DNA from: Curtobacterium sp. MCSS17_008
Lineage (GTDB): Bacteria; Actinomycetota; Actinomycetes; Actinomycetales; Microbacteriaceae
Reading direction: 5' to 3'
Assembly: GCF_003234185.1 (NCBI RefSeq)
Contig: NZ_QKSM01000005.1
Span: forward strand, 124,001-188,000
DNA length: 64,000 nt
Below, one piece after another: positions 1 to 64,000 of this stretch; position 1 is the stretch's first letter; every line of letters starts with the position of its first letter. The notes beneath the pieces were generated by a model. The model ran no database searches. It saw only the letters and a program-made list of their open reading frames with translations, and was not told the DNA's origin. The position numbers and the translations under genes were made by a program.

Positions 1-196
1 GCAGGTACCCGTACTGCGCGCCCGCGGTCAGGTTCGCGGCGACGTTGCCGGGGTCGACGTAGGCGATCGCCGCGACGAACGCCGGACCGAGCAGCGTGAG
101 ACCGGCAGCGCGGCGCCGCGGCAGCCCGGGGCTCGGCGAGGCGCCGTCCGCAGGGCGTCCGGAGCGGGCACGTCGGGCGGCGGCGGTGTCGGTCAT
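1..196 (-). CDS. mntH: Nramp-family divalent metal (Mn2+) transporter, N-terminal part only
   Basis: The gene runs off the left edge, so only about 65 N-terminal residues are seen, read from an ATG at 194-196 on the minus strand. After a 30-residue charged, probably cytoplasmic tail, the first membrane helix begins and carries the DPGN motif (about residues 48-51). That motif is the metal-binding signature of Nramp transporters, which import Mn2+ and related divalent ions by proton symport. The 5' position of DPGN and the flanking LGPAF and AYVDPGN context fit MntH well. A perfect 20-bp palindrome lies 16 bases upstream of the start and may be a metal-regulator operator. The rest of the protein cannot be judged. 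Confidence 0.85.
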
Positions 197-211
197 GCCC
201 TCAGCATGCCA

Positions 212-231
212 GGATTCGGCGTACCGAATCC
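212..231. promoter_or_regulatory. Perfect 8-bp-arm palindrome upstream of mntH
   Basis: The sequence is GGATTCGG, then CGTA, then CCGAATCC: two perfect 8-base arms around a self-complementary centre. It lies between the divergently oriented mntH start (196) and the 3' end of the CGNR gene (286), so only mntH is likely to be controlled by it. Size and position suit a dimeric DtxR/MntR-type or Mur-type metal repressor. Which family binds is inferred, not shown. Confidence 0.5.
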
Positions 232-285
232 ACAGATTCGGGTGCGGTTCCGAGCCGGCTCGGGCAGCCGCCCACCCGAGCGCAC

Positions 286-987
286 TCAGGCGGCTGCGCG
301 CCGGGCCCGGTGGGCGCGGACCTTCGCCCGGTTGCCGCAGCGCTGCATGGAGCACCAGCGACGCGTGCCGCCGCGCGACGAGTCGTAGAACACGAGCCCG
401 CAGTCGTCGGCCGAGCACCGGCTCAGCCGCGTCGGCTGCCCGTCCGCGGCGAGGTCGTCGAAGCCGACCTCGGTGAAGAGCGCCACCGCGTCGCGCGCCA
501 CGCTCGACAGCGCCTGCGCCAGCCGGACCCGGTTCGCCCCGGCCCGGCGTCGACCACCGGGCAGGCTCGGCGGCACGTCGGGCAGCGCAGCGAAGAGGTT
601 CACCGTGTCGATGTCGTCCGGAGCCGGGCGCGTCCGTCCGGTGCCGGCGCGCAGCCCCGCCGCGACCGCGGTCCGGGCGGCCGCATCGGTGGAGCCCGTC
701 GGGGCCGGGGCCGCCGCGACCGCGAGCCGGCCGATCGCTGCCCGGAGCGCCCGGGCGTCCTGCAGTTCACGGGCGGTGGCGCCGACGTCGATCGGCTCGG
801 TGTGGTCACCGAGCCACTCGTCGAGGTCGGCCGGGGTCACGAGGAGCTCGCCGAGGCGTGCGCGGGGACGTCGGCCGTCCGGGTCGTCCGCGAAGCCACC
901 GGTGTGGGCGAAGTCCAGGGCGATCCGGCCGGCGTCGAAGAACCACGACGACCCGCTGTCCGTCCGGATGTGCTGCCCCGTGTGCAT
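286..987 (-). CDS. CGNR zinc-finger (ABATE-domain) putative transcriptional regulator
   Basis: A 233-residue protein. The N-terminal part (about 15-160) resembles the ABATE stress-response domain: an [15 protein letters not shown] opening followed by an alpha-helical region with LDEWL and [11 protein letters not shown] stretches. The C-terminal 45 residues form the CGNR zinc finger, with the pattern C-SADD-C, then [17 protein letters not shown] at the end, which gives four cysteines and the family's name-giving CGNR. Such proteins are generally annotated as DNA-binding regulators; their targets are mostly unknown. The ATG at 985-987 lies 6 bases after a TAGCCT hexamer, so translation is probably leaderless. 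It is not obviously in an operon. Confidence 0.85.
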
Positions 988-993
988 CCGCCC

Positions 994-999
994 AGGCTA
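994..999 (-). promoter_or_regulatory. Probable -10 box of a leaderless transcript (CGNR gene)
   Basis: Read on the minus strand this is TAGCCT, which fits TANNNT, and it is followed after 6 bases by the ATG at 987. No Shine-Dalgarno sequence fits between them. The same arrangement recurs at several other first genes in the window. No convincing -35 box is seen. Confidence 0.45.
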
Positions 1000-1034
1000 A
1001 CGGTTCCCCGGCGCGCCTCCCCGCGGCCTGTGGA

Positions 1035-1532
1035 TCATGCGGTAGCCGAGCGGCGTTCCCACGTGATGAGGTTCCGTCCGTCGAACCGTCGGGAGCACCG
1101 CGCGCACGCCAACGGGCGCGTCGGGGTGCGGTAGCGGAAGTGCTCGTGACCGGCCGGGCAGGTGCCGACCCACGGCGCGAGCTCCGAGGCGATCGGTCCG
1201 TCGTACAGGCGGGACCCGGTGTACCCGATGCCCGCGGCGGTCCGTCGCCACGCGGGGCCGTGGCCGGCGCGGGGGCCGGCGAGCGCGTGTGCGACCTCGT
1301 GGAGCAGGACCTGCTCCACGTCGTCGTCCGACACCCGGGCCGCGATGTGCCGGCTCACCGTGATCCGCCGGCGTCCGAAGTCGCACTGGCCGGCACGGGT
1401 CTTGGCGTGGTCGAACGCGAACGTCCACCCGCCCGACCCGAGGTGCACGGTCAGCAGGTGCTCCGCGCGGTCCCGGACCCGCTCGAGCGTCGCTGCCGCG
1501 GACCGCGTGGTCGCCGCAGGGTGCGTCGTCAC
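1035..1532 (-). CDS. SprT-like zinc metallopeptidase-fold protein
   Basis: A 165-residue protein starting at a GTG (1530-1532) that overlaps the stop of the upstream gene by 4 bases (GTGA), which indicates translational coupling. The zinc-binding HEVAH motif of the SprT/WLM-type gluzincin fold is in the middle of the protein, with the usual following ...HGPAWRR segment carrying the third ligand. Near the C-terminus a CPAGHEHFRYR...CARCSRRF segment looks like a zinc ribbon, also typical of SprT-like proteins. Eukaryotic relatives cut DNA-protein crosslinks; the role of the bacterial forms is poorly known, so proteolysis is inferred from the motif only. The longer upstream reading in this frame overlaps the neighbouring gene and was not used. 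Confidence 0.8.
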   Translation of the reverse strand: MTTHPAATTRSAAATLERVRDRAEHLLTVHLGSGGWTFAFDHAKTRAGQCDFGRRRITVSRHIAARVSDDDVEQVLLHEVAHALAGPRAGHGPAWRRTAAGIGYTGSRLYDGPIASELAPWVGTCPAGHEHFRYRTPTRPLACARCSRRFDGRNLITWERRSATA

Positions 1533-2386
1533 CGCTGGTCGGGGTCCGGCTCGTCGCGTGGCGCCTGGCCCTTCTGCGCCGCCCGTGCGGCGATGCGCCC
1601 CCACAGGTCGTCGGCCTCGGTCCGCGCGGCGTCGGGTGCGCCGAGCACACGGCGGCGCACGGGCGGGACCTGCTTCACCGGCTCGGCGACGCGGGTGGTC
1701 GGCTCGTCGTCCTCGGCGCGGCGCGCGGCGACCTCGCGAGCGGTGCGGGGCTTGTCGTCGGCTGCCTTCGGCTGCGACACGGACGCACGGAGCGCTGCCT
1801 CCACCGCGGTGCGGAGGGCCTCGGTGCGCTCGGAGGGGGCGCCGGCCTGGCGGAAGGCCTGGTACGCGCGGGACAGTGCGGCGCGGGCCTCGTCGAACCG
1901 GGACAGCTCGAACAGCGACCAGCCCTCGAGCTCGGCGGCGGCGCCCTCGAGCTCCGGCCACTCCTCGGTCCGCGCGGTGTCGCGTGCCATCGCGGCCTCG
2001 GTCGCGGCACGCTCGTGCCGGCCGAGGTCGTGCAGCACGTGGGCACGACGGATCCGGGCGGCGACCTTGTCCGACCGCTCGCCGGTGAACATCGTCAGAC
2101 GGAACACCTCCTCCGCGACGACGAGCGACTCGTCGAGGCGGCCCAGCAGGCGGAGGAGCTCGGCCCGCTCGGCGAGGGCGTCGGTGCTCCGGCTCTGGCC
2201 GAGGTCACGCAGCCGCTGCTGCACGGCGTCGGCGTCGACGGCCGGGCGCAGGCTGATCGGCGCGAAGGTGCTCCCCGGGCTCACACCGGCGGTGACCGGC
2301 GCGGAGTCGCCCGGTGCGGCGTGACGGGGTTCCCGGGCGCGTTCGGCGCGGTCGGGCTGCTGGCTGTCGTCGGGCGGGAGGGACAT
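1529..2386 (-). CDS. Helical-repeat (TPR-like) protein of unknown function
   Basis: A 285-residue soluble protein. Residues about 50-200 are strongly alpha-helical and Ala/Leu/Arg-rich, with repeated helix pairs (LAERAELLRLLGRLDESLVVAEEVFRL and the later FDEARAALSRAYQAFRQAG). These look like tetratricopeptide-type repeats, though not classic ones. The N-terminal 40 and C-terminal 80 residues are charged and probably disordered. No catalytic motif is seen. It is the first gene of a two-gene unit with the SprT-like protein. The ATG at 2386 follows a TACCCT box by 7 bases, with no ribosome binding site, so the message is probably leaderless. A protein-protein interaction role is a guess. Confidence 0.6.
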   Translation of the reverse strand: MSLPPDDSQQPDRAERAREPRHAAPGDSAPVTAGVSPGSTFAPISLRPAVDADAVQQRLRDLGQSRSTDALAERAELLRLLGRLDESLVVAEEVFRLTMFTGERSDKVAARIRRAHVLHDLGRHERAATEAAMARDTARTEEWPELEGAAAELEGWSLFELSRFDEARAALSRAYQAFRQAGAPSERTEALRTAVEAALRASVSQPKAADDKPRTAREVAARRAEDDEPTTRVAEPVKQVPPVRRRVLGAPDAARTEADDLWGRIAARAAQKGQAPRDEPDPDQR

Positions 2387-2393
2387 CGGTTCG

Positions 2394-2399
2394 AGGGTA
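2394..2399 (-). promoter_or_regulatory. Probable -10 box of a leaderless transcript (TPR-like gene)
   Basis: TACCCT on the minus strand, 7 bases before the ATG at 2386. It matches TANNNT at the distance expected when transcription starts on the initiation codon. The -35 region is not recognisable. Confidence 0.45.
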
Positions 2400-2473
2400 A
2401 CCGCGGGCTCCCGTGAGCGGGCGGTGCCACGCGCACGGGCGGCGCGACCCGGACCGGGAGGGGACGAACGACG

Positions 2474-2505
2474 ACGGCCCGCCCCGCTGCTGCGGGACGG
2501 GCCGT
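2474..2505 (-). terminator. Intrinsic terminator after the QYGQ membrane-protein gene
   Basis: A 14-base-pair GC-rich hairpin (ACGGCCCGCCCCGC paired with GCGGGACGGGCCGT, loop TGCT) lies 19 bases past the stop codon at 2525 of the minus-strand gene. It separates that gene from the TPR-like gene. Confidence 0.7.
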
Positions 2506-2524
2506 TCGGTGGGTGGGCGGGCGC

Positions 2525-3316
2525 TCAGGACGCGCCGTTCACCGCCGCCGCCGCGGCGACGCCGACGTAGGTCACGAAGGTCGCGATGGTGGCGACGACG
2601 GCGAGGACGATCGCGAAGATGCCCCAGCCGCGACCGCGCCCGGTCACGGCGGCGATGATCCCCTGCACGAGCGCCCAGAGGCCGAGGATCGCCGCGATCC
2701 CCGCCACGACCGCGCCGACGCCGAGCTGCCCCATCACGGCCGGGTCGTTCATGAGCTGCTGCTGGAGCTGCTGCTGTTGTTCGGCGGACGCCCCGCCGTT
2801 CTGCGCGATGTCGCTGAGCGCGTTGCTGCTCGCCAGGGCGGTGCCCATCAGGTACCCGCCGACGACGCCGAGCACGAGCGACGCGAGTCCGAGCACGAAC
2901 GCGACGACGCCGACGGTCTTCTTCTTGCGATTCGGCTCCTCGTGGGACTGCCATGCGGGGCCGCCGGCGCTGGCCGGCGCCGAGGACGCCGCGTACGGCT
3001 GGTGGGAGCCCTGGTGCTCGCCCCACGTCGGGGAATCCTGGCGCCCGTCGCCCTGGCCGTACTGGTCCTGCTGGTGCCCGTGGTGCTGGCCGTACTGCGG
3101 CTGCTGGCCGTACTGGTCCTGCTGGCCGTACTGCGGCTGCTGGCCGTACTGGCCGTGCTCGCCGTGGCGCTGCGCCCGGTCGTCGTACTGCGGCGCGGGG
3201 TCGACGCGCTCACCGTACCGCGGTGCGTCGGACTGGTCGTGCTCGGGTGCCCGGCCCCAGACCGGGGCGCTGCCGTCGCCCGTCCGGTCCTCGTTGCTCC
3301 GGTCGTCGTTCGTCAT
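2525..3316 (-). CDS. Membrane protein with Gln/Tyr/Gly-rich repeats and DUF4190-like C-terminal half
   Basis: A 263-residue protein. Residues about 45-95 are a low-complexity, probably disordered tract with repeated QYGQ units, where QQPQYGQQ and QQDQYGQQ alternate. It is followed by a KKK stop-transfer patch and three to four hydrophobic helices (about residues 133-153, 190-215 and 225-250). A Gln-rich loop sits between the first and second helices. The arrangement of a disordered cytoplasmic head plus small membrane bundle is common in actinobacterial DUF4190-like proteins of unknown role. The ATG at 3314-3316 has a GGGAG ribosome binding site 7 bases upstream. No enzymatic motif is present. 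Confidence 0.75.
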   Translation of the reverse strand: MTNDDRSNEDRTGDGSAPVWGRAPEHDQSDAPRYGERVDPAPQYDDRAQRHGEHGQYGQQPQYGQQDQYGQQPQYGQHHGHQQDQYGQGDGRQDSPTWGEHQGSHQPYAASSAPASAGGPAWQSHEEPNRKKKTVGVVAFVLGLASLVLGVVGGYLMGTALASSNALSDIAQNGGASAEQQQQLQQQLMNDPAVMGQLGVGAVVAGIAAILGLWALVQGIIAAVTGRGRGWGIFAIVLAVVATIATFVTYVGVAAAAAVNGAS

Positions 3317-3424
3317 CAGGGACTCCCTCGGTCGGTCGCGCGGCTGCGCGGTCGTTGTCCCCCATCCTGGCAGCCGGATGCCCGACGTGTTCCGAGGTCG
3401 AGGCCGGCCCGGTACCCCGTCGTC

Positions 3425-3467
3425 GGCCGGGAGGCGCGGTGCCGGTCCGGCACGGCACCTCCCGGCC
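3425..3467. repeat. Intergenic inverted repeat (GGGAGGCGCG family), copy 1
   Basis: A hairpin with arms GGCCGGGAGG and CCTCCCGGCC around a second GC-rich stem, lying 22 bases beyond the 3' end of the minus-strand spermidine-synthase-like gene. It shares the GGGAGGCGCG core and CCTCCCG closing arm with copies at 13086 and 53688. It probably acts as the terminator of the gene at 3490-4332. Confidence 0.65.
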
Positions 3468-3489
3468 GCGCGGTCGCCGCGACCCCGGG

Positions 3490-4332
3490 TCAGCCGCCGA
3501 AGACGCTCCGGTTCGGCTCCGGGGACGCGACCGCGGTCACGTCCGTCACGATCGGGGCCCCGGCCGTGAAGGCGCGCAACTCCGCCCCGTGCACCACCTT
3601 CGCGGGCATCGGGTCCGACGAGTACCGCCGCGGCATGTCCGCCACCGGCAGCTCGCTCGCCGACCCGAGCAGCACGATGTTGCCGAAGCGCCGGCCCTTG
3701 AGCATCCCGGTGTCCGCCACCGCCGCGACCGAGGGGAGCACGGCCTGCAGGGTCGACGCCTGCCCCCGGGCGAACGCCAGTCCCGCGCCGTCGGCGACGT
3801 TCACCGCGACGATGCCGGTGGGGGACAGGAACTCGGCGACGGACCGGTAGAACTCGAGGCTCGTCACGTGCGCCGGGATCTGCGAGCCGCCGAACACGTC
3901 GACGACCACCAGGTCCACGGTGCCGCGGAGCCCCGCGGGCAGCTTGCCGAGGACCTCGCGTGCGTCGCCGTACCGCACGCGGATCGACGCACCGCGCGGG
4001 AAGGGCAGGACCTCGCGGACGTGGTCGACGAGGTCCCGCTCGAGCTCGACCACCTGCTGCCGTGACCCCGGCCGGGTGACGGCGACGTAGCGGGGGAGCG
4101 TCAGGGCGCCCGCGCCGAGGTGCAGCGCGGTGATCGGTCCCCCGGGCAGCAGGTCGATGGCGTGCCCGATCCGCCGGATGTACTCGAAGGCCAGGTGCGT
4201 CGGGTCCTCGAGGTCGACGTGCGACTGGGGGGTGCCGTCGACCACGAGGGTGAAGGACCCGGGGCGGTGCCGGTCCGGCTCCACCGAGGCCCAGCCCGCA
4301 CCGATCCGGAACCCGTCGATCGCATCAGCCAT
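3490..4332 (-). CDS. Spermidine-synthase-like protein (Rossmann aminopropyl/methyltransferase fold)
   Basis: A 280-residue soluble protein. An N-terminal beta-rich segment (VDGTPQSHVDLEDPTHLAFEYIRRI) is followed by a Rossmann core. That core has the nucleotide-cofactor glycine motif ALHLGAGALTLPRY near residue 73, the acidic strand end VVELERD, a YGDAREVL segment, and DLVVVDVFGGSQIP, the equivalent of the active-site region of spermidine synthases. No membrane segments are seen. Many actinobacterial paralogues lack true polyamine synthase activity, so the substrate is uncertain. The ATG at 4330-4332 was preferred to an in-frame start 45 bases upstream because it begins the conserved domain. 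It is a single gene. Confidence 0.75.
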   Translation of the reverse strand: MADAIDGFRIGAGWASVEPDRHRPGSFTLVVDGTPQSHVDLEDPTHLAFEYIRRIGHAIDLLPGGPITALHLGAGALTLPRYVAVTRPGSRQQVVELERDLVDHVREVLPFPRGASIRVRYGDAREVLGKLPAGLRGTVDLVVVDVFGGSQIPAHVTSLEFYRSVAEFLSPTGIVAVNVADGAGLAFARGQASTLQAVLPSVAAVADTGMLKGRRFGNIVLLGSASELPVADMPRRYSSDPMPAKVVHGAELRAFTAGAPIVTDVTAVASPEPNRSVFGG

Positions 4333-4699
4333 GCCCCCATGGAACACCACGCGCGCGGCCACCCCGCACACGACCACCTGCGCACGGCCACCCGCGCACG
4401 GCCAGCAGACGCCAAGACTCCCGACGTACCCTCGACGCCGTCGTCACCCGACAGGTGTCGAGCAACCGGCCGTCGCGGCCGGGGTGTTCCGCTCGTCCGT
4501 GTGACCACGACGTGGACCGGCACGACCCGCGCGACCCCCACCGCGCCCGGCGCCCTCGCACGTCGTCGGCGTGCCCCGGTGCGCCGCCCTCCGGCGTGCG
4601 AAGGTGCACGGCACCACCCGTGCGCCGATCGCCCGATCCGTGCGGCGCGCGGTTGGGACCGGACTCCCCCGAGGAACCCGACCCACCAGGAGACCCGCG
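4333..4699. other. Divergent intergenic region, no gene seen
   Basis: These 367 bases lie between the divergent starts at 4332 (minus) and 4700 (plus). Reading frames through it have no protein-like composition. It presumably holds both promoters: a TACGTC hexamer on the minus strand about 90 bases from the 4332 start is the only -10-like sequence, and no good -35 is seen. An AGGAG ribosome binding site ends at 4692, serving the plus-strand gene. Confidence 0.4.
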
Positions 4700-5263
4700 A
4701 TGACCGACACCCTCAGTGTCCCCACCCTCGGACCCGCCCGCGCCGCGACGGCGGCGGGCCGGTCCGCCCGCCCGCACCGTGCCTCCCGTCCGGAGACGGC
4801 CGACGGGGAGCGCGCTCCCGTCTGGATGCGGGTCACCGGCGCCGTGCTGCTGCTCGGCGGCGGCGCGCTCACGGCGGCCGTCCTCGGCTGGCCCGGTGAC
4901 GCACCCGAGGTCGCGCTCCTCGTGCCGGGACTGGTCGCGCTGGTGGCCGGCGCGCTGCTGCTGCTCGCCCGCACCGGGATCGCGGTGACCGACACCGACG
5001 TCGTCCTGCACTTCCGACCGCTGCCCGTCCGCCGGATCCCGCGGCGGCGCATCGCCGACGTCGCGGTCGTCGAGGCGGACGCGACGACGTACGGCGGGGT
5101 CGGGCTGCGCCTGCGCCGTGGCGTCCGGGCGCTCATCCTGACCCCGGGTCCGGGGGTGCGCATCACGGACGACCGTGGCCGCGTGACGTTCGTGCGGGCC
5201 GAGCACCCGGAGCAGGTCCTGCACGCGCTCGCGGCCCGGGCCGGCGCGGCTCCCTGGTCGTAG
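4700..5263 (+). CDS. Small membrane protein with two helices and a soluble PH-like domain
   Basis: A 187-residue protein. A 40-residue Ala/Arg-rich head is followed by a two-helix membrane hairpin (about 44-64 and 71-91). The remaining soluble half, of about 95 residues, reads as beta strands (GIAVTDTDVVLHFRPLPVRRIPRRRIADVAVVEAD) ending in a helix (PEQVLHALAARAG). This pattern is that of the small bacterial PH-domain membrane proteins common in actinobacteria; function unknown. The ATG at 4700 has AGGAG 7 bases upstream. It lies just before the rpoB promoter and is transcribed in the same direction, but is not part of that operon. Confidence 0.7.
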   Translation: MTDTLSVPTLGPARAATAAGRSARPHRASRPETADGERAPVWMRVTGAVLLLGGGALTAAVLGWPGDAPEVALLVPGLVALVAGALLLLARTGIAVTDTDVVLHFRPLPVRRIPRRRIADVAVVEADATTYGGVGLRLRRGVRALILTPGPGVRITDDRGRVTFVRAEHPEQVLHALAARAGAAPWS

Positions 5264-5329
5264 GAGCGGGAATACGCGACCGGTCTCCGCGCTTATACAC
5301 GCCATCGCCGAATCCGGTCAAGCCAGGAC

Positions 5330-5359
5330 TGGACAGCGCAGGCCAGGGCGACCTATGAT
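5330..5359 (+). promoter_or_regulatory. Housekeeping promoter of rpoB-rpoC
   Basis: TGGACA (5330-5335), an 18-base spacer and TATGAT (5354-5359) form a near-consensus sigma-70-type promoter. It starts a leader of about 230 bases before the rpoB start codon. Confidence 0.7.
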
Positions 5360-5598
5360 GACAGTTCGCGCTCCCTGGCATCCGTGTGTCGTCATATTGC
5401 GGTCGAACACGCGCCCTGGTGCAGCCGGTCCCGTATATGGCGGCGGGTCCCGCTCACCGATCATCCCACAGGTCCTCGACGGTCGTGCCCGTCCTGCACC
5501 CGTGTCGGTGGTCCCGGGGTCGCGCCGAGCGATCAATCCACTCACCTACGTGCTGCTCGTCAGTACCGGCCCGACGGGGCCTACCGGAGGTCACACCC
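5360..5598 (+). other. Untranslated leader of rpoBC
   Basis: About 230 bases separate the promoter from the TTG of rpoB. There is no credible gene inside; open frames run through it only because stop codons are rare at this GC content. A small hairpin (GGCCC/GGGCC around 5571-5580) sits just before the CCGGAGG ribosome binding site at 5584-5590. Long rpoB leaders are common and may carry regulation, but no known riboregulator is recognised. Confidence 0.45.
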
Positions 5599-8500
5599 TT
5601 GGCTGCTGCGCCCAACGCATCCACCAACCCCAAGAACGGTCGCAACCACTCGCGACTCTCGTTCGCCAAGATCACGGACACCCTCACGGTCCCTGATCTG
5701 CTCGCCCTCCAGACGGAGAGCTTCGACTGGCTCGTCGGCAACGACGTCTGGAAGGCCCGCCTCGCCGAAGGACAGGAGCAGGGTCGCACCGACCTCGCGC
5801 TGCACTCCGGCCTCGAGGAGATCTTCGAGGAGATCTCCCCGATCGAGGACCTCGGCGAGACCATGCAGCTCTCGTTCACGTCTCCGGAGCTCGAGGACCC
5901 GAAGTACTCCATCGACGAGTGCAAGGAGCGTGGCAAGACCTACGCCGCGCCGCTCTACGTCAACGCCGAGTTCATGAACCACATGACCGGTGAGATCAAG
6001 ACGCAGACCGTCTTCATGGGCGACTTCCCGCTCATGACCGAGCGCGGCACGTTCATCATCAACGGCACCGAGCGCGTCGTCGTCTCGCAGCTCGTCCGCT
6101 CCCCGGGCGTGTACTTCGAGCGTGCGCAGGAGAAGACCTCCGACAAGGACATCTACTCCGCCCGCGTCATCCCCTCGCGCGGTGCCTGGCTCGAGTTCGA
6201 GATCGACAAGCGCGACCAGGTGGGCGTGCGCATCGACCGCAAGCGCAAGCAGTCCGTGACCGTCTTCCTCAAGGCCCTCGGCCTGACGAGCGAGGAGATC
6301 ATGGAGGAGTTCCAGGGCTTCGCCTCGATCGAGTCGACGCTCGAGAAGGACGCCGTCCTCACCAAGGAAGAGGCGCTCAAGGACATCTACCGCAAGCTGC
6401 GTCCGGGCGAGCAGGTCGCCGCCGAGGCCGCGCGTGCGCTCCTCGACAACTTCTACTTCAACCCGAAGCGCTACGACCTCGCCAAGGTGGGTCGCTACAA
6501 GCTGAACCGCAAGCTCGGCATCGACGCGCAGCTCTCGGACTCGGTGCTGACCGTGCAGGACATCGTCCGCACCATCAAGTACCTCGTCTCGCTGCACGCC
6601 GAGAAGACCACGCTCGACGGTGTCCGCGACGGCGAGCCGGTGCAGCTGCGCCTCGACGTGGACGACATCGACCACTTCGGCAACCGTCGCATCCGCGCCG
6701 TCGGCGAGCTCATCCAGAACCAGGTCCGCACGGGTCTGTCCCGCATGGAGCGCGTCGTCCGCGAGCGCATGACCACGCAGGACATCGAGGCCATCACGCC
6801 GCAGACGCTCATCAATGTGCGTCCGGTCGTCGCCGCGATCAAGGAGTTCTTCGGGACCTCCCAGCTGTCGCAGTTCATGGACCAGAACAACCCGCTCGCG
6901 GGCCTGACGCACAAGCGTCGCCTGTCGGCCCTCGGCCCGGGTGGTCTGTCCCGTGAGCGTGCCGGCGTCGAGGTCCGCGACGTCCACCCGTCGCACTACG
7001 GCCGCATGTGCCCGATCGAGACCCCGGAAGGCCCGAACATCGGCCTGATCGGCTCGCTCGCCTCGTTCGGTCGCATCAACTCGTTCGGCTTCATCGAGAC
7101 GCCGTACCGCCGCGTCGTGAACGGTCAGGTCACCACGACCATCGACTACCTCACGGCTTCGGAGGAGGACGACTTCGTGGTCGCCCAGGCCAACGCGCCG
7201 CTGACCGACGACTTCCACTTCCAGGACGACAAGGTGCTCGTCCGGAAGAAGGGCGGCGAGGTCGAGCTCGTCGGCAAGGACGAGGTCGACTACATGGACG
7301 TCTCGCCGCGCCAGATGGTGTCGGTGGCGACCTCGCTCATCCCGTTCCTCGAGCACGACGACGCGAACCGCGCCCTCATGGGTGCGAACATGCAGCGTCA
7401 GGCCGTCCCGCTGCTCCGTTCCGAGTCGCCGCTCGTCGGTACCGGCATGGAGGGCTACACCGCCATCGACGCCGGTGACGTCGTCACCGCCGACAAGGCC
7501 GGTGTGGTCTCCGAGGTCTCGGCCGACGCCGTGACCCTGCAGCTCGACGAGGGCGGCACGCAGACCTACTACCTGCGCAAGTTCGACCGCTCGAACCAGG
7601 GCACGAGCTACAACCACCGCGTCATCGTCTCCGCCGGCGAGCGCGTGGAGCAGGGCGAGGTCATCGCCGACGGCCCCGCGACGGAGAACGGCGAGCTCGC
7701 GCTCGGCAAGAACCTCCTCGTCGCGTTCATGCCGTGGGAGGGCTACAACTACGAGGACGCGATGATCCTGTCGCAGAACCTCGTGAAGGACGACACGCTC
7801 TCCTCGATCCACATCGAGGAGTACGAGGTCGACGCCCGCGACACGAAGCTCGGCAAGGAGGAGATCACCCGCGACCTCCCGAACGTCAGCCCGGACCTCC
7901 TGGCCGACCTCGACGAGCGCGGCATCATCCGCATCGGCGCCGAGGTCCGCCCCGGCGACATCCTGGTCGGCAAGGTCACGCCGAAGGGCGAGACCGAGCT
8001 CTCGGCCGAGGAGCGCCTGCTCCGCGCGATCTTCAACGAGAAGTCGCGCGAGGTGCGCGACACCTCGCTGAAGGTGCCCCACGGTGAAGAGGGCACGATC
8101 ATCGGCGTCAAGGTGTTCGACGCGCAGGACGGCGACGACGAGCTCGGCTCCGGCGTCAACCAGCGCGTGGTCGTCTACATCGCCCAGAAGCGCAAGATCA
8201 CCGCGGGTGACAAGCTCGCCGGTCGTCACGGCAACAAGGGCGTCATCTCGACGATCCTGCCGGTCGAGGACATGCCGTTCCTCGCGGACGGCACCCCGGT
8301 CGACATCGTGCTCAACCCGCTCGGCGTCCCCGGCCGCATGAACTTCGGCCAGGTCCTCGAGATCCACCTCGGGTGGCTCGCGAAGCAGGGCTGGAACGTC
8401 GAGGGCATCCAGGAGTGGGCGTCCGCCCTCCCCGAGGCCGCCCGCCACGCGGAGCCCGGCACGAAGGTCGCCACCCCGGTGTTCGACGGTGCGTACGAGC

Positions 8501-9087
8501 GTGAGATCGAGGGCCTCCTCGACAGCACCCTCCCGAACCGCGACGGTGAGCGCCTGATCGGTTCGTCCGGCAAGGCGCAGCTCTTCGACGGTCGCTCCGG
8601 CGAGCCGTTCCCGGAGCCCGTCTCGGTCGGCTACATGTACATCCTCAAGCTGCACCACCTGGTCGACGACAAGATCCACGCCCGTTCGACCGGTCCGTAC
8701 TCGATGATCACGCAGCAGCCGCTGGGTGGTAAGGCGCAGTTCGGTGGCCAGCGATTCGGTGAGATGGAGGTGTGGGCGCTCGAGGCGTACGGCGCCGCCT
8801 ACGCCCTCCAGGAGCTCCTGACGATCAAGTCCGACGACATCCTCGGCCGCGTGAAGGTCTACGAGGCGATCGTCAAGGGCGAGAACATCCAGGAGCCCGG
8901 CATCCCCGAGTCGTTCAAGGTCCTCATGAAGGAGATGCAGTCGCTCTGCCTGAACGTCGAGGTCCTCTCGGCCGACGGCCAGGCGGTCAGCCTCCGCGAC
9001 ACGGACGACGAGGTCTTCCGTGCCGCTGAGGAGCTCGGCATCAACATCTCCTCGCGGTTCGAGTCGTCGTCCGTCGACGACATCTGA
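5599..9087 (+). CDS. rpoB: RNA polymerase beta subunit
   Basis: A 1162-residue catalytic subunit of RNA polymerase, which forms one side of the active cleft and binds the DNA-RNA hybrid. The start is a TTG (5599-5601) with a GGAGG site 8 bases upstream; longer in-frame readings cover the leader and look non-coding. The rifampicin-binding cluster (about residues 417-450, [20 protein letters not shown], then [12 protein letters not shown]) has the usual Asp, His and Ser residues, so a rifampicin-sensitive type is expected. Further down are the GRHGNKGV segment and the C-terminal [19 protein letters not shown]-like clamp anchor, here written [13 protein letters not shown]. It is co-transcribed with rpoC 47 bases downstream. 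Unlike in many bacteria, rplJ and rplL do not precede it within this window. Confidence 0.98.
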
Positions 9088-9134
9088 TCCCGCCCGTACC
9101 GAACACGTTTCGAACTCAGCAAGAGAGAAGAACA

Positions 9135-13016
<3,882 letters not shown>

Positions 13017-13032
13017 GCCTGAGCTGACGTCG

Positions 13033-13066
13033 GAAGGCCCCCGCATCCTCGGATGCGGGGGCCTTC
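13033..13066 (+). terminator. Intrinsic terminator of rpoBC
   Basis: A perfect 15-base-pair hairpin (AAGGCCCCCGCATCC with its complement) with a very small loop begins 17 bases after the rpoC stop. It is followed by the T-rich TCCTCGTT. Confidence 0.85.
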
Positions 13067-13085
13067 CTCGTTGCGGCGACGGCGC

Positions 13086-13129
13086 CGGACGGGAGGCGCG
13101 GTGCGGGCCGGTACCGCGCCTCCCGTCCG
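13086..13129. repeat. Intergenic inverted repeat (GGGAGGCGCG family), copy 2
   Basis: CGGACGGGAGGCGCGGT pairs with ACCGCGCCTCCCGTCCG, giving 17-base perfect arms around a short loop. It lies between the 3' ends of convergent rpoC and the VOC gene, just beyond the rpoC terminator, and may end transcription from the minus strand. Related copies are at 3425 and 53688. Confidence 0.7.
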
Positions 13130-13142
13130 CCGTGCGGTCTTG

Positions 13143-13508
13143 TCAGGCCGTCCGGCCCTTCTCGTCGACCAGCGAGTAGAGGCTGAGGACGTTGCCGTCC
13201 GGATCACGCACGTCGAACCAGTCGACGGCACCGTCGACGCACTCGACCGGGCCCACGTCGATGCCGAGGGACCCGATCCGCGCGTGCTGCGCGCGGACGT
13301 CGTCGACGCCGAACCGGACGGTGGCCGGGCGCTCCTCGGCGTCCGCGGCCAGGTACAGCTGGAGCCAGATGCCGCCGACCTCGTACTCGACGACGCCGTC
13401 CTCGGGCTCGAGGTCGGGATCGGTGCGCTGGAACACCGCGCCGTACCAGAGGCAGGACGCCTCGATGTCGGTGACGGGCAGGCCCACGGTCACGCTCGTG
13501 ATGTCCAT
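13143..13508 (-). CDS. VOC-superfamily (glyoxalase/bleomycin-resistance fold) protein
   Basis: A 121-residue single-domain protein. It has the two beta-alpha-beta-beta-beta modules of the vicinal oxygen chelate fold: MDITSVTVGLPVTDIEASCLWYGAVF opens the first and RFGVDDVRAQHARIGSLGI the second. It ends with the typical WFDVRDPDGNVLSLYS, whose acidic residue is a usual metal ligand position. Members include lyases, dioxygenases and drug-binding proteins, and the sequence alone does not decide. It stands alone, convergent to rpoC. Five bases before its ATG, CATGAT resembles the leaderless -10 pattern seen elsewhere in the window. Confidence 0.8.
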   Translation of the reverse strand: MDITSVTVGLPVTDIEASCLWYGAVFQRTDPDLEPEDGVVEYEVGGIWLQLYLAADAEERPATVRFGVDDVRAQHARIGSLGIDVGPVECVDGAVDWFDVRDPDGNVLSLYSLVDEKGRTA

Positions 13509-13853
13509 GACCCATCATGTCCCGACGGGAACGCGCACGTCGAGGGTCTTCTCGTCCCGTGCCTGCTGGCAGCCGTTCCTGCACCGGTACGGCCCACCAC
13601 CGCCCTGTCCACCGATCGGCGCCCGCACCCGCGCTGGTGGCGCGGCGGAGCAGACGATCGACGCATGTCGAACACGACGCGGACACATCGGCACCGACCG
13701 TCACCCCTGCACTGGGGACACCCGGCACCCCGTCGCCCCCTCGTTGTGGGACTGCGGGGCCGAGGTGGCTCAGCCGTAACGTGGACGGGCGCCGCGACGC
13801 CGCGGTGCGCACCCCCACGACACAGTCTCGACCCGAAGGAGGCTCCGGGGCAC
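13509..13853. other. Divergent intergenic region between VOC gene and pilus locus
   Basis: These 345 bases contain no protein-like reading frame. The region must carry the promoter for pilB onward. The only -10-like hexamer near the right place on the plus strand is TAACGT at about 13777, without a clear -35. A strong AAGGAGG ribosome binding site lies just before pilB. Nothing else is recognised. Confidence 0.4.
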
Positions 13854-15524
13854 ATGGCCACGCTGTCCGAGATCCTCATCCTCAACGGCGCCCTGCCGAT
13901 CGAACACCTCGACGCCATGACGGGCGACGAGGAGATCGACGAGCGGGCGATCCGCACCCTCGTCGACCAGGGGGTCGTGAGCGAGGCGCAGTACATCACC
14001 GCCCGTGCGGCCTCGAACAACTCGCGCACCGTGCCGCTGACGGACTACCCGGTGGACGGCACGGCCGTCTCGATGCTGCCGGCTGCGCTCTGCCGTCGAC
14101 ACGGCGTGCTCGGCATCGGGTTCGAGGGCGAGACGCTGGTGCTCGCGATGGTCAACCCGACCAACGTGCTCGCGATCGACGACGCCCGCACCGCCTCCGG
14201 TCGTACGGTGAAGCCGCTGCAGGTCGACGAGCGGGACCTGCAGGCAGCGCTCGACCGGTACCTCCGCGCGGACGACGAGCTCAACGACCTGACCTCGTCG
14301 CTCGAGGAAGAGGCGTCCGCCCAGGCGCAGCAGCAGGTCGACCTGACCGACGGGTCGCTCGACGACGTCCCGATCGTCCGCTTCGTCAACCTGCTCGTGT
14401 CCCAGGCGATCCAGGACCACGCGTCGGACATCCACATCGAGCCCGGCGAGCACGAGGTCCGGGTCCGGTACCGCATCGACGGTGTGCTGCACGAGATGGC
14501 ACCGGCGCCGAAGAACATCCAGAACGGCGTGACCAGCCGGCTGAAGATCATGAGCGACATCGACATCGCCGAGCGTCGGAAGCCGCAGGACGGTCGCATG
14601 TCGGTCCGGCACGGTGGACGGCAGATCGACCTCCGCGTCGCGACGCTGCCCACGGTGTGGGGCGAGAAGGTCGTCATGCGGATCCTCGACAACTCGAACA
14701 CGTCGATGTCCCTCAAGGACCTCAACCTGCTCGAGCAGAACTTCCGGGCGTACCAGCGCTCGTACTCGAAGCCGTACGGCATGATCCTGGTCACGGGCCC
14801 GACCGGTTCGGGCAAGTCGACGACGCTGTACACGACCCTGAACGCCGTCGCCCGCCCCGAGATCAACGTCATCACCGTCGAGGACCCGGTCGAGTACCGG
14901 ATGGCCGGGATCAACCAGGTGCAGGTCAACCCGAAGGCGGGCCTGACGTTCGCATCGGCGCTCCGGTCGATCCTGCGTTCGGACCCCGACGTCGTGCTCC
15001 TCGGCGAGATCCGGGACCACGAGACCGCCCAGATCGCCATCGAGGCGTCGCTCACCGGGCACCTGGTGCTCTCGACGCTGCACACGAACGACGCTCCCTC
15101 GGCCGTCACCCGGCTCACCGAGATGGACATCGAACCCTTCCTGGTCGGGTCCGCCCTCGACTCGGTCGTCGCGCAGCGTCTGGCGCGGCGGCTCTGCGAC
15201 CGGTGCAAGGCGCCGGCGGTCTACGAGGCCGAGCAGCTGCACGCGCTCGGGTTCCTCGACAGCCCGGGCGCAGTCGTGCCGGAGTTCTTCGCGCCGATCG
15301 GCTGCGCCGTGTGCTCGAACACCGGGTACCGCGGCCGCATCGCCCTGCACGAGGTCATGACCGTCACCGAGGAGATCGAGCGACTCGCCGTCGCACGCGC
15401 GTCGAGCGCCGAGATCAGCCGCGTCGCCCAGCAGCAGGGCATGCTCACGCTCCGGCAGGACGGGTGGGAGAAGGTCAAGCTCGGCATGACGAGCGTCGAC
15501 GAGATCCTGCGCGTGGTCGCGTAG
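13854..15524 (+). CDS. pilB: Type IV pilus assembly (extension) ATPase PilB/GspE family
   Basis: A 556-residue cytoplasmic hexameric ATPase that powers pilin polymerisation. An N-terminal T2SSE_N-type domain (about 1-160, ending VNPTNVLAIDDARTASGRTVKPLQV) is followed by the secretion ATPase core. The core has SDIHIEPGEHEVRVRYRIDG, Walker A GPTGSGKST at about 315-323, the Asp box ITVEDPVEY, Walker B DVVLLGEIRD, and a His box (GHLVLSTLHTNDAPSA). A tetracysteine zinc motif (CDRCKAP...CAVCSNTGYRGR) near the C-terminus is diagnostic of the PilB/GspE assembly branch rather than PilT. The ATG at 13854 has AAGGAGG 11 bases upstream. It opens the pilus locus, 16 bases before pilT. Confidence 0.93.
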   Translation: MATLSEILILNGALPIEHLDAMTGDEEIDERAIRTLVDQGVVSEAQYITARAASNNSRTVPLTDYPVDGTAVSMLPAALCRRHGVLGIGFEGETLVLAMVNPTNVLAIDDARTASGRTVKPLQVDERDLQAALDRYLRADDELNDLTSSLEEEASAQAQQQVDLTDGSLDDVPIVRFVNLLVSQAIQDHASDIHIEPGEHEVRVRYRIDGVLHEMAPAPKNIQNGVTSRLKIMSDIDIAERRKPQDGRMSVRHGGRQIDLRVATLPTVWGEKVVMRILDNSNTSMSLKDLNLLEQNFRAYQRSYSKPYGMILVTGPTGSGKSTTLYTTLNAVARPEINVITVEDPVEYRMAGINQVQVNPKAGLTFASALRSILRSDPDVVLLGEIRDHETAQIAIEASLTGHLVLSTLHTNDAPSAVTRLTEMDIEPFLVGSALDSVVAQRLARRLCDRCKAPAVYEAEQLHALGFLDSPGAVVPEFFAPIGCAVCSNTGYRGRIALHEVMTVTEEIERLAVARASSAEISRVAQQQGMLTLRQDGWEKVKLGMTSVDEILRVVA

Positions 15525-15540
15525 GTCGGGAGCACGGACG

Positions 15541-17229
15541 ATGAGCGAATCGGTGTACGACATCGAGGCCGGCGACGACCCCGTCGCCGGGTGGCACCCC
15601 GGGCAGCCGGGCAACGAGGTCGGTGGTCGACGGGCCGCGCGGCTCGCGGCGGCCGCAGCGGCTGCGGCCGCCGCATCGGCGCCGGAGGTCGACCGGCCCG
15701 TGGTGCCGACGTCGAGCAACGCCGTCTACGACCTGTCCGCGGAACCCGCCTGGGATGCCCCGGCCGACCCCGGCAGCGCGTCCGCGTGGGGGAGCGAACC
15801 GGGTGGCGACGCCGCTCCCGCGTGGGGCGGCGCCGGGTCCTGGCCGCCGCCCGCGGGGGAGCCCGTCGCCGTACCGGTGGCGCAGCCGCAGGCCGCGCCG
15901 GCCACCCCGCCGGCCGCCGTGCCCCCGTCCACCGCCGCCTACGGCTACGCCGACACGGTGACCCAGCACCTGCCCGTGGTGCCCGCGGAGCCGACCACGA
16001 TCCTCCAGACCGTCGCTCCCAGCGCGCCGGGGACCGCCGGCGCGCACCCGGAGATCGGCTTCACCCGCCATGCACGCGAGGTCGCCGACGCCGACCTCAT
16101 CACCGCGCTCGCGCAGGTCGTCTACCAGGGCGCCTCCGACCTGCACGTCACCGCCGACGCCCCACCCACGGTGCGCGTCGACGGCTCGTTGCGACCCGCC
16201 GTGCCCGGAGGACCGTGGGCCCGGAACAAGGTGATCGCCGCGCTGAAGACGCTGCTCAGTCCGGAGCAGGCCGGGCAGTTCGACCACGAGCAGGAGCTCG
16301 ACTTCGCGTACTCGCTGTCACCCGAGTTCCGCTTCCGCGTGAACTACTACCAGCAGCGGGGCAACTGGGGTGCGGCGTTCCGCATCATCCCCACGAAGAT
16401 CAAGTCGCTCAAGCAGCTCGGGATCCCGGAGCACGTGGGCGAGTTCGCCAAGCTGCCCCGCGGGCTCGTGCTCGTCACCGGGCCGACCGGGTCCGGCAAG
16501 TCGACCACCCTCGCCGCGCTCATCGACCTGGTCAACGAGACCCGTGCCGACCACATCGTCACGGTCGAGGACCCGATCGAGTTCATGCACGAGCACAAGA
16601 AGGCGATCATCAACCAGCGGGAGGTCGGTGCCGACACGCACTCCTTCGCCGCCGCCCTCAAGCACGTGCTCCGGCAGGACCCCGACGTCATCCTCATCGG
16701 CGAGCTCCGCGACCTCGAGACCATCTCCGTCGCACTCACCGCCGCCGAGACCGGCCACCTCGTGTTCGCCACGCTGCACACGCAGAGCGCGCCGGGGACC
16801 ATCGACCGCGTCATCGACGTGTTCCCGCCACACCAGCAGGGGCAGATCCGGACGCAGCTCGCGGCGACGCTCGAGGGTGTCGTCTGCCAGACGCTCGTGC
16901 CGAAGGCGAACGGCACCGGCCGTGTCGTCGCCACCGAGATCATGAAGACCACGCCGGCGATCGCGAACCTCGTGCGTGAGGGCAAGACGTACCAGATCAC
17001 GTCGGCCATGCAGGCGGGGCGGGATGCCGGCATGCACACGATGGACCAGGACCTCGCCGAGCTCGTCAACGTCGGCACCGTCACCCGCGCCGCCGCCATG
17101 GAGAAGGTGCACGACGAGGACGGCTTCGACCGCCTCGTGCAGCGCGTCGAGTCGCCGTCCGACTCGTCCGCCGCCGCCATCGCCGCGTCGGAGATCGACT
17201 TCGGTGACAAGTACTCGGGAGGCCACTGA
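15541..17229 (+). CDS. pilT: Type IV pilus retraction ATPase PilT, with long N-terminal extension
   Basis: A 562-residue protein in which the conserved PilT core starts only at about residue 171 (EIGFTRHAREVADADLITALAQ). The core contains SDLHVTADAPPTVRVDG, Walker A GPTGSGKST (about 314-322), the Asp box TVEDPIEF, Walker B DVILIGELRD, the His box GHLVFATLHTQSAPG, and AIANLVRE (473-480). That last motif is the counterpart of the AIRNLIRE retraction motif that separates PilT from PilB. The 170-residue Ala/Pro/Gly-rich N-terminus is unusual, since PilT is normally about 350 residues. It has no recognised domain and may be a regulatory or anchoring tail. It predicts retractile pili, hence twitching or DNA uptake. 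Its stop overlaps the pilC start (TGATG). Confidence 0.92.
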   Translation: MSESVYDIEAGDDPVAGWHPGQPGNEVGGRRAARLAAAAAAAAAASAPEVDRPVVPTSSNAVYDLSAEPAWDAPADPGSASAWGSEPGGDAAPAWGGAGSWPPPAGEPVAVPVAQPQAAPATPPAAVPPSTAAYGYADTVTQHLPVVPAEPTTILQTVAPSAPGTAGAHPEIGFTRHAREVADADLITALAQVVYQGASDLHVTADAPPTVRVDGSLRPAVPGGPWARNKVIAALKTLLSPEQAGQFDHEQELDFAYSLSPEFRFRVNYYQQRGNWGAAFRIIPTKIKSLKQLGIPEHVGEFAKLPRGLVLVTGPTGSGKSTTLAALIDLVNETRADHIVTVEDPIEFMHEHKKAIINQREVGADTHSFAAALKHVLRQDPDVILIGELRDLETISVALTAAETGHLVFATLHTQSAPGTIDRVIDVFPPHQQGQIRTQLAATLEGVVCQTLVPKANGTGRVVATEIMKTTPAIANLVREGKTYQITSAMQAGRDAGMHTMDQDLAELVNVGTVTRAAAMEKVHDEDGFDRLVQRVESPSDSSAAAIAASEIDFGDKYSGGH

Positions 17230-18452
17230 TGTCGCTCGCCTTCGACTACCGGGGCCGAGACGGGGCGGGCAAGCTCGTCAAGGGGCGGCTCGACGCCGCC
17301 TCCGAGGGGGCAGTCGTCCAGCGCCTGCGCAGCATGGGTGTCTCGCCGATCGCCATCACCGAGGCGAAGCCCGGCACCGGGCTGCAGACCGAGATCAAGA
17401 TCCCCGGCTTCGAGAAGGGCGTCGGACTCAAGGACCTGGCGATCATGTCGCGGCAGGCCTCGACGATGCTCTCGTCCGGCCTCTCACTGCTGCGGGCGCT
17501 CACGATCCTCGCCGACCAGACGGACAACAAGAAGCTCAAGGACATCCTCGGCAAGGTCCGCGACGACGTCGAACGGGGCGTCTCCTTCTCGGACGCCGTG
17601 GCGAAGTACCCGGTCGACTTCCCGCCGATCATGATCAACATGATCCGCGCGGGGGAGACCGGCGGGTTCCTCGACCAGGCGATGGACTCGATCGCGACGA
17701 ACTTCGAGAAGGAGCACAAGCTCCGGTCGACGATCAGGTCGGCGATGACCTACCCGGTCGTCGTGCTCGTGATGTCGCTGGTCGCGGTCGTCGTGATGCT
17801 GATCTTCATCGTGCCGATCTTCCAGGACATGTTCGCGTCGCTCGGCGGGCAGCTGCCGCTCCCGACGCAGATCCTCGTCCAGCTGTCACACGCCATGCGC
17901 TGGGCCGGGCCCGTGCTGGCCGTGCTCGTCGTCGTCGGGTGGCTCTGGTACCGGGGGAACAAGAACACGGACCGCTTCCGCGCGTTCCGCGACCCGGTCC
18001 TGCTCCGCCTGCCGGTCTTCGGACAGCTGACGAAGAAGATCGTCATCGCGCGGTTCGCCCGCAACTTCTCGAACATGATCGGCGCCGGCGTGCCGATCCT
18101 GCAGGCACTCAAGATCGTCGGAGAAGTGTCGAACAACTTCGTCGTGCAGAAAGCATTGGACCGTGTTGCGGAAAGCGTGCGGAAAGGCGAATCGATCGCT
18201 GAACCGCTCGCGAAGGAATCCGTGTTCCCAGCGATGGTCGCGCAGATGATCGCGGTCGGTGAAGACGCCGGTTCGCTCGAGGTCATGCTCGAGAAGATCG
18301 CGATCTTCTACGATTCCGAGGTGGAATCGACCACAGAGTCGCTGACGTCACTCATCGAGCCGCTCCTGATCGCGTTCCTCGGCGTCGTGGTGGGTGGCAT
18401 GATCGTCGCCCTCTACCTGCCGATCTTCCAGATCTCCTCGCTCGTCAAGTAA
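17229..18452 (+). CDS. pilC: Type IV pilus inner-membrane platform protein PilC/GspF
   Basis: A 407-residue polytopic platform protein that couples the ATPases to pilin insertion. It contains two GspF repeats. The first (about 70-190) includes RQASTMLSSGLSLLRALTILADQ and the signature PPIMINMIRAGETGG. The second (about 270-395) includes RFARNFSNMIGAGVPILQALKIV and FPAMVAQMIAVGEDAGSLEVML. Membrane helices lie at about 170-200, 220-245 and 375-400, as is standard for the family. Translation is coupled to pilT by a one-base overlap. The last 300 bases are somewhat richer in A than neighbouring genes (GAAAGCGTGCGGAAAGGCG), a mild composition change without other signs of transfer. Confidence 0.93.
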   Translation: MSLAFDYRGRDGAGKLVKGRLDAASEGAVVQRLRSMGVSPIAITEAKPGTGLQTEIKIPGFEKGVGLKDLAIMSRQASTMLSSGLSLLRALTILADQTDNKKLKDILGKVRDDVERGVSFSDAVAKYPVDFPPIMINMIRAGETGGFLDQAMDSIATNFEKEHKLRSTIRSAMTYPVVVLVMSLVAVVVMLIFIVPIFQDMFASLGGQLPLPTQILVQLSHAMRWAGPVLAVLVVVGWLWYRGNKNTDRFRAFRDPVLLRLPVFGQLTKKIVIARFARNFSNMIGAGVPILQALKIVGEVSNNFVVQKALDRVAESVRKGESIAEPLAKESVFPAMVAQMIAVGEDAGSLEVMLEKIAIFYDSEVESTTESLTSLIEPLLIAFLGVVVGGMIVALYLPIFQISSLVK

Positions 18453-18552
18453 CTCGGCGAATGCGTTCTGCCCTCTTCCGGGGGTGGTCGGCTCGCGGTC
18501 CGACCCCGGTACTGGGGGCATTTCGCAGCGCCGATCACCCCCGTTCTCGGGA

Positions 18553-18581
18553 TTATGCCCGCAAACTGCTCTGAATACGCT
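18553..18581 (+). promoter_or_regulatory. Possible promoter of the major pilin gene
   Basis: TTATGC (18553-18558), a 17-base spacer and TACGCT (18576-18581) lie 69 bases before the chosen pilin start. The spacing is ideal; the -35 matches the consensus only in its first two bases. A separate promoter would let the abundant major pilin be expressed above its neighbours. Confidence 0.4.
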
Positions 18582-18649
18582 TGCCAGCGGCGGCGGAGCA
18601 GTCCCCAGCCCATCCCCCCAGTGCAATTCCCAGAAGAATGGACAACACC

Positions 18650-19081
18650 ATGTACTTCGCTCTCATGGGCAAGCTCGACGCTCGCCGCAAGGGCCTCCTC
18701 GAGGACAAGGAGAAGGGCTTCACGCTCATCGAGCTCCTGGTCGTCGTGATCATCATCGGCATCCTCGCCGCGATCGCCATCCCGGTCTACCTGAACGTGC
18801 AGAACAACGCGAAGGACGCGTCGGTGAAGTCGGACCTGGCGAACGCGAAGACCGCGGTCATCGCGTTCCAGACGGACAAGAACGGGACGCTGCCGACCGG
18901 AACGGAGTTCGCCGACGGTAAGACGATGGTTCCGTACGGCTACACGGAGAGCGCCGACACGAAGTTCACGTACAAGCCCGCGGCCACGGGAAGCTCGTTC
19001 TGCATCTCCGCGCGCGGTGCGACGAAGAAGGACTTCAACATCACCGACACCAAGGCCGCGGCCGAGGGCACCTGCCCCTGA
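18650..19081 (+). CDS. pilA: Major type IV pilin (type IVa-like prepilin)
   Basis: A 143-residue prepilin and structural subunit of the pilus fibre. A 23-residue positively charged leader ends in KG and is cleaved before FTLIELLVVVIIIGILAAIAIPVYLNVQ, the classic class III signal with Phe at +1 and Glu at +5. The mature protein is about 120 residues and ends with two cysteines (FCIS...GTCP) that can form the usual C-terminal disulfide loop. The ATG at 18650 was chosen because the one at 18638 lies too close to the AGAAG site. The gene is set apart by about 200 bases upstream and by its own terminator downstream, as expected for the most abundant product of the locus. Confidence 0.9.
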   Translation: MYFALMGKLDARRKGLLEDKEKGFTLIELLVVVIIIGILAAIAIPVYLNVQNNAKDASVKSDLANAKTAVIAFQTDKNGTLPTGTEFADGKTMVPYGYTESADTKFTYKPAATGSSFCISARGATKKDFNITDTKAAAEGTCP

Positions 19082-19095
19082 ACGAACTGTGACTC

Positions 19096-19131
19096 AGAAG
19101 GGCGACGTGTCTTCCCGTGCGTCGCCCTTCT
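19096..19131 (+). terminator. Terminator after the major pilin gene
   Basis: AGAAGGGCGACG pairs perfectly with CGTCGCCCTTCT around a 12-base loop, 14 bases after the pilin stop. It probably separates a short, abundant pilin message from the downstream minor-pilin genes. Confidence 0.75.
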
Positions 19132-19161
19132 CCGTAGTCCAGACCCTGTGAGGAGGTGACC

Positions 19162-20622
19162 ATGTTCCGCAGGACGCACCGCGTGCTGCGCCCGATCGAC
19201 CCGACGACCCGTGACTCCGGGCTCTCGGTGATCGAGGTCATGGTCGCCATGATGGTCTTCGCCGTCATGTCGGTCGGCATCGCCTACGGCATCGCGAACA
19301 CCCTCCAACTCACCCAGACGAGCCGTGGCCGCGAGACGGCGGTCGCACTCGCATCCCAGGACATCGACGCGATGCGCCAGACAGCAGCGGCGACGACGGC
19401 GGGGATCTTCAAGGTCGTGAGCAAGTCCGGCTCGAGCAACAGGAAGACCCTGGGCGGTGTGACCTACGAGATCGACCGGTCCGTCACCTGGGTCCAGAGC
19501 GACGGCGCGAGCGGCGCCTGCGGGACGTCGAACGGCAAGCTCGCCTACAAGAGCGTCGTCGCGACGGTGTCGTGGCCGAACGCCCGTGGCGGGACGTCCT
19601 CGACGACCATGACCTCGGCGATCGCGCCGAGCGACGCCGTGACCGACCCCGGGTACGGCACCGTCATCGTCTCCGCGGTGAACGCCTCGGGGGCACCCTT
19701 CGCCGGCGTCGGGATCTCGCTGACGCCGATCTCGGGCAGCGGTGCCGTGGCGCCGGGCACGGCCCCGTCGCCGACGGACTCGCAGGGCTGCTCGTACGCG
19801 GTCAACGTCGCTCCGGGCGACTACACCGTCACCGCGACGATCGCGGGCGGCATCGACACGGACCAGGAGCAGCCGTCCCAGCAGACCCCGATCACCGTCA
19901 CCGCCGGCGCGAGCGCACCCGTCCCGTTCGTCTACGACCGCGCGAGCCAACTGACGCTCCGCTACGCATCGAGCTACGGTGCGACGCTCCCCACGAACAT
20001 GCCGACGGTGTTGTCGAGCACGGTCGGCGGGCTCGACACCGTCACGCCGTGGGACACGACGAGCCAGACGCTCGTCGTCACCTCCGCCTCGGAACAGTCA
20101 CTGCCGGTCTTCCCCTTCGCGTCCGGGTACACGGCGTACGCCGGGCCCTACTCGAACAGCCCGAACGCCACGGTGAACTGCTTGAGCCCGAACCCTGCGG
20201 CCTGGACGACGCCCGATGCCGCAGGCGCGGCCGGAGCGCTCCCACCGCTGATCACGACCGAGTCCGGGCAACCGTCCGACGGGGCCGTGATGATGGGCGT
20301 GGCGAAGGTGAGCGACGTCAAGGGGCGCTACATCACCGCGGTCTCGTCCTCGAACCCGGGAGCAGGCGACCCCGGCTGCGCCGCAGGCATGACCATGAAG
20401 TTCCCCGTCTCGTCGTCGGACACCGCGACGATCGCCCTGCCGTTCGGGACGTGGACGATCTCCTCGGGGAAGACGTTCGGTTCGACGTCGCGGAACGAGA
20501 TCGCCACGAAGGCTGCGAACGTCACGCCGGTGACGCCCGGCCGCGTGAACCAGAAGACCGCGCTCTTCGTCATCGACTACGACAACACGCTCACGCTCGA
20601 CCCGCGCGGACAGACCTCGTGA
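19162..20622 (+). CDS. Large modular minor prepilin (PilV-like) with a carboxypeptidase-regulatory-like domain
   Basis: A 486-residue prepilin, three times the usual size. The leader ends RDSG, cleaved before LSVIEVMVAMMVFAVMSVGIAYGIANTLQLTQ, with Glu at +5. A pilin-like head of about 140 residues follows. Then comes a repeat-like beta domain (about 164-260) of the carboxypeptidase-regulatory or Ig-like type (TVIVSAVNASGAPFAGVGISLTP...GDYTVTATIAGGIDTD), and a further beta-rich C-terminal region of more than 200 residues with no recognised family. Extra domains on pilins are known to give surface display or adhesion in other Gram-positive pili; here that is inferred. The ATG at 19162 has AGGAGG 5 bases upstream. 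It overlaps the next gene by one base. Confidence 0.8.
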   Translation: MFRRTHRVLRPIDPTTRDSGLSVIEVMVAMMVFAVMSVGIAYGIANTLQLTQTSRGRETAVALASQDIDAMRQTAAATTAGIFKVVSKSGSSNRKTLGGVTYEIDRSVTWVQSDGASGACGTSNGKLAYKSVVATVSWPNARGGTSSTTMTSAIAPSDAVTDPGYGTVIVSAVNASGAPFAGVGISLTPISGSGAVAPGTAPSPTDSQGCSYAVNVAPGDYTVTATIAGGIDTDQEQPSQQTPITVTAGASAPVPFVYDRASQLTLRYASSYGATLPTNMPTVLSSTVGGLDTVTPWDTTSQTLVVTSASEQSLPVFPFASGYTAYAGPYSNSPNATVNCLSPNPAAWTTPDAAGAAGALPPLITTESGQPSDGAVMMGVAKVSDVKGRYITAVSSSNPGAGDPGCAAGMTMKFPVSSSDTATIALPFGTWTISSGKTFGSTSRNEIATKAANVTPVTPGRVNQKTALFVIDYDNTLTLDPRGQTS

Positions 20623-21335
20623 TGCGGGTGTTCGGCCGGTTCCGGCGCGAGGACGCCGGCGTCGGCCTCATGGAACTCATCGTCGCGATGAGCATCTCCA
20701 TGGTGATCCTCGTCGCGGTCGGCGGCTTCTTCACCGCGACCCTGCGCGCCGGCTCGACGAACACCAGGTCCGACCAGAACGCGCGCTCGGCCGCCGTCGT
20801 GATGAACTCACTCACCCGGTACGTGCACGCCGCGAGTCTGCTCCCCCGTGCGGACGGCACCTACGCGGCGGCGGTCACCCAGGCGAACGGCTCCCGGATG
20901 ACGTTCACCGCCTTCATCGACCTCGACGGCAACGCCACCGACACCCCGGTCCAGGTCCGGTACTCGTTGAACGCCGCCAGGGGCCTCGTCCTCGACCGGT
21001 GGACGGGGACGACGACGAAGGGCTTCACGACCTTTCCCGCCCCGACCCAGGCGCCGACCCGCACGATGGTCCTCGGTGGTGCCGTGGCGACACCGACGGG
21101 TGACGGGGATCCGCTCTTCACCTACCTCGGCGCGAACGGGTCCCCGCTGGCCACCCTCGCCGACGGGTCCGTCCCCGCGTCGCAGCTCGGCGCGATCCGC
21201 GCGGTCCGGGTGAACCTCGAGCTCGGGTCCGCCACGGCGGACACCCCGGGCAACACGCACATCCAGAACACGTTGTACCTGTTCAACGTGGCGTACGGCA
21301 CCGGCACCGGCACCGGAATCGGGAGCACGCCGTGA
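20622..21335 (+). CDS. Minor prepilin, PilW/PulJ-like
   Basis: A 237-residue prepilin. The short leader RRFRREDAG-type sequence (M1 to G13) is cleaved before VGLMELIVAMSISMVILVAVGGFFTATLRAG, placing Glu at +5 (residue 18). The rest is a soluble beta-rich head with a repeated TGTGTG-coded C-terminus (GTGTGTGIGS). PilW/PulJ-type minor pilins form part of the priming tip complex. The start overlaps the previous stop (GTGATG) and the stop overlaps the next start, so the three minor pilins are translated as a coupled set. Assignment to PilW rather than another minor pilin rests on order and size only. Confidence 0.8.
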   Translation: MRVFGRFRREDAGVGLMELIVAMSISMVILVAVGGFFTATLRAGSTNTRSDQNARSAAVVMNSLTRYVHAASLLPRADGTYAAAVTQANGSRMTFTAFIDLDGNATDTPVQVRYSLNAARGLVLDRWTGTTTKGFTTFPAPTQAPTRTMVLGGAVATPTGDGDPLFTYLGANGSPLATLADGSVPASQLGAIRAVRVNLELGSATADTPGNTHIQNTLYLFNVAYGTGTGTGIGSTP

Positions 21336-23221
21336 TGCGCCGCGTCGTCGCCGCTCTCCGTCGTGCGCACGGCGACGAACGGGGCATGGCCCTGGCCAAC
21401 GTCGTCATCTTCGGCACCGTCATGCTCATGCTGGTCGCGACGATGGTGGCCGTGTCGGCGTCGGGCGCGGTCAAGTCCGCGACTGACCGGAACTTCCAGA
21501 ACGCGATGGCTGCTGCGTACGCCGGCCTCGCGGACTACCAGGCGAAGCTGTCGAACGACAACGGGTACGCCCTCTACGGCAACCCGGCCGCGCAGTTCAG
21601 CAAGGCGAGCGGATCGACGTTCACCGGCGACGACAAGAACGTCGCCTTCACGACCAGCGGGAGCCGGTGGGCGGCCGTCGTGGGCTCGACGGACCAGTTC
21701 TTCCGGTACGAGGTCGACAACGCCGACTACTCGTCCAAGGGCGTGCTGCGTGTGCGCGTGACGGGCAAGGCGGGTGGCAGCGTGCGGTCCCTGGTCGCGA
21801 ACCTCAAGGGCGACGGCTTCATCAACTACCTGTACTTCACCAACTACGAGTCGTCGAACCCGGCGATCTCCGGCAGCACCTGCACCACCGCCTACCAGTG
21901 GCAGAGCGGTGTCAGCAACAAGTGCCAGGCCGTGCAGTTCGCCGCCAGCGACGTCCTGAACGGCCCGATCCGGACGAACGACGTCTTCACCGCTGCGTGT
22001 GCCACGACCTTCAACGGAAGCGTCGAGCAGCACGACACGCGGGTGCGGCCCTCGAGCGGCACCTGCGGCGGGCAGTTCAACGGTGGGGACCCTGCCGCCG
22101 TGCCGTACCTCGGTCTGCCGGCGCTCAACTCGAACATGTCCCAGGAGACGCGCACCGACATCCCCGCGACCGTCCCGCGTCCGGGCTGCCTGTACACGGG
22201 GCCGACGCGGGTCGCCTTCCTCGGCGGCGGCAAGATGACGGTCTGGTCGCCCTGGACGAAGGCGACCCAGATCCAGGTGGACGACAGGACGGGCAAGGTC
22301 GAGGCCGGTCCGGACACCGCGAAGGCCGCGGCGCTGTGCGGTTCGATCGACGCCCTGCAGAGCGCGAGCGGAGCGACGATCCCCACGCTGCCGGCGAACC
22401 TCATGTACGTGCAGGACGTGCCGTCGTCCGGGAACAACGTGAACAAGTGGCCGGGTGCCTTCCCCTCCGGGTACACGAACACCTACTGCACGACCTCGGT
22501 CACGGTCGGCTCGAACGGCAAGGCGACCACGAAGCCGAACCAGCCGTTCAGCAACGGGCTGGGCTATCCCGCCGCGGACGAGTGGGTCAACGGGCGCAGC
22601 GCAGGTCGGGACGCGACGACGCTGACCGGTTCGGCGTCCGACACGTACTCGTGCACGGCGGGCGACGTCTTCATCAGCGGAGCGTTCGCGGGCGCGATGA
22701 CCATCGCCTCGTCGGGCACGATCTGGGTGACCGGCAGCGTCACCTACGCGGATGCGACCGCCGACATCCTCGGACTGGTCGGCCAGAACGCCGTCGAGGT
22801 GTACAACCCCACCAAGTGCACCTCGTACCCCTCCACACGGTCCGGCACCGACCACTCCCGGTGCAACACCTCCGGGATCGCGCTGCTCGACCGCTCGGCC
22901 GGGGAGAGCATCACGATCAGTGCGGCGATCGCGAGCAACGCCGGGACCTTCTGGAACCAGAACTACGACATCGGACCGAAGCTCGGCGTGCTCAAGGTCG
23001 TCGGTTCCATCGCGCAGAACTGGCGCGGCCCGGTCGCGACCACCGGCAGCACCGGTTTCTCGAAGAACTACGTCTACGACAAGCGCCTCCTCACCACCGC
23101 GCCGCCGAAGTTCCTGCAGCCCGTCTCGACGTCGTACGGCGTCACGACGCAGGTCGAGGTGCAGTCCGCCTACCAGGTGGACGGTGCATGCGCGAAGACG
23201 AGCACGGGAGCCTGCCGGTGA
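21335..23221 (+). CDS. Giant minor prepilin-like protein, PilX/GspK-like tip candidate
   Basis: A 628-residue protein. A 17-residue basic leader ending DERG precedes MALANVVIFGTVMLMLVATMVAVSASGAV, a prepilin-type hydrophobic helix. The +5 position is Asn instead of Glu, as in tip pseudopilins of the PilX/GspK type, which cannot pair with a subunit above them. The remaining 570 residues are a polar, Ser/Thr/Gly-rich, beta-type passenger with about a dozen cysteines, ending DGACAKTSTGACR. No known domain is recognised with confidence. It is translationally coupled to the PilW-like gene and to the peptidase gene. A role as a pilus-tip adhesin is the simplest inference. Confidence 0.75.
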   Translation: MRRVVAALRRAHGDERGMALANVVIFGTVMLMLVATMVAVSASGAVKSATDRNFQNAMAAAYAGLADYQAKLSNDNGYALYGNPAAQFSKASGSTFTGDDKNVAFTTSGSRWAAVVGSTDQFFRYEVDNADYSSKGVLRVRVTGKAGGSVRSLVANLKGDGFINYLYFTNYESSNPAISGSTCTTAYQWQSGVSNKCQAVQFAASDVLNGPIRTNDVFTAACATTFNGSVEQHDTRVRPSSGTCGGQFNGGDPAAVPYLGLPALNSNMSQETRTDIPATVPRPGCLYTGPTRVAFLGGGKMTVWSPWTKATQIQVDDRTGKVEAGPDTAKAAALCGSIDALQSASGATIPTLPANLMYVQDVPSSGNNVNKWPGAFPSGYTNTYCTTSVTVGSNGKATTKPNQPFSNGLGYPAADEWVNGRSAGRDATTLTGSASDTYSCTAGDVFISGAFAGAMTIASSGTIWVTGSVTYADATADILGLVGQNAVEVYNPTKCTSYPSTRSGTDHSRCNTSGIALLDRSAGESITISAAIASNAGTFWNQNYDIGPKLGVLKVVGSIAQNWRGPVATTGSTGFSKNYVYDKRLLTTAPPKFLQPVSTSYGVTTQVEVQSAYQVDGACAKTSTGACR

Positions 23222-24048
23222 GCGCGGCCTGGATCACCGCCGCCCTGGCCGGGGTGCTCGGCCTGGCGATCGGTTCCTTCCTCAACGTCGTCGTGCACCG
23301 GGTCCCCGCGGGGCTCTCCGTCATCGCGCCGGCGAGCGCCTGCCCACGGTGCGACCACCCGATCCGCCGGCGGGACAACGTGCCCGTCCTGTCGTGGGTC
23401 CTGCTCCGTGCGCGGTGCCGCGACTGCGCCGCACCGATCTCGGTCCGCTACCCGGTGGTCGAGGCCGCGACCGCCGTGCTCTTCGTCCTGGTCGCACTGG
23501 TGGCGCCGCAGCCGCTCGCCGCCGCGACCGCGACAGGAGCGCTCGGGCGGACCGTGATGCTCGGCGCACTGCTCTACCTGATGGCGGTGAGCGTCGCGCT
23601 CTCGCTGATCGACCTCGACACGCACCGCCTGCCGAACGCGATCGTCCTCCCGGCGGCCGTCGTGCTGCTGGTGCTCCTCACCGGGGTCTCTGCGACATCG
23701 GGGGACTGGGGTGCCCTGCTCCGTGGTGTCATCGGCTCGGTCGCGCTCGGCGGGGCCTACCTGGTCCTGGCGCTCGCCGTCCCGGGCGGCATGGGGCTCG
23801 GCGACGTCAAGCTCGCCGTGGTGCTCGGACTCGTGCTGGCGTACCTCGGATGGGGACCCCTCGCAGTGGGAGCTTTCGGTGCCTTCGTCGTCGGCGGTAC
23901 GGTCGCGATCGCACTGGTCGTCGCCGGCCGCGCCCGCATGGGGAGCGGTGTCCCCTTCGGGCCGTCGATGCTCGTCGGCGCCTGGATCGGCATCGTGTCC
24001 GGCGCTCCCCTCTGGGCGGCCTACCTGGGCCTCCTCGGCCTCTCCTGA
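23218..24048 (+). CDS. pilD: Prepilin peptidase / N-methyltransferase (A24 aspartyl peptidase)
   Basis: A 276-residue polytopic membrane enzyme that removes the prepilin leaders and methylates the new N-terminus. The N-terminal methyltransferase-type loop has the four zinc cysteines (CPRCDHPIRRRDNVP...CRDCAAPISVRYP). The two catalytic aspartates are in LIDLDTHRLPN and in the GMGLGDVKL motif (GxGD). About seven to eight hydrophobic helices follow the family topology. The start is a GTG (23218-23220) overlapping the stop of the preceding minor pilin gene by 4 bases. Having pilD inside the cluster makes the locus self-contained. Confidence 0.92.
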   Translation: MSAAWITAALAGVLGLAIGSFLNVVVHRVPAGLSVIAPASACPRCDHPIRRRDNVPVLSWVLLRARCRDCAAPISVRYPVVEAATAVLFVLVALVAPQPLAAATATGALGRTVMLGALLYLMAVSVALSLIDLDTHRLPNAIVLPAAVVLLVLLTGVSATSGDWGALLRGVIGSVALGGAYLVLALAVPGGMGLGDVKLAVVLGLVLAYLGWGPLAVGAFGAFVVGGTVAIALVVAGRARMGSGVPFGPSMLVGAWIGIVSGAPLWAAYLGLLGLS

Positions 24049-24072
24049 TCGCCCCACAACGAAAGCAGCACC

Positions 24073-25125
24073 ATGGGAAAGAGCATCGTCGGCGTCGACA
24101 TCGCCGCGTCGTCGATCCGCGCGGTCGAGGTCGCTGACGCCCACCGCGGTCGGCCGATCGTCATGCGCGTGGCCGAGGTCCCGACGCCCGAGGGCGCGGT
24201 GAGCCGCGGCGAGGTCCTCGAACCGAACACCGTGGGTGCCGCACTGCGCCAGCTCTGGTCCGTCGGGCGGTTCCGATCCCGCGACGTCGTCCTCGGCATG
24301 GGGAACCAGCGGGTCCTGTCCCGTGACCTGACGGTCCCGCACGCCCCGCTCGCGCAGATCAGGGAGAGCCTGCCCTTCCAGGTGCAGGACATGCTCCCCG
24401 TCCCCGTGGTCGACGCGATCCTCGACTTCTACCCCGTCAGCGAGGGTGTCGACGAGACCGGGCCGGTGATCCGCGGCCTGCTCGTCGCCGCGATCAAGGA
24501 CGCCGTCCTCGCCAACGTGCGCTCCGTACGGCTCGCCGCGCTCAACCCGGTGGGGGTGGACCTCATCCCGTTCGCGCTCACCCGGGTGCTCGCCCCCGCG
24601 GACGCGCAGCAGGGGACCATCGCCATCATCCAGGTCGGCGCAGACACCACGAGCGTGGTCATCGCGACCGACGGCGTGCCGCAGTTCGTGCGCATCATCC
24701 CGTCCGGCGGGGACGACATCACCCGCTCGCTCGCCGGACGCCTGGACATCCCCTTCGCGCAGGCGGAGGCCGTCAAGCGCCACTTCGGCATCGGCCCCGG
24801 GGCCAGGACACCGGACGACGCACGCGCCGTCGCGGCGGTGTTCGACACCGTGAACGAACTCGTCACGAGTCTCCGGAACACCATCAACTACTACGTGAAC
24901 ACCCGTCCGGAGGAGACCGTCTCGGGCATCTCGCTCGTCGGCGGTGGCGCGCGCCTCATCGGCTTCCGCGAGGCCCTCGCCGACACGACGCACCTGCCGG
25001 TCACGACGCCGTCCGCGTTCCGTGACGCGGGCTTCGGCCGCGCCGTGCGCGAGGAGGACATCCTCGCCCACGGCGACTCGGTCGCCGTCGCCTACGGACT
25101 CGCGGTGGGGAGCAAGGCAGCATGA
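24073..25125 (+). CDS. pilM: Type IV pilus assembly protein PilM (actin-like ATPase fold)
   Basis: A 350-residue cytoplasmic protein of the FtsA/actin fold. The phosphate-1 loop VGVDIAASSIRAVEV is at residues 6-20, the phosphate-2 region IAIIQVGADTTSVVIATDG is mid-protein, and the adenosine motif ISLVGGGARLIGF is near 290. The central SLRNTINYYVNTRPEE is a PilM hallmark. PilM binds the N-terminal tail of PilN and links the alignment complex to the motors. ATG start with GAAAGCAGC as a weak site; 24 bases after pilD. It overlaps pilN by 4 bases (ATGA). Confidence 0.92.
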   Translation: MGKSIVGVDIAASSIRAVEVADAHRGRPIVMRVAEVPTPEGAVSRGEVLEPNTVGAALRQLWSVGRFRSRDVVLGMGNQRVLSRDLTVPHAPLAQIRESLPFQVQDMLPVPVVDAILDFYPVSEGVDETGPVIRGLLVAAIKDAVLANVRSVRLAALNPVGVDLIPFALTRVLAPADAQQGTIAIIQVGADTTSVVIATDGVPQFVRIIPSGGDDITRSLAGRLDIPFAQAEAVKRHFGIGPGARTPDDARAVAAVFDTVNELVTSLRNTINYYVNTRPEETVSGISLVGGGARLIGFREALADTTHLPVTTPSAFRDAGFGRAVREEDILAHGDSVAVAYGLAVGSKAA

Positions 25126-25838
25126 CCAGCACCCAGGAACGATCGAGCACGGCACCGGCCCGCCGGAACCGCAGCGACCGCCGTTCCGGCACGGAGTCGA
25201 TCGCGGGTCGCGCACCCCGTGTCGACCTGTTGCCGGCGGAGGTCTACGTCGAGCGTCGCCAGCGGGCGGCCACCCGTCGTGCATGGCTCGGCGTCGTCGT
25301 GGCCGGAGCGGCCGTGGTGCTCGCGACGGTCGGCGCCGTGGCGCACCAGATGGCCACGGCTGCGTCGCTGACCGCGGCGCAGGCGGAGACCACCACCCTC
25401 CTCTCGCAGCAACAGCGGTACGCGGACCTCCGGGCGACGGAGCGCGACACCGAACTCCTCGAGTCGGCCCGGGAAGTGGGCGGATCCACGGAGGTGGACT
25501 GGGACGCCACGCTCGGTGGCATCAGGAACGTCCTGCCGGCCGATCTCTCGATCAGTGGCATGACCATCGCATCGGCGAACGTGACCGAACCCTTCGGACA
25601 GGCCGCAGACGCGGGCGGCGCACCTCGGGCGGCGACGCTCACCCTCACGGCGAAGTCGACGACCATCCCGTCCGTCCCTGACTGGACGACCCGCTTGTCC
25701 GGGCTGACGGGCTACCTGGACTCGTCCATCTCCTCGATCTCCTACGACGAGGACCGGGCCGAGTACACGTCCGTGATCGCCCTCGAGCTCGACGCACGCG
25801 CCTACGACGGCAAGTACGGCAAGGACACCGAACGATGA
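25122..25838 (+). CDS. pilN: Type IV pilus alignment protein PilN
   Basis: A 238-residue bitopic membrane protein. The cytoplasmic tail contains APRVDLLPAEVYVERRQRAATRR, whose VDLLP(A/P)E motif is the PilM-binding signature of PilN. One membrane helix follows (about 48-68), then a coiled-coil stretch and a ferredoxin-like extracytoplasmic domain (WDATLGGIRNVLPADLSISGMTIAS). It lies between pilM and pilO with 4-base overlaps on both sides, the canonical order. In this monoderm setting PilP and the secretin PilQ are absent, as expected. Confidence 0.88.
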   Translation: MTSTQERSSTAPARRNRSDRRSGTESIAGRAPRVDLLPAEVYVERRQRAATRRAWLGVVVAGAAVVLATVGAVAHQMATAASLTAAQAETTTLLSQQQRYADLRATERDTELLESAREVGGSTEVDWDATLGGIRNVLPADLSISGMTIASANVTEPFGQAADAGGAPRAATLTLTAKSTTIPSVPDWTTRLSGLTGYLDSSISSISYDEDRAEYTSVIALELDARAYDGKYGKDTER

Positions 25839-26536
25839 CGAAGCACCGTCTCTCCCTCGTGATCGCACTCGTCGTCTGCGCCGCCGTCCTGGCAGGCGGC
25901 TGGTTCCTCGGCGTGCAGCCGCAGCTCGCCGCGGCCGCGGCGAACCAGACGCAGCAGGCGACCATCGACGCGACGAACGACAAGAACCGAGCCGAGCTGA
26001 CGCGGCTCGCGAAGGCGTTCTCCGGACTCGGCGAGACGAAGGCAGAGCTGGACCGCCTCCGCGCCTCGGTGCCGTCGACGGTCGACACCGAGTCCTTCGT
26101 CCGCGAGATCGACGCGGATGCGACCGCAGCGTCGGTGCAGGTGACGAACGTCACCATCGGCGACGCCGTTCCCTACGCCCCGGCCGCCGATTCCGCGGCC
26201 GAACCGGACGCGAGCTCGAACGGGACGTCCGCCGCGTCCGCGGCACCGCCCACCGCGGACTCGGAGGTGCCCTCAGCGCAAGCGGCGACCGACCCGGCGA
26301 TCACCGGTTCGAACTTCTCGCTCGTCCCCGTCACCGTCGCGGTCAAGGGGTCCTACGACCAGGCGCTCGCGTTCACGAAGGCGATGCAGTCGGGCGCCCG
26401 GCTCTTCCTCGTCACGGGCATCGCCGCCGCCAGCGAGGACGACGGCGCGACCCCCATGCAGTCGCAGTCATGGTCGCTCTCGGGGTCGATCTACGTGCTC
26501 GCCGACCCGTCCGCGGCCCCCGCCCCAACCGGCTGA
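25835..26536 (+). CDS. pilO: Type IV pilus alignment protein PilO
   Basis: A 233-residue bitopic membrane protein. One helix near the N-terminus (about 7-27, LVIALVVCAAVLAGGWFLGV) is followed by a coiled coil (NQTQQATIDATNDKNRAELTRLAKAF). The C-terminal ferredoxin-like domain is interrupted by an Ser/Ala/Pro-rich insert (about 120-150). The end (VPVTVAVKGSYDQALAFTKAMQSGARLFLVTGI) matches the PilO fold. It forms heterodimers with PilN. Last gene of the pilM-pilN-pilO unit; a hairpin follows 22 bases after the stop. Confidence 0.85.
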   Translation: MTKHRLSLVIALVVCAAVLAGGWFLGVQPQLAAAAANQTQQATIDATNDKNRAELTRLAKAFSGLGETKAELDRLRASVPSTVDTESFVREIDADATAASVQVTNVTIGDAVPYAPAADSAAEPDASSNGTSAASAAPPTADSEVPSAQAATDPAITGSNFSLVPVTVAVKGSYDQALAFTKAMQSGARLFLVTGIAAASEDDGATPMQSQSWSLSGSIYVLADPSAAPAPTG

Positions 26537-26557
26537 ACCCAGCGCGCACGAGACCCC

Positions 26558-26599
26558 CGCGAAGTGGGTGCGCCACGCCACGCCGCGCCCACTTCCGCG
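26558..26599 (+). terminator. Terminator at the end of the pilus locus
   Basis: CGCGAAGTGGGTGCG is nearly complementary to CGCGCCCACTTCCGCG, with an 11-base loop. It lies 22 bases after the pilO stop and closes the pilus genes. Confidence 0.65.
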
Positions 26600-26708
26600 A
26601 CACACGTCGGTCTGCGTACGATGCTCCCGACGCCGCACTCGCGGCTGCTCACCCCCTCTCGGACGGTCGCCTCAGGACGGCCGTTCCTCGTCGTGCCCGG
26701 AGTCGCGC

Positions 26709-27302
26709 GTGTTGGTCGGAATCGTGGAGTTCCTCGGCTGGTTCGGAGCCGTAACCGTTCTTGCAGGTTACCTGCTGTTCTCACTGGGCAAGATCCCGAA
26801 CGGACCGCTCTACCAGCTCCTCAACCTCGTCGGGGGGCTCTCCGTCGCGATCAACGTCGCCGCGCACCACGCGATCCCGTCCACCATCGTGAACGGCGTC
26901 TGGGCGATCGTGGCGGTCGTCGTGCTCGTCAGGATGGCGCGCACCCGGAGGGCCACGAGGGGCCGCGTCGTCGAGGTCCCCGCTTCGGTGGCGCTGCACG
27001 CCGAGCCGCCGGCGACGACCGCGGTCCTGCCGATCGTCGGCCCCGCCCTGCGCGACCACGAGGCGGAGGCGACCGACCCCGACCAGGCCGAGCCGCGCCT
27101 CCCGGCCGACGCTGCCGCGGCCAGCAGTGCCGTCCCCGCCGCGCCCAGCAGCGCCGCCCCCGCCGCCCCGCTCACGGAGTCCATCCCCGTCATCACGGCG
27201 ACCATCGCGCTCGCACTGGTCGCCGCCGCCCAGGAGCAGGCCGACCAGGCGTCCTCCGAGCAGGACCGGGTGCAGCGGGACCAGGTCCCGACCGTGCAGT
27301 AG
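26709..27302 (+). CDS. CBU_0592-like small membrane protein with long acidic tail
   Basis: A 197-residue protein. The first 80 residues hold three hydrophobic helices (IVEFLGWFGAVTVLAGYLLFSLGKI, then YQLLNLVGGLSVAINVAA, then IVNGVWAIVAVVVLVRMA) in the order of the CBU_0592-like domain. The remaining 110 residues are Ala/Pro/acidic and probably disordered, with a second weakly hydrophobic patch (VITATIALALVAAAQEQ). Function unknown. The GTG at 26709 has GGAG 6 bases upstream; the next TTG was not preferred. It is a separate unit after the pilus terminator. Confidence 0.65.
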   Translation: MLVGIVEFLGWFGAVTVLAGYLLFSLGKIPNGPLYQLLNLVGGLSVAINVAAHHAIPSTIVNGVWAIVAVVVLVRMARTRRATRGRVVEVPASVALHAEPPATTAVLPIVGPALRDHEAEATDPDQAEPRLPADAAAASSAVPAAPSSAAPAAPLTESIPVITATIALALVAAAQEQADQASSEQDRVQRDQVPTVQ

Positions 27303-27332
27303 CCGGACCGCGCCGTCCCGCCCTGCCGGCGG

Positions 27333-27338
27333 TACGAT
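27333..27338 (+). promoter_or_regulatory. Probable -10 box of a leaderless transcript
   Basis: TACGAT ends 6 bases before the ATG at 27345, with no ribosome binding site between. A similar GGCGGTACGATCGC string recurs at 27827-27840 before the next gene. Confidence 0.45.
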
Positions 27339-27344
27339 CGCTCC

Positions 27345-27803
27345 ATGTCCCGGTGGCTGATCGCGACGATGACGTCCGTGCTCTTCATCGCGCTCGTCAT
27401 CGCGGTGACGGGTTTCGAAGCCCTGCTCGCCGACGTCGAGGCCATCGCGCAGCCCGACGCGAGCCCCTACCTCGGCCCCGCGATGGTCGTCGGCGCCGGG
27501 GTGGTCGTGTTCCTCGCGACCGCGTCCGGTGTCCGTGAGGGCAACCCCGGTGTCACCGCCCTCGTCGCCGCGGCGGGCACCTACCTGGTGATGCTCGGGG
27601 TCGGTTCCGTCGGGTACGCCCTGACGCGTGGCGACGGCACGGAGCTGCTCGTCTTCCCCGCCGGCGCGGCGCTGAGCCCCTTCGTCGTCGGGTCCGTCGT
27701 CGTCGCGCTGCTCTGCGTCGTCGGCGGCATCTCGGCCGCGCGTCACCAGGCTCGTGCGCAGCCCACGCCGACCGCCGCGGCCCCGGAGCGCGAGCACCCC
27801 TGA
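27345..27803 (+). CDS. Small four-helix membrane protein of unknown function
   Basis: A 152-residue protein made almost entirely of hydrophobic helices: about 5-28, 45-65, 70-92 and 105-128. A short Pro/Ala-rich cytoplasmic tail follows. No polar or catalytic motif is conserved enough to suggest a role. It appears to be monocistronic, with a leaderless-type start directly after TACGAT. Similar small membrane proteins are common in Microbacteriaceae; I do not recognise the family with certainty. Confidence 0.7.
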   Translation: MSRWLIATMTSVLFIALVIAVTGFEALLADVEAIAQPDASPYLGPAMVVGAGVVVFLATASGVREGNPGVTALVAAAGTYLVMLGVGSVGYALTRGDGTELLVFPAGAALSPFVVGSVVVALLCVVGGISAARHQARAQPTPTAAAPEREHP

Positions 27804-27869
27804 ACCCGGCCCCGCACCGCCTGACGGCGGTACGATCGCGGAGCAGGCACGAGGCACGACGGGGGACGC

Positions 27870-29003
27870 ATGAACGACCAGCAGCCGGACGGGTGGGCAG
27901 CGGCCCCGCACGTCGACACGCTCCGCGGCACGCAGGAGGCACCGGCGCCGGTGGGCGGACCCGCGCCCGGTTGGCAGCGTCGACGGATGCGCCGCGGTGC
28001 GGTCCTCGGCATCATCGCCGGTGGCACGGCCGTGGTCCTGCTCGCGGTGACCGGGGTCGTCGGCTACGCCGTCCAGTCCGCCTCGCACTCGGCCGACCGG
28101 CCCGTGCGCGCGTTCCTCGACGACCTGACCTCTGGTCGTGTCGACGACGCACTCGACGCGGCGGGGATCGACCACGACGACGACGACGTCCTCCTCACCG
28201 ACGCCGCGTACGCGGAGGCGTCCGGCCGCGTGACGGGCTACCGCATCGTGGCCACGCGGACCGACGGCGACACCGCCACGGTGCGCGCCTCCCTGCGGCA
28301 GGGCGGCCGTGACGTCGCGACGACGTTCACCCTGGACCGCACCGACTCCGACTGGGGCGTCTTCCCGGTCTGGGAGCTCGAGGCGCCGACGCTCGGTCAG
28401 GTCGAGCTGTCGGTGCGCGGTCCCGCGGGGACGCCCGTCGAGGTCGCCGGCCAGCGGGTGACGACCGGGCGCGACGGCACCGCGCGCCTCGACGCCCTCC
28501 CCGGCACGTACGACGTCTCCGTCGACGGGGGCAAGTGGTACTCGGCCGAGGGCGGATCGGCTCGCGTGGCAGGCTTCGGCGGGACCGGCTCCGTCCCGGT
28601 CGCCATGACGACGACGCTGACGTCCGCGGGGGAGCGGGCGGCGCAGCAGGCGGTCGACCGCTGGGTCGACGCCTGCATCGCGTCGACGGACGCGGCGCCC
28701 TCGGGCTGCAGCTTCTACGCGTACGGCGAGGACCCGGCCTACACCTACTCGAACCAGGAGTGGACGCTCGAGCAGCGACCGCAGGTCGCGGTCGGCGGGT
28801 GGCTGTCGCGCGGTTGGACCGTGTCGACGACGACCTTCGGTCGCGCCACCTTCACCGCGGACATCTCCGGCCCCGACGGCGTGGGCACCGCGACGGCCGG
28901 GCCGATGAACGTCAACGTCGCCGGGTACGTGTCGGGCTTCACCGACGCCGGCGCCACGTTCGAGTCCGCCATCGGGAACGGTGCGTCGGACACGGGTTCC
29001 TGA
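27870..29003 (+). CDS. Single-pass membrane-anchored extracytoplasmic protein, unknown function
   Basis: A 377-residue protein. A 45-residue cytoplasmic N-terminus (GWQRRRMRRGAVLG) leads into one transmembrane helix (about 47-72) and a long extracytoplasmic part. The latter starts with a DUF4878-like alpha/beta segment (RPVRAFLDDLTSGRVDDALDAAGID). It continues with a beta domain (LGQVELSVRGPAGTPVEVAGQRVTTGRDGTARLDALPGTYDVSVDGG) and a second NTF2-like segment containing a cysteine pair (CIASTDAAPSGC). This layout is common in actinobacterial cell-envelope proteins. The ATG at 27870 has GGGGGA 5 bases upstream; TACGAT at 27833 may be its -10 box. Confidence 0.65.
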   Translation: MNDQQPDGWAAAPHVDTLRGTQEAPAPVGGPAPGWQRRRMRRGAVLGIIAGGTAVVLLAVTGVVGYAVQSASHSADRPVRAFLDDLTSGRVDDALDAAGIDHDDDDVLLTDAAYAEASGRVTGYRIVATRTDGDTATVRASLRQGGRDVATTFTLDRTDSDWGVFPVWELEAPTLGQVELSVRGPAGTPVEVAGQRVTTGRDGTARLDALPGTYDVSVDGGKWYSAEGGSARVAGFGGTGSVPVAMTTTLTSAGERAAQQAVDRWVDACIASTDAAPSGCSFYAYGEDPAYTYSNQEWTLEQRPQVAVGGWLSRGWTVSTTTFGRATFTADISGPDGVGTATAGPMNVNVAGYVSGFTDAGATFESAIGNGASDTGS

Positions 29004-29395
29004 CCCGCGTCGCGTCGGTCGCGCGGGGCGACGTCGGCCGGGAGGCGCGACCCACCCCCGTCGGGTCCGTGCCGTCGACAGGTGGTCGGCGCCCACACGA
29101 CACCGCCCCTCGGGGCCGGACCCGGTCCAGCGCGACCGCGTTCGCCCAGGGCGCTCACCGGGGCTCCGAGCGCGACGCGCCCGGATTGATTTCGCTGTGT
29201 GACGCGGGTAGTCTCTACCGGGTGTGCGCCCTCGGGCGCGCCCGAAATCCCGGGTCACCCTCGTCGCCCTGACGGGTCCGTGCCGGGATCATCCATCCCA
29301 CGACCTCCCCTCCGCCGTCAGGCGGTGATCAGCGTGGGATGAGGAAGCCGACGGAAGGCGTCGGCCAGAGCACGAGCGAAGAACCAGGAGAACAG
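29004..29395. other. Intergenic region upstream of the str operon
   Basis: These 392 bases hold no credible gene. From left to right there is a half-site of the GGGAGGCGCG repeat (29036-29050), then the rpsL promoter at 29186-29214, then a leader of about 180 bases ending in an AGGAG ribosome binding site (29386-29390). Confidence 0.5.
29186..29214 (+). promoter_or_regulatory. Promoter of the str operon (rpsL)
   Basis: TTGATT (29186-29191), a 17-base spacer and TAGTCT (29209-29214) form a good sigma-70-type promoter, about 180 bases before the rpsL start. Confidence 0.65.
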
Positions 29396-29764
29396 TTGCC
29401 TACCATCCAGCAGCTCGTTCGCAAGGGTCGCACGCCCAAGGTCGTCAAGACCAAGGCGCCGGCACTGAAGGCGAACCCCCAGCAGCGTGGTGTCTGCACC
29501 CGCGTCTACACCACCACCCCCAAGAAGCCGAACTCGGCCCTGCGCAAGGTCGCTCGTGTGAAGCTCTCGAACGGCACCGAGGTCACGGCCTACATCCCCG
29601 GTGAGGGCCACAACCTGCAGGAGCACTCGATGGTGCTCGTCCGCGGCGGTCGTGTGAAGGACCTCCCCGGTGTGCGCTACAAGATCATCCGCGGTGCCCT
29701 GGACACCCAGGCCGTCAAGAACCGTAAGCAGGCCCGCAGCCGCTACGGCGCGAAGAAGGGTTGA
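29396..29764 (+). CDS. rpsL: 30S ribosomal protein S12
   Basis: A 122-residue decoding-centre protein. The TTG at 29396 gives the standard (M)[12 protein letters not shown]-terminus and has AGGAG 5 bases upstream; the longer in-frame reading covers the leader and was rejected. The streptomycin-relevant segment [16 protein letters not shown] keeps the wild-type lysine, and the second site [14 protein letters not shown] is also unchanged, so a streptomycin-sensitive type is expected. First gene of rpsL-rpsG-fusA-tuf; rpsG starts 5 bases later. Confidence 0.97.
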
Positions 29765-29769
29765 GATAG

Positions 29770-30240
29770 ATGCCTCGTAAGGGTCCCGCCCCGAAGCGTC
29801 CCGTCGTCGCCGACCCGGTGTACGGCGCGCCGATCGTCTCGCAGCTCGTCAACAAGATCCTCCTGGACGGCAAGAAGGGCCTCGCCGAGCGCATCGTCTA
29901 CGATGCACTCGAGGGTGTCTCCGCCAAGAACCAGCAGGACGCCGTCGCGACGCTGAAGAAGGCGCTCGACAACGTCCGTCCGACCCTCGAGGTCCGCAGC
30001 CGCCGCGTCGGTGGCTCGACCTACCAGGTCCCGGTCGAGGTCAAGCCGCACCGCGCGAACACCCTCGCGCTCCGCTGGCTCACCTCGTACGCCAAGGCCC
30101 GTCGCGAGAAGACGATGACCGAGCGTCTCATGAACGAGATCCTCGACGCGTCGAACGGTCTCGGTGCCGCGGTCAAGCGCCGCGAGGACACGCACAAGAT
30201 GGCCGAGTCGAACAAGGCCTTCGCCCACTACCGCTGGTAG
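29770..30240 (+). CDS. rpsG: 30S ribosomal protein S7
   Basis: A 156-residue protein of the small-subunit head that nucleates assembly of the 16S rRNA 3' domain. It begins [19 protein letters not shown] and contains the conserved [22 protein letters not shown] and [14 protein letters not shown] segments; the C-terminus ends NKAFAHYRW. Length is normal. It follows rpsL by 5 bases. A large hairpin lies between it and fusA, so expression of the downstream factor genes may be modulated there. Confidence 0.97.
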
Positions 30241-30250
30241 TCCCGGCTGC

Positions 30251-30289
30251 GGGCGGGTGCCGGTCGTCATGAACGACCGGTGCCCGCCC
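30251..30289 (+). terminator. Large hairpin between rpsG and fusA (attenuator or processing site)
   Basis: GGGCGGGTGCCGGTCG pairs over 16 positions (two G-U wobbles) with CGACCGGTGCCCGCCC around the loop TCATGAA. No T run follows, so partial termination or RNA processing is more likely than full termination within this operon. Confidence 0.5.
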
Positions 30290-30327
30290 GGCCGCCAACC
30301 TCTCCTACAACTCTTCCGGAGGAACCT

Positions 30328-32442
30328 GTGGCACAGGACGTGCTCACCGACCTGAACAAGGTCCGCAACATCGGCATCATGGCGCACATCGATGCCGGCA
30401 AGACCACGACGACCGAGCGCATCCTGTTCTACACGGGCATCACGCACAAGATCGGTGAGGTCCACGACGGCGCTGCCACGATGGACTGGATGGCGCAGGA
30501 GCAGGAGCGCGGCATCACGATCACGTCGGCCGCGACGACCTGCTTCTGGGACAACAACCAGATCAACATCATCGACACCCCCGGTCACGTGGACTTCACG
30601 GTCGAGGTGGAGCGTTCGCTCCGCGTCCTCGACGGTGCCGTCGCCGTCTTCGACGGTAAGGAGGGCGTCGAGCCCCAGTCCGAGACCGTGTGGCGTCAGG
30701 CGGACAAGTACAACGTCCCGCGCATCTGCTTCGTCAACAAGATGGACAAGCTCGGTGCGGACTTCTACTTCACCGTCGACACGATCATCAACCGCCTCGG
30801 TGCGGAGCCGCTCGTGCTCCAGCTCCCGATCGGTGCCGAGAACGACTTCATCGGTGTCGTCGACCTGATCGAGATGCACGCCAAGGTCTGGCCCGGCGAC
30901 GCCAAGGGTGACGTGACCATGGGCGCCCAGTACGAGGTCCAGGAGATCCCGGCGGACCTCCAGGACCGTGCCGAGGAGTACCGCGCCAAGCTCGTCGAGC
31001 GTGTCGCGGAGTCCGACGACGCCCTGCTCGAGAAGTTCTTCGACGGCCAGGAGCTCACGAACGACGAGATCCGCGCGGGCATCCGCAAGCTCACCATCGC
31101 GTCCGAGGTCTACCCGGTCCTCTGCGGCTCGGCGTTCAAGAACCGCGGTGTCCAGCCGATGCTCGACGCCGTCATCTCGTACCTCCCGTCCCCGCTCGAC
31201 GTCCCGCCGATGATCGGCCACGACGTCAAGGACGAGGAGAAGGAGATCATCCGCAAGCCCGACGCCACCGAGCCGTTCTCGGCCCTGGCGTTCAAGGTCG
31301 CGGTGCACCCGTTCTTCGGTCGTCTGACCTACGTCCGCGTGTACTCCGGCTCGATCGAGTCCGGTGCCCAGGTCATCAACTCGACCAAGGGCAAGAAGGA
31401 GCGCATCGGCAAGATCTTCCAGATGCACTCCAACAAGGAGAACCCGGTCGACAACGTGACCGCGGGCCACATCTACGCGGTGATCGGCCTCAAGGACACC
31501 ACCACCGGCGACACGCTCTGCGACCCGAACGACCAGGTCGTCCTCGAGTCGATGACGTTCCCGGAGCCGGTGATCGAGGTCGCCATCGAGCCGAACACGA
31601 AGGCCGACCAGGAGAAGCTCTCCACGGCCATCCAGAAGCTCGCCGAAGAGGACCCGACGTTCCGCGTCGAGCTCAACGCCGAGACCGGCCAGACCACCAT
31701 CAAGGGCATGGGCGAGCTCCACCTCGACATCCTGGTCGACCGCATGAAGCGGGAGTTCAAGGTCGAGGCGTCGGTCGGCAAGCCGCAGGTGGCCTACCGC
31801 GAGACCCTGACCAAGCCGGTCGAGCGCTACGACTACACCCACAAGAAGCAGACCGGTGGTTCCGGTCAGTTCGCGAAGGTGCAGATCGCGCTCGAGCCGA
31901 TGGAGGTCACGGCCGAGAAGGTCTACGAGTTCGAGAACGCCGTCACCGGTGGTCGCGTCCCGCGCGAGTACATCCCGTCGGTCGACGCCGGTATCCAGGA
32001 CGCGATGCAGGTCGGCATCCTCGCCGGCTACCCGACCGTCGGTGTGAAGGCCATCCTCAAGGACGGCCAGTCGCACGACGTCGACTCGTCCGAGATGGCG
32101 TTCAAGATCGCCGGTTCGATGGCGTACAAGGAGGCTGCCCGCAAGGCCGGCCCCGTCATCCTCGAGCCGATCATGGCCGTCGAGGTCCGTACTCCCGAGG
32201 AGTACATGGGCGACGTCATCGGTGACCTGAACTCCCGTCGTGGCCAGATCGCCTCGATGGAGGACGCTTCGGGCGTCAAGGTGGTCCGCGCGAGCGTGCC
32301 GCTGTCCGAGATGTTCGGCTACGTCGGTGACCTTCGTTCGAAGACCTCCGGTCGTGCCGTCTACTCCATGACCTTCGAGACCTACGCACAGGTCCCGAAG
32401 AAGGTCGAAGAGGAGATCATCGAGAAGGGCAAGGGGAACTGA
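30328..32442 (+). CDS. fusA: Elongation factor G
   Basis: A 704-residue GTPase that drives ribosomal translocation and, with RRF, recycling. The GTP-binding motifs are AHIDAGKTT (19-27), the [11 protein letters not shown] switch I region, DTPGHVDF and NKMD. They are followed by domains II to V, including the loop of domain IV ([16 protein letters not shown]) and the C-terminal [18 protein letters not shown]. The GTG at 30328 has GGAGG 6 bases before it and gives [22 protein letters not shown]; earlier in-frame codons lie in the intergenic hairpin. It lies between rpsG and tuf. Confidence 0.97.
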
Positions 32443-32464
32443 CGCTCTGAGCGTCTTCTCCACA

Positions 32465-32495
32465 GGCGAGGGTGCCCGGCGACGGGCCCCTCGCC
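32465..32495 (+). terminator. Hairpin between fusA and tuf
   Basis: GGCGAGGGTGCCCG pairs with CGGGCCCCTCGCC around GCGA, 22 bases after the fusA stop. Just downstream, TAAAGT (32502-32507) could be a -10 box for a separate tuf promoter, though no clear -35 fits. This is compatible with extra transcription of tuf. Confidence 0.45.
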
Positions 32496-32579
32496 ACCAA
32501 GTAAAGTAAGACACACACCCTGCACGCCAACGGTTGCAGAACCGGGGGCATGCTCTCCGAGTCCTGAGGAGGACCCACA

Positions 32580-33767
32580 GTGGCCAAGGCCAAGTTCGAG
32601 CGGACCAAGCCGCACGTCAACATCGGAACCATCGGTCACGTCGACCACGGCAAGACCACGCTCACGGCGGCGATCACCAAGGTTCTGCACGACCAGTACC
32701 CGGACCTCAACGAGGCCCGTGACTTCGCGCAGATCGACAGCGCTCCCGAGGAGCGCGACCGCGGTATCACGATCAACATCTCGCACGTCGAGTACCAGAC
32801 CGACAAGCGCCACTACGCGCACGTCGACGCCCCGGGTCACGCTGACTACGTCAAGAACATGATCACCGGTGCGGCCCAGATGGACGGCGCGATCCTCGTG
32901 GTCGCCGCCACCGACGGCCCGATGCCCCAGACGCGTGAGCACGTGCTGCTCGCCCGCCAGGTCGGCGTCCCCTACATCGTCGTCGCGCTGAACAAGTCCG
33001 ACATGGTGGACGACGAGGAGATCCTGGAGCTCGTCGAGCTCGAGGTCCGTGAGCTCCTCGGCTCGCAGGAGTTCGACGAGGACGCCCCCGTCGTGCAGGT
33101 CTCGGCGCTCAAGGCGCTCGAGGGCGACGAGAAGTGGGTCAAGTCCGTCCAGGACCTGATGTCCGCCGTCGACGAGAACGTCCCGGACCCGGTGCGCGCC
33201 ACCGACCAGCCGTTCCTCATGCCGATCGAGGACGTCTTCACGATCACCGGTCGTGGCACCGTCGTCACCGGTCGTGTCGAGCGTGGCACGCTCGACCTGA
33301 ACTCCGAGGTCGAGATCGTCGGCATCCGCCCGACGCAGAAGACCACGGTCACGGGCATCGAGATGTTCCGCAAGCTGCTGGACAAGGCCGAGGCCGGTGA
33401 CAACACCGGTCTGCTCATCCGCGGTCTCAAGCGCGAGGACGTCGAGCGCGGCCAGGTCGTCGTGAAGCCGGGTTCGGTCACGCCGCACACCGAGTTCAAG
33501 GCGAACGCCTACATCCTGACCAAGGACGAAGGCGGCCGTCACAACCCGTTCTACGCGAACTACCGTCCGCAGTTCTACTTCCGCACCACGGACGTCACCG
33601 GCGTCATCACCCTGCCCGAGGGCACCGAGATGGTCATGCCGGGCGACACCGTCGCCATGTCGGTCGAGCTCATCCAGCCGATCGCCATGGAGGCCGGCCT
33701 CCGCTTCGCCATCCGTGAGGGTGGTCGTACGGTCGGCGCCGGTACGGTCGAGGAGATCATCAAGTAG
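32580..33767 (+). CDS. tuf: Elongation factor Tu
   Basis: A 395-residue GTPase that delivers aminoacyl-tRNA to the ribosome. The motifs are GHVDHGKTT (19-27), [20 protein letters not shown] and NKSD, followed by the two beta-barrel domains ([22 protein letters not shown] appears here as PIEDVF...). The C-terminal segment is [19 protein letters not shown]. The GTG start has GAGGA upstream. Last gene of the str operon, ended by a hairpin 25 bases after the stop. Confidence 0.98.
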
Positions 33768-33792
33768 TCCCGGTCTTCCGGAAGACACTGCG

Positions 33793-33828
33793 GAAGCGGG
33801 GTCGGGCCTTCGGGTCCGGCCCCGCTTC
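33793..33828 (+). terminator. Terminator of the str operon
   Basis: GAAGCGGGGTCGGGCC pairs with GGTCCGGCCCCGCTTC (two wobbles) around TTCG, 25 bases past the tuf stop, followed by GTCGTTC. Confidence 0.75.
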
Positions 33829-33921
33829 GTCGTTCCCGGCGGGGTCCGCGGAGTCTCCGGCAGGCGCACCGGAGACGCCGTTCGGGACCGATCACAGGCG
33901 GGACAGGGCACGATCGTCAGG

Positions 33922-34899
33922 GTGACTCGTCTCCGTCGTTCCAGGACCAACGGTCGTGGCTACCACCGTGTCCGCAGCGGGAAGGGCTTCTCGTTCCGTG
34001 ACCCGGACGGGCAGACCGTGACGGACAAGGCCGTCCGCCAGCGGCTCGAGGAGCTGGTCATCCCTCCGGCGTGGGACGACGTGTGGATCTCGCCGTACGA
34101 CAACGGCCACATCCTGGCGACGGGCATCGACGGTGCCGGGCGTCGGCAGTACATGTACCACCCGGGCTGGCGCGAGCGGATGGACCGCATCAAGTACGAC
34201 CGGGCCCTCGCCCTCGCCGAGTCGTTGCCGTCCGCGCGGCGCATGGTGACGCAGGACCTCCGTCGGCCCGAGCCGGACCGCCGCCGAGCCCTCGCCGCGG
34301 CCTTCCGGATGCTCGACCAGGGATCGCTCCGGGTCGGCTCCGAGCGCTACGCCACCGAGCACGGCAGCAGGGGGCTCTCGACGCTGCTCTGCGCGCACGC
34401 GCACGTCTCCGGCGACGACATCGAGCTCGACTTCCCGGGCAAGAGCGGGCAGGAGTGGTCGTCCACGATCCACGACCACGACCTGGCGCGCGTGATCGCC
34501 GGGATGAAGCGGCGTGGACCGAACGCGCGGCTGCTCTCCTTCCGGGCGGAGCGGGGCGCCGAGTGGGAGCCGCTCGCCGCCGAGGACATCAACGAGTACG
34601 TCAAGGAGCGCGCGGGCGACGAGTTCACCGCGAAGGACTTCCGGACCCTGCACGGCACCGTGGCGGCGGCGGTGGACCTGGCGAAGACCGGGCCCCAGTC
34701 GTCGCAGGCGAAGCGGAAGAAGGCGGTGTCGCACGCCGTGAAGGCCGCGAGCGAGGAGCTCGGCAACACCCCGACGGTGTGCCGGCAGAGCTACATCGAC
34801 CCGCGACTGCTCGACGCCTACGACCACGGTGAGACGATCGATCCGGACCGACTGCACGCGGCGGAGTCCGAGGTACGCGCCCTGCTCTACCGGCAGTGA
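33922..34899 (+). CDS. Type IB DNA topoisomerase (bacterial/poxvirus-like)
   Basis: A 325-residue enzyme that relaxes supercoils by a 3'-phosphotyrosine intermediate. The N-terminal beta domain ([16 protein letters not shown]...[35 protein letters not shown]) binds DNA. The catalytic domain has [20 protein letters not shown] (first Arg), the FPGKSGQEW loop with the catalytic Lys, [12 protein letters not shown] (second Arg and His region), and [14 protein letters not shown] with the nucleophilic Tyr. All catalytic positions appear present. Start GTG 33922; no strong ribosome binding site. These enzymes are an optional addition to gyrase in actinobacteria. It stands between the tuf terminator and the DarT-like gene. 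Confidence 0.88.
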
Positions 34900-34921
34900 C
34901 CCGGGGGTGCGGGAGATGACG

Positions 34922-34927
34922 TACGGT
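34922..34927 (+). promoter_or_regulatory. Probable -10 box of a leaderless transcript (DarT-like gene)
   Basis: TACGGT ends 8 bases before the GTG at 34936. It gives the DarT-like gene its own promoter, separate from the topoisomerase gene, whose stop lies 23 bases upstream. Confidence 0.4.
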
Positions 34928-34935
34928 TGGACACC

Positions 34936-35796
34936 GTGCCCGACCACCCCCACCCGGGCACGGAAGGACCCCTCCCAGTCGTGACCGACGAGTGCATCCA
35001 CGGTTTCCCCACCGAGCTCTGCGACATCTGCTCCCCCCGTCAGGCAGAACTGCCTGCGGCCCCCTCCACGCCGACGCCCCGTCGGACCCGCATCACCACC
35101 GACCTGCGCTCCACCCCCGCCCCGACGAGGGGTTCCTCGTCCCTGCGGACCCCGGCAGCGCCCGAGCTGCCCGAACCCCGCGTCTTCGCCTCGCTGCGGG
35201 CCCACCACGCCACCCACGTCGACAACCTGGCATCGATCGTCGCCGAGGGCGCGATCCTCGCCGCCGACACGGCCACGCCGACCGTCGACGTCAGCTCGGC
35301 CGAGACCCGTGCGGCGCGCGCCGAGGCCCCTGCTCCCGACGGTGGTCCGGTCTCCGGGCACGTCGCCTTCACGCTGTCGCCGGACGCGACGCGTTGGGAC
35401 GAACTGCGCCGGGGCGCCGAGGGCCCGCGCTGGTCCGACGCGGCCCGCCGGACCCGCGCCACCGAGTACGTCGTGCTCGTCGTCCCCGTGTCGGCGTTCG
35501 GGGCGTCGGTCATCGTCGCCGACCAGGACGCCGAAGCCGACGACGTGCGCTTCGCCGTCGGCCCCGAGGCCGCGACGAACCTCATCCGGCGAACGGACTT
35601 CACCGACCCCGAGATGCACGGCCTCGAGCTGCTCGCCGGGCCCCGCGTGCCGTTCTCGTCCGTGGCCGTCATCGGTGTCGCGAACGACCGCGTTCGCCAG
35701 CAGGTCAAGGCGCTCCTCGCCGAGCACCGCGGGCACGCTCCGCGCGTGGCGGTGTTCCCGCCCTGGTTCGTCCCGCCCGTGGTCGACGCCGAGTAG
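34936..35796 (+). CDS. DarT-like ADP-ribosyltransferase-fold protein with N-terminal zinc-binding motif
   Basis: A 286-residue protein. A short zinc-knuckle-like motif, C20-x-H22-x6-C29-x2-C32, is followed by a disordered Pro/Thr-rich linker (35-80) and a domain of about 190 residues. That domain reads like DarT (DUF4433): [16 protein letters not shown] (90-105) matches the NAD-binding HxTHxxNLxxI signature. [16 protein letters not shown] corresponds to the segment before the substrate loop, and [20 protein letters not shown] (229-248) places a Glu at 231 where DarT has its catalytic Glu. DarT enzymes ADP-ribosylate thymidine in single-stranded DNA and are paired with the DarG macrodomain antitoxin; no macrodomain gene is adjacent. 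A start at GTG 34981, giving MTDECIHGF, is also possible. Activity is inferred. Confidence 0.65.
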
Positions 35797-35814
35797 CGGC
35801 ACGACGCACCGACG

Positions 35815-35847
35815 GCGCACCCTCCCGACCACGTCGGGAGGGTGCGC
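35815..35847 (+). terminator. Terminator after the DarT-like gene
   Basis: GCGCACCCTCCCGAC pairs perfectly (15 base pairs) with GTCGGGAGGGTGCGC around a 3-base loop, 18 bases past the stop. Confidence 0.75.
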
Positions 35848-35946
35848 TGCGTCGTGGGGCGATCCGGGCCTCCCGACCGGCGGATGCCCGTGGTTCCGGG
35901 GGAGCGGGCCGTCCCCGACACGCCCGCGATCCGCGACACGCCCGGG

Positions 35947-35975
35947 TTGCACGGATCCCGTGCCTATGCGAGACT
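35947..35975 (+). promoter_or_regulatory. Possible promoter of the S10 operon
   Basis: TTGCAC (35947-35952) with GAGACT 17 bases later. The -10 fits only at the second and sixth positions, so this is tentative. TATGCG at 35965 is an alternative -10 but is spaced too closely. Confidence 0.3.
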
Positions 35976-36114
35976 TGTCCGGTTCCGAATTCCGCGGGCG
36001 TTCGCGCGCGCAGGATCACTGCTCTGGCAGTGCACAACCCCTCCGTCCAGCGGAGCTGGGTTGGGCCGCAGGCAGCAGAACACGATCGAATCCCCACGAA
36101 GCGCGACGAGCAGC

Positions 36115-36134
36115 GCTGTGTCGAGAGACACGGC
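36115..36134 (+). other. GNRA-capped hairpin in the S10 leader
   Basis: GCTGTGTC and GACACGGC form an 8-base-pair stem with a GAGA tetraloop, a stable and protein-friendly RNA element, inside the untranslated leader of rpsJ. Confidence 0.4.
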
Positions 36135-36335
36135 TGTGCCCGGAGGGCGGGGAAGCGACATGCCCACGCTGGACGGCCCCGGTCGCCCTGCGCGGTTGAC
36201 AGGAGAACAGCGGTCATCCCCCAGCGGATGCGGCCGGTTGGTTCAGGAAAACAGCCAAGCCCTGCAGGAATGCACGGTGACGGCGGCGTCAGGCGGCCCG
36301 GAAGGGTGCGCGGCGCAGAGAGGACAGAGAGACAC

Positions 36336-36644
36336 ATGGCGGGACAGAAGATCCGCATCCGGCTCAAGTCGTACGACCACGAGGTCATCGACACGTCGGC
36401 CCGGAAGATCGTCGACACGGTGACCCGTGCCGGTGCGACCGTGGTCGGCCCGGTGCCGCTCCCCACCGAGAAGAACGTGGTCACCGTGATCCGTTCGCCC
36501 CACAAGTACAAGGACTCGCGCGAGCACTTCGAGAAGCGCACGCACAAGCGGGTCATCGACATCGTCGACCCGACGCCGAAGGCCGTCGACTCGCTCATGC
36601 GACTCGACCTCCCGGCCGACGTCAACATCGAGATCAAGCTGTAA
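36336..36644 (+). CDS. rpsJ: 30S ribosomal protein S10
   Basis: A 102-residue protein of the small-subunit head that also acts with NusB in antitermination. It starts [28 protein letters not shown] and includes the long loop [35 protein letters not shown]; full length. The ATG at 36336 has an AGAGAGGAC purine tract upstream. First gene of the S10 cluster; rplC follows after 12 bases. Confidence 0.97.
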
Positions 36645-36656
36645 GGGGGCTGACCA

Positions 36657-37310
36657 ATGGCGAACTCAACCAAGACCGTCAAGGGCCTCCTCGGCAAGAA
36701 GCTCGGGATGACCCAGGTGTGGGACGAGAACAACAAGTTCATCCCCGTCACCGTGATCGAGGTCGGCCCGAACGTGGTCACCCAGATCCGCAACGTCGAG
36801 CGCGACGGCTACGAGGCGATCCAGATCGCCGCCGGTGCCATCGACCCGCGCAAGGTCAACAAGCCGGCCGCCGGCCACTTCGAGGCTGCCGGTGTGACCC
36901 CGCGTCGCACCCTCACCGAGATCCGCACCAACGACGCCGCTGAGTACACGCTCGGCCAGGAGCTCACCGTCGACACGTTCGAGGCGGGCCAGAAGGTCGA
37001 CGTCGTCGGCACGTCGAAGGGCAAGGGCTTCGCCGGTGTCATGAAGCGCCACGGCTTCGCCGGTGTGTCCGCTTCGCACGGTGCGCACCGCAACCACCGC
37101 AAGCCCGGCTCGATCGGTGCTTCGTCGACCCCGTCGCGTGTCTTCAAGGGCATGCGCATGGCCGGTCGTATGGGTGGCGAGCGCGTGACCGTCCTCAACC
37201 TCACGGTGCACGCCGTCGACGCCGAGAAGGGTCTGCTGCTCGTCAAGGGCGCCGTCCCCGGTGCTCGCGGTCGCTCCGTCTTCGTCCGCACCGCCGTGAA
37301 GGGTAAGTGA
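36657..37310 (+). CDS. rplC: 50S ribosomal protein L3
   Basis: A 217-residue protein and early assembly factor of the large subunit, whose long loop reaches the peptidyl-transferase centre. Seen: [31 protein letters not shown] at the N-terminus and the loop [33 protein letters not shown]...[12 protein letters not shown]. Start ATG with AGGGGG upstream. It is 12 bases after rpsJ and 2 bases before rplD. Confidence 0.97.
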
Positions 37311-37312
37311 TC

Positions 37313-37972
37313 ATGGCCACCACGACCGCCAACACGATCGACGTCCTCGACGCGACGGGAGCCGTCGCCGGCAGCATCGAGCTGCCCGCGGAGCTCTTCG
37401 ACGTCGAGACCAACGTCCCGCTGATCCACCAGGTCGTCACCGCGCAGCTCGCCGCCGCGCGTCAGGGCACCCACAAGACCAAGAACCGCGGCGAGGTCCG
37501 CGGTGCCGGTCGCAAGCCGTTCAAGCAGAAGGGCACCGGCCGCTCCCGTCAGGGTTCGGTCCGCGCTCCGGAGCACACCGGCGGTGGCGTCGTCCACGGA
37601 CCGACCCCGCGCGACTACTCGCAGCGCACCCCGAAGAAGATGATCGCCGCTGCGCTGCTCGGCTCGCTCTCGGACCGCGCCCGCGGTGGCCGCATCGCCG
37701 CCGTCGAGTCCTTCGTCCCGGCTGAACTGCCGTCGACCAAGACCGCTCGCACGCTCATCGAGAAGGTCGCGCCCGTCAAGAACGTGCTCGTCGTGCTCGA
37801 GTCGGACGACGAGCTCACGCTCAAGTCGGTCCGCAACCTGCCGAACGTCCACGCGCTCTCGTACGGCCAGCTCAACGCCTACGACGTGCTCAAGGCCGAC
37901 GCCCTCGTCTTCAGCAAGAGCGCACTCGACGCCTTCATCGCGTCGAAGACCGCGAAGGAGATCTCCGCATGA
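37313..37972 (+). CDS. rplD: 50S ribosomal protein L4
   Basis: A 219-residue protein lining the peptide exit tunnel. The tunnel loop [41 protein letters not shown] is intact, without macrolide-resistance-type insertions. In several bacteria L4 also represses its own operon through the S10 leader. ATG at 37313, 2 bases after rplC; it overlaps rplW by 4 bases (ATGA). Confidence 0.96.
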
Positions 37973-38268
37973 GCGGCTTCAACAAGGACCCGCGCGACAT
38001 CATCATCTCGCCGGTCGTCTCGGAGAAGAGCTACGGCCTGATCGACCAGGGCAAGTACACGTTCATCGTGGACCCCCGTTCGAACAAGACCGAGATCAAG
38101 CTCGCCATCGAGAAGATCTTCGACGTCAAGGTCGCGAGCATCAACACGCTGAACCGTCCGGGCAAGACCCGTCGCACGCGTTTCGGCATGGGCAAGCGCA
38201 AGGACACCAAGCGCGCCATCGTGACGCTCAAGTCCGGTTCGATCGACATCTTCACGGCTGTCGGCTGA
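37969..38268 (+). CDS. rplW: 50S ribosomal protein L23
   Basis: A 99-residue protein at the tunnel exit that docks trigger factor, SRP and the translocon. Typical motifs are [46 protein letters not shown] and [26 protein letters not shown]. Its ATG overlaps the rplD stop by 4 bases, indicating coupled translation. Confidence 0.96.
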
Positions 38269-38286
38269 GGACCAGAGGGATAAATC

Positions 38287-39126
<840 letters not shown>

Positions 39127-39137
39127 GAGTTCCGAAG

Positions 39138-39419
39138 ATGCCACGCAGTCTGAAGAAGGGCCCCTTCGTCGACGAGCACCTGCTCCGCAAGGTCGTCACG
39201 CAGAACGAGGCCAACACCAAGAACGTGATCCGCACGTGGTCGCGTCGTTCGATGATCGTGCCGAACATGCTCGGCCACACGATCGCCGTGCACGACGGCC
39301 GCAAGCACATCCCGGTGTTCGTCACCGAGTCGATGGTCGGTCACAAGCTCGGCGAGTTCGCGCCGACCCGCACCTTCCGTGGTCACGTGAAGGACGACAA
39401 GAAGGGCCGTCGCCGCTAA
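39138..39419 (+). CDS. rpsS: 30S ribosomal protein S19
   Basis: A 93-residue protein of the small-subunit head that contacts S13 and tRNA. It starts [19 protein letters not shown] and has the hallmark [53 protein letters not shown]. The ATG follows an AGGAG site 11 bases after rplB. Confidence 0.97.
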
Positions 39420-39444
39420 GGCGGGGACGAAGAGGAGGAACGAA

Positions 39445-39837
39445 ATGGTGGAGTCGATCGCACGCGTGCGACACATCCGCGTCACGCCTCAGAAGGCCCG
39501 TCGCGTCATCGAGCTGATCCGCGGCAAGCAGGCCCACGAGGCCCTCGCCATCCTGAAGTTCGCCCCCCAGGCCGCTTCGGAGCCCGTGTACAAGCTGGTC
39601 GCCTCGGCGATCGCCAACGCACGTGTCAAGGCGGACTCGACGAACAGCTTCCTCGACGAGCGCGACCTCTACGTGAGCCGCGTCTTCGTCGACGAGGGCA
39701 CGACCCTGAAGCGGTTCCAGCCGCGCGCCCAGGGCCGGGCCTTCCGCATCAACAAGCGCACCAGCCACATCACGGTCGTCCTCGCGACGCCGGACGAGGT
39801 CGAGGCTGCCGCGACGAGCAAGAAGGCGAGCAAGTAA
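39445..39837 (+). CDS. rplV: 50S ribosomal protein L22
   Basis: A 130-residue protein whose hairpin lines the exit tunnel. It contains [54 protein letters not shown] and the tunnel loop [26 protein letters not shown], unmodified at the macrolide-relevant tip. The Ala/Ser/Lys tail is short. Strong AGGAGG site upstream. Its stop shares a base with the rpsC start (TAATG). Confidence 0.96.
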
Positions 39838-40634
39838 TGGGCCAGAAGGTCAACCCGTACGGCTTCCGTCTCGGGATCACGACGGACCACGTCTCGCACT
39901 GGTTCACCGACAGCACGAAGCAGGGTCAGCGTTACGCCGACTACGTGGCCGAGGACATCAAGGTGCGCGAGTACCTGAAGAAGACCCTCGACCGCGCCGG
40001 CGTCGCCCGCATCGAGCTCGAGCGCACCCGTGACCGCGTCCGCGTGGACATCCACACCGCGCGTCCGGGCATCGTCATCGGTCGCCGTGGCGCCGAGGCG
40101 GAGCGCGTCCGTGGCGAGCTCGAGAAGCTCACCAAGAAGCAGATCCAGCTCAACATCCTCGAGGTGAAGAACCCCGAGACCGAGGCCCAGCTCGTCGCGC
40201 AGGGCATCGCCGAGCAGCTCTCCGCCCGTGTCGCGTTCCGTCGCGCCATGCGCAAGGGCCTGCAGGGTGCACAGCGCGCCGGCGCCAAGGGTGTCCGGAT
40301 CCAGGTGTCGGGCCGTCTCGGCGGCGCCGAGATGTCGCGCTCGGAGTTCTACCGCGAGGGCCGCGTGCCCCTGCACACGCTCCGCGCGAACATCGACTAC
40401 GGCTTCTACGAGGCTCGCACCACCTTCGGCCGCATCGGCGTGAAGGTCTGGATCTACAAGGGCGACATCACGAACAAGGAGCTCGCTCGCGAGCAGGCGA
40501 ACCAGCGTTCGTCGCGCCCGGAGCGTCGTGGCGGCCCCCGTGGCGAGCGCGGCGACCGTCGTGGCGGCGACCGTGGCGGCCGTCAGCAGCAGGCCCCGCA
40601 GGACGCGCCGGCCGGCGCAGGAGTTGAGGCGTAA
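39837..40634 (+). CDS. rpsC: 30S ribosomal protein S3 with RGG-like tail
   Basis: A 265-residue protein of the mRNA entry channel. An N-terminal KH domain ([23 protein letters not shown]) is followed by the S3 C-terminal domain ([45 protein letters not shown]). The final 45 residues are a disordered Arg/Gly-rich tail with [17 protein letters not shown] repeats, longer than in E. coli S3 but typical of actinobacteria. It starts on the last base of the rplV stop codon. Confidence 0.96.
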
Positions 40635-40636
40635 CC

Positions 40637-41056
40637 ATGCTTATTCCCCGTCGAGTCAAGCACCGCAAGCAGCACCACCCGAAGCGTTCGGGCCAGGCCA
40701 CCGGTGGCACCAAGGTGTCGTTCGGTGACTACGGCATCCAGGCGCTGACCCCCGCCTACGTGACCAACCGTCAGATCGAGTCCGCTCGTATCGCCATGAC
40801 GCGTCACATCAAGCGTGGCGGCAAGGTGTGGATCAACATCTACCCGGACCGTCCGCTCACCAAGAAGCCGGCTGAGACCCGCATGGGTTCCGGTAAGGGC
40901 TCGCCCGAGTGGTGGGTCGCCAACGTCAAGCCGGGTCGTGTGCTCTTCGAGCTCTCCGGCGTCAACGAGGACATCGCCCGCGAGGCGCTGACCCGTGCAA
41001 TCCACAAGCTGCCCCTCAAGGCACGCATCATCAAGCGCGAGGAGGGCGACGCGTAA
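40637..41056 (+). CDS. rplP: 50S ribosomal protein L16
   Basis: A 139-residue protein near the A-site tRNA elbow. It starts [37 protein letters not shown] and contains the conserved [28 protein letters not shown], including the arginine-bearing loop of L16. Two bases after rpsC. Its TAA overlaps the rpmC start. Confidence 0.97.
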
Positions 41057-41373
41057 TGGCGATCGGTTCCAAGGAGCTCCGTCCCACGGAGCTCGACACG
41101 TTCGAGAACGAGCGTCTCGCTGACGAGCTGAAGAAGGCCAAGGAGGAACTCTTCAACCTCCGCTTCCAGTCGGCCACCGGCCAGCTGGAGAGCCACGGTC
41201 GTCTCCGTGCCGTCAAGCGCGACATCGCACGCATCTACACCGTCCTCCGCGAGCGCGAGCTCGGCATCCGTGCCACGCCCGCGCCCGTCGAGACCGCCAC
41301 CAAGGCCAAGAAGACGAAGAAGGCTGACAAGCCGGCCGAGTCGACCGAGGCCGAGACCGCCGAGGAGAACTGA
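41056..41373 (+). CDS. rpmC: 50S ribosomal protein L29 with extended Lys/Glu tail
   Basis: A 105-residue L29. The two-helix core (residues 1-75) contains [51 protein letters not shown] charged low-complexity tail of about 30 residues follows ([23 protein letters not shown]), longer than in most bacteria. L29 lies at the tunnel exit next to L23. It overlaps rplP and rpsQ by one base each. Confidence 0.95.
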
Positions 41374-41657
41374 TGGCGAACGAAGAGAAGAACTCCGCCG
41401 CCTCGACCCGCGGCTACCGCAAGACGCGTCGCGGCTACGTGACGAGCGACAAGATGGACAAGACCATCGTGGTCGAGGTCGAGGACCGCGTGAAGCACGC
41501 GCTCTACGGCAAGATCATCCGCCGCACGTCCAAGGTGAAGGCCCACGACGAGCTCGGCACCGCTGGTGTCGGCGACCTCGTCGTGATCAGCGAGACCCGT
41601 CCCCTCAGCGCCTCCAAGCGCTGGCGCCTGGTCGAGATCCTCGAGAAGGCCAAGTAG
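41373..41657 (+). CDS. rpsQ: 30S ribosomal protein S17
   Basis: A 94-residue OB-fold primary rRNA-binding protein. It contains [46 protein letters not shown] and the C-terminal [23 protein letters not shown], full length. The ATG shares a base with the rpmC stop. A 31-base gap with a GGAG site separates it from rplN. Confidence 0.97.
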
Positions 41658-41688
41658 GCCCCGGCCTGCTTCGGAATAGGAGACAGCA

Positions 41689-42057
41689 GTGATTCAGCAG
41701 GAATCCCGCCTGAAGGTCGCCGACAACACGGGTGCCAAGGAGATCTTGACCATCCGCGTGCTCGGTGGCTCGGGTCGTCGCTACGCCGGTCTCGGTGACG
41801 TCATCGTCGCCACGGTGAAGGACGCCATCCCCGGCGGCAACGTGAAGAAGGGTGACGTCGTCAAGGCCGTCATCGTTCGCACCAAGAAGGAGACCCGTCG
41901 TCAGGACGGCTCCTACATCAAGTTCGACGAGAACGCGGCAGTGATCCTCAAGGCCGACGGCGACCCGCGCGGCACGCGCATCTTCGGTCCGGTCGGTCGT
42001 GAGCTCCGTGACAAGAAGTTCATGAAGATCATCTCGCTCGCGCCGGAGGTGCTGTAA
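41689..42057 (+). CDS. rplN: 50S ribosomal protein L14
   Basis: A 122-residue protein at the subunit interface, and the docking site of RsfS. It starts [68 protein letters not shown]; the length is exactly that expected. Start GTG at 41689 with a GGAG site 9 bases upstream. Three bases before rplX. Confidence 0.97.
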
Positions 42058-42060
42058 GCC

Positions 42061-42420
42061 ATGGCGAACATCAAGAAGGGTGACCTCGTCGAGGTCATCA
42101 CGGGCGCCACGCAGGAGCGTGGCGGCGACCGCGGCAAGCAGGGCAAGGTCATCGAGGTGCTCCCGGAACAGGAGCGCGTCGTCGTCGAGGGCGTGAACTT
42201 CGTCACGAAGCACGTCCGCGTCGGGCAGACCCAGCGTGGTTCGAAGACGGGTGGCATCGAGCAGCACGAGGCTCCGATCCACGTGTCGAACGTCGCGATC
42301 GTCGACCCGAAGACCAAGAAGCCGACCCGCGTCGGTTTCCGTACCGAAGAGGTGGAGAAGGACGGCGTGAAGAAGACCGTCCGCGTCCGCTACGCCAAGA
42401 AGTCGGGTGAGAAGCTCTGA
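42061..42420 (+). CDS. rplX: 50S ribosomal protein L24
   Basis: A 119-residue assembly initiator with a KOW motif: [49 protein letters not shown] later segment has [31 protein letters not shown]. Start ATG 3 bases after rplN; the stop overlaps the rplE start (TGATG). Confidence 0.96.
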
Positions 42421-43010
42421 TGACCGACACGACTGCCACGCCGGCGACCAAGGTCGAGCCGCGCCTCAAGCAGAAGTACAAGAACGAGATCAAGGCTGCC
42501 CTCACCGAGCAGTTCGGGTACGCGAACGTCAACCAGGTCCCCGGCCTGGTGAAGGTCGTCGTGAACACCGGCGTCGGCGAGGCGGCTCGCGACTCGAAGA
42601 TCATCGAGGGGGCCATCAAGGACCTCACGGCGATCACGGGTCAGAAGCCCCAGGTCACCAAGGCCCGCAAGTCCATCGCGCAGTTCAAGCTGCGTGAGGG
42701 CCAGGCCATCGGTGCGCACGTCACCCTCCGCGGTGACCGTGCCTGGGAGTTCATCGACCGGCTCGTGACCCTCGCACTGCCCCGCATCCGCGACTTCCGC
42801 GGCCTGAGCGACAAGCAGTTCGACGGCAACGGCAACTACACCTTCGGTCTCACGGAGCAGTCCGTGTTCCACGAGATCGACCAGGACCGCATCGACCGCG
42901 TGCGTGGCTTCGACATCACCGTCGTGACCACCGCGAAGACGGACGACGAGGGCCGCGCGCTGCTCCGCCAGCTCGGCTTCCCGTTCCGTTCGGCCGACCA
43001 GACGGTCTAA
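42420..43010 (+). CDS. rplE: 50S ribosomal protein L5
   Basis: A 196-residue 5S rRNA-binding protein. An extra 15-residue N-terminus ([15 protein letters not shown]) precedes [50 protein letters not shown]. The conserved core includes [30 protein letters not shown] and [15 protein letters not shown]. The usual next gene, rpsN, is missing here and a strong hairpin follows 15 bases after the stop. Confidence 0.97.
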
Positions 43011-43025
43011 GATAGTCCGGGCGTT

Positions 43026-43057
43026 GCGGGCCGGAGGATTCACGTCCTCCGGCCCGC
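43026..43057 (+). terminator. Strong hairpin between rplE and rpsH
   Basis: GCGGGCCGGAGGA pairs perfectly (13 base pairs) with TCCTCCGGCCCGC around TTCACG. It sits in the 153-base gap where many bacteria carry rpsN. It splits the spc cluster and implies a further promoter before rpsH, although no clear one is seen. Confidence 0.6.
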
Positions 43058-43163
43058 ACGCACGAACACACCGACTCCGGGGAACCGCCCCGGGGTCACC
43101 CGATCGCTCAGGTCGGCATTCGTGGAACGGGTGTCGAAACCAGGCGAAGAATGGACGACCATC

Positions 43164-43562
43164 ATGACGATGACCGATCCGGTCGCAGACATGCTGACCA
43201 GATTGCGGAACGCGAACTCGGCGCACCACGACGCCGTCTCGCTCCCCAGCTCCAAGCTGAAGAAGAACATCGCCGAGATCCTCAAGCGCGAGGGCTACAT
43301 CAGCGAGTGGAAGATCGAGGACGCCCGCGTCGGGCAGACCCTCACGATCGACCTGAAGTACGGCCCCGAGCGCGAGCGTTCGATCGCCGGCATCAAGCGC
43401 GTCTCGAAGCCCGGTCTCCGGGTCTACGCGAAGTCGACGGAGATCCCCCAGGTCCTCGGTGGCCTCGGCGTGGCGATCCTCTCGACCTCGTCGGGACTGC
43501 TCACCGACCGTGAAGCCGAGCAGAAGGGCGTGGGTGGGGAAGTCCTCGCCTACGTGTGGTGA
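43164..43562 (+). CDS. rpsH: 30S ribosomal protein S8
   Basis: A 132-residue primary 16S rRNA-binding protein and, in E. coli, the repressor of the spc operon. It starts [46 protein letters not shown] and ends with the conserved [26 protein letters not shown]. The ATG at 43164 was chosen over an in-frame GTG 42 bases upstream because it gives the standard length. It follows the hairpin-containing gap. Confidence 0.96.
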
Positions 43563-43568
43563 CCGACA

Positions 43569-44105
43569 ATGTCTCGTATCGGACGTCTTCCCATCGACAT
43601 CCCCGCAGGCGTGACCGTCTCCGTTGACGGCCAGATCGTCGCGGTCAAGGGCCCGAAGGGCGAGCTCGCGCTCGTCGTCGCCGAGCCCATCCAGGCCAAG
43701 GTCGAGGAGAACCAGGTCCTCGTCACCCGCCCGGACGACGAGCGTGAGTCCCGTGCCCTGCACGGCCTGACCCGCACCCTTATCGCGAACAACATCGTCG
43801 GCGTGACCCAGGGCTACTCCAAGGGCCTCGAGGTCGTCGGCACCGGTTACCGCGTGCAGGCCAAGGGCAGCAACGTCGAGTTCGCGCTCGGCTACTCCCA
43901 CCCCATCACGGTCGAGCCGCCGGCGGGCATCAGCTTCGCCGTCGAGGGCAACAACAAGCTCACCGTGTCGGGCATCGACAAGCAGGCCGTCGGCGAGGTG
44001 GCTGCCAACATCCGCAAGCTGCGCAAGCCCGAGCCCTACAAGGGCAAGGGTGTCCGCTACGCAGGCGAGGTCGTGCGCCGCAAGGCCGGAAAGTCAGGTA
44101 AGTGA
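43569..44105 (+). CDS. rplF: 50S ribosomal protein L6
   Basis: A 178-residue protein with two similar domains near the factor-binding site. It starts [33 protein letters not shown] and ends [29 protein letters not shown], the signature of the second domain. Six bases after rpsH and two before rplR. Confidence 0.97.
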
Positions 44106-44107
44106 TC

Positions 44108-44479
44108 ATGGCTCTCGGTATCCGAGGAAAGAGCAAGTCGGCCGCCAAGGCGCGTCGTCACAACCGTCTCCGCAAGAAGATCACCGGCACCGAGGCGCGT
44201 CCGCGTCTCGCTGTCACCCGGTCGTCGCGTCACGTGTTCGTCCAGGTCATCGACGACGCGAAGGGCCACACCCTGGCCAGCGCCTCGACGATGGAGGCCG
44301 ACCTCCGTTCGTTCGACGGCGACAAGACGGCCAAGGCCCGTCGCGTCGGCGAGCTCCTCGCCGAGCGTGCGAAGGCCGCCGGCGTCGAGGCCGTGGTCTT
44401 CGACCGCGGTGGTAGCAAGTACGCCGGTCGCGTCGCCGCGATCGCCGATGGTGCCCGTGAAGGAGGGCTGAACCTGTGA
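44108..44479 (+). CDS. rplR: 50S ribosomal protein L18
   Basis: A 123-residue 5S rRNA-binding protein. It has an Arg/Lys-rich N-terminus ([55 protein letters not shown]) and the conserved C-terminal [26 protein letters not shown]. The ATG at 44108 was preferred to the one 6 bases upstream, which overlaps the rplF stop. Overlaps rpsE by 4 bases. Confidence 0.96.
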
Positions 44480-45210
44480 GCGACATCGCGAACAACAACG
44501 AAGCGGCCGAGACCAAGGCCCCGGCAGCGGACACCGCCGCCGTCGCCGAGCGTCCCGTCGAGACCGCCGCGGGCTCCGCGTCGAACAACCGCGACAACGC
44601 CGACCAGCGCGGCCGTCGTGGCGGCGGGCGTGACCGTCAGCAGGGTCGTGACCGCAACAACCGCGGTGGCGACAGCCAGTTCCTCGAGCGCGTCGTGACG
44701 ATCAACCGCGTCTCGAAGGTCGTCAAGGGTGGTCGTCGCTTCAGCTTCACGGCGCTCGTCGTCGTGGGTGACGGCAACGGCCTCGTCGGTGTCGGCTACG
44801 GCAAGGCGAAGGAAGTCCCGACCGCGATCTCGAAGGGCGTCGAGGAGGCGAAGAAGAACTTCTTCCGCGTCCCGCGCGTCGGCAACACCATCCCGCACCC
44901 GGTGCAGGGTGAGGCCGCTGCCGGTGTCGTCCTCCTGCGTCCGGCCGCCGCCGGTACCGGTGTCATCGCCGGTGGTCCGGTCCGCGCCGTGCTCGAGTGC
45001 GCCGGCATCCACGACGTCCTGAGCAAGTCGCTCGGCTCGTCGAACACCATCAACATCGTGCACGCGACCGTCGAGGCGCTGCAGCAGCTCGAGGAGCCCC
45101 GCGCCGTCGCGAGCCGTCGTGGCCTCGACGTCGACCGGGTCGTCCCGGCTCGTCTGCTCCACGCCGAGGCCGCGGCCCTGCGTGCCGCGACCGAGAAGGC
45201 AGGTGCGTGA
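44476..45210 (+). CDS. rpsE: 30S ribosomal protein S5 with long disordered N-terminus
   Basis: A 244-residue protein important for accuracy and mRNA unwinding. The conserved part begins only at about residue 70 ([53 protein letters not shown]) and includes the loop at the spectinomycin site. The first 70 residues are Ala/Glu- then Arg/Gly/Asn-rich ([21 protein letters not shown]), an extension seen in actinobacteria. The GTG start overlaps the rplR stop (GTGA). Confidence 0.95.
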
Positions 45211-45395
45211 TGGCGATGCTGAAGATCACGCAGACGAAGTCCGTTATCAGCGAGAAGCAGTACCAGCGCGACACCCTGCGCAGCCTGGGCCTCAAGCGCA
45301 TCGGCCGTACGGTCCTGCGTGAGGACAACGCCCAGAACCGCGGGTACATCGCGACGGTGGCGCACCTCGTGAAGGTCGAGGAGGTCGACGCATGA
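45210..45395 (+). CDS. rpmD: 50S ribosomal protein L30
   Basis: A 61-residue protein with the ferredoxin-like fold of L30: [56 protein letters not shown]. The conserved SLGLKRI with following basic residues is intact. It overlaps rpsE by one base and rplO by four. Confidence 0.95.
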
Positions 45396-45856
45396 GCGAC
45401 GAGAAGAACGAGCGCGTGCAGGTGCTGAAGCTGCACCACCTCCGCCCCGCCGAGGGCGCCAAGAAGGACCGCACCCGCGTGGGTCGCGGTGAGGGCTCGA
45501 AGGGCAAGACCGCCGGCCGTGGCACCAAGGGTCAGAAGGCCCGGTACCAGGTCAAGGTCGGCTTCGAGGGTGGGCAGATGCCGCTGCACATGCGCACCCC
45601 GAAGCTCCGCGGGTTCAAGAACCCGTTCCGCGTCGAGTACCAGGTCGTGAACCTGGACAAGATCGCGGAGCTCTACCCCAACGGTGGCGACGTCACCGTC
45701 GCGGACCTGGTCGCCAAGGGTGCCGTCCGCAAGAACGAGAAGGTCAAGGTTCTCGGTCAGGGTGACATCAGCGTTGCGCTGACGGTCTCGGTCGACAAGG
45801 TCTCGGCGTCCGCCGCCGAGAAGATCGTGGCTGCTGGCGGAACCGTCTCCCAGTAA
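45392..45856 (+). CDS. rplO: 50S ribosomal protein L15
   Basis: A 154-residue protein. The extended basic N-terminal arm ([67 protein letters not shown]) is the L15 signature, followed by a small globular domain. Starts with ATGA overlapping the rpmD stop. A terminator follows 8 bases after the stop, so secY is a separate unit. Confidence 0.97.
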
Positions 45857-45864
45857 CCCCCGTC

Positions 45865-45894
45865 GGCGGCCCGTGCGTTTGCGCACGGGCCGCC
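45865..45894 (+). terminator. Terminator between rplO and secY
   Basis: GGCGGCCCGTGCG pairs perfectly with CGCACGGGCCGCC around TTTG, then GTTACGGTTTCC follows. It ends the ribosomal part of the spc cluster. Confidence 0.75.
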
Positions 45895-46001
45895 GTTACG
45901 GTTTCCTTGACAGTGGCCGTCGTCCGTCGGCCGGGTCGGTGCTGCCGACCGACACCGTGACGGCCCCGATCGGCCGCCGGTCCCAGAAGTTCGGAGTCCT
46001 C

Positions 46002-47324
46002 GTGTTCAGAGCGGTCGCGCGCATCATGCGCACCCCAGATCTTCGCAAGAAGATCGGCTTCACCCTCGCGATCATCGCGCTGTTCCGTCTCGGGTCGTAC
46101 ATCCCCGCGCCGTTCGTCGACTACGCCGCCGTGCAGAGCTGCCTCGCCAGCGCGTCGTCCTCGGGTGGTCTCTACGACCTGATCAACCTGTTCTCCGGCG
46201 GCGCCCTGCTGAAGCTCTCGGTCTTCGCGCTGGGCATCATGCCGTACATCACTTCGTCGATCATCGTGCAGCTCCTGCGCGTGGTCATCCCGCACTTCGA
46301 CGCCCTCTACAAGGAGGGCCAGTCGGGCCAGGCGAAGCTGACGCAGTACACGCGCTACCTCACCATCGCGCTCGGTGTCCTGCAGTCCACCACGCTCATC
46401 ACGGTCGCGCGCTCGGGTGCCCTCTTCGGCACGAACGCCTCGGCCTCCTGCTCGTCGATCATCTCGAACGACAGCTGGTACGCGATCATGCTCATGGTCG
46501 TCACGCTGACCGCGGGTACGGGCCTCATCATGTGGATGGGCGAGCTCGTCACCGAGCGCGGCATCGGCAACGGCATGTCGCTGCTCATCTTCACGTCGAT
46601 CGCGGCGCAGTTCCCGTCGGCGCTCTGGGCCATCGAGCAGTCGCAGTCCTTCGAGCTCTTCCTGTTCGTCATCCTCGTCGGCCTGGTCATCATGATGGCC
46701 GTCGTCTTCGTCGAGCAGTCGCAGCGGCGCATCCCCGTGCAGTACGCCAAGCGCATGGTCGGACGTCGCACCTACGGCGGGAACAACACCTACATCCCGA
46801 TCAAGGTGAACATGGCCGGCGTCGTGCCCGTCATCTTCGCCTCGTCGCTGCTGTACCTGCCGGCCCTGGTCGCGCAGTTCAACCAGCCCTCCGACGGCTC
46901 CGAGCCGGCGGCCTGGGTGACCTGGATCCAGAACAACCTGACCTCGGGTGACAACTGGTTCTACATGGTCCTGTACTTCCTGCTCATCGTCGGGTTCACG
47001 TACTTCTACGTCGCGATCACCTTCAACCCCGAAGAGGTCGCCGACAACATGAAGAAGTACGGCGGCTTCATCCCGGGCATCCGGGCCGGTCGTCCGACGG
47101 CCGAGTACCTCGACTACGTCCTGACCCGGGTGACGTTGCCCGGCTCGCTCTACCTCGGTCTCATCGCGCTCATCCCGCTGGCAGCACTGGCGCTGTTCGG
47201 CGCGAACCAGAACTTCCCGTTCGGCGGCGCGAGCATCCTCATCATCGTGGGTGTCGGTCTCGAGACCGTGAAGCAGATCGACTCGCAGCTGCAGCAACGT
47301 CACTACGAAGGGCTTCTCCGTTGA
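46002..47324 (+). CDS. secY: Preprotein translocase subunit SecY
   Basis: A 440-residue protein-conducting channel of the plasma membrane. Ten hydrophobic segments are visible, beginning [25 protein letters not shown]. Hallmarks are the plug region ([38 protein letters not shown]), the cytoplasmic loops [19 protein letters not shown] and [17 protein letters not shown], and the C-terminal [25 protein letters not shown]. The GTG at 46002 has GGAG 5 bases upstream and gives [17 protein letters not shown]; the longer upstream reading covers the terminator. It overlaps adk by 4 bases. Confidence 0.96.
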
Positions 47325-47911
47325 GCGCACGTCTCATCATCGTCGGACCTCCCGGAGCCGGGAAGGGCACCCAGGCCGGTCGCGTCGCCGAGAGCTTCGG
47401 CGTCCCCGCCATCTCCACCGGTGACATCTTCCGCAAGAACGTCTCCGAGGGCACGCCGCTCGGCGTCCAGGCGAAGGCGATCATGGACGCGGGCAACTAC
47501 GTCCCCGACGAGCTGACGAACGAACTCGTGAAGTCGCGCCTGGCCGAGGCGGACGCCGCGCAGGGCTTCCTGCTCGACGGCTACCCGCGGACGGTCGGTC
47601 AGGTCGAGTACCTGGACGCGCTGCTCGCCGAGCAGGGCACCGGGATCGACGCCGTGGTGCAGCTCGTCGCCGACCAGGACGCGCTCGTGGAGCGGCTCCT
47701 GAAGCGCGCCGAGGAGCAGGGCCGGAGCGACGACAACGAGGAGACCATCCGTCGTCGTCAGGAGGTCTACACGGAGCAGACGGCACCGATCGTGGCCGCC
47801 TACGCCGAGCGCGGGCTCGTGGTGGACGTCGACGGCCTCGGTGGCATCGACGAGGTCGGCGACCGCATCCAGGCGGCGCTCGTCTCGCGCGGACTCACCG
47901 CGGGCGTCTGA
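47321..47911 (+). CDS. adk: Adenylate kinase (short-lid form)
   Basis: A 196-residue enzyme converting ATP plus AMP to two ADP. It has the P-loop [10 protein letters not shown] near residue 9, an AMP-binding segment ([11 protein letters not shown]), [17 protein letters not shown], and a short lid with [20 protein letters not shown]. The lid lacks the cysteine zinc finger of long-form enzymes. The TTG start overlaps the secY stop by 4 bases (TTGA), the usual secY-adk-map arrangement in actinobacteria. Confidence 0.96.
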
Positions 47912-47919
47912 GCCCCGTC

Positions 47920-48750
47920 GTGCGACGCCGGAAGCCGTCGATCTACAAGACGCCGGAGGAACTCCGTGCGATGGTCCGGCCGGGTCTGCTGACCGAGGCT
48001 GCCCTCACCGCGGTGCGTGCGGCGGTCCGGCCGGGCATCACCACCGCGGAGCTCGACGCGATCGCCGAGCGGACGATCCGCGAGGGCGGCGGCATCCCGA
48101 ACTTCCAGCTCGTGCCCGGCTACCGGCACACGCTGTGCGTCTCGGTGAACGACGAGATCGTCCACGGCATCCCCGGCGACCGCGTGCTGCAGCCCGGTGA
48201 CATCGTGTCGGTGGACGCCGGTGCCGAGGTGGACGGCTGGAACGGCGACAGCGCCTTCACGACGGTGCTGCCCGGGGGCGATGCGCCGCTGACGGCGGCA
48301 CGGCAGACCCTCTGCGACACGACCGAGCGCGCGCTCTGGCACGGCATCGCGGCGCTCGCGCACGCCCGGAACCTGAACGAGGTCGGCGCGGTCATCGAGG
48401 ACACGATCGACGAGACGGGTGCGTGGGGCATCGTCGAGGACTTCACCGGGCACGGCATCGGACGCTCCATGCACGAGGACCCGCCGGTCTTCAACTACCG
48501 GGTCCGCGGCGCCGGGCCGGCGGTGAAGCCCGGGCTCGTCGTGGCCGTCGAGCCGATGGTCACCGCCGGCACGATCGACAGCGCGACGGACGACGACGAC
48601 TGGACGATCCGGACGCTGGACGGCTCCGACGCAGCGCACTGGGAACACTCGGTCGCCGTGCACGCGGACGGCGTCTGGGTGCTCACCGCCACGGACGGCG
48701 GTGCGTCGGGTCTGGCGCCGCTGGGCGTCACACCCGTCCCGATCCCGTAG
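47920..48750 (+). CDS. map: Type I methionine aminopeptidase
   Basis: A 276-residue metalloenzyme that removes the initiator methionine. The pita-bread fold metal ligands are all visible: Asp in [19 protein letters not shown] (two Asp), His in [12 protein letters not shown], Glu in VVAVEPMV, and Glu in HWEHSVAV. The N-terminus [13 protein letters not shown] is typical of the type I class without a zinc-finger extension. GTG start 8 bases after adk, no clear ribosome binding site, so translation probably depends on adk. Last gene of secY-adk-map. Confidence 0.95.
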
Positions 48751-48851
48751 GTCGGCCGCCAGCCGGGCTGCGCCGTCGCCCGGCCCGGAGGCCGCCCCGC
48801 GTGCACGGAGTGCGTCCGGCTGGGGCGGTCGCAGGCGTCGGTGCCTGTGGC

Positions 48852-50150
48852 TCAGTTGCCGACGGAGCAGGTCTGCTCCGACGCGCTCTGCCCCGAGATG
48901 CTCGAGGGCAGGGGCGTCGCGCTCGGCGTCGAGGTGGTCCCGGAGCCGGTGGAGCCGGGAGCGGCCGGTCCGGTGCTGCTCGCGGCGGACGGTTCCTCGG
49001 TGGGGCTCGGGGCGGCTGGTGCCTCCGCGCCGCTGGACGGCGACGCCGAGGGCGTGCTCCCTGCGGTCGGGGACTCCTCGGAAGCCCGACCGGTCGAGGA
49101 GTCCGCCAGCGAGGTCTTCTGGTCCCGCTGGAGCGCGACGTTGAGCGCGTGCGCCGGTTCCTCCGCGACGAGCACGTGCGCGGTGTCGTCCGGGTCGTCG
49201 ACCACGGGGTACTGCACGAACAGCATGTTCGCGGTGCTCATCCCGCGCAGGGTCGAGGCGAGCCCGACCAGCGTGCGGGTCTGGGCGAGGCCGTCGGAGA
49301 GCGTCATGTTCGACAGGGCTGCCCCGGCGAGCTTGTACAGCGTGACCGGGTTGGACAGCGTGCCGTCGGAGGTCACCTTCCGCAGGAGGGCGGAGAGGAA
49401 CACCTGCTGCGAGCTGATGCGCGCGAGGTCGCTCCCGTCGCCGACGCCGTGCCTGCTGCGGAGGAACGCGAGGGCGTCCTGCCCCTCGAGGGAGTGCTGT
49501 CCGGCAGCGAGCTGGAGGCCGGTGTACGTGTCGTTGATCGGCTTGGCGACGCAGACGTCGACACCGCCCAGGGCGTTCGACATCTCGATGACGCCGTCGA
49601 AGGTGATGAGGCCGGCGTAGGGGATGTTCAGGCCGGTCAGGTTCTCGACCGTGTCGACGGCGCAGGAGATCCCGCCGTGACCGAGGGCTTCGTTGATGAG
49701 CTCGCTGTCGACCGCCGGGTAGGTGGTGCCGGTCTCCGGGTTCGTGCACGCCGGGAACGGCACCTTGAGGTCGCGCGGGAAGCTGACGGCGGTGAGCTGC
49801 TGGTGGTCCTGCGAGATGTGCACCAGGATCGTGACGTCGTTCCGGGCACCTTCGACGTCCTCGTCGGAGTCGAACTGTCCGACGCGGGTGTCGCTGCCGA
49901 CGAGCAGGATGTTCGCACCGCCCTCGATCGCGGTGATGTCCGCGGTCTTCGCCGTGTTCTGGTCGTCGGTGCTGAGCTGCACGGTGTCGGGCGCGGCGGC
50001 CAGCTGTGCACCCGCGATGGCGGCGACGCTCGTCCCGCTGACGAGCAGGACGGCCAGCCCCGACGCGACGAAGCCGACCAGCGTTCCCCAGGCGCGACGG
50101 CGGGGCAGCCGGCCGTGGCGGGCGAGGGGGCGGCGGGGCGCGTCAGGCAC
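48852..50150 (-). CDS. LytR-CpsA-Psr (LCP) family cell-wall glycopolymer ligase
   Basis: A 432-residue membrane-anchored enzyme that attaches teichoic-acid-like or other glycopolymers to peptidoglycan. A short cytoplasmic Arg-rich head and one membrane helix (about 20-48) precede the LCP domain. The domain has [22 protein letters not shown], the SFPRDLKV strand with its key Arg, [29 protein letters not shown], and [25 protein letters not shown]. The last 75 residues form a Ser/Pro/Thr-rich wall-spanning tail ending QTCSVGN. The GTG at 50150 has GGAG 6 bases upstream. It lies alone between map and infA, on the opposite strand. Confidence 0.92.
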
Positions 50151-50312
50151 GTGGTCTCCGATCGGTGGTCCGACGGGGCGTCGGACGGTCAGCGCGACCC
50201 ACGCTACGGCGACGGAGCCGTCGCGGAGCCCGGAACGCACTGTCAGACCACTGTGGGACACGCAGCCCGTGCGCCGCGAACCCCAGACGGAGGGGTTCCG
50301 TCCGGCCAGCAC

Positions 50313-50341
50313 TTGGCAATCGGGGGCTCATCCCATACGAT
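50313..50341 (+). promoter_or_regulatory. Promoter of the infA-rpmJ-rpsM-rpsK-rpoA-rplQ region
   Basis: TTGGCA (50313-50318), a 17-base spacer and TACGAT (50336-50341) match the housekeeping consensus well, about 95 bases before the infA start. Confidence 0.7.
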
Positions 50342-50435
50342 TGATCTTTGGTGTGTCATGCCCTTCGGCGTGGCGCCCGACCCGCAGACCGGCTCGGGGA
50401 TCACACCGGTAATCCAACCAAGCGACAGTGAGGCT

Positions 50436-50657
50436 ATGGCCAAGAAAGACGGCGTCATCGAGATCGAGGGCTCGGTGCTCGAAGCTCTGCCCAACGCGAT
50501 GTTCCGCGTTGAGCTGACCAACGGACACAAGGTCCTTGCGCACATCTCCGGGAAGATGCGCCAGCACTACATCCGCATCCTCCCCGAGGACCGCGTGATC
50601 GTGGAGCTGAGCCCGTACGACCTGACCCGCGGCCGGATCGTCTACCGCTACAAGTGA
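50436..50657 (+). CDS. infA: Translation initiation factor IF-1
   Basis: A 73-residue single OB-fold protein that occupies the ribosomal A site during initiation. The sequence [73 protein letters not shown] is complete and canonical apart from its first residues. The ATG at 50436 was chosen on homology grounds; the upstream ribosome binding site (GTGAGG) is weak. First gene after the promoter at 50313. Confidence 0.97.
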
Positions 50658-50727
50658 TCCGCGAGCTGGAAAGGAACGGCTCGGCGAACCCGCCGAGCAC
50701 GAAGCCAGCGAGCAACAGGAAGCAATC

Positions 50728-50844
50728 ATGAAGGTCAACCCCAGCGTCAAGCCCATCTGCGAGCACTGCCGTGTCATCCGCCGCAAGGGCCGCGTCATGG
50801 TGATCTGCAAGAGCAACCCGCGCCACAAGCAGCGCCAGGGCTGA
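50728..50844 (+). CDS. rpmJ: 50S ribosomal protein L36 (zinc-binding type)
   Basis: A 38-residue protein beginning [14 protein letters not shown], with the zinc-ribbon ligands C11, C14, C27 and H33, so this is the zinc-dependent form. ATG at 50728 with ACAGGAAG upstream. It lies between infA and rpsM, its usual place. Confidence 0.95.
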
Positions 50845-50879
50845 GCTCCCAGCAGGACCCACAACTCAACACTGAACAC

Positions 50880-50957
50880 GCAGTACCAGAACCCCGGTCC
50901 GGCCTCGGCCGCGATCGGGGGGACACCTCGGGACGGAGGCCCGGGCACCGGTACTGC
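50880..50957 (+). other. Structured leader with long-range stems upstream of rpsM
   Basis: GCAGTACC (50880-50887) is perfectly complementary to GGTACTGC (50950-50957). Nested inside, GGCCTC (50901-50906) pairs with GAGGCC (50936-50941). The nested stems span most of the 148-base gap between rpmJ and rpsM and could form a regulatory RNA fold for the alpha operon. No known family is recognised. Confidence 0.45.
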
Positions 50958-50992
50958 GCCACACCTCCACCGAAAACAGGAGCAGCCAGCAC

Positions 50993-51367
50993 ATGGCACG
51001 TCTAGCAGGCGTCGACATCCCGCGCGAGAAGCGCGTGGAGATCGCACTCACGTACATCTACGGCGTCGGCCGTACCCGCGCGGTCCAGGCACTCGCCGAG
51101 ACCGGTATCTCCGGTGACATCCGCGTCAAGGACCTGACCGACGACCAGCTCGTCGCCCTCCGTGACTTCATCGAGGGCAACTTCAAGGTGGAGGGTGACC
51201 TCCGCCGCGAGGTCGCCGCCGACATCCGCCGCAAGGTCGAGATCGGTAGCTACGAGGGTCTCCGCCACCGTCGTGGTCTCCCGGTGCGTGGTCAGCGCAC
51301 CAAGACCAACGCGCGTACCCGCAAGGGACCGAAGCGCACCGTGGCAGGCAAGAAGAAGGCCCGATAG
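50993..51367 (+). CDS. rpsM: 30S ribosomal protein S13
   Basis: A 124-residue head protein contacting tRNA and forming intersubunit bridges. It begins [39 protein letters not shown] and ends in the conserved basic tail ([38 protein letters not shown]). ATG at 50993 with AGGAG upstream, after the structured leader; 9 bases before rpsK. Confidence 0.97.
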
Positions 51368-51376
51368 GAGATCATC

Positions 51377-51775
51377 ATGGCTACCCCCAAGACTGCCGCG
51401 CGCAAGCCGCGTCGCAAGGAGAAGAAGAACGTCGCCGTGGGCCAGGCCCACATCAAGAGCACGTTCAACAACACCATCGTCAGCATCACCGACCCGTCGG
51501 GTGCCGTCCTCAGCTGGGCGTCCTCGGGTGCCGTGGGCTTCAAGGGTTCGCGCAAGTCGACGCCGTTCGCGGCGCAGCTCGCCGCCGAGTCCGCTGCGCG
51601 TCAGGCGCAGGAGCACGGCGTCAAGAAGGTCGACGTCTTCGTCAAGGGTCCGGGTTCGGGCCGCGAGACCGCGATCCGTTCGCTCCAGGCCGCTGGCCTG
51701 GAGGTCGGCTCGATCAACGACGTCACCCCGCAGGCGCACAACGGCTGCCGCCCGCCGAAGCGTCGCCGCGTCTGA
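51377..51775 (+). CDS. rpsK: 30S ribosomal protein S11
   Basis: A 132-residue protein of the platform. It contains [59 protein letters not shown] and the C-terminal [21 protein letters not shown], whose N-G pair is the usual site of isoaspartate formation. ATG with AGGAG upstream. A hairpin follows in the gap before rpoA. Confidence 0.97.
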
Positions 51776-51789
51776 CGCGAGGAGCAACC

Positions 51790-51834
51790 GGCCGTTCCCC
51801 GCTCGTCCCCTGACCGGGGCGAGCGGGGCCGGCC
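51790..51834 (+). terminator. Hairpin between rpsK and rpoA
   Basis: GGCC...CCCCGCTCG pairs with CGAGCGGGG...GGCC, with an inner CCCC/GGGG stem, 15 bases after the rpsK stop. It is terminator-like. Together with the 205-base gap it suggests that rpoA-rplQ also have their own promoter. Confidence 0.55.
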
Positions 51835-51940
51835 ATTCCTGGTCGTTCGATCGCGCACGACGGGCCCCTCGGCTCCGCCGGTGCGCGTGATCACAACTCA
51901 ACAGACCCGTCGGGGCCCGGTCGGCCCCGTCGTACCGCCG

Positions 51941-51960
51941 AGTGTCATATAGCGGACACT
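51941..51960 (+). promoter_or_regulatory. Inverted repeat with -10-like core before rpoA
   Basis: AGTGTC ATATAGCG GACACT: 6-base inverted arms around a core that contains TATAGC, an AT-rich spot in this GC-rich gap, 20 bases before the rpoA GTG. It could be an operator over a promoter, but no -35 is clear. Confidence 0.35.
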
Positions 51961-51980
51961 CCGCCGAAAGGAATCCCACA

Positions 51981-52973
51981 GTGCTCATTGCACAGCGCCC
52001 CACCCTGACCGAGGAGTCGATCTCCGAGTACCGCTCGCGCTTCGTCATCGAGCCGCTCGAGCCGGGCTTCGGTTACACCCTCGGCAACTCGCTGCGCCGC
52101 ACGCTCCTCTCCTCGATCCCCGGCGCGGCTGTCACCAGCATCCGCATCGACGGCGTCCTCCACGAGTTCAGCACCGTCCCCGGTGTCAAGGAAGACGTCA
52201 CCGAGATCATCCTCAACATCAAGAGCCTCGTCGTCTCCAGCGAGCACGACGAGCCGATCACCGCGTACCTGCGCAAGCAGGGTGCCGGTCAGGTCACCGC
52301 GGCGGACATCTCCGCCCCGGCCGGCGTCGAGATCCACAACCCGGAGCTCGTCATCGCGACCCTGAACGACACCGCGCGCTTCGAGCTCGAGCTCACGATC
52401 GAGCGTGGCCGTGGCTACGTCTCGGCGACGCAGAACCGTTCGGAGTTCAGCGAGGCCGGGCAGATCCCGATCGACTCGATCTACTCGCCGGTCCTCAAAG
52501 TCACCTACCGCGTCGAGGCGACGCGTGCCGGTGAGCGCACGGACTTCGACCGCCTGGTCGTCGACGTGGAGACGAAGCCGGCGATCTCGCCGCGCGACGC
52601 CATCGCGTCGGCCGGCCGCACGCTGGTCGAGCTGTTCGGTCTCGCCCGCGAGCTGAACACGGGGGCCGAGGGCATCGAGATCGGCCCCGCGCCGGTCGAC
52701 GCGGTGCTCTCGAACGAGCTGCAGACCCCGATCGAGGACCTCGACCTGTCGGTCCGCAGCTACAACTGCCTCAAGCGGGAGGGCATCAACACGGTGTCCG
52801 AGCTCGTCGCCCTGTCGGAGACGCAGCTCATGAACATCCGCAACTTCGGTCAGAAGTCGGTGGACGAGGTCAAGGACAAGCTCACCGAGCTCGGCCTGTC
52901 CCTCAAGGACACCGTCCCCGGATTCGACGGCGCCCACTTCTACAGCGGGTACGACGAGGACGAGTCCAACTGA
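51981..52973 (+). CDS. rpoA: RNA polymerase alpha subunit
   Basis: A 330-residue subunit. The N-terminal dimerisation domain (about 1-230) contains [43 protein letters not shown]. The C-terminal domain (about 250-320) has [50 protein letters not shown], the UP-element- and activator-binding helix-hairpin region. An acidic tail ends the protein. The GTG at 51981 has AAAGGAA upstream and gives [21 protein letters not shown]. It precedes rplQ. Confidence 0.98.
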
Positions 52974-53039
52974 CCTCGCGCTGACGCGCACGCGCACCGT
53001 TGAGTCGGCGCGCACCACCATCACCACTGGAGAACTGAC

Positions 53040-53615
53040 ATGCCGAAGCCCACCAAGGGCCCCCGCCTCGGTGGCGGTCCCGCCCACGAGCGCCTGCTCC
53101 TGAGCAACCTCGCCAACGCCCTCTTCACGCACGGTCGCATCACGACCACCGAGACGAAGGCCAAGCGCCTCCGTCCCGTCGCCGAGCGTCTCATCACGTT
53201 CGCGAAGCGTGGCGACCTGCACGCGCGTCGTCGCGTGATCAGCATCCTGCGCGACAAGTCCGTCGTGCACACGCTGTTCACCGAGATCGCCCCGCAGGTC
53301 GAGGACCGTCAGGGCGGCTACACCCGCATCACGAAGCTCGGCTTCCGCAAGGGTGACAACGCGCCGCTCGCCTCGATCGAGCTCGTGCTCGAGCCGGTCT
53401 CGGGCAAGCCCGCCCCGGTCAAGCGCGACGCTGCTCCGGCCGCTGCCGCGCCGGTTGAGGAGACCCCGGCCGAGGAGACCCCGGTCGAGTCCACGGAGAC
53501 GACCGAGGAGTCCGCTCCCGTCGAGGCCGAGACCGCGACCCCGGCTGCCGCCGAGGTCGAGGCCGACGCTGCCGAGAAGGCCGACGACGCCGACAAGGCC
53601 GACGACGCCAAGTAG
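53040..53615 (+). CDS. rplQ: 50S ribosomal protein L17 with long acidic Ala/Glu tail
   Basis: A 191-residue L17. The conserved core (1-120) reads [58 protein letters not shown], and continues to [12 protein letters not shown] low-complexity tail of about 65 residues follows (repeats of Pro/Ala/Glu/Thr, ending [12 protein letters not shown]), an unusually long extension. Last gene of the alpha cluster, 66 bases after rpoA, closed by a strong terminator. Confidence 0.96.
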
Positions 53616-53628
53616 GTCCCGCCACCAC

Positions 53629-53666
53629 GAGGAAGCCCCCGCGACGCACGTCGCGGGGGCTTCCTC
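53629..53666 (+). terminator. Terminator after rplQ
   Basis: GAGGAAGCCCCCGCGACG pairs over its whole length with the following CGCGGGGGCTTCCTC region around a short CACGT loop, 14 bases after the rplQ stop. Confidence 0.85.
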
Positions 53667-53687
53667 GCGTCCGGGCGGCGGTCCGGG

Positions 53688-53730
53688 CGGACGGGAGGCG
53701 CGCTGCGGCCCGTCCCGTGCCTCCCGTCCG
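53688..53730. repeat. Intergenic inverted repeat (GGGAGGCGCG family), copy 3
   Basis: CGGACGGGAGGCGCG closes with GCCTCCCGTCCG; the middle CGGCCCG/CGGG adds a second stem. As with copy 2 it lies about 20 bases beyond an intrinsic terminator, here that of rplQ. Confidence 0.65.
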
Positions 53731-53780
53731 GTGCGCACCCGCGTCAGTTCACAGCGTCGCCGCCGTACGGTGATCGCGAC

Positions 53781-54893
53781 ATGGCGAGAGCAGAACGGAT
53801 CACCGGAGCAGGCCGCAGGGTGTGGCGTTGGAGTCGGGACTCCGGTACGCAGCCCCGGCTGCTGCTCGCGGTCAAGGCGGCCATCGCGGCGACCATCGCG
53901 TGGACGCTCGCGAAGTACGCGCCGGGCGTCGCCGCCGAGTACCCGTACTACGCGCCGCTCGGCGCCATCGTGGCGATGCGGACGACCGTCTTCGCCGGCA
54001 TCCGGTCGGGCGTGCAGACCTTGGTCGGGATCACGCTCGGCATCCTCATCGCGATGTTCACGATGCTCATCGGCGACCCGGGTGTCATCGCGGTGGCGTT
54101 GGCCGTGGGGCTCGGGGTGCTCGTGAGCGGGTTCCGCGTGCTCGGCGAGGGGTACTCGTGGGTGCCCATGGCAGCGCTCTTCGTCCTGCTCGTGGGCGGT
54201 GGGAACGCCGAGGGGTACTCCTTCGCCTACGTCGTGCAGATGGCGATCGGCATCGGGATCGGTCTCGCCGTGAACTTCGCCGTGGTCCCGCCGCTGCACT
54301 TCTGGGACGCGGAACGCCGGATCGACCAGGTCAACGGCGTCCTGGCGCAGCAGCTCGACGACCTCGCGGACGTGCTCGAGAAGGGGGAACCGGACACCGC
54401 TGCGTGGGATCGGCAGCAGGAGCGTCTCGACACGGCGATCGCGGACGTGCGGGACCGCGTCTCGACCGCGCAGGAGAGCCGTCGCATGAACCCCAGGAGC
54501 GCGCTGCGGGGATCGCGTGCTCGTCTGCAGACCGACGGCGCCCGGTTCCGCGCGCTGGAACGGGTCGCCTGGTACACGACCGACCTCACCGAACTCGTGG
54601 CACGCTCCGGGCCCGTCGCGGAGAACATCGGACGCCCCGACCCCGCGTTCGCCGAGCCGTTCGCCGCCGCGCTCCGCAGGGTGGCGTGCGTCGTGCGCGG
54701 CGACTGCCCCGAGGACGGTGCCGACGAGGCGATCGCGGAGCTCGAGCGGGCGCTCGACGCCAGCCGGTCGGACCCGTCGCGGGTCACGGTGACCTCGAGT
54801 GCGATCGTGGCGCTGCGCGGCGTCCTCGAGTCGGAGAAGCGCGCGACGTCCGACGTCGACACCGAGACCGGGCCCTCGGGCAGCCGGCGCTAG
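53781..54893 (+). CDS. FUSC-like / aromatic acid exporter-type membrane protein
   Basis: A 370-residue protein. The N-terminal half has five to six membrane helices, starting LLLAVKAAIAATIAWTLAKYAPG and containing YPYYAPLGAIVAMRTTVFAGIRSGVQTLVGITLGILIA. This matches the FUSC/ArAE-like exporters that export aromatic or fusaric-acid-type compounds. The C-terminal half (about 175-350) is cytoplasmic, helical and charged (RRIDQVNGVLAQQLDDLADVLEKGE). The substrate cannot be told. ATG at 53781; TACGGT 9 bases before it may be the -10 box of a leaderless or very short leader message. Its stop is 62 bases before the large regulator gene. Confidence 0.75.
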   Translation: MARAERITGAGRRVWRWSRDSGTQPRLLLAVKAAIAATIAWTLAKYAPGVAAEYPYYAPLGAIVAMRTTVFAGIRSGVQTLVGITLGILIAMFTMLIGDPGVIAVALAVGLGVLVSGFRVLGEGYSWVPMAALFVLLVGGGNAEGYSFAYVVQMAIGIGIGLAVNFAVVPPLHFWDAERRIDQVNGVLAQQLDDLADVLEKGEPDTAAWDRQQERLDTAIADVRDRVSTAQESRRMNPRSALRGSRARLQTDGARFRALERVAWYTTDLTELVARSGPVAENIGRPDPAFAEPFAAALRRVACVVRGDCPEDGADEAIAELERALDASRSDPSRVTVTSSAIVALRGVLESEKRATSDVDTETGPSGSRR

Positions 54894-54943
54894 CGGGCGC
54901 CTCCGTCCCAGCTGCGCGGGGCGTCGACGGCCGTCGTGCTCAG

Positions 54944-54949
54944 TAGGAT
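54944..54949 (+). promoter_or_regulatory. Probable -10 box of a leaderless transcript (AfsR-like gene)
   Basis: TAGGAT ends 6 bases before the GTG at 54956, and no ribosome binding site lies between them. Confidence 0.45.
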
Positions 54950-54955
54950 CGGCTC

Positions 54956-57900
54956 GTGCCCGTCGAGTCCCGCGTCGCCGTCCTCGGACCGGTCACGGTC
55001 GAGGGGCCGGACGGAGCAGTGCTCCCGGTGCCCGGTGCCCTCGCGCGGTCGTTCCTGGCCGCCCTGGTCCTCGCGCCCGGACATGCGCTCGGCACCGACG
55101 CGCTCATCGACGAGATCTGGGGCGACGACCGGCCGAAGGGCGCCCGGGCGGCACTGCAGACCCTGGTGTCCCGACTGCGCAGGACGACGGCGGACGGGCT
55201 CGTCGTGTCGACCAGCACGGGCTACGCGCTGGGCGGCGACCCGGCGGGCATCGACCTCGTCGCCGCGGAGCAGGCCGTGCACGCACCCGACACCGCCGCG
55301 GTGCGGGGAGCGCTCGGCCGCTGGCGGGCTGCACCGGGTGCCGACGTCGACGGGGACCTGGGTTCCGCAATCGCCGATCGCGCGGCTGCGGCCGAGCATG
55401 CCCTGCGTCGTCGGCTCGCCGCACTGCTGCTCGAGGACGGCGACGCCGCCGCTGCCGCGACCACCTGGCTCGCCGAGGTCGACGCGGCACCCTTCGACGA
55501 CGCGGCCGCGGGCGGCGCGATGCGCGCCCTCGACGCCGACGGCCGCACTCCCGAGGCGCTCGCGGTGTTCGCTGCCCACCGGGAACGGCTGGCGGACGGG
55601 CTCGGGGCCGACCCGTCCGCGGAGCTCGTGCGGCTGAACGCCGAGCTGCTCAGACGGTCGGCGGCCGTGGACCACGCGGTCCGGCGCACCGGGCTCCGGG
55701 CCGCCCCGAACGAGCTCGTCGGGCGGCAGGACGACGTCGCCGCGGTGTCCCGGTTGCTCGACGAACAGCGCCTGGTCACGGTGCTCGGACCGGGCGGACT
55801 CGGCAAGACCCGGCTCGCACAGGCCGTCGCGGCAGCGCTGCCTCCGACCACCGGCGTCGTCGTCTGCGAGCTCGCACCGATCGGCGACGGCGAGGACCTG
55901 CTGCCGGCCCTCGGTGCCCTGCTCGGGATCGCAGAGGTGCGGACCGCGCGGATGCTCCAGGACGCCGTGGTCACCGACCTCTGGGCACGGGTGGTCCGTG
56001 CGCTCGACGTCGGCCCCACGGTGCTCGTGCTCGACAACTGCGAGCACCTGCTGCACGCAGTCGCCCGCTGCACCGCCGACCTGCTCGCCGCGGTCGCCGG
56101 GCTCCGCGTGCTCACCACCTCACGGGCACCGCTCGCGATCGCGGGCGAGGTCGTCGCACCCCTCGGGCCGCTGCCGGTCGAGGCCGACGGTGCCGCGGTG
56201 CGGCTGTTCACCGAACGCGCTCGTGCCGCCCGGCCCGGCGCGGTGCTGCCCGTCGACGCCGTGCGCAGGATCTGCACCCGCCTGGACGGTTCCCCGCTCG
56301 CCATCGAGCTCGCCGCGGCCCGCATCCGGGGCATGTCGGTGGACGAGGTCGAGCGTCGGCTCGACGACCGCTTCGCCCTGCTGCGCGGTGGCGACCGGAG
56401 TGCGCCCGAGCGACACCGCACGCTGCTCGCGGTCATCGAGTGGAGCTGGCGGCTGCTCGATCCCGGGGCACAGGACCTGCTCACCCGCCTCGCGCTCTTC
56501 CCGGACGGCGTCGCCGTCGACGCCGTCGAGTCGGTCGCCGAACCCGATCGGCGCCCGGACGCGCTCGACGACCTCGCCGACCTCGTGGAGCAGTCCCTCG
56601 TGCAGCTCGTGGAGGTCGAAGGGGAACCGGTGCGCTACCGGTTGCTCGAGACCGTCCGCGAGTTCGGTGCCGCGCGTCTGACCGAGCGGGGGACCGCCGA
56701 GGCCGTCCGCTCGGCGATGACCACCTGGGGCCGCGAGCTGTGCGCGGGACGGAACCTGTTCGCGGTGCGGGGTCCGGCACAGCTCGTCGCGTTCACGGAC
56801 GTCCGACGCGAGGCGGACAACCTCGTCACCCTGCTGCGCTGGGCGCTCCGCGCCGACGACGTGGTGACCGTCGCACACGTCTTCGCCGCGCTCGGCGGGT
56901 ACTGGACGCTCCGGGGGCTGCACCGTGAGGTCGCCGGGACCGCTCCCGACGTCGTCGCGGCGCTGCGCTCGCGCACCCCGGGGCCTGCCGACCGCACCGC
57001 GGCGGTGATCGGCCTCGTGATGTGCGGCGCGACCGCGGCGTTCACCGACCTCCGGACCACCGCCCGGGCGATCATCGGGCTGCGGGAGCTGCACGGCTCC
57101 GGCCGCGCCGAGGACCCGGTCGTCGACGCGCTCGCCGAGCTCCTGCTGTCCCTCGGACGACCCGAGCAGGGCTTCGCCGAGCTGGCACGGCTGCGTGACC
57201 ACCGGGCCCCCGCGGTGTCCCTGCTCGGCCACATGCTCAGCGCACCGCTCGCCGAGAACGCCGGCGACCCCGTCGGGGCCCTGCGGTACGTCCAGCGCGC
57301 GGAGGAGCTGACCCGTGTGACCGGCGAGGCCTGGACCACGGGCACCGTCGCGGTCACGCTGACGCAGCTGCTCGCGCAGTCCGGGCGGTACCGGGAGTCG
57401 CTCGCCGCCGCCGTCACCGCCCGGGAGCACCTCGAGCTGTTCGGGGCGGAGGACGACCTGTACGAGATCGGGTGGACGGTCGGTCTCGCATCGGCCGCGA
57501 CCGGTGACGTCGACCGAGCCCGCACCGTCGCAGCAGACCTGCGGCACCGGCCCGACGGTGGTCGCGGTGGGTTCGAGGACCGGGGGCTCATCGCCGTGCT
57601 CGCGGTCGCGATCAACGCCGAGTGTGCGCGGTACGAGGGTGACCTCGACGCAGCAGCGGCCGGGTACGCCACGGCCTGGGACGTCGTGCAGCCCGGACGC
57701 GGACCCTCTGCGCACTGGGCCCTCATGGCGGGCGCGGCACGCATCGCAGCGGCGGACGAGGCGGCCGTGGGCCGGACCGACGGTGCACCACCGGGACACG
57801 CGCCAGCTGACCTGGCGGCAGCCGAGCTGGCGGTGGCCCGTCGGATCCGCGTCGGGACCCTCGTGCAGCTGCGGCTCCGACAGGCCCGCCGGGACATGCC

Positions 57901-58171
57901 CGTCATCGGGACGGCACTCGCCGGGCTGGCGGTCGCGTACGCCCGCACCGGCCGTCCGGCCGCGGCGGCGGGCTGCTGGGGCGCGCTCGTCCGGCTCGGG
58001 TCGCGTCAGGACTTCGCGGTCCTCGCCCACGCTCGGCTGCGCCCGCTGCTGGCCGGTGCGGTGGGGGAGCAGGAGCTCGCCGACGCCGAGGCGACCGCGG
58101 CCGGATGGGACCGGGCCGAGGCCGCCTCGCGGGTTCGGGCCCTGCTCGAGGGGACCCGGCTGCCGGAATGA
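54956..58171 (+). CDS. AfsR/SARP-type transcriptional regulator with BTAD, NB-ARC-like ATPase and helical repeats
   Basis: A 1071-residue multidomain regulator. An OmpR-type winged helix (about 6-90, VAVLGPVTVEGPDG...TDALIDEIWGDDRPKGARAALQTLVSRLRR) is followed by a bacterial transcriptional activation domain (about 97-235). Next is an AAA/NB-ARC-like ATPase with Walker A GPGGLGKTR at 278-286 and Walker B VLVLDNCEHLL near 357. The segment DGSPLAIELAAARIRGM is typical of the family. The C-terminal 450 residues are TPR-like helical repeats. Such proteins activate secondary metabolism or stress genes in response to bound ligand or protein. It converges tail-to-tail with the ABC exporter 10 bases away. 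The target genes are unknown. Confidence 0.88.
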   Translation: MPVESRVAVLGPVTVEGPDGAVLPVPGALARSFLAALVLAPGHALGTDALIDEIWGDDRPKGARAALQTLVSRLRRTTADGLVVSTSTGYALGGDPAGIDLVAAEQAVHAPDTAAVRGALGRWRAAPGADVDGDLGSAIADRAAAAEHALRRRLAALLLEDGDAAAAATTWLAEVDAAPFDDAAAGGAMRALDADGRTPEALAVFAAHRERLADGLGADPSAELVRLNAELLRRSAAVDHAVRRTGLRAAPNELVGRQDDVAAVSRLLDEQRLVTVLGPGGLGKTRLAQAVAAALPPTTGVVVCELAPIGDGEDLLPALGALLGIAEVRTARMLQDAVVTDLWARVVRALDVGPTVLVLDNCEHLLHAVARCTADLLAAVAGLRVLTTSRAPLAIAGEVVAPLGPLPVEADGAAVRLFTERARAARPGAVLPVDAVRRICTRLDGSPLAIELAAARIRGMSVDEVERRLDDRFALLRGGDRSAPERHRTLLAVIEWSWRLLDPGAQDLLTRLALFPDGVAVDAVESVAEPDRRPDALDDLADLVEQSLVQLVEVEGEPVRYRLLETVREFGAARLTERGTAEAVRSAMTTWGRELCAGRNLFAVRGPAQLVAFTDVRREADNLVTLLRWALRADDVVTVAHVFAALGGYWTLRGLHREVAGTAPDVVAALRSRTPGPADRTAAVIGLVMCGATAAFTDLRTTARAIIGLRELHGSGRAEDPVVDALAELLLSLGRPEQGFAELARLRDHRAPAVSLLGHMLSAPLAENAGDPVGALRYVQRAEELTRVTGEAWTTGTVAVTLTQLLAQSGRYRESLAAAVTAREHLELFGAEDDLYEIGWTVGLASAATGDVDRARTVAADLRHRPDGGRGGFEDRGLIAVLAVAINAECARYEGDLDAAAAGYATAWDVVQPGRGPSAHWALMAGAARIAAADEAAVGRTDGAPPGHAPADLAAAELAVARRIRVGTLVQLRLRQARRDMPVIGTALAGLAVAYARTGRPAAAAGCWGALVRLGSRQDFAVLAHARLRPLLAGAVGEQELADAEATAAGWDRAEAASRVRALLEGTRLPE

Positions 58172-58181
58172 CCGGGTGCCG

Positions 58182-59021
58182 TCAGGCCTTCCGCATGTAG
58201 GCGCGGACCGTCAGTGGTGCGAACACCGCGACGACCACGGCGGCACCGAGCAGGCTGAGCCACAGGTCGCCGCCCACCACGCCGTGGTTCACGAGGTCGC
58301 GGACGGCGGTGATGAGGTGCGAGATCGGGTTGACCTCGGTGAACCAGCGCAGCCAGCTCGGCAGCGTGTCGGTCGGGACGAAGGCGTTCGACAGGAATGT
58401 CAGGGGGAAGAGCACGAGGTTCGCGATCCCCGAGACGCTGGACGCCGTGCGGGCGATGACCCCGAAGTAGGCGAAGATCCAGCTGATCGCCCACGCGACC
58501 ACGATGACGAGGAGCGCCGCGAGGAGCACCGCGCCGAGGCCGCCGGCCGGCCGCAGGCCCATGACGATCCCGACCACGAACGTGATCGTGGTCGCGATGG
58601 CGTAGCGGACGGTGTCGGCGAGCAGGGCACCGGCGAGCGGGGCGATCCGCGCGATGGGGAGCGACCGGAAGCGGTCGAACACCCCCTTGTCCATGTCCTC
58701 GCGGAGCTGCACCCCGGTCACGACGGACGACGTGATCGCCGTCTGCACGAGGATGCCGGGGATGATCACGGGCAGGTAGCTGCCGACGTCGCCGGAGATC
58801 GCGCCGCCGAAGATGTACGTGAACATCACGGTGAAGACGATCGGCATGAGCGTCACGTCGAACAGCTGTTCCGGGGTGCGACGGATCTTGACGAGTCCGC
58901 GGTACGCCATCGTGAACGACTGGCGGACGGTGGCGGCGAGGCCGGTGGCACCGACCCCGGGCCGCGGGGTGACGCGCGGTGCCGAGGACGGGCCGGCGGT
59001 GGGGGCGATGGTGGTGGTCAT
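58182..59021 (-). CDS. ABC-2 type transporter permease, DrrB-like
   Basis: A 279-residue membrane protein with six hydrophobic helices and the ABC-2 layout. An amphipathic N-terminus (VRQSFTMAYRGLVKIRRTPEQLFDVTLMPIVFTVMFTYIFGGAI) precedes the conserved LPVIIPGILVQTAI and a cytoplasmic loop (LREDMDKGVFDRFRSLPIARIAPLAGALLADTVR). LFPLTFLSNAFVPTDTLPSWLRWFTEVNPISHLI is the usual family signature near the C-terminus. It pairs with the ATPase encoded upstream (4-base overlap, ATGA), forming a daunorubicin-resistance-type exporter. Substrate unknown: drug, lipid or secondary metabolite. Confidence 0.88.
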   Translation of the reverse strand: MTTTIAPTAGPSSAPRVTPRPGVGATGLAATVRQSFTMAYRGLVKIRRTPEQLFDVTLMPIVFTVMFTYIFGGAISGDVGSYLPVIIPGILVQTAITSSVVTGVQLREDMDKGVFDRFRSLPIARIAPLAGALLADTVRYAIATTITFVVGIVMGLRPAGGLGAVLLAALLVIVVAWAISWIFAYFGVIARTASSVSGIANLVLFPLTFLSNAFVPTDTLPSWLRWFTEVNPISHLITAVRDLVNHGVVGGDLWLSLLGAAVVVAVFAPLTVRAYMRKA

Positions 59022-60019
59022 GCGAGGCTCCCTTCGAGCGCACGGTCGGTCTCGGTCGCCGCGTCCGCGGGGGTCGGCGAGTCGGTGATGGTGAGGAAGA
59101 CCTCGTCGAGGGTCGGCTTCTGCACGCTCACCTCGGCGAGGGAGACGCCTGCGTCGCGGAACGACACGAGCAGGTCGGTGACGCGATCGGGCGCGGTCAT
59201 CGGTGCCGTGAGCCGCCCGCCCTCGGGGCTGACGACCGCCGGGGTGCCGAGCACACGCTCGACGAGCGACGCCGCGGTGGCGAGGGCGACCGGGTCGGCG
59301 TCCGCCAACCGGAGCTGCAGCGAGGCCGTGCCGACCGAGGACTTCAGCTCGTCCGCGGTGCCCTCGGCGACCACGCGGCCGTGGTCGATGACGGCGATGC
59401 GGTCAGCGAGCTGGTCGGCCTCGTCGAGGTACTGCGTCGTGAGGAGGACGGTCGAGCCGGTCGCGACGAGCTCCCGGATCGTGTCCCACATCTGTGCGCG
59501 GGTCCGGGGATCGAGGCCCGTGGTCGGCTCGTCGAGGAAGATGAGCGGCGGCTGCGCGATGAGGCTCGCCGCCAGGTCCAGCCGGCGACGCATGCCACCC
59601 GAGAACGCCTTCAGCGGGCGCGAGGCCGCCTCGGTGAGCCCGAAGCGCTCGAGGAGCTCTCCCGCCTTGCGCTTCGCGTCGGCACGGGACAGCCCGAGCA
59701 GCCGCGCGAAGATGACGAGGTTCTCGGTGGCGCTGAGCGTCTCGTCGACACTGGCGTACTGCCCGGTCACGCCGATCAGGGAGCGGACGGTCTGCGGCTC
59801 GCGTCGGACGTCGTGCCCGAACACGCGGGCCTCGCCGCCGTCCGGCACGAGCAGCGTCGCGAGCATCGAGATGGTGGTCGTCTTGCCGGCGCCGTTCGGG
59901 CCGAGCACGCCGTAGACCGTGCCGGCCTCGACACGGAGGTCGACGCCGTCCACGGCACGGTTGCTGCCGAACGTCTTGACGAGGCCGGTCGCCTCGACGG
60001 CGAGTGGTGTGGTGGTCAT
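59018..60019 (-). CDS. ABC transporter ATP-binding protein, DrrA-like
   Basis: A 333-residue ATPase. It has Walker A GPNGAGKTT at 40-48, the Q-loop at GVTGQYASVDETLS, the signature FSGGMRRRLDLA, Walker B LIFLDEPTTGLD and the H-loop region. A C-terminal domain of about 100 residues ends PTLDEVFLTITD, as in the daunorubicin-resistance DrrA group. Unlike some ABC ATPases, all motifs are intact. The ATG at 60019 has AAAGGA 8 bases upstream on the minus strand; the longer frame upstream overlaps truA and was rejected. First gene of the two-gene exporter operon. Confidence 0.9.
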   Translation of the reverse strand: MTTTPLAVEATGLVKTFGSNRAVDGVDLRVEAGTVYGVLGPNGAGKTTTISMLATLLVPDGGEARVFGHDVRREPQTVRSLIGVTGQYASVDETLSATENLVIFARLLGLSRADAKRKAGELLERFGLTEAASRPLKAFSGGMRRRLDLAASLIAQPPLIFLDEPTTGLDPRTRAQMWDTIRELVATGSTVLLTTQYLDEADQLADRIAVIDHGRVVAEGTADELKSSVGTASLQLRLADADPVALATAASLVERVLGTPAVVSPEGGRLTAPMTAPDRVTDLLVSFRDAGVSLAEVSVQKPTLDEVFLTITDSPTPADAATETDRALEGSLA

Positions 60020-60069
60020 CGCACAGGTCCTTTCGTCGATGTCGAGACGATGGTGCTGTCGGCCGCTCA

Positions 60070-60091
60070 CGCGGCGCTGACGCGGCGCTGA
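60070..60091. repeat. Tandem 11-bp direct repeat upstream of the ABC exporter
   Basis: CGCGGCGCTGA occurs twice in direct succession, 50 bases upstream of the DrrA-like start. It is placed where a regulator of the exporter could bind; this is only suggestive. Confidence 0.4.
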
Positions 60092-60148
60092 CACCGGCGG
60101 ACCGCTGCCGTCAGCGGGGCACGGACGGGAGGCCCGTCCCGGCCCCGG

Positions 60149-60154
60149 TACGCT
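60149..60154 (+). promoter_or_regulatory. Probable -10 box of a leaderless transcript (truA)
   Basis: TACGCT ends 7 bases before the GTG at 60162, with no ribosome binding site between. This supports the longer of the possible truA starts. Confidence 0.45.
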
Positions 60155-60161
60155 CGCTCCC

Positions 60162-61103
60162 GTGGACGGGACGGACGAGCCGAGCACGGCCGGGACGGAC
60201 GAGCCGAGCACGGTGCGGTTGCGCCTCGACATCGCGTACGACGGCGCGGCGTTCTCGGGCTGGGCCCGGCAACCGGGGCTGCGGACGGTGCAGGGCGCGC
60301 TGGAGTCGGCCCTCGCGACGGTGTTCACCCGCTGGGGGGAGCCGCCGCTGCTGACCGTCGCGGGCCGGACGGACGCGGGGGTGCACGCCACCGGGCAGGT
60401 CGCCCACCTCGACCTCACCGCGGAGCAGTGGGGCGCGCTCACCCGCCCGCGGCGGTCGTCGCCGGACGGGCCGCCCCGGACGTCGCTCGACGGACTGGTC
60501 AAGCGGGTGAACGGCATCGCCGCTCCCACGGGCGACGTCGTCGTCACGCGGGCCTCGGTCGCACCGGACGGGTTCGACGCCCGGTTCTCGCCGCTCTGGC
60601 GACGGTACGAGTACCGGGTCGCGGACGCCGACGCACCGCGCGACCCCCGTCGTCGTGGGCACACGCTGTGGCACCCGACGCGCCTGGACCCGGCAGCGAT
60701 GGAGCGCGGTGCGCTGACACTGCTCGGGCTGCACGACTTCGCGACCTTCTGCAAGCCGCGCGAGGGCGCGACCACCATCCGGACGCTGCAGGAGTTCCGC
60801 TGGGACCGCGAGCCGGACGGCGTGCTGGTGGCGCGCCTCCAGGCCGACGCGTTCTGCCACTCGATGGTGCGGGCGATGGTCGGCGCGACCATCGCGGTCG
60901 GCGAGGGGCGCCTCGGCCCGGACCGGCTCGAGGAGCTGCGCGTCGCCGAGCAGCGCACGAGCGCGTTCAAGGTGGCGCCCGCCGTCGGCCTGACGCTGAC
61001 CGAGGTCGGGTACCCCGCGGACGACGAGCTCGCGGCCCGCGCGACCCAGACCCGTGCGCGCCGGACGGACGACGAGCCGGGCGCCGGTAGCGTCGGGGGA
61101 TGA
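60162..61103 (+). CDS. truA: tRNA pseudouridine(38-40) synthase
   Basis: A 313-residue enzyme that isomerises uridines 38-40 in the anticodon arm. The catalytic Asp is D71 in the AGRTDAGVHA motif. Others are RLRLDIAYDGAAFSGWARQPGLRTVQGALE, WRRYEYRV, FATFCKPREGATTIRTL and ADAFCHSMVRAMVG. The first 16 residues contain a duplicated GTDEPST unit coded by a perfect-length 24-base tandem repeat. A start at GTG 60213, just before the conserved RLRLD, would skip it. The upstream GTG was chosen for the TACGCT box. The C-terminus overlaps the next gene by 4 bases. Confidence 0.93.
   Translation: MDGTDEPSTAGTDEPSTVRLRLDIAYDGAAFSGWARQPGLRTVQGALESALATVFTRWGEPPLLTVAGRTDAGVHATGQVAHLDLTAEQWGALTRPRRSSPDGPPRTSLDGLVKRVNGIAAPTGDVVVTRASVAPDGFDARFSPLWRRYEYRVADADAPRDPRRRGHTLWHPTRLDPAAMERGALTLLGLHDFATFCKPREGATTIRTLQEFRWDREPDGVLVARLQADAFCHSMVRAMVGATIAVGEGRLGPDRLEELRVAEQRTSAFKVAPAVGLTLTEVGYPADDELAARATQTRARRTDDEPGAGSVGG
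60168..60215 (+). repeat. 24-base tandem duplication at the 5' end of truA
   Basis: Two successive 24-base units beginning GGGACGGACGAGCCGAGCAC differ only in their last bases (GGCC against GGTG). In frame they encode GTDEPSTA and GTDEPSTV. This is probably a replication-slippage duplication in a non-essential N-terminal tail. Confidence 0.6.
61088..61093 (+). promoter_or_regulatory. Probable -10 box of a leaderless transcript (MBL-fold gene)
   Basis: TAGCGT ends 6 bases before the ATG at 61100 and lies inside the 3' end of truA. The GGGGG between box and start could also act as a ribosome binding site, so this case is less clear. Confidence 0.35.
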
Positions 61104-61846
61104 GCACCCGCGCGCCCCGATCCGTCGTGTCCGTCGCCCCCGGGGTCGTGTTCGTCGAGGGGCCGGTGTCGAACTGGGTCGTGCTCGCGGAGGAGGACGG
61201 CGTCGCGCTGATCGACGCGGGTTACCCGGCGGACACCGACCTCGTGCTCGACACGGTGCGCTGGGCCGGACACGACCTCGCCGACCTGCGGCGCGTGTAC
61301 GTCACGCACGGGCACGTCGACCACGTCGGCGGCATCCCCGGCATCCTCGAGCGGTTCCCGCACGTCCGGGTGCTGGCCCACGCGGACGAGCTCGACAACG
61401 TCCGGGGGCCCGGGCGGCAGCAGGTCACGCCGGCGGAGATCGGTGGGCGGCTCGCCGCGCCGCGGACGCTGCGGTGGCTGGCGCGGGCGATCGGCTCGGA
61501 CGCGCTGCGGCCGGTGACGGTGCCGACCGCCCGCGCCTTCACCGCGCACGACTTCGAGGGGCGGGCGATGACGCCGTTCCCCGCCGTCGGGCACACCGCC
61601 GGGTCGACCGCGTACCTGCTGCCCGCAGCGGGGGCGATCGTGACGGGGGACGCGGTGGTCACGCACCACGACACGCAGCCGGCGTCGTGGCAGCCCCGGC
61701 CGCGGATGATCACGCCGTTCTTCACCGCGGACGAGGCCACGGCGCTCGAGTCCGCACGGGCGCTGCCGTTCCCCGAGATCGTGCTGCCGGGGCACGGACC
61801 GGCCGTGCACCGGGTCGGGAGCGAGTGGGTGCCGGTCACCGGCTGA
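61100..61846 (+). CDS. Metallo-beta-lactamase-fold hydrolase
   Basis: A 248-residue single-domain protein. The metal-binding motif THGHVDHVGG (H70, H72, D74, H75) is followed by the third His in FPAVGHTAGSTAYLL, the bridging Asp in IVTGDAVV and the terminal His in VLPGHGPAVH, so a complete dinuclear site is expected. The family covers glyoxalase II, lactonases, arylsulfatases and others; the sequence does not settle the substrate. It overlaps the truA stop by 4 bases. Confidence 0.88.
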   Translation: MSTRAPRSVVSVAPGVVFVEGPVSNWVVLAEEDGVALIDAGYPADTDLVLDTVRWAGHDLADLRRVYVTHGHVDHVGGIPGILERFPHVRVLAHADELDNVRGPGRQQVTPAEIGGRLAAPRTLRWLARAIGSDALRPVTVPTARAFTAHDFEGRAMTPFPAVGHTAGSTAYLLPAAGAIVTGDAVVTHHDTQPASWQPRPRMITPFFTADEATALESARALPFPEIVLPGHGPAVHRVGSEWVPVTG

Positions 61847-61962
61847 GGGCCCCGACGGGCACCCCGGACGGGGGTGGACCGGATCGTTCACCTGCCGGAA
61901 ACCTGAGCGACCCCGCAGGTCACTAGCGTGCTGGAGTCCCCCTCCTCCTGCCGAAGGTCAGC

Positions 61963-64000
61963 ATGCCCAAGCTCATGCGGCGCACCGTGCTGTGCGCCAC
62001 CGTGGCGGCGACGCTCGTCGCTGCCCCGCTCGTGTCCGTCTCCACCGCTCTCGCCGCTCCCGACGGCACCGACCTCGTCATCACCGAGGCGTACCTCAAG
62101 GGCGGCAGCGCGAACCAGCCGTTCACGAACAAGTTCGTCGAGCTGGGCAACCCGACCGACGCGGCCGTCAGCGTCGACGGCTGGTCCGTCCAGTACCGGT
62201 CCGCGACGAGCACCGGCGCCCCCGCCGTCGGGCGGCTCGCCGGCTCGGTGCCCGCACACGGCACGTACCTCGTGCAGATGGGGTCGAACGGCACGAACGG
62301 CGCGGCGTTGCCCGAGCCCGACGCGGTCACCGGTCTCAACCCGTCCGGCAGCGCCGGGACCCTCGTGCTCTCCGACCAGGCCACGGCGTTGACGCTGCCG
62401 GCGGGCGCGGTCGCCACGGGCACGCCCGGCGTGGTCGACCTGCTCGGCTACGGCACGTCGAACACCTACGAGTCCGCCGTCGCCACGACGGGCACGGCGA
62501 ACAGCGTCCCCGACGCGCTGACGCGGACCGGGACGGCCGACACCGACTCGAACGCGGCCGACTTCACGCGCAGCTCCTCGGTGACGCCGGAGAACGCAGG
62601 CGGCGAGGGCACCACGCCCACCGACCCCGGCACGCCCACCGACCCCGGCACGCCGACGACACCGGCCGAGCAGGTCACCATCGCGCAGCTGCAGGGCACG
62701 ACGGACACCTCGCCGTACGCCGGCAGGACCGTCACGACCGAGGGCGTCGTCACCGCCGTCTACCCCACCGGCGGCCTGAACGGGTACACGATCCAGACCG
62801 CCGGCACCGGCGGCGCGGTCGACCTCGCCACCCACCGCGCCTCGGACGCGGTCTTCGTGTTCTCGTCCGCGACCGCCGGCAGCGTCGCGATCGGCGACGC
62901 CGTCCGGCTGACCGGCGAGGTCTCCGAGTACAACGGCCTGACCGAGCTCACGGTCGCCAGCGCCGCGGGCCTGACGAAGCTCCCGGAGGACGGCGTCGTG
63001 CAGCCGGCCCCGGCCACGCTGACCCTCCCGCGCACCGACGCACAGCGCGAGTCGCTCGAGAGCATGCTCGTCGCGCCCCAGGGTGACTACACCGTCGCCG
63101 ACAACTACACGACGAACCAGTACGGCGAGGTCGTCCTCGCCGCGGGGACGGAGCGCCTGCTCCAGCCGACCGAGGTCGCCCGGCCGGGCAGCGCCGAGGC
63201 CGCCGCGGTCGCCGCGGACAACGCCGCCCGAAAGGTCGTCCTCGACGACGGCGCGAGCACGAACTTCCTCAGCGCCGCGAACCAGTCGGTGCCGGTGTCG
63301 TGGCTGACCCAGGGGCCGGTCACGGTCGGCGCCGCAGCGACGTTCTCGGAGCCCGTCGTCCTCGACTACCGCAACGCCGCGTGGAAGTTCCAGCCCACGG
63401 CGCCGATCACCGGTGCGACGCCCGCGGCCGAGCTGCCCGCGTCGTTCTCGGACGTCCGCACAGTGGCACCGGAGGAGGTCGGCGGCGACCTGAAGCTCGC
63501 CGGGTTCAACGTGCTCAACTACTTCCCGACGACGGGGGACCAGCTCACCGGCTGCAGCTACTACACGGACCGCGACGGCGACCCCGTGACGGTGCGCGGC
63601 GGCTGTGACGCCCGCGGTGCCGCGAACGCCGACGACCTCGCTCGCCAGCAGGTGAAGATCGTCAAGGCCATCAACGCCCTCGGCGCCGATGTCGTCTCGC
63701 TCGAGGAGATCGAGAACTCCGCCCGCTTCGGGAAGGACCGCGACGCCGCGGTGGCGACCCTCGTGGCCGCCCTCAACGCCGCCACCGGCGAGGACACCTG
63801 GGCGTACGTGCCGTCCCCGGCGGAGCTGCCCGCGAGCGAGGACGTCATCCGCCTCGCCCTCATCTACAAGAAGGACCGCGTCGCGCCCGTCGGCGAGTCG
63901 ACGATCCTCGACGACCCGGCGTTCGCGAATGCCCGCCAGCCCGTCGCGGACGCCTTCCGCCCCGTCGGCGGCGACGCGGACGACGACTTCCTGGTGATCG
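61963..64000 (+). CDS. Secreted ExeM/NucH-type extracellular nuclease, 3' end cut by the window
   Basis: At least 679 residues are seen. A Sec signal peptide (about 1-31, ending STALA) precedes a lamin-tail-like domain (about 33-150: DLVITEAYLKGGSANQPFTNKFVELGNPTD...WSVQYRS). A Pro/Thr/Asp linker with tandem PTDPGT repeats (about 220-228) leads to an OB-fold-like segment (TIAQLQGTTDTSPYAGRTVTTEGVVTAVYP, about 232-340). From about residue 510 the endonuclease/exonuclease/phosphatase domain starts (LKLAGFNVLNYFPTTG), with the catalytic Glu in VSLEEIEN. This order is that of ExeM/NucH DNases, which degrade external DNA. ATG 61963 with GAAGG upstream; TAGCGT at 61924 is a possible -10 box. Confidence 0.85.
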   Translation, partial: MPKLMRRTVLCATVAATLVAAPLVSVSTALAAPDGTDLVITEAYLKGGSANQPFTNKFVELGNPTDAAVSVDGWSVQYRSATSTGAPAVGRLAGSVPAHGTYLVQMGSNGTNGAALPEPDAVTGLNPSGSAGTLVLSDQATALTLPAGAVATGTPGVVDLLGYGTSNTYESAVATTGTANSVPDALTRTGTADTDSNAADFTRSSSVTPENAGGEGTTPTDPGTPTDPGTPTTPAEQVTIAQLQGTTDTSPYAGRTVTTEGVVTAVYPTGGLNGYTIQTAGTGGAVDLATHRASDAVFVFSSATAGSVAIGDAVRLTGEVSEYNGLTELTVASAAGLTKLPEDGVVQPAPATLTLPRTDAQRESLESMLVAPQGDYTVADNYTTNQYGEVVLAAGTERLLQPTEVARPGSAEAAAVAADNAARKVVLDDGASTNFLSAANQSVPVSWLTQGPVTVGAAATFSEPVVLDYRNAAWKFQPTAPITGATPAAELPASFSDVRTVAPEEVGGDLKLAGFNVLNYFPTTGDQLTGCSYYTDRDGDPVTVRGGCDARGAANADDLARQQVKIVKAINALGADVVSLEEIENSARFGKDRDAAVATLVAALNAATGEDTWAYVPSPAELPASEDVIRLALIYKKDRVAPVGESTILDDPAFANARQPVADAFRPVGGDADDDFLVI

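Follow-up and report, generated by a model that had tools for sequence, protein, structure and literature searches.

A gene in the window (the whole 64,000-nucleotide stretch of Curtobacterium DNA that we analysed) encodes a DarT-type ADP-ribosyltransferase (ART) domain behind an N-terminal four-ligand motif that is predicted to bind zinc. Judging from sequence, this protein, here called zinc-DarT, is on balance probably a DarT derivative, domesticated and zinc-tethered, that uses NAD+ as before and acts on an acceptor other than the thymidine of DarT2, which suggests that a toxin fold has become an everyday resident enzyme aimed at another target. By current descriptions, DarT enzymes are toxins restrained by paired hydrolases. 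A clade that combines the NAD grip and the catalytic pair with an altered acceptor pocket, that has no partner and that belongs to the core of its genus would be a naturally occurring example of a domesticated toxin. It allows tests of which residues set toxic modifiers apart from tolerated ones, and it might point to nucleic-acid or protein ADP-ribosylation as a housekeeping process in Microbacteriaceae. In the literature searched, which held few subscription journals and no bioRxiv, we found no account of a DarT clade that bears zinc or lacks an antitoxin, nor of housekeeping ADP-ribosylation in this family.

Gene, DarT domain and predicted zinc module

The host is a plant-associated soil bacterium with a genome of 3.25 Mb (G000, 99.99% complete) that holds the window on contig C32, and the closest relatives at the locus are from Curtobacterium, with up to 93% identity. 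An earlier note, made from the letters of the window, had described a reading frame at 34936–35796 with a GTG start at 34936. The frame is open and both protein strings quoted there are present in the window, but the GTG at 34981 (V-T-D-E-C-I-H-G-F) is the more likely start, because the Frigoribacterium loci, C. ammoniigenes (L050) and locus L042 align only from that valine; the exception is L057, a metagenome-assembled genome labelled only Actinomycetota, whose alignment begins at residue 6. The peptide GTEGP, found upstream of this valine in Curtobacterium, reads GGAAGGA at the DNA level and resembles a ribosome-binding site. With the start moved, the glutamate numbered E231 in the earlier note becomes E216. 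The parts of the protein are as follows.

34981–35796, forward strand: zinc-DarT coding sequence, 271 residues, from the more likely GTG start to a TAG stop (GTG 34936 in the earlier note)
34993–35031, forward strand: codons of C5-x-H7-x6-C14-x2-C17, the predicted zinc site (model pLDDT 87–90 for residues 1–20)
35038–35196, forward strand: low-complexity linker rich in Pro and Arg, residues 20–72, probably disordered (block pLDDT down to 49)
35197–35769, forward strand: DarT-type ADP-ribosyltransferase domain, residues 73–263, with H76, T78, H79, N82, R113, W139, D183 and E216

The DarT kinship that had been read from a few aligned segments proved to be far beyond chance. The Pfam family DarT (PF14487) matches with 44.3 bits against a cut-off of 22.5 (E 2.1e-11), PADLOC labels the protein DarT (E 5.1e-14), and Thermus DarT (7omv) is matched at an E-value of 2.2e-5 with the single sequence and 5.9e-18 with the family profile. 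A missing ADP-ribosyltransferase fold had been named there as grounds for giving up the DarT reading; the window protein is instead predicted to adopt the fold of the DarT domain family (PF14487). The NCBIfam equivalog toxin_DarT, with a cut-off of 150 bits, scores it at 40. DarT1 (the DarT-NADAR toxin; E. coli C7, 8baq) is farther from zinc-DarT in fold than DarT2 is. The KptA/Tpt1 RNA 2'-phosphotransferases match the window protein much more weakly and have a different catalytic set, H-H-h (PMC9967889, in excerpt). The ART part shows a dN/dS of 0.11–0.13 against the five nearest relatives compared and 0.22–0.28 against four others, with dN below dS in 9 of 9 comparisons.

The C-x-H-x6-C-x2-C motif reported in the earlier note is present, and its four spaced ligands are conserved. 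E4, C5, H7, G8, C14, C17 and P19 are invariant in a set of 64 members whose rows were picked with the motif; as a less biased measure, the profile match begins at position 1–4 in 126 of 127 family genomes that carry the gene, and the remaining carrier (G236) has a divergent copy (L188, G236:C1) that still reads C-x-H-x6-C-x2-C. L188 also holds a further C-x2-C pair in the long stretch between its zinc motif and its ART core. The linker between the zinc end and the ART domain varies in length from 25 to 81 residues, and its net charge among the 64 members has a median of +7 and a range of +2 to +11. Four N-terminal pieces of 22–30 residues, which are very short queries, gave no Pfam match.

The zinc module also occurs apart from DarT. 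Two unrelated short proteins start with it, L181 (G212:C5), which has no Pfam match, and L185 (G285:C78; E 2.8e-6), from a distant genome of the same phylum; a third, L186 (G378:C16; E 0.006), has a weaker match in its interior. In its own genome, zinc-DarT is the only protein that the zinc-module profile matches. From this pattern of occurrence, the four-ligand C-x-H-G-type module looks like a small reusable adaptor. In the genus g19, the protein occurs as short versions (148 residues at L146:5001–5447 in G018, and L180 in G099) in which the zinc motif and the linker are joined to the C-terminal end of the ART domain and the NAD-binding half is missing.

Inheritance, surroundings and the search for an antidote

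Zinc-DarT was found in 65 of 66 Curtobacterium genomes and in all 62 of those with a completeness of 90% or more and a contamination of 5% or less. Across Microbacteriaceae, it is present in at least 127 of 249 genomes and at least 44 of 85 genera, counts that may be low because ten candidates were scored per genome; the 122 family genomes with no match indicate that the protein is not indispensable everywhere. With eight candidates scored per genome in the order sample and six in the phylum sample, which may likewise lower the counts, at least 12 of 297 genomes of the order match, two of them outside the family and short of the zinc end, and at least 13 of 396 genomes of the phylum match, ten of them outside the family at an E-value of 7.4e-12 or weaker and starting at profile position 28 or later. 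Over 54 loci that share the Curtobacterium/Frigoribacterium type of neighbourhood, the pairwise divergence of zinc-DarT tracks that of topoisomerase IB and of L3 (r 0.92 each; the pairs are not independent). In a maximum-likelihood tree, the 64 members are split by a 100/100 branch from 35 ordinary DarTs (28 from IMG/VR, six actinobacterial and Thermus), with a bootstrap that is not fully settled and a letter make-up that differs between rows. By these comparisons, zinc-DarT is one vertically inherited clade and not a stray toxin.

We also considered a mobile origin and set it aside: there was no match at E 1e-3 in 72,556 plasmid records or in 50,697 phage records, none in IMG/VR to the two peptide patterns of the clade, and none in PHROGs.

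Two features flank the gene in the window.

33916–34899, forward strand: bacterial DNA topoisomerase IB, the upstream neighbour, which ends 81 bases before the zinc-DarT coding sequence (start chosen by us)
35815–35847, forward strand: perfect 15-bp hairpin, terminator-like, with no T run, 18 bases after the stop codon (found by folding)

The neighbours given in the earlier note are as described, with topoisomerase IB upstream (Pfam Topoisom_I, E 6.9e-30) and S10 and L3, read by eye, downstream. In the sufficiently long Curtobacterium loci examined, zinc-DarT sits between topoisomerase IB and S10, and among all loci examined topoisomerase IB adjoins it only in Curtobacterium, Frigoribacterium, g35 and g5. 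The hairpin stands between zinc-DarT and the long leader of the S10 operon; scans for promoters and for T-run terminators around the gene found nothing. In L011, a complete genome record (CP121450.1), both zinc-DarT, in its zinc end, and topoisomerase IB contain frame breaks, which are probably sequencing errors.

A conserved operon partner was sought over 45 loci, most with flanks of about 5 kb (3.9 kb in L001), some of which repeat a genus or a genome and two of which (L056 and L123) are apparently one place; none is general, and we claim no functional link. The commonest other neighbours, named by eye, are an SNF2/SWIM-type helicase (seven loci) and a RecB-like nuclease-helicase (four loci). 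The former lies near zinc-DarT on the opposite strand in seven genera (L113, L122, L126, L129, L133, L136 and L141) and the latter in four (L113, L114, L118 and L131), with L113 in both sets.

The earlier note had seen no macrodomain gene next to zinc-DarT and had proposed a genome search, and we found no match to the macrodomain (PF01661) anywhere in the genome, nor to NADAR (PF08719). The same searches were positive in 8 of 14 (Macro) and 3 of 14 (NADAR) control genomes. Zinc-DarT therefore has neither the adjacent DarG macrodomain that characterizes DarTG2 nor the NADAR partner of DarTG1. One gene of the ADP-ribosylglycohydrolase family is present in the genome, near a contig end (G000:C3:170–1054, E 1.7e-62), and a remote reversing enzyme encoded by this single gene is a possibility. 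The searches for NADAR and ADP_ribosyl_GH covered the host genome, and the search for Macro covered the host genome and the 249 family genomes. Among the family genomes, zinc-DarT and a macrodomain occur together in 49, zinc-DarT alone in 78, a macrodomain alone in 25 and neither in 97. Macrodomains are thus commoner in carriers (49/127) than in non-carriers (25/122), with an odds ratio of 2.4 and a Fisher p of 0.002, uncorrected for kinship, and this excess makes a link to reversal conceivable in some genera. However, 78 of the 127 carriers (61%) have no macrodomain match, and in the 49 double carriers the two genes are split between contigs or separated by about 29 kb or more (G009 being the closest; coordinates read by eye).

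Conserved and replaced residues

To place residues, we follow the numbering of Thermus DarT and take their roles from excerpts of PMC9967889 and PMC11543638. The profile matched 150 loci (some of them one place twice), of which 135 have the zinc pattern; the other 15 are L011 with its frame breaks, L023 and L041, both truncated by a contig end, and 12 DarT relatives outside the family. The 64 members were obtained by thinning at 80% identity, leaving out L058, L146 and pieces under 200 residues. They were compared with 34 ordinary DarTs, comprising 28 from IMG/VR found by the patterns PFYF and DR-RRMA and six of the 12 outside relatives; a few of these are identical, and the label 'ordinary' refers to their sequence. 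Four residues of the window protein recur in this comparison.

35317–35319, forward strand: R113, aligned with the catalytic R51 of Thermus DarT, present in 64/64 members and 34/34 ordinary DarTs
35395–35397, forward strand: W139, aligned with L79 of Thermus DarT, the residue after M78
35527–35529, forward strand: D183, aligned with the base-contacting H119 of DarT2 and N104 of DarT1 (PMC11543638, in excerpt)
35626–35628, forward strand: E216, aligned with the catalytic E160, present in 64/64 members

The positions for NAD binding and catalysis are kept throughout the clade: besides R51 and E160, H13 and H16 are each found in 63 of 64 members, T15 in 62 and N19 in 59. The window protein has the equivalents of the NAD-binding H13, T15 and N19 as well as of the catalytic pair, and the presence of R113 and E216 in all members argues that the NAD chemistry is retained.

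The acceptor side is different. The oxocarbenium-stabilising M78 occurs in one of 64 members as against 34 of 34 ordinary DarTs, and the window protein has Arg there. The nicotinamide-stacking Y71 occurs in seven members as against all 34 ordinary DarTs, a contrast inflated by the finding of 28 of the 34 through the PFYF pattern, and is Thr in the window protein. Loss of these two DarT2 residues could mean a weak or dead enzyme. The adjacent position 79 is Trp in 64/64 members and in 0/34 ordinary DarTs. By numbering, W139 would occupy the place of F72 of DarT1, which stacks on the nicotinamide (the available part of PMC11543638), and it may take over the stacking of the lost Tyr71 in the same way. 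The stacking residues F18 and F72 are described as generally dispensable for catalysis by DarT1 (PMC11543638, in excerpt).

At position 119, where DarT2 has a base-contacting His or Asn, 58 of 64 members have Asp (the others being two Glu, two Asn, one Gln and one Tyr), whereas the ordinary DarTs have Asn (15), His (11), Ser (7) or Ala (1) and never Asp (0/34); the pairing of Asp with Asn or His recurs in the HMMER alignments. M. tuberculosis DarT has Asn at this position by HMMER alignment yet is reported to modify thymidine (PMC9967889, in excerpt), so residue 119 by itself is no guide to the base that is modified. Between 119 and 160, members have a median of 32 residues, as against 43 in ordinary DarTs. 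A loss of positive charge with the shorter loop was considered and rejected, as the median net charge of the stretch is -1 in both sets and gives no sign of lost basic DNA contacts.

Alanine at the DarT1 counterparts of M78 (matched by role), H119, R51 and E160 yields an inactive, non-toxic DarT1, according to the accessible text of PMC11543638. Mapped on the clade, two of these four positions are kept (R51 and E160) and two are replaced (M78 and H119). Compared with DarT2 (the DarTG2 toxin; Thermus sp. 2.9, 7omv; M. tuberculosis, 7yk3), which has a DarG macrodomain partner, the window protein has none; Y71, M78, the RSPM stretch and H/N119 are replaced; the loop before the catalytic Glu is shorter; and an N-terminal zinc motif, a basic linker and vertical inheritance are added. 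Compared with DarT1, the genome has no NADAR, the base-contacting Asn (N104) is exchanged for Asp, and the Met (M71, mapped by role) for Arg.

Possible roles of zinc-DarT

We propose that an old DarT without its antitoxin partner, bearing the CHCC motif on a basic flexible linker, has been passed down vertically in Microbacteriaceae. The ART domain would bind NAD+ in the DarT manner through H76, T78 and N82, and with the catalytic pair R113/E216 in place, ADP-ribose transfer most likely persists. The acceptor side would have been rebuilt, with Asp183 for His/Asn, Met78 and Tyr71 gone, an invariant Trp139 and a loop about 11 residues shorter, so that neither modification of the DarT2 thymidine motif on single-stranded DNA nor DarT-type toxicity would be expected. 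The predicted zinc motif and the basic linker most likely guide the protein to a nucleic acid or protein partner, where a specific target would be modified. A place in the genus core, vertical inheritance, the lack of an antidote and the change of two positions that DarT1 needs for DNA-base transfer fit a DarT that has ceased to be a toxin.

The main rival, which we regard as rather unlikely, is a catalytically weak or dead ART that serves as an adaptor binding NAD+/ADP-ribose or nucleic acid, with the zinc end doing the work. The short frames of g19 (G018 and G099), which keep the zinc and C-terminal ends without the NAD half, are the best evidence for such an adaptor, and the lack of conservation of Tyr71 and Met78 in the clade and the zinc motif on unrelated short proteins (L181 and L185) point the same way; but R113 and E216 in 64/64 members, with H76 in 63/64 and T78 in 62/64, amount to a retention of the catalytic pair that is unexpected for a pure adaptor. 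The earlier note had left two options, a tamed chromosomal enzyme with another target, which we favour, and a toxin whose antidote is elsewhere. The latter, a functional DarT-type DNA toxin held by repression or by a distant antidote (an ADP-ribosylglycohydrolase or, in other genera, a macrodomain), would account for the PADLOC label, for the single ADP_ribosyl_GH gene in the same genome and for the commoner macrodomains among carriers. We nevertheless consider it improbable, because the genome has no Macro or NADAR match, zinc-DarT is in 62/62 good genomes of the genus, and the clade has other residues at positions where alanine abolishes DarT1 activity; the separation of the two genes in the 49 macrodomain carriers and the low score with the NCBIfam equivalog also speak against it.

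Defence genes are usually patchy in distribution, whereas zinc-DarT is present in every good genome of the genus (62/62) and lies between topoisomerase IB and S10 in the sufficiently long Curtobacterium loci, which makes a phage-defence ART that is activated by infection, and autoinhibited and hence antitoxin-free, very unlikely. No known defence system was recognised by eye among 16 recurrent neighbour clusters, although those read by eye as an SNF2-type helicase and a RecB-like nuclease may be parts of one. A sensor role for the zinc and linker part is conceivable in such a system, and DarTG is described as protecting against phages (PMC11543638, in excerpt).

For zinc-DarT as a domesticated enzyme, a precedent for a physiological role of DarT comes from M. 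tuberculosis, where marks made by DarT reportedly regulate replication and transcription, though together with DarG (PMC12170906, in excerpt). More tentatively, the clade might represent a third DarT class: a zinc-tethered ADP-ribosyltransferase, resident and non-toxic, core in one genus and common in Microbacteriaceae, in which the Asp recognises a new base or nucleic-acid target such as guanine or structured RNA; we hold this to be possible but doubtful. Were it true, it would amount to a physiological system of nucleic-acid ADP-ribosylation without a toxin-antitoxin pair. SCO6735, a TARG1-like protein of S. coelicolor, is likewise chromosomal and belongs to the ADP-ribose biology of nucleic acids while having no paired DarT (PMC9411070, in excerpt); it is a stand-alone reversal enzyme, a hydrolase, whereas zinc-DarT belongs to the transferase side.
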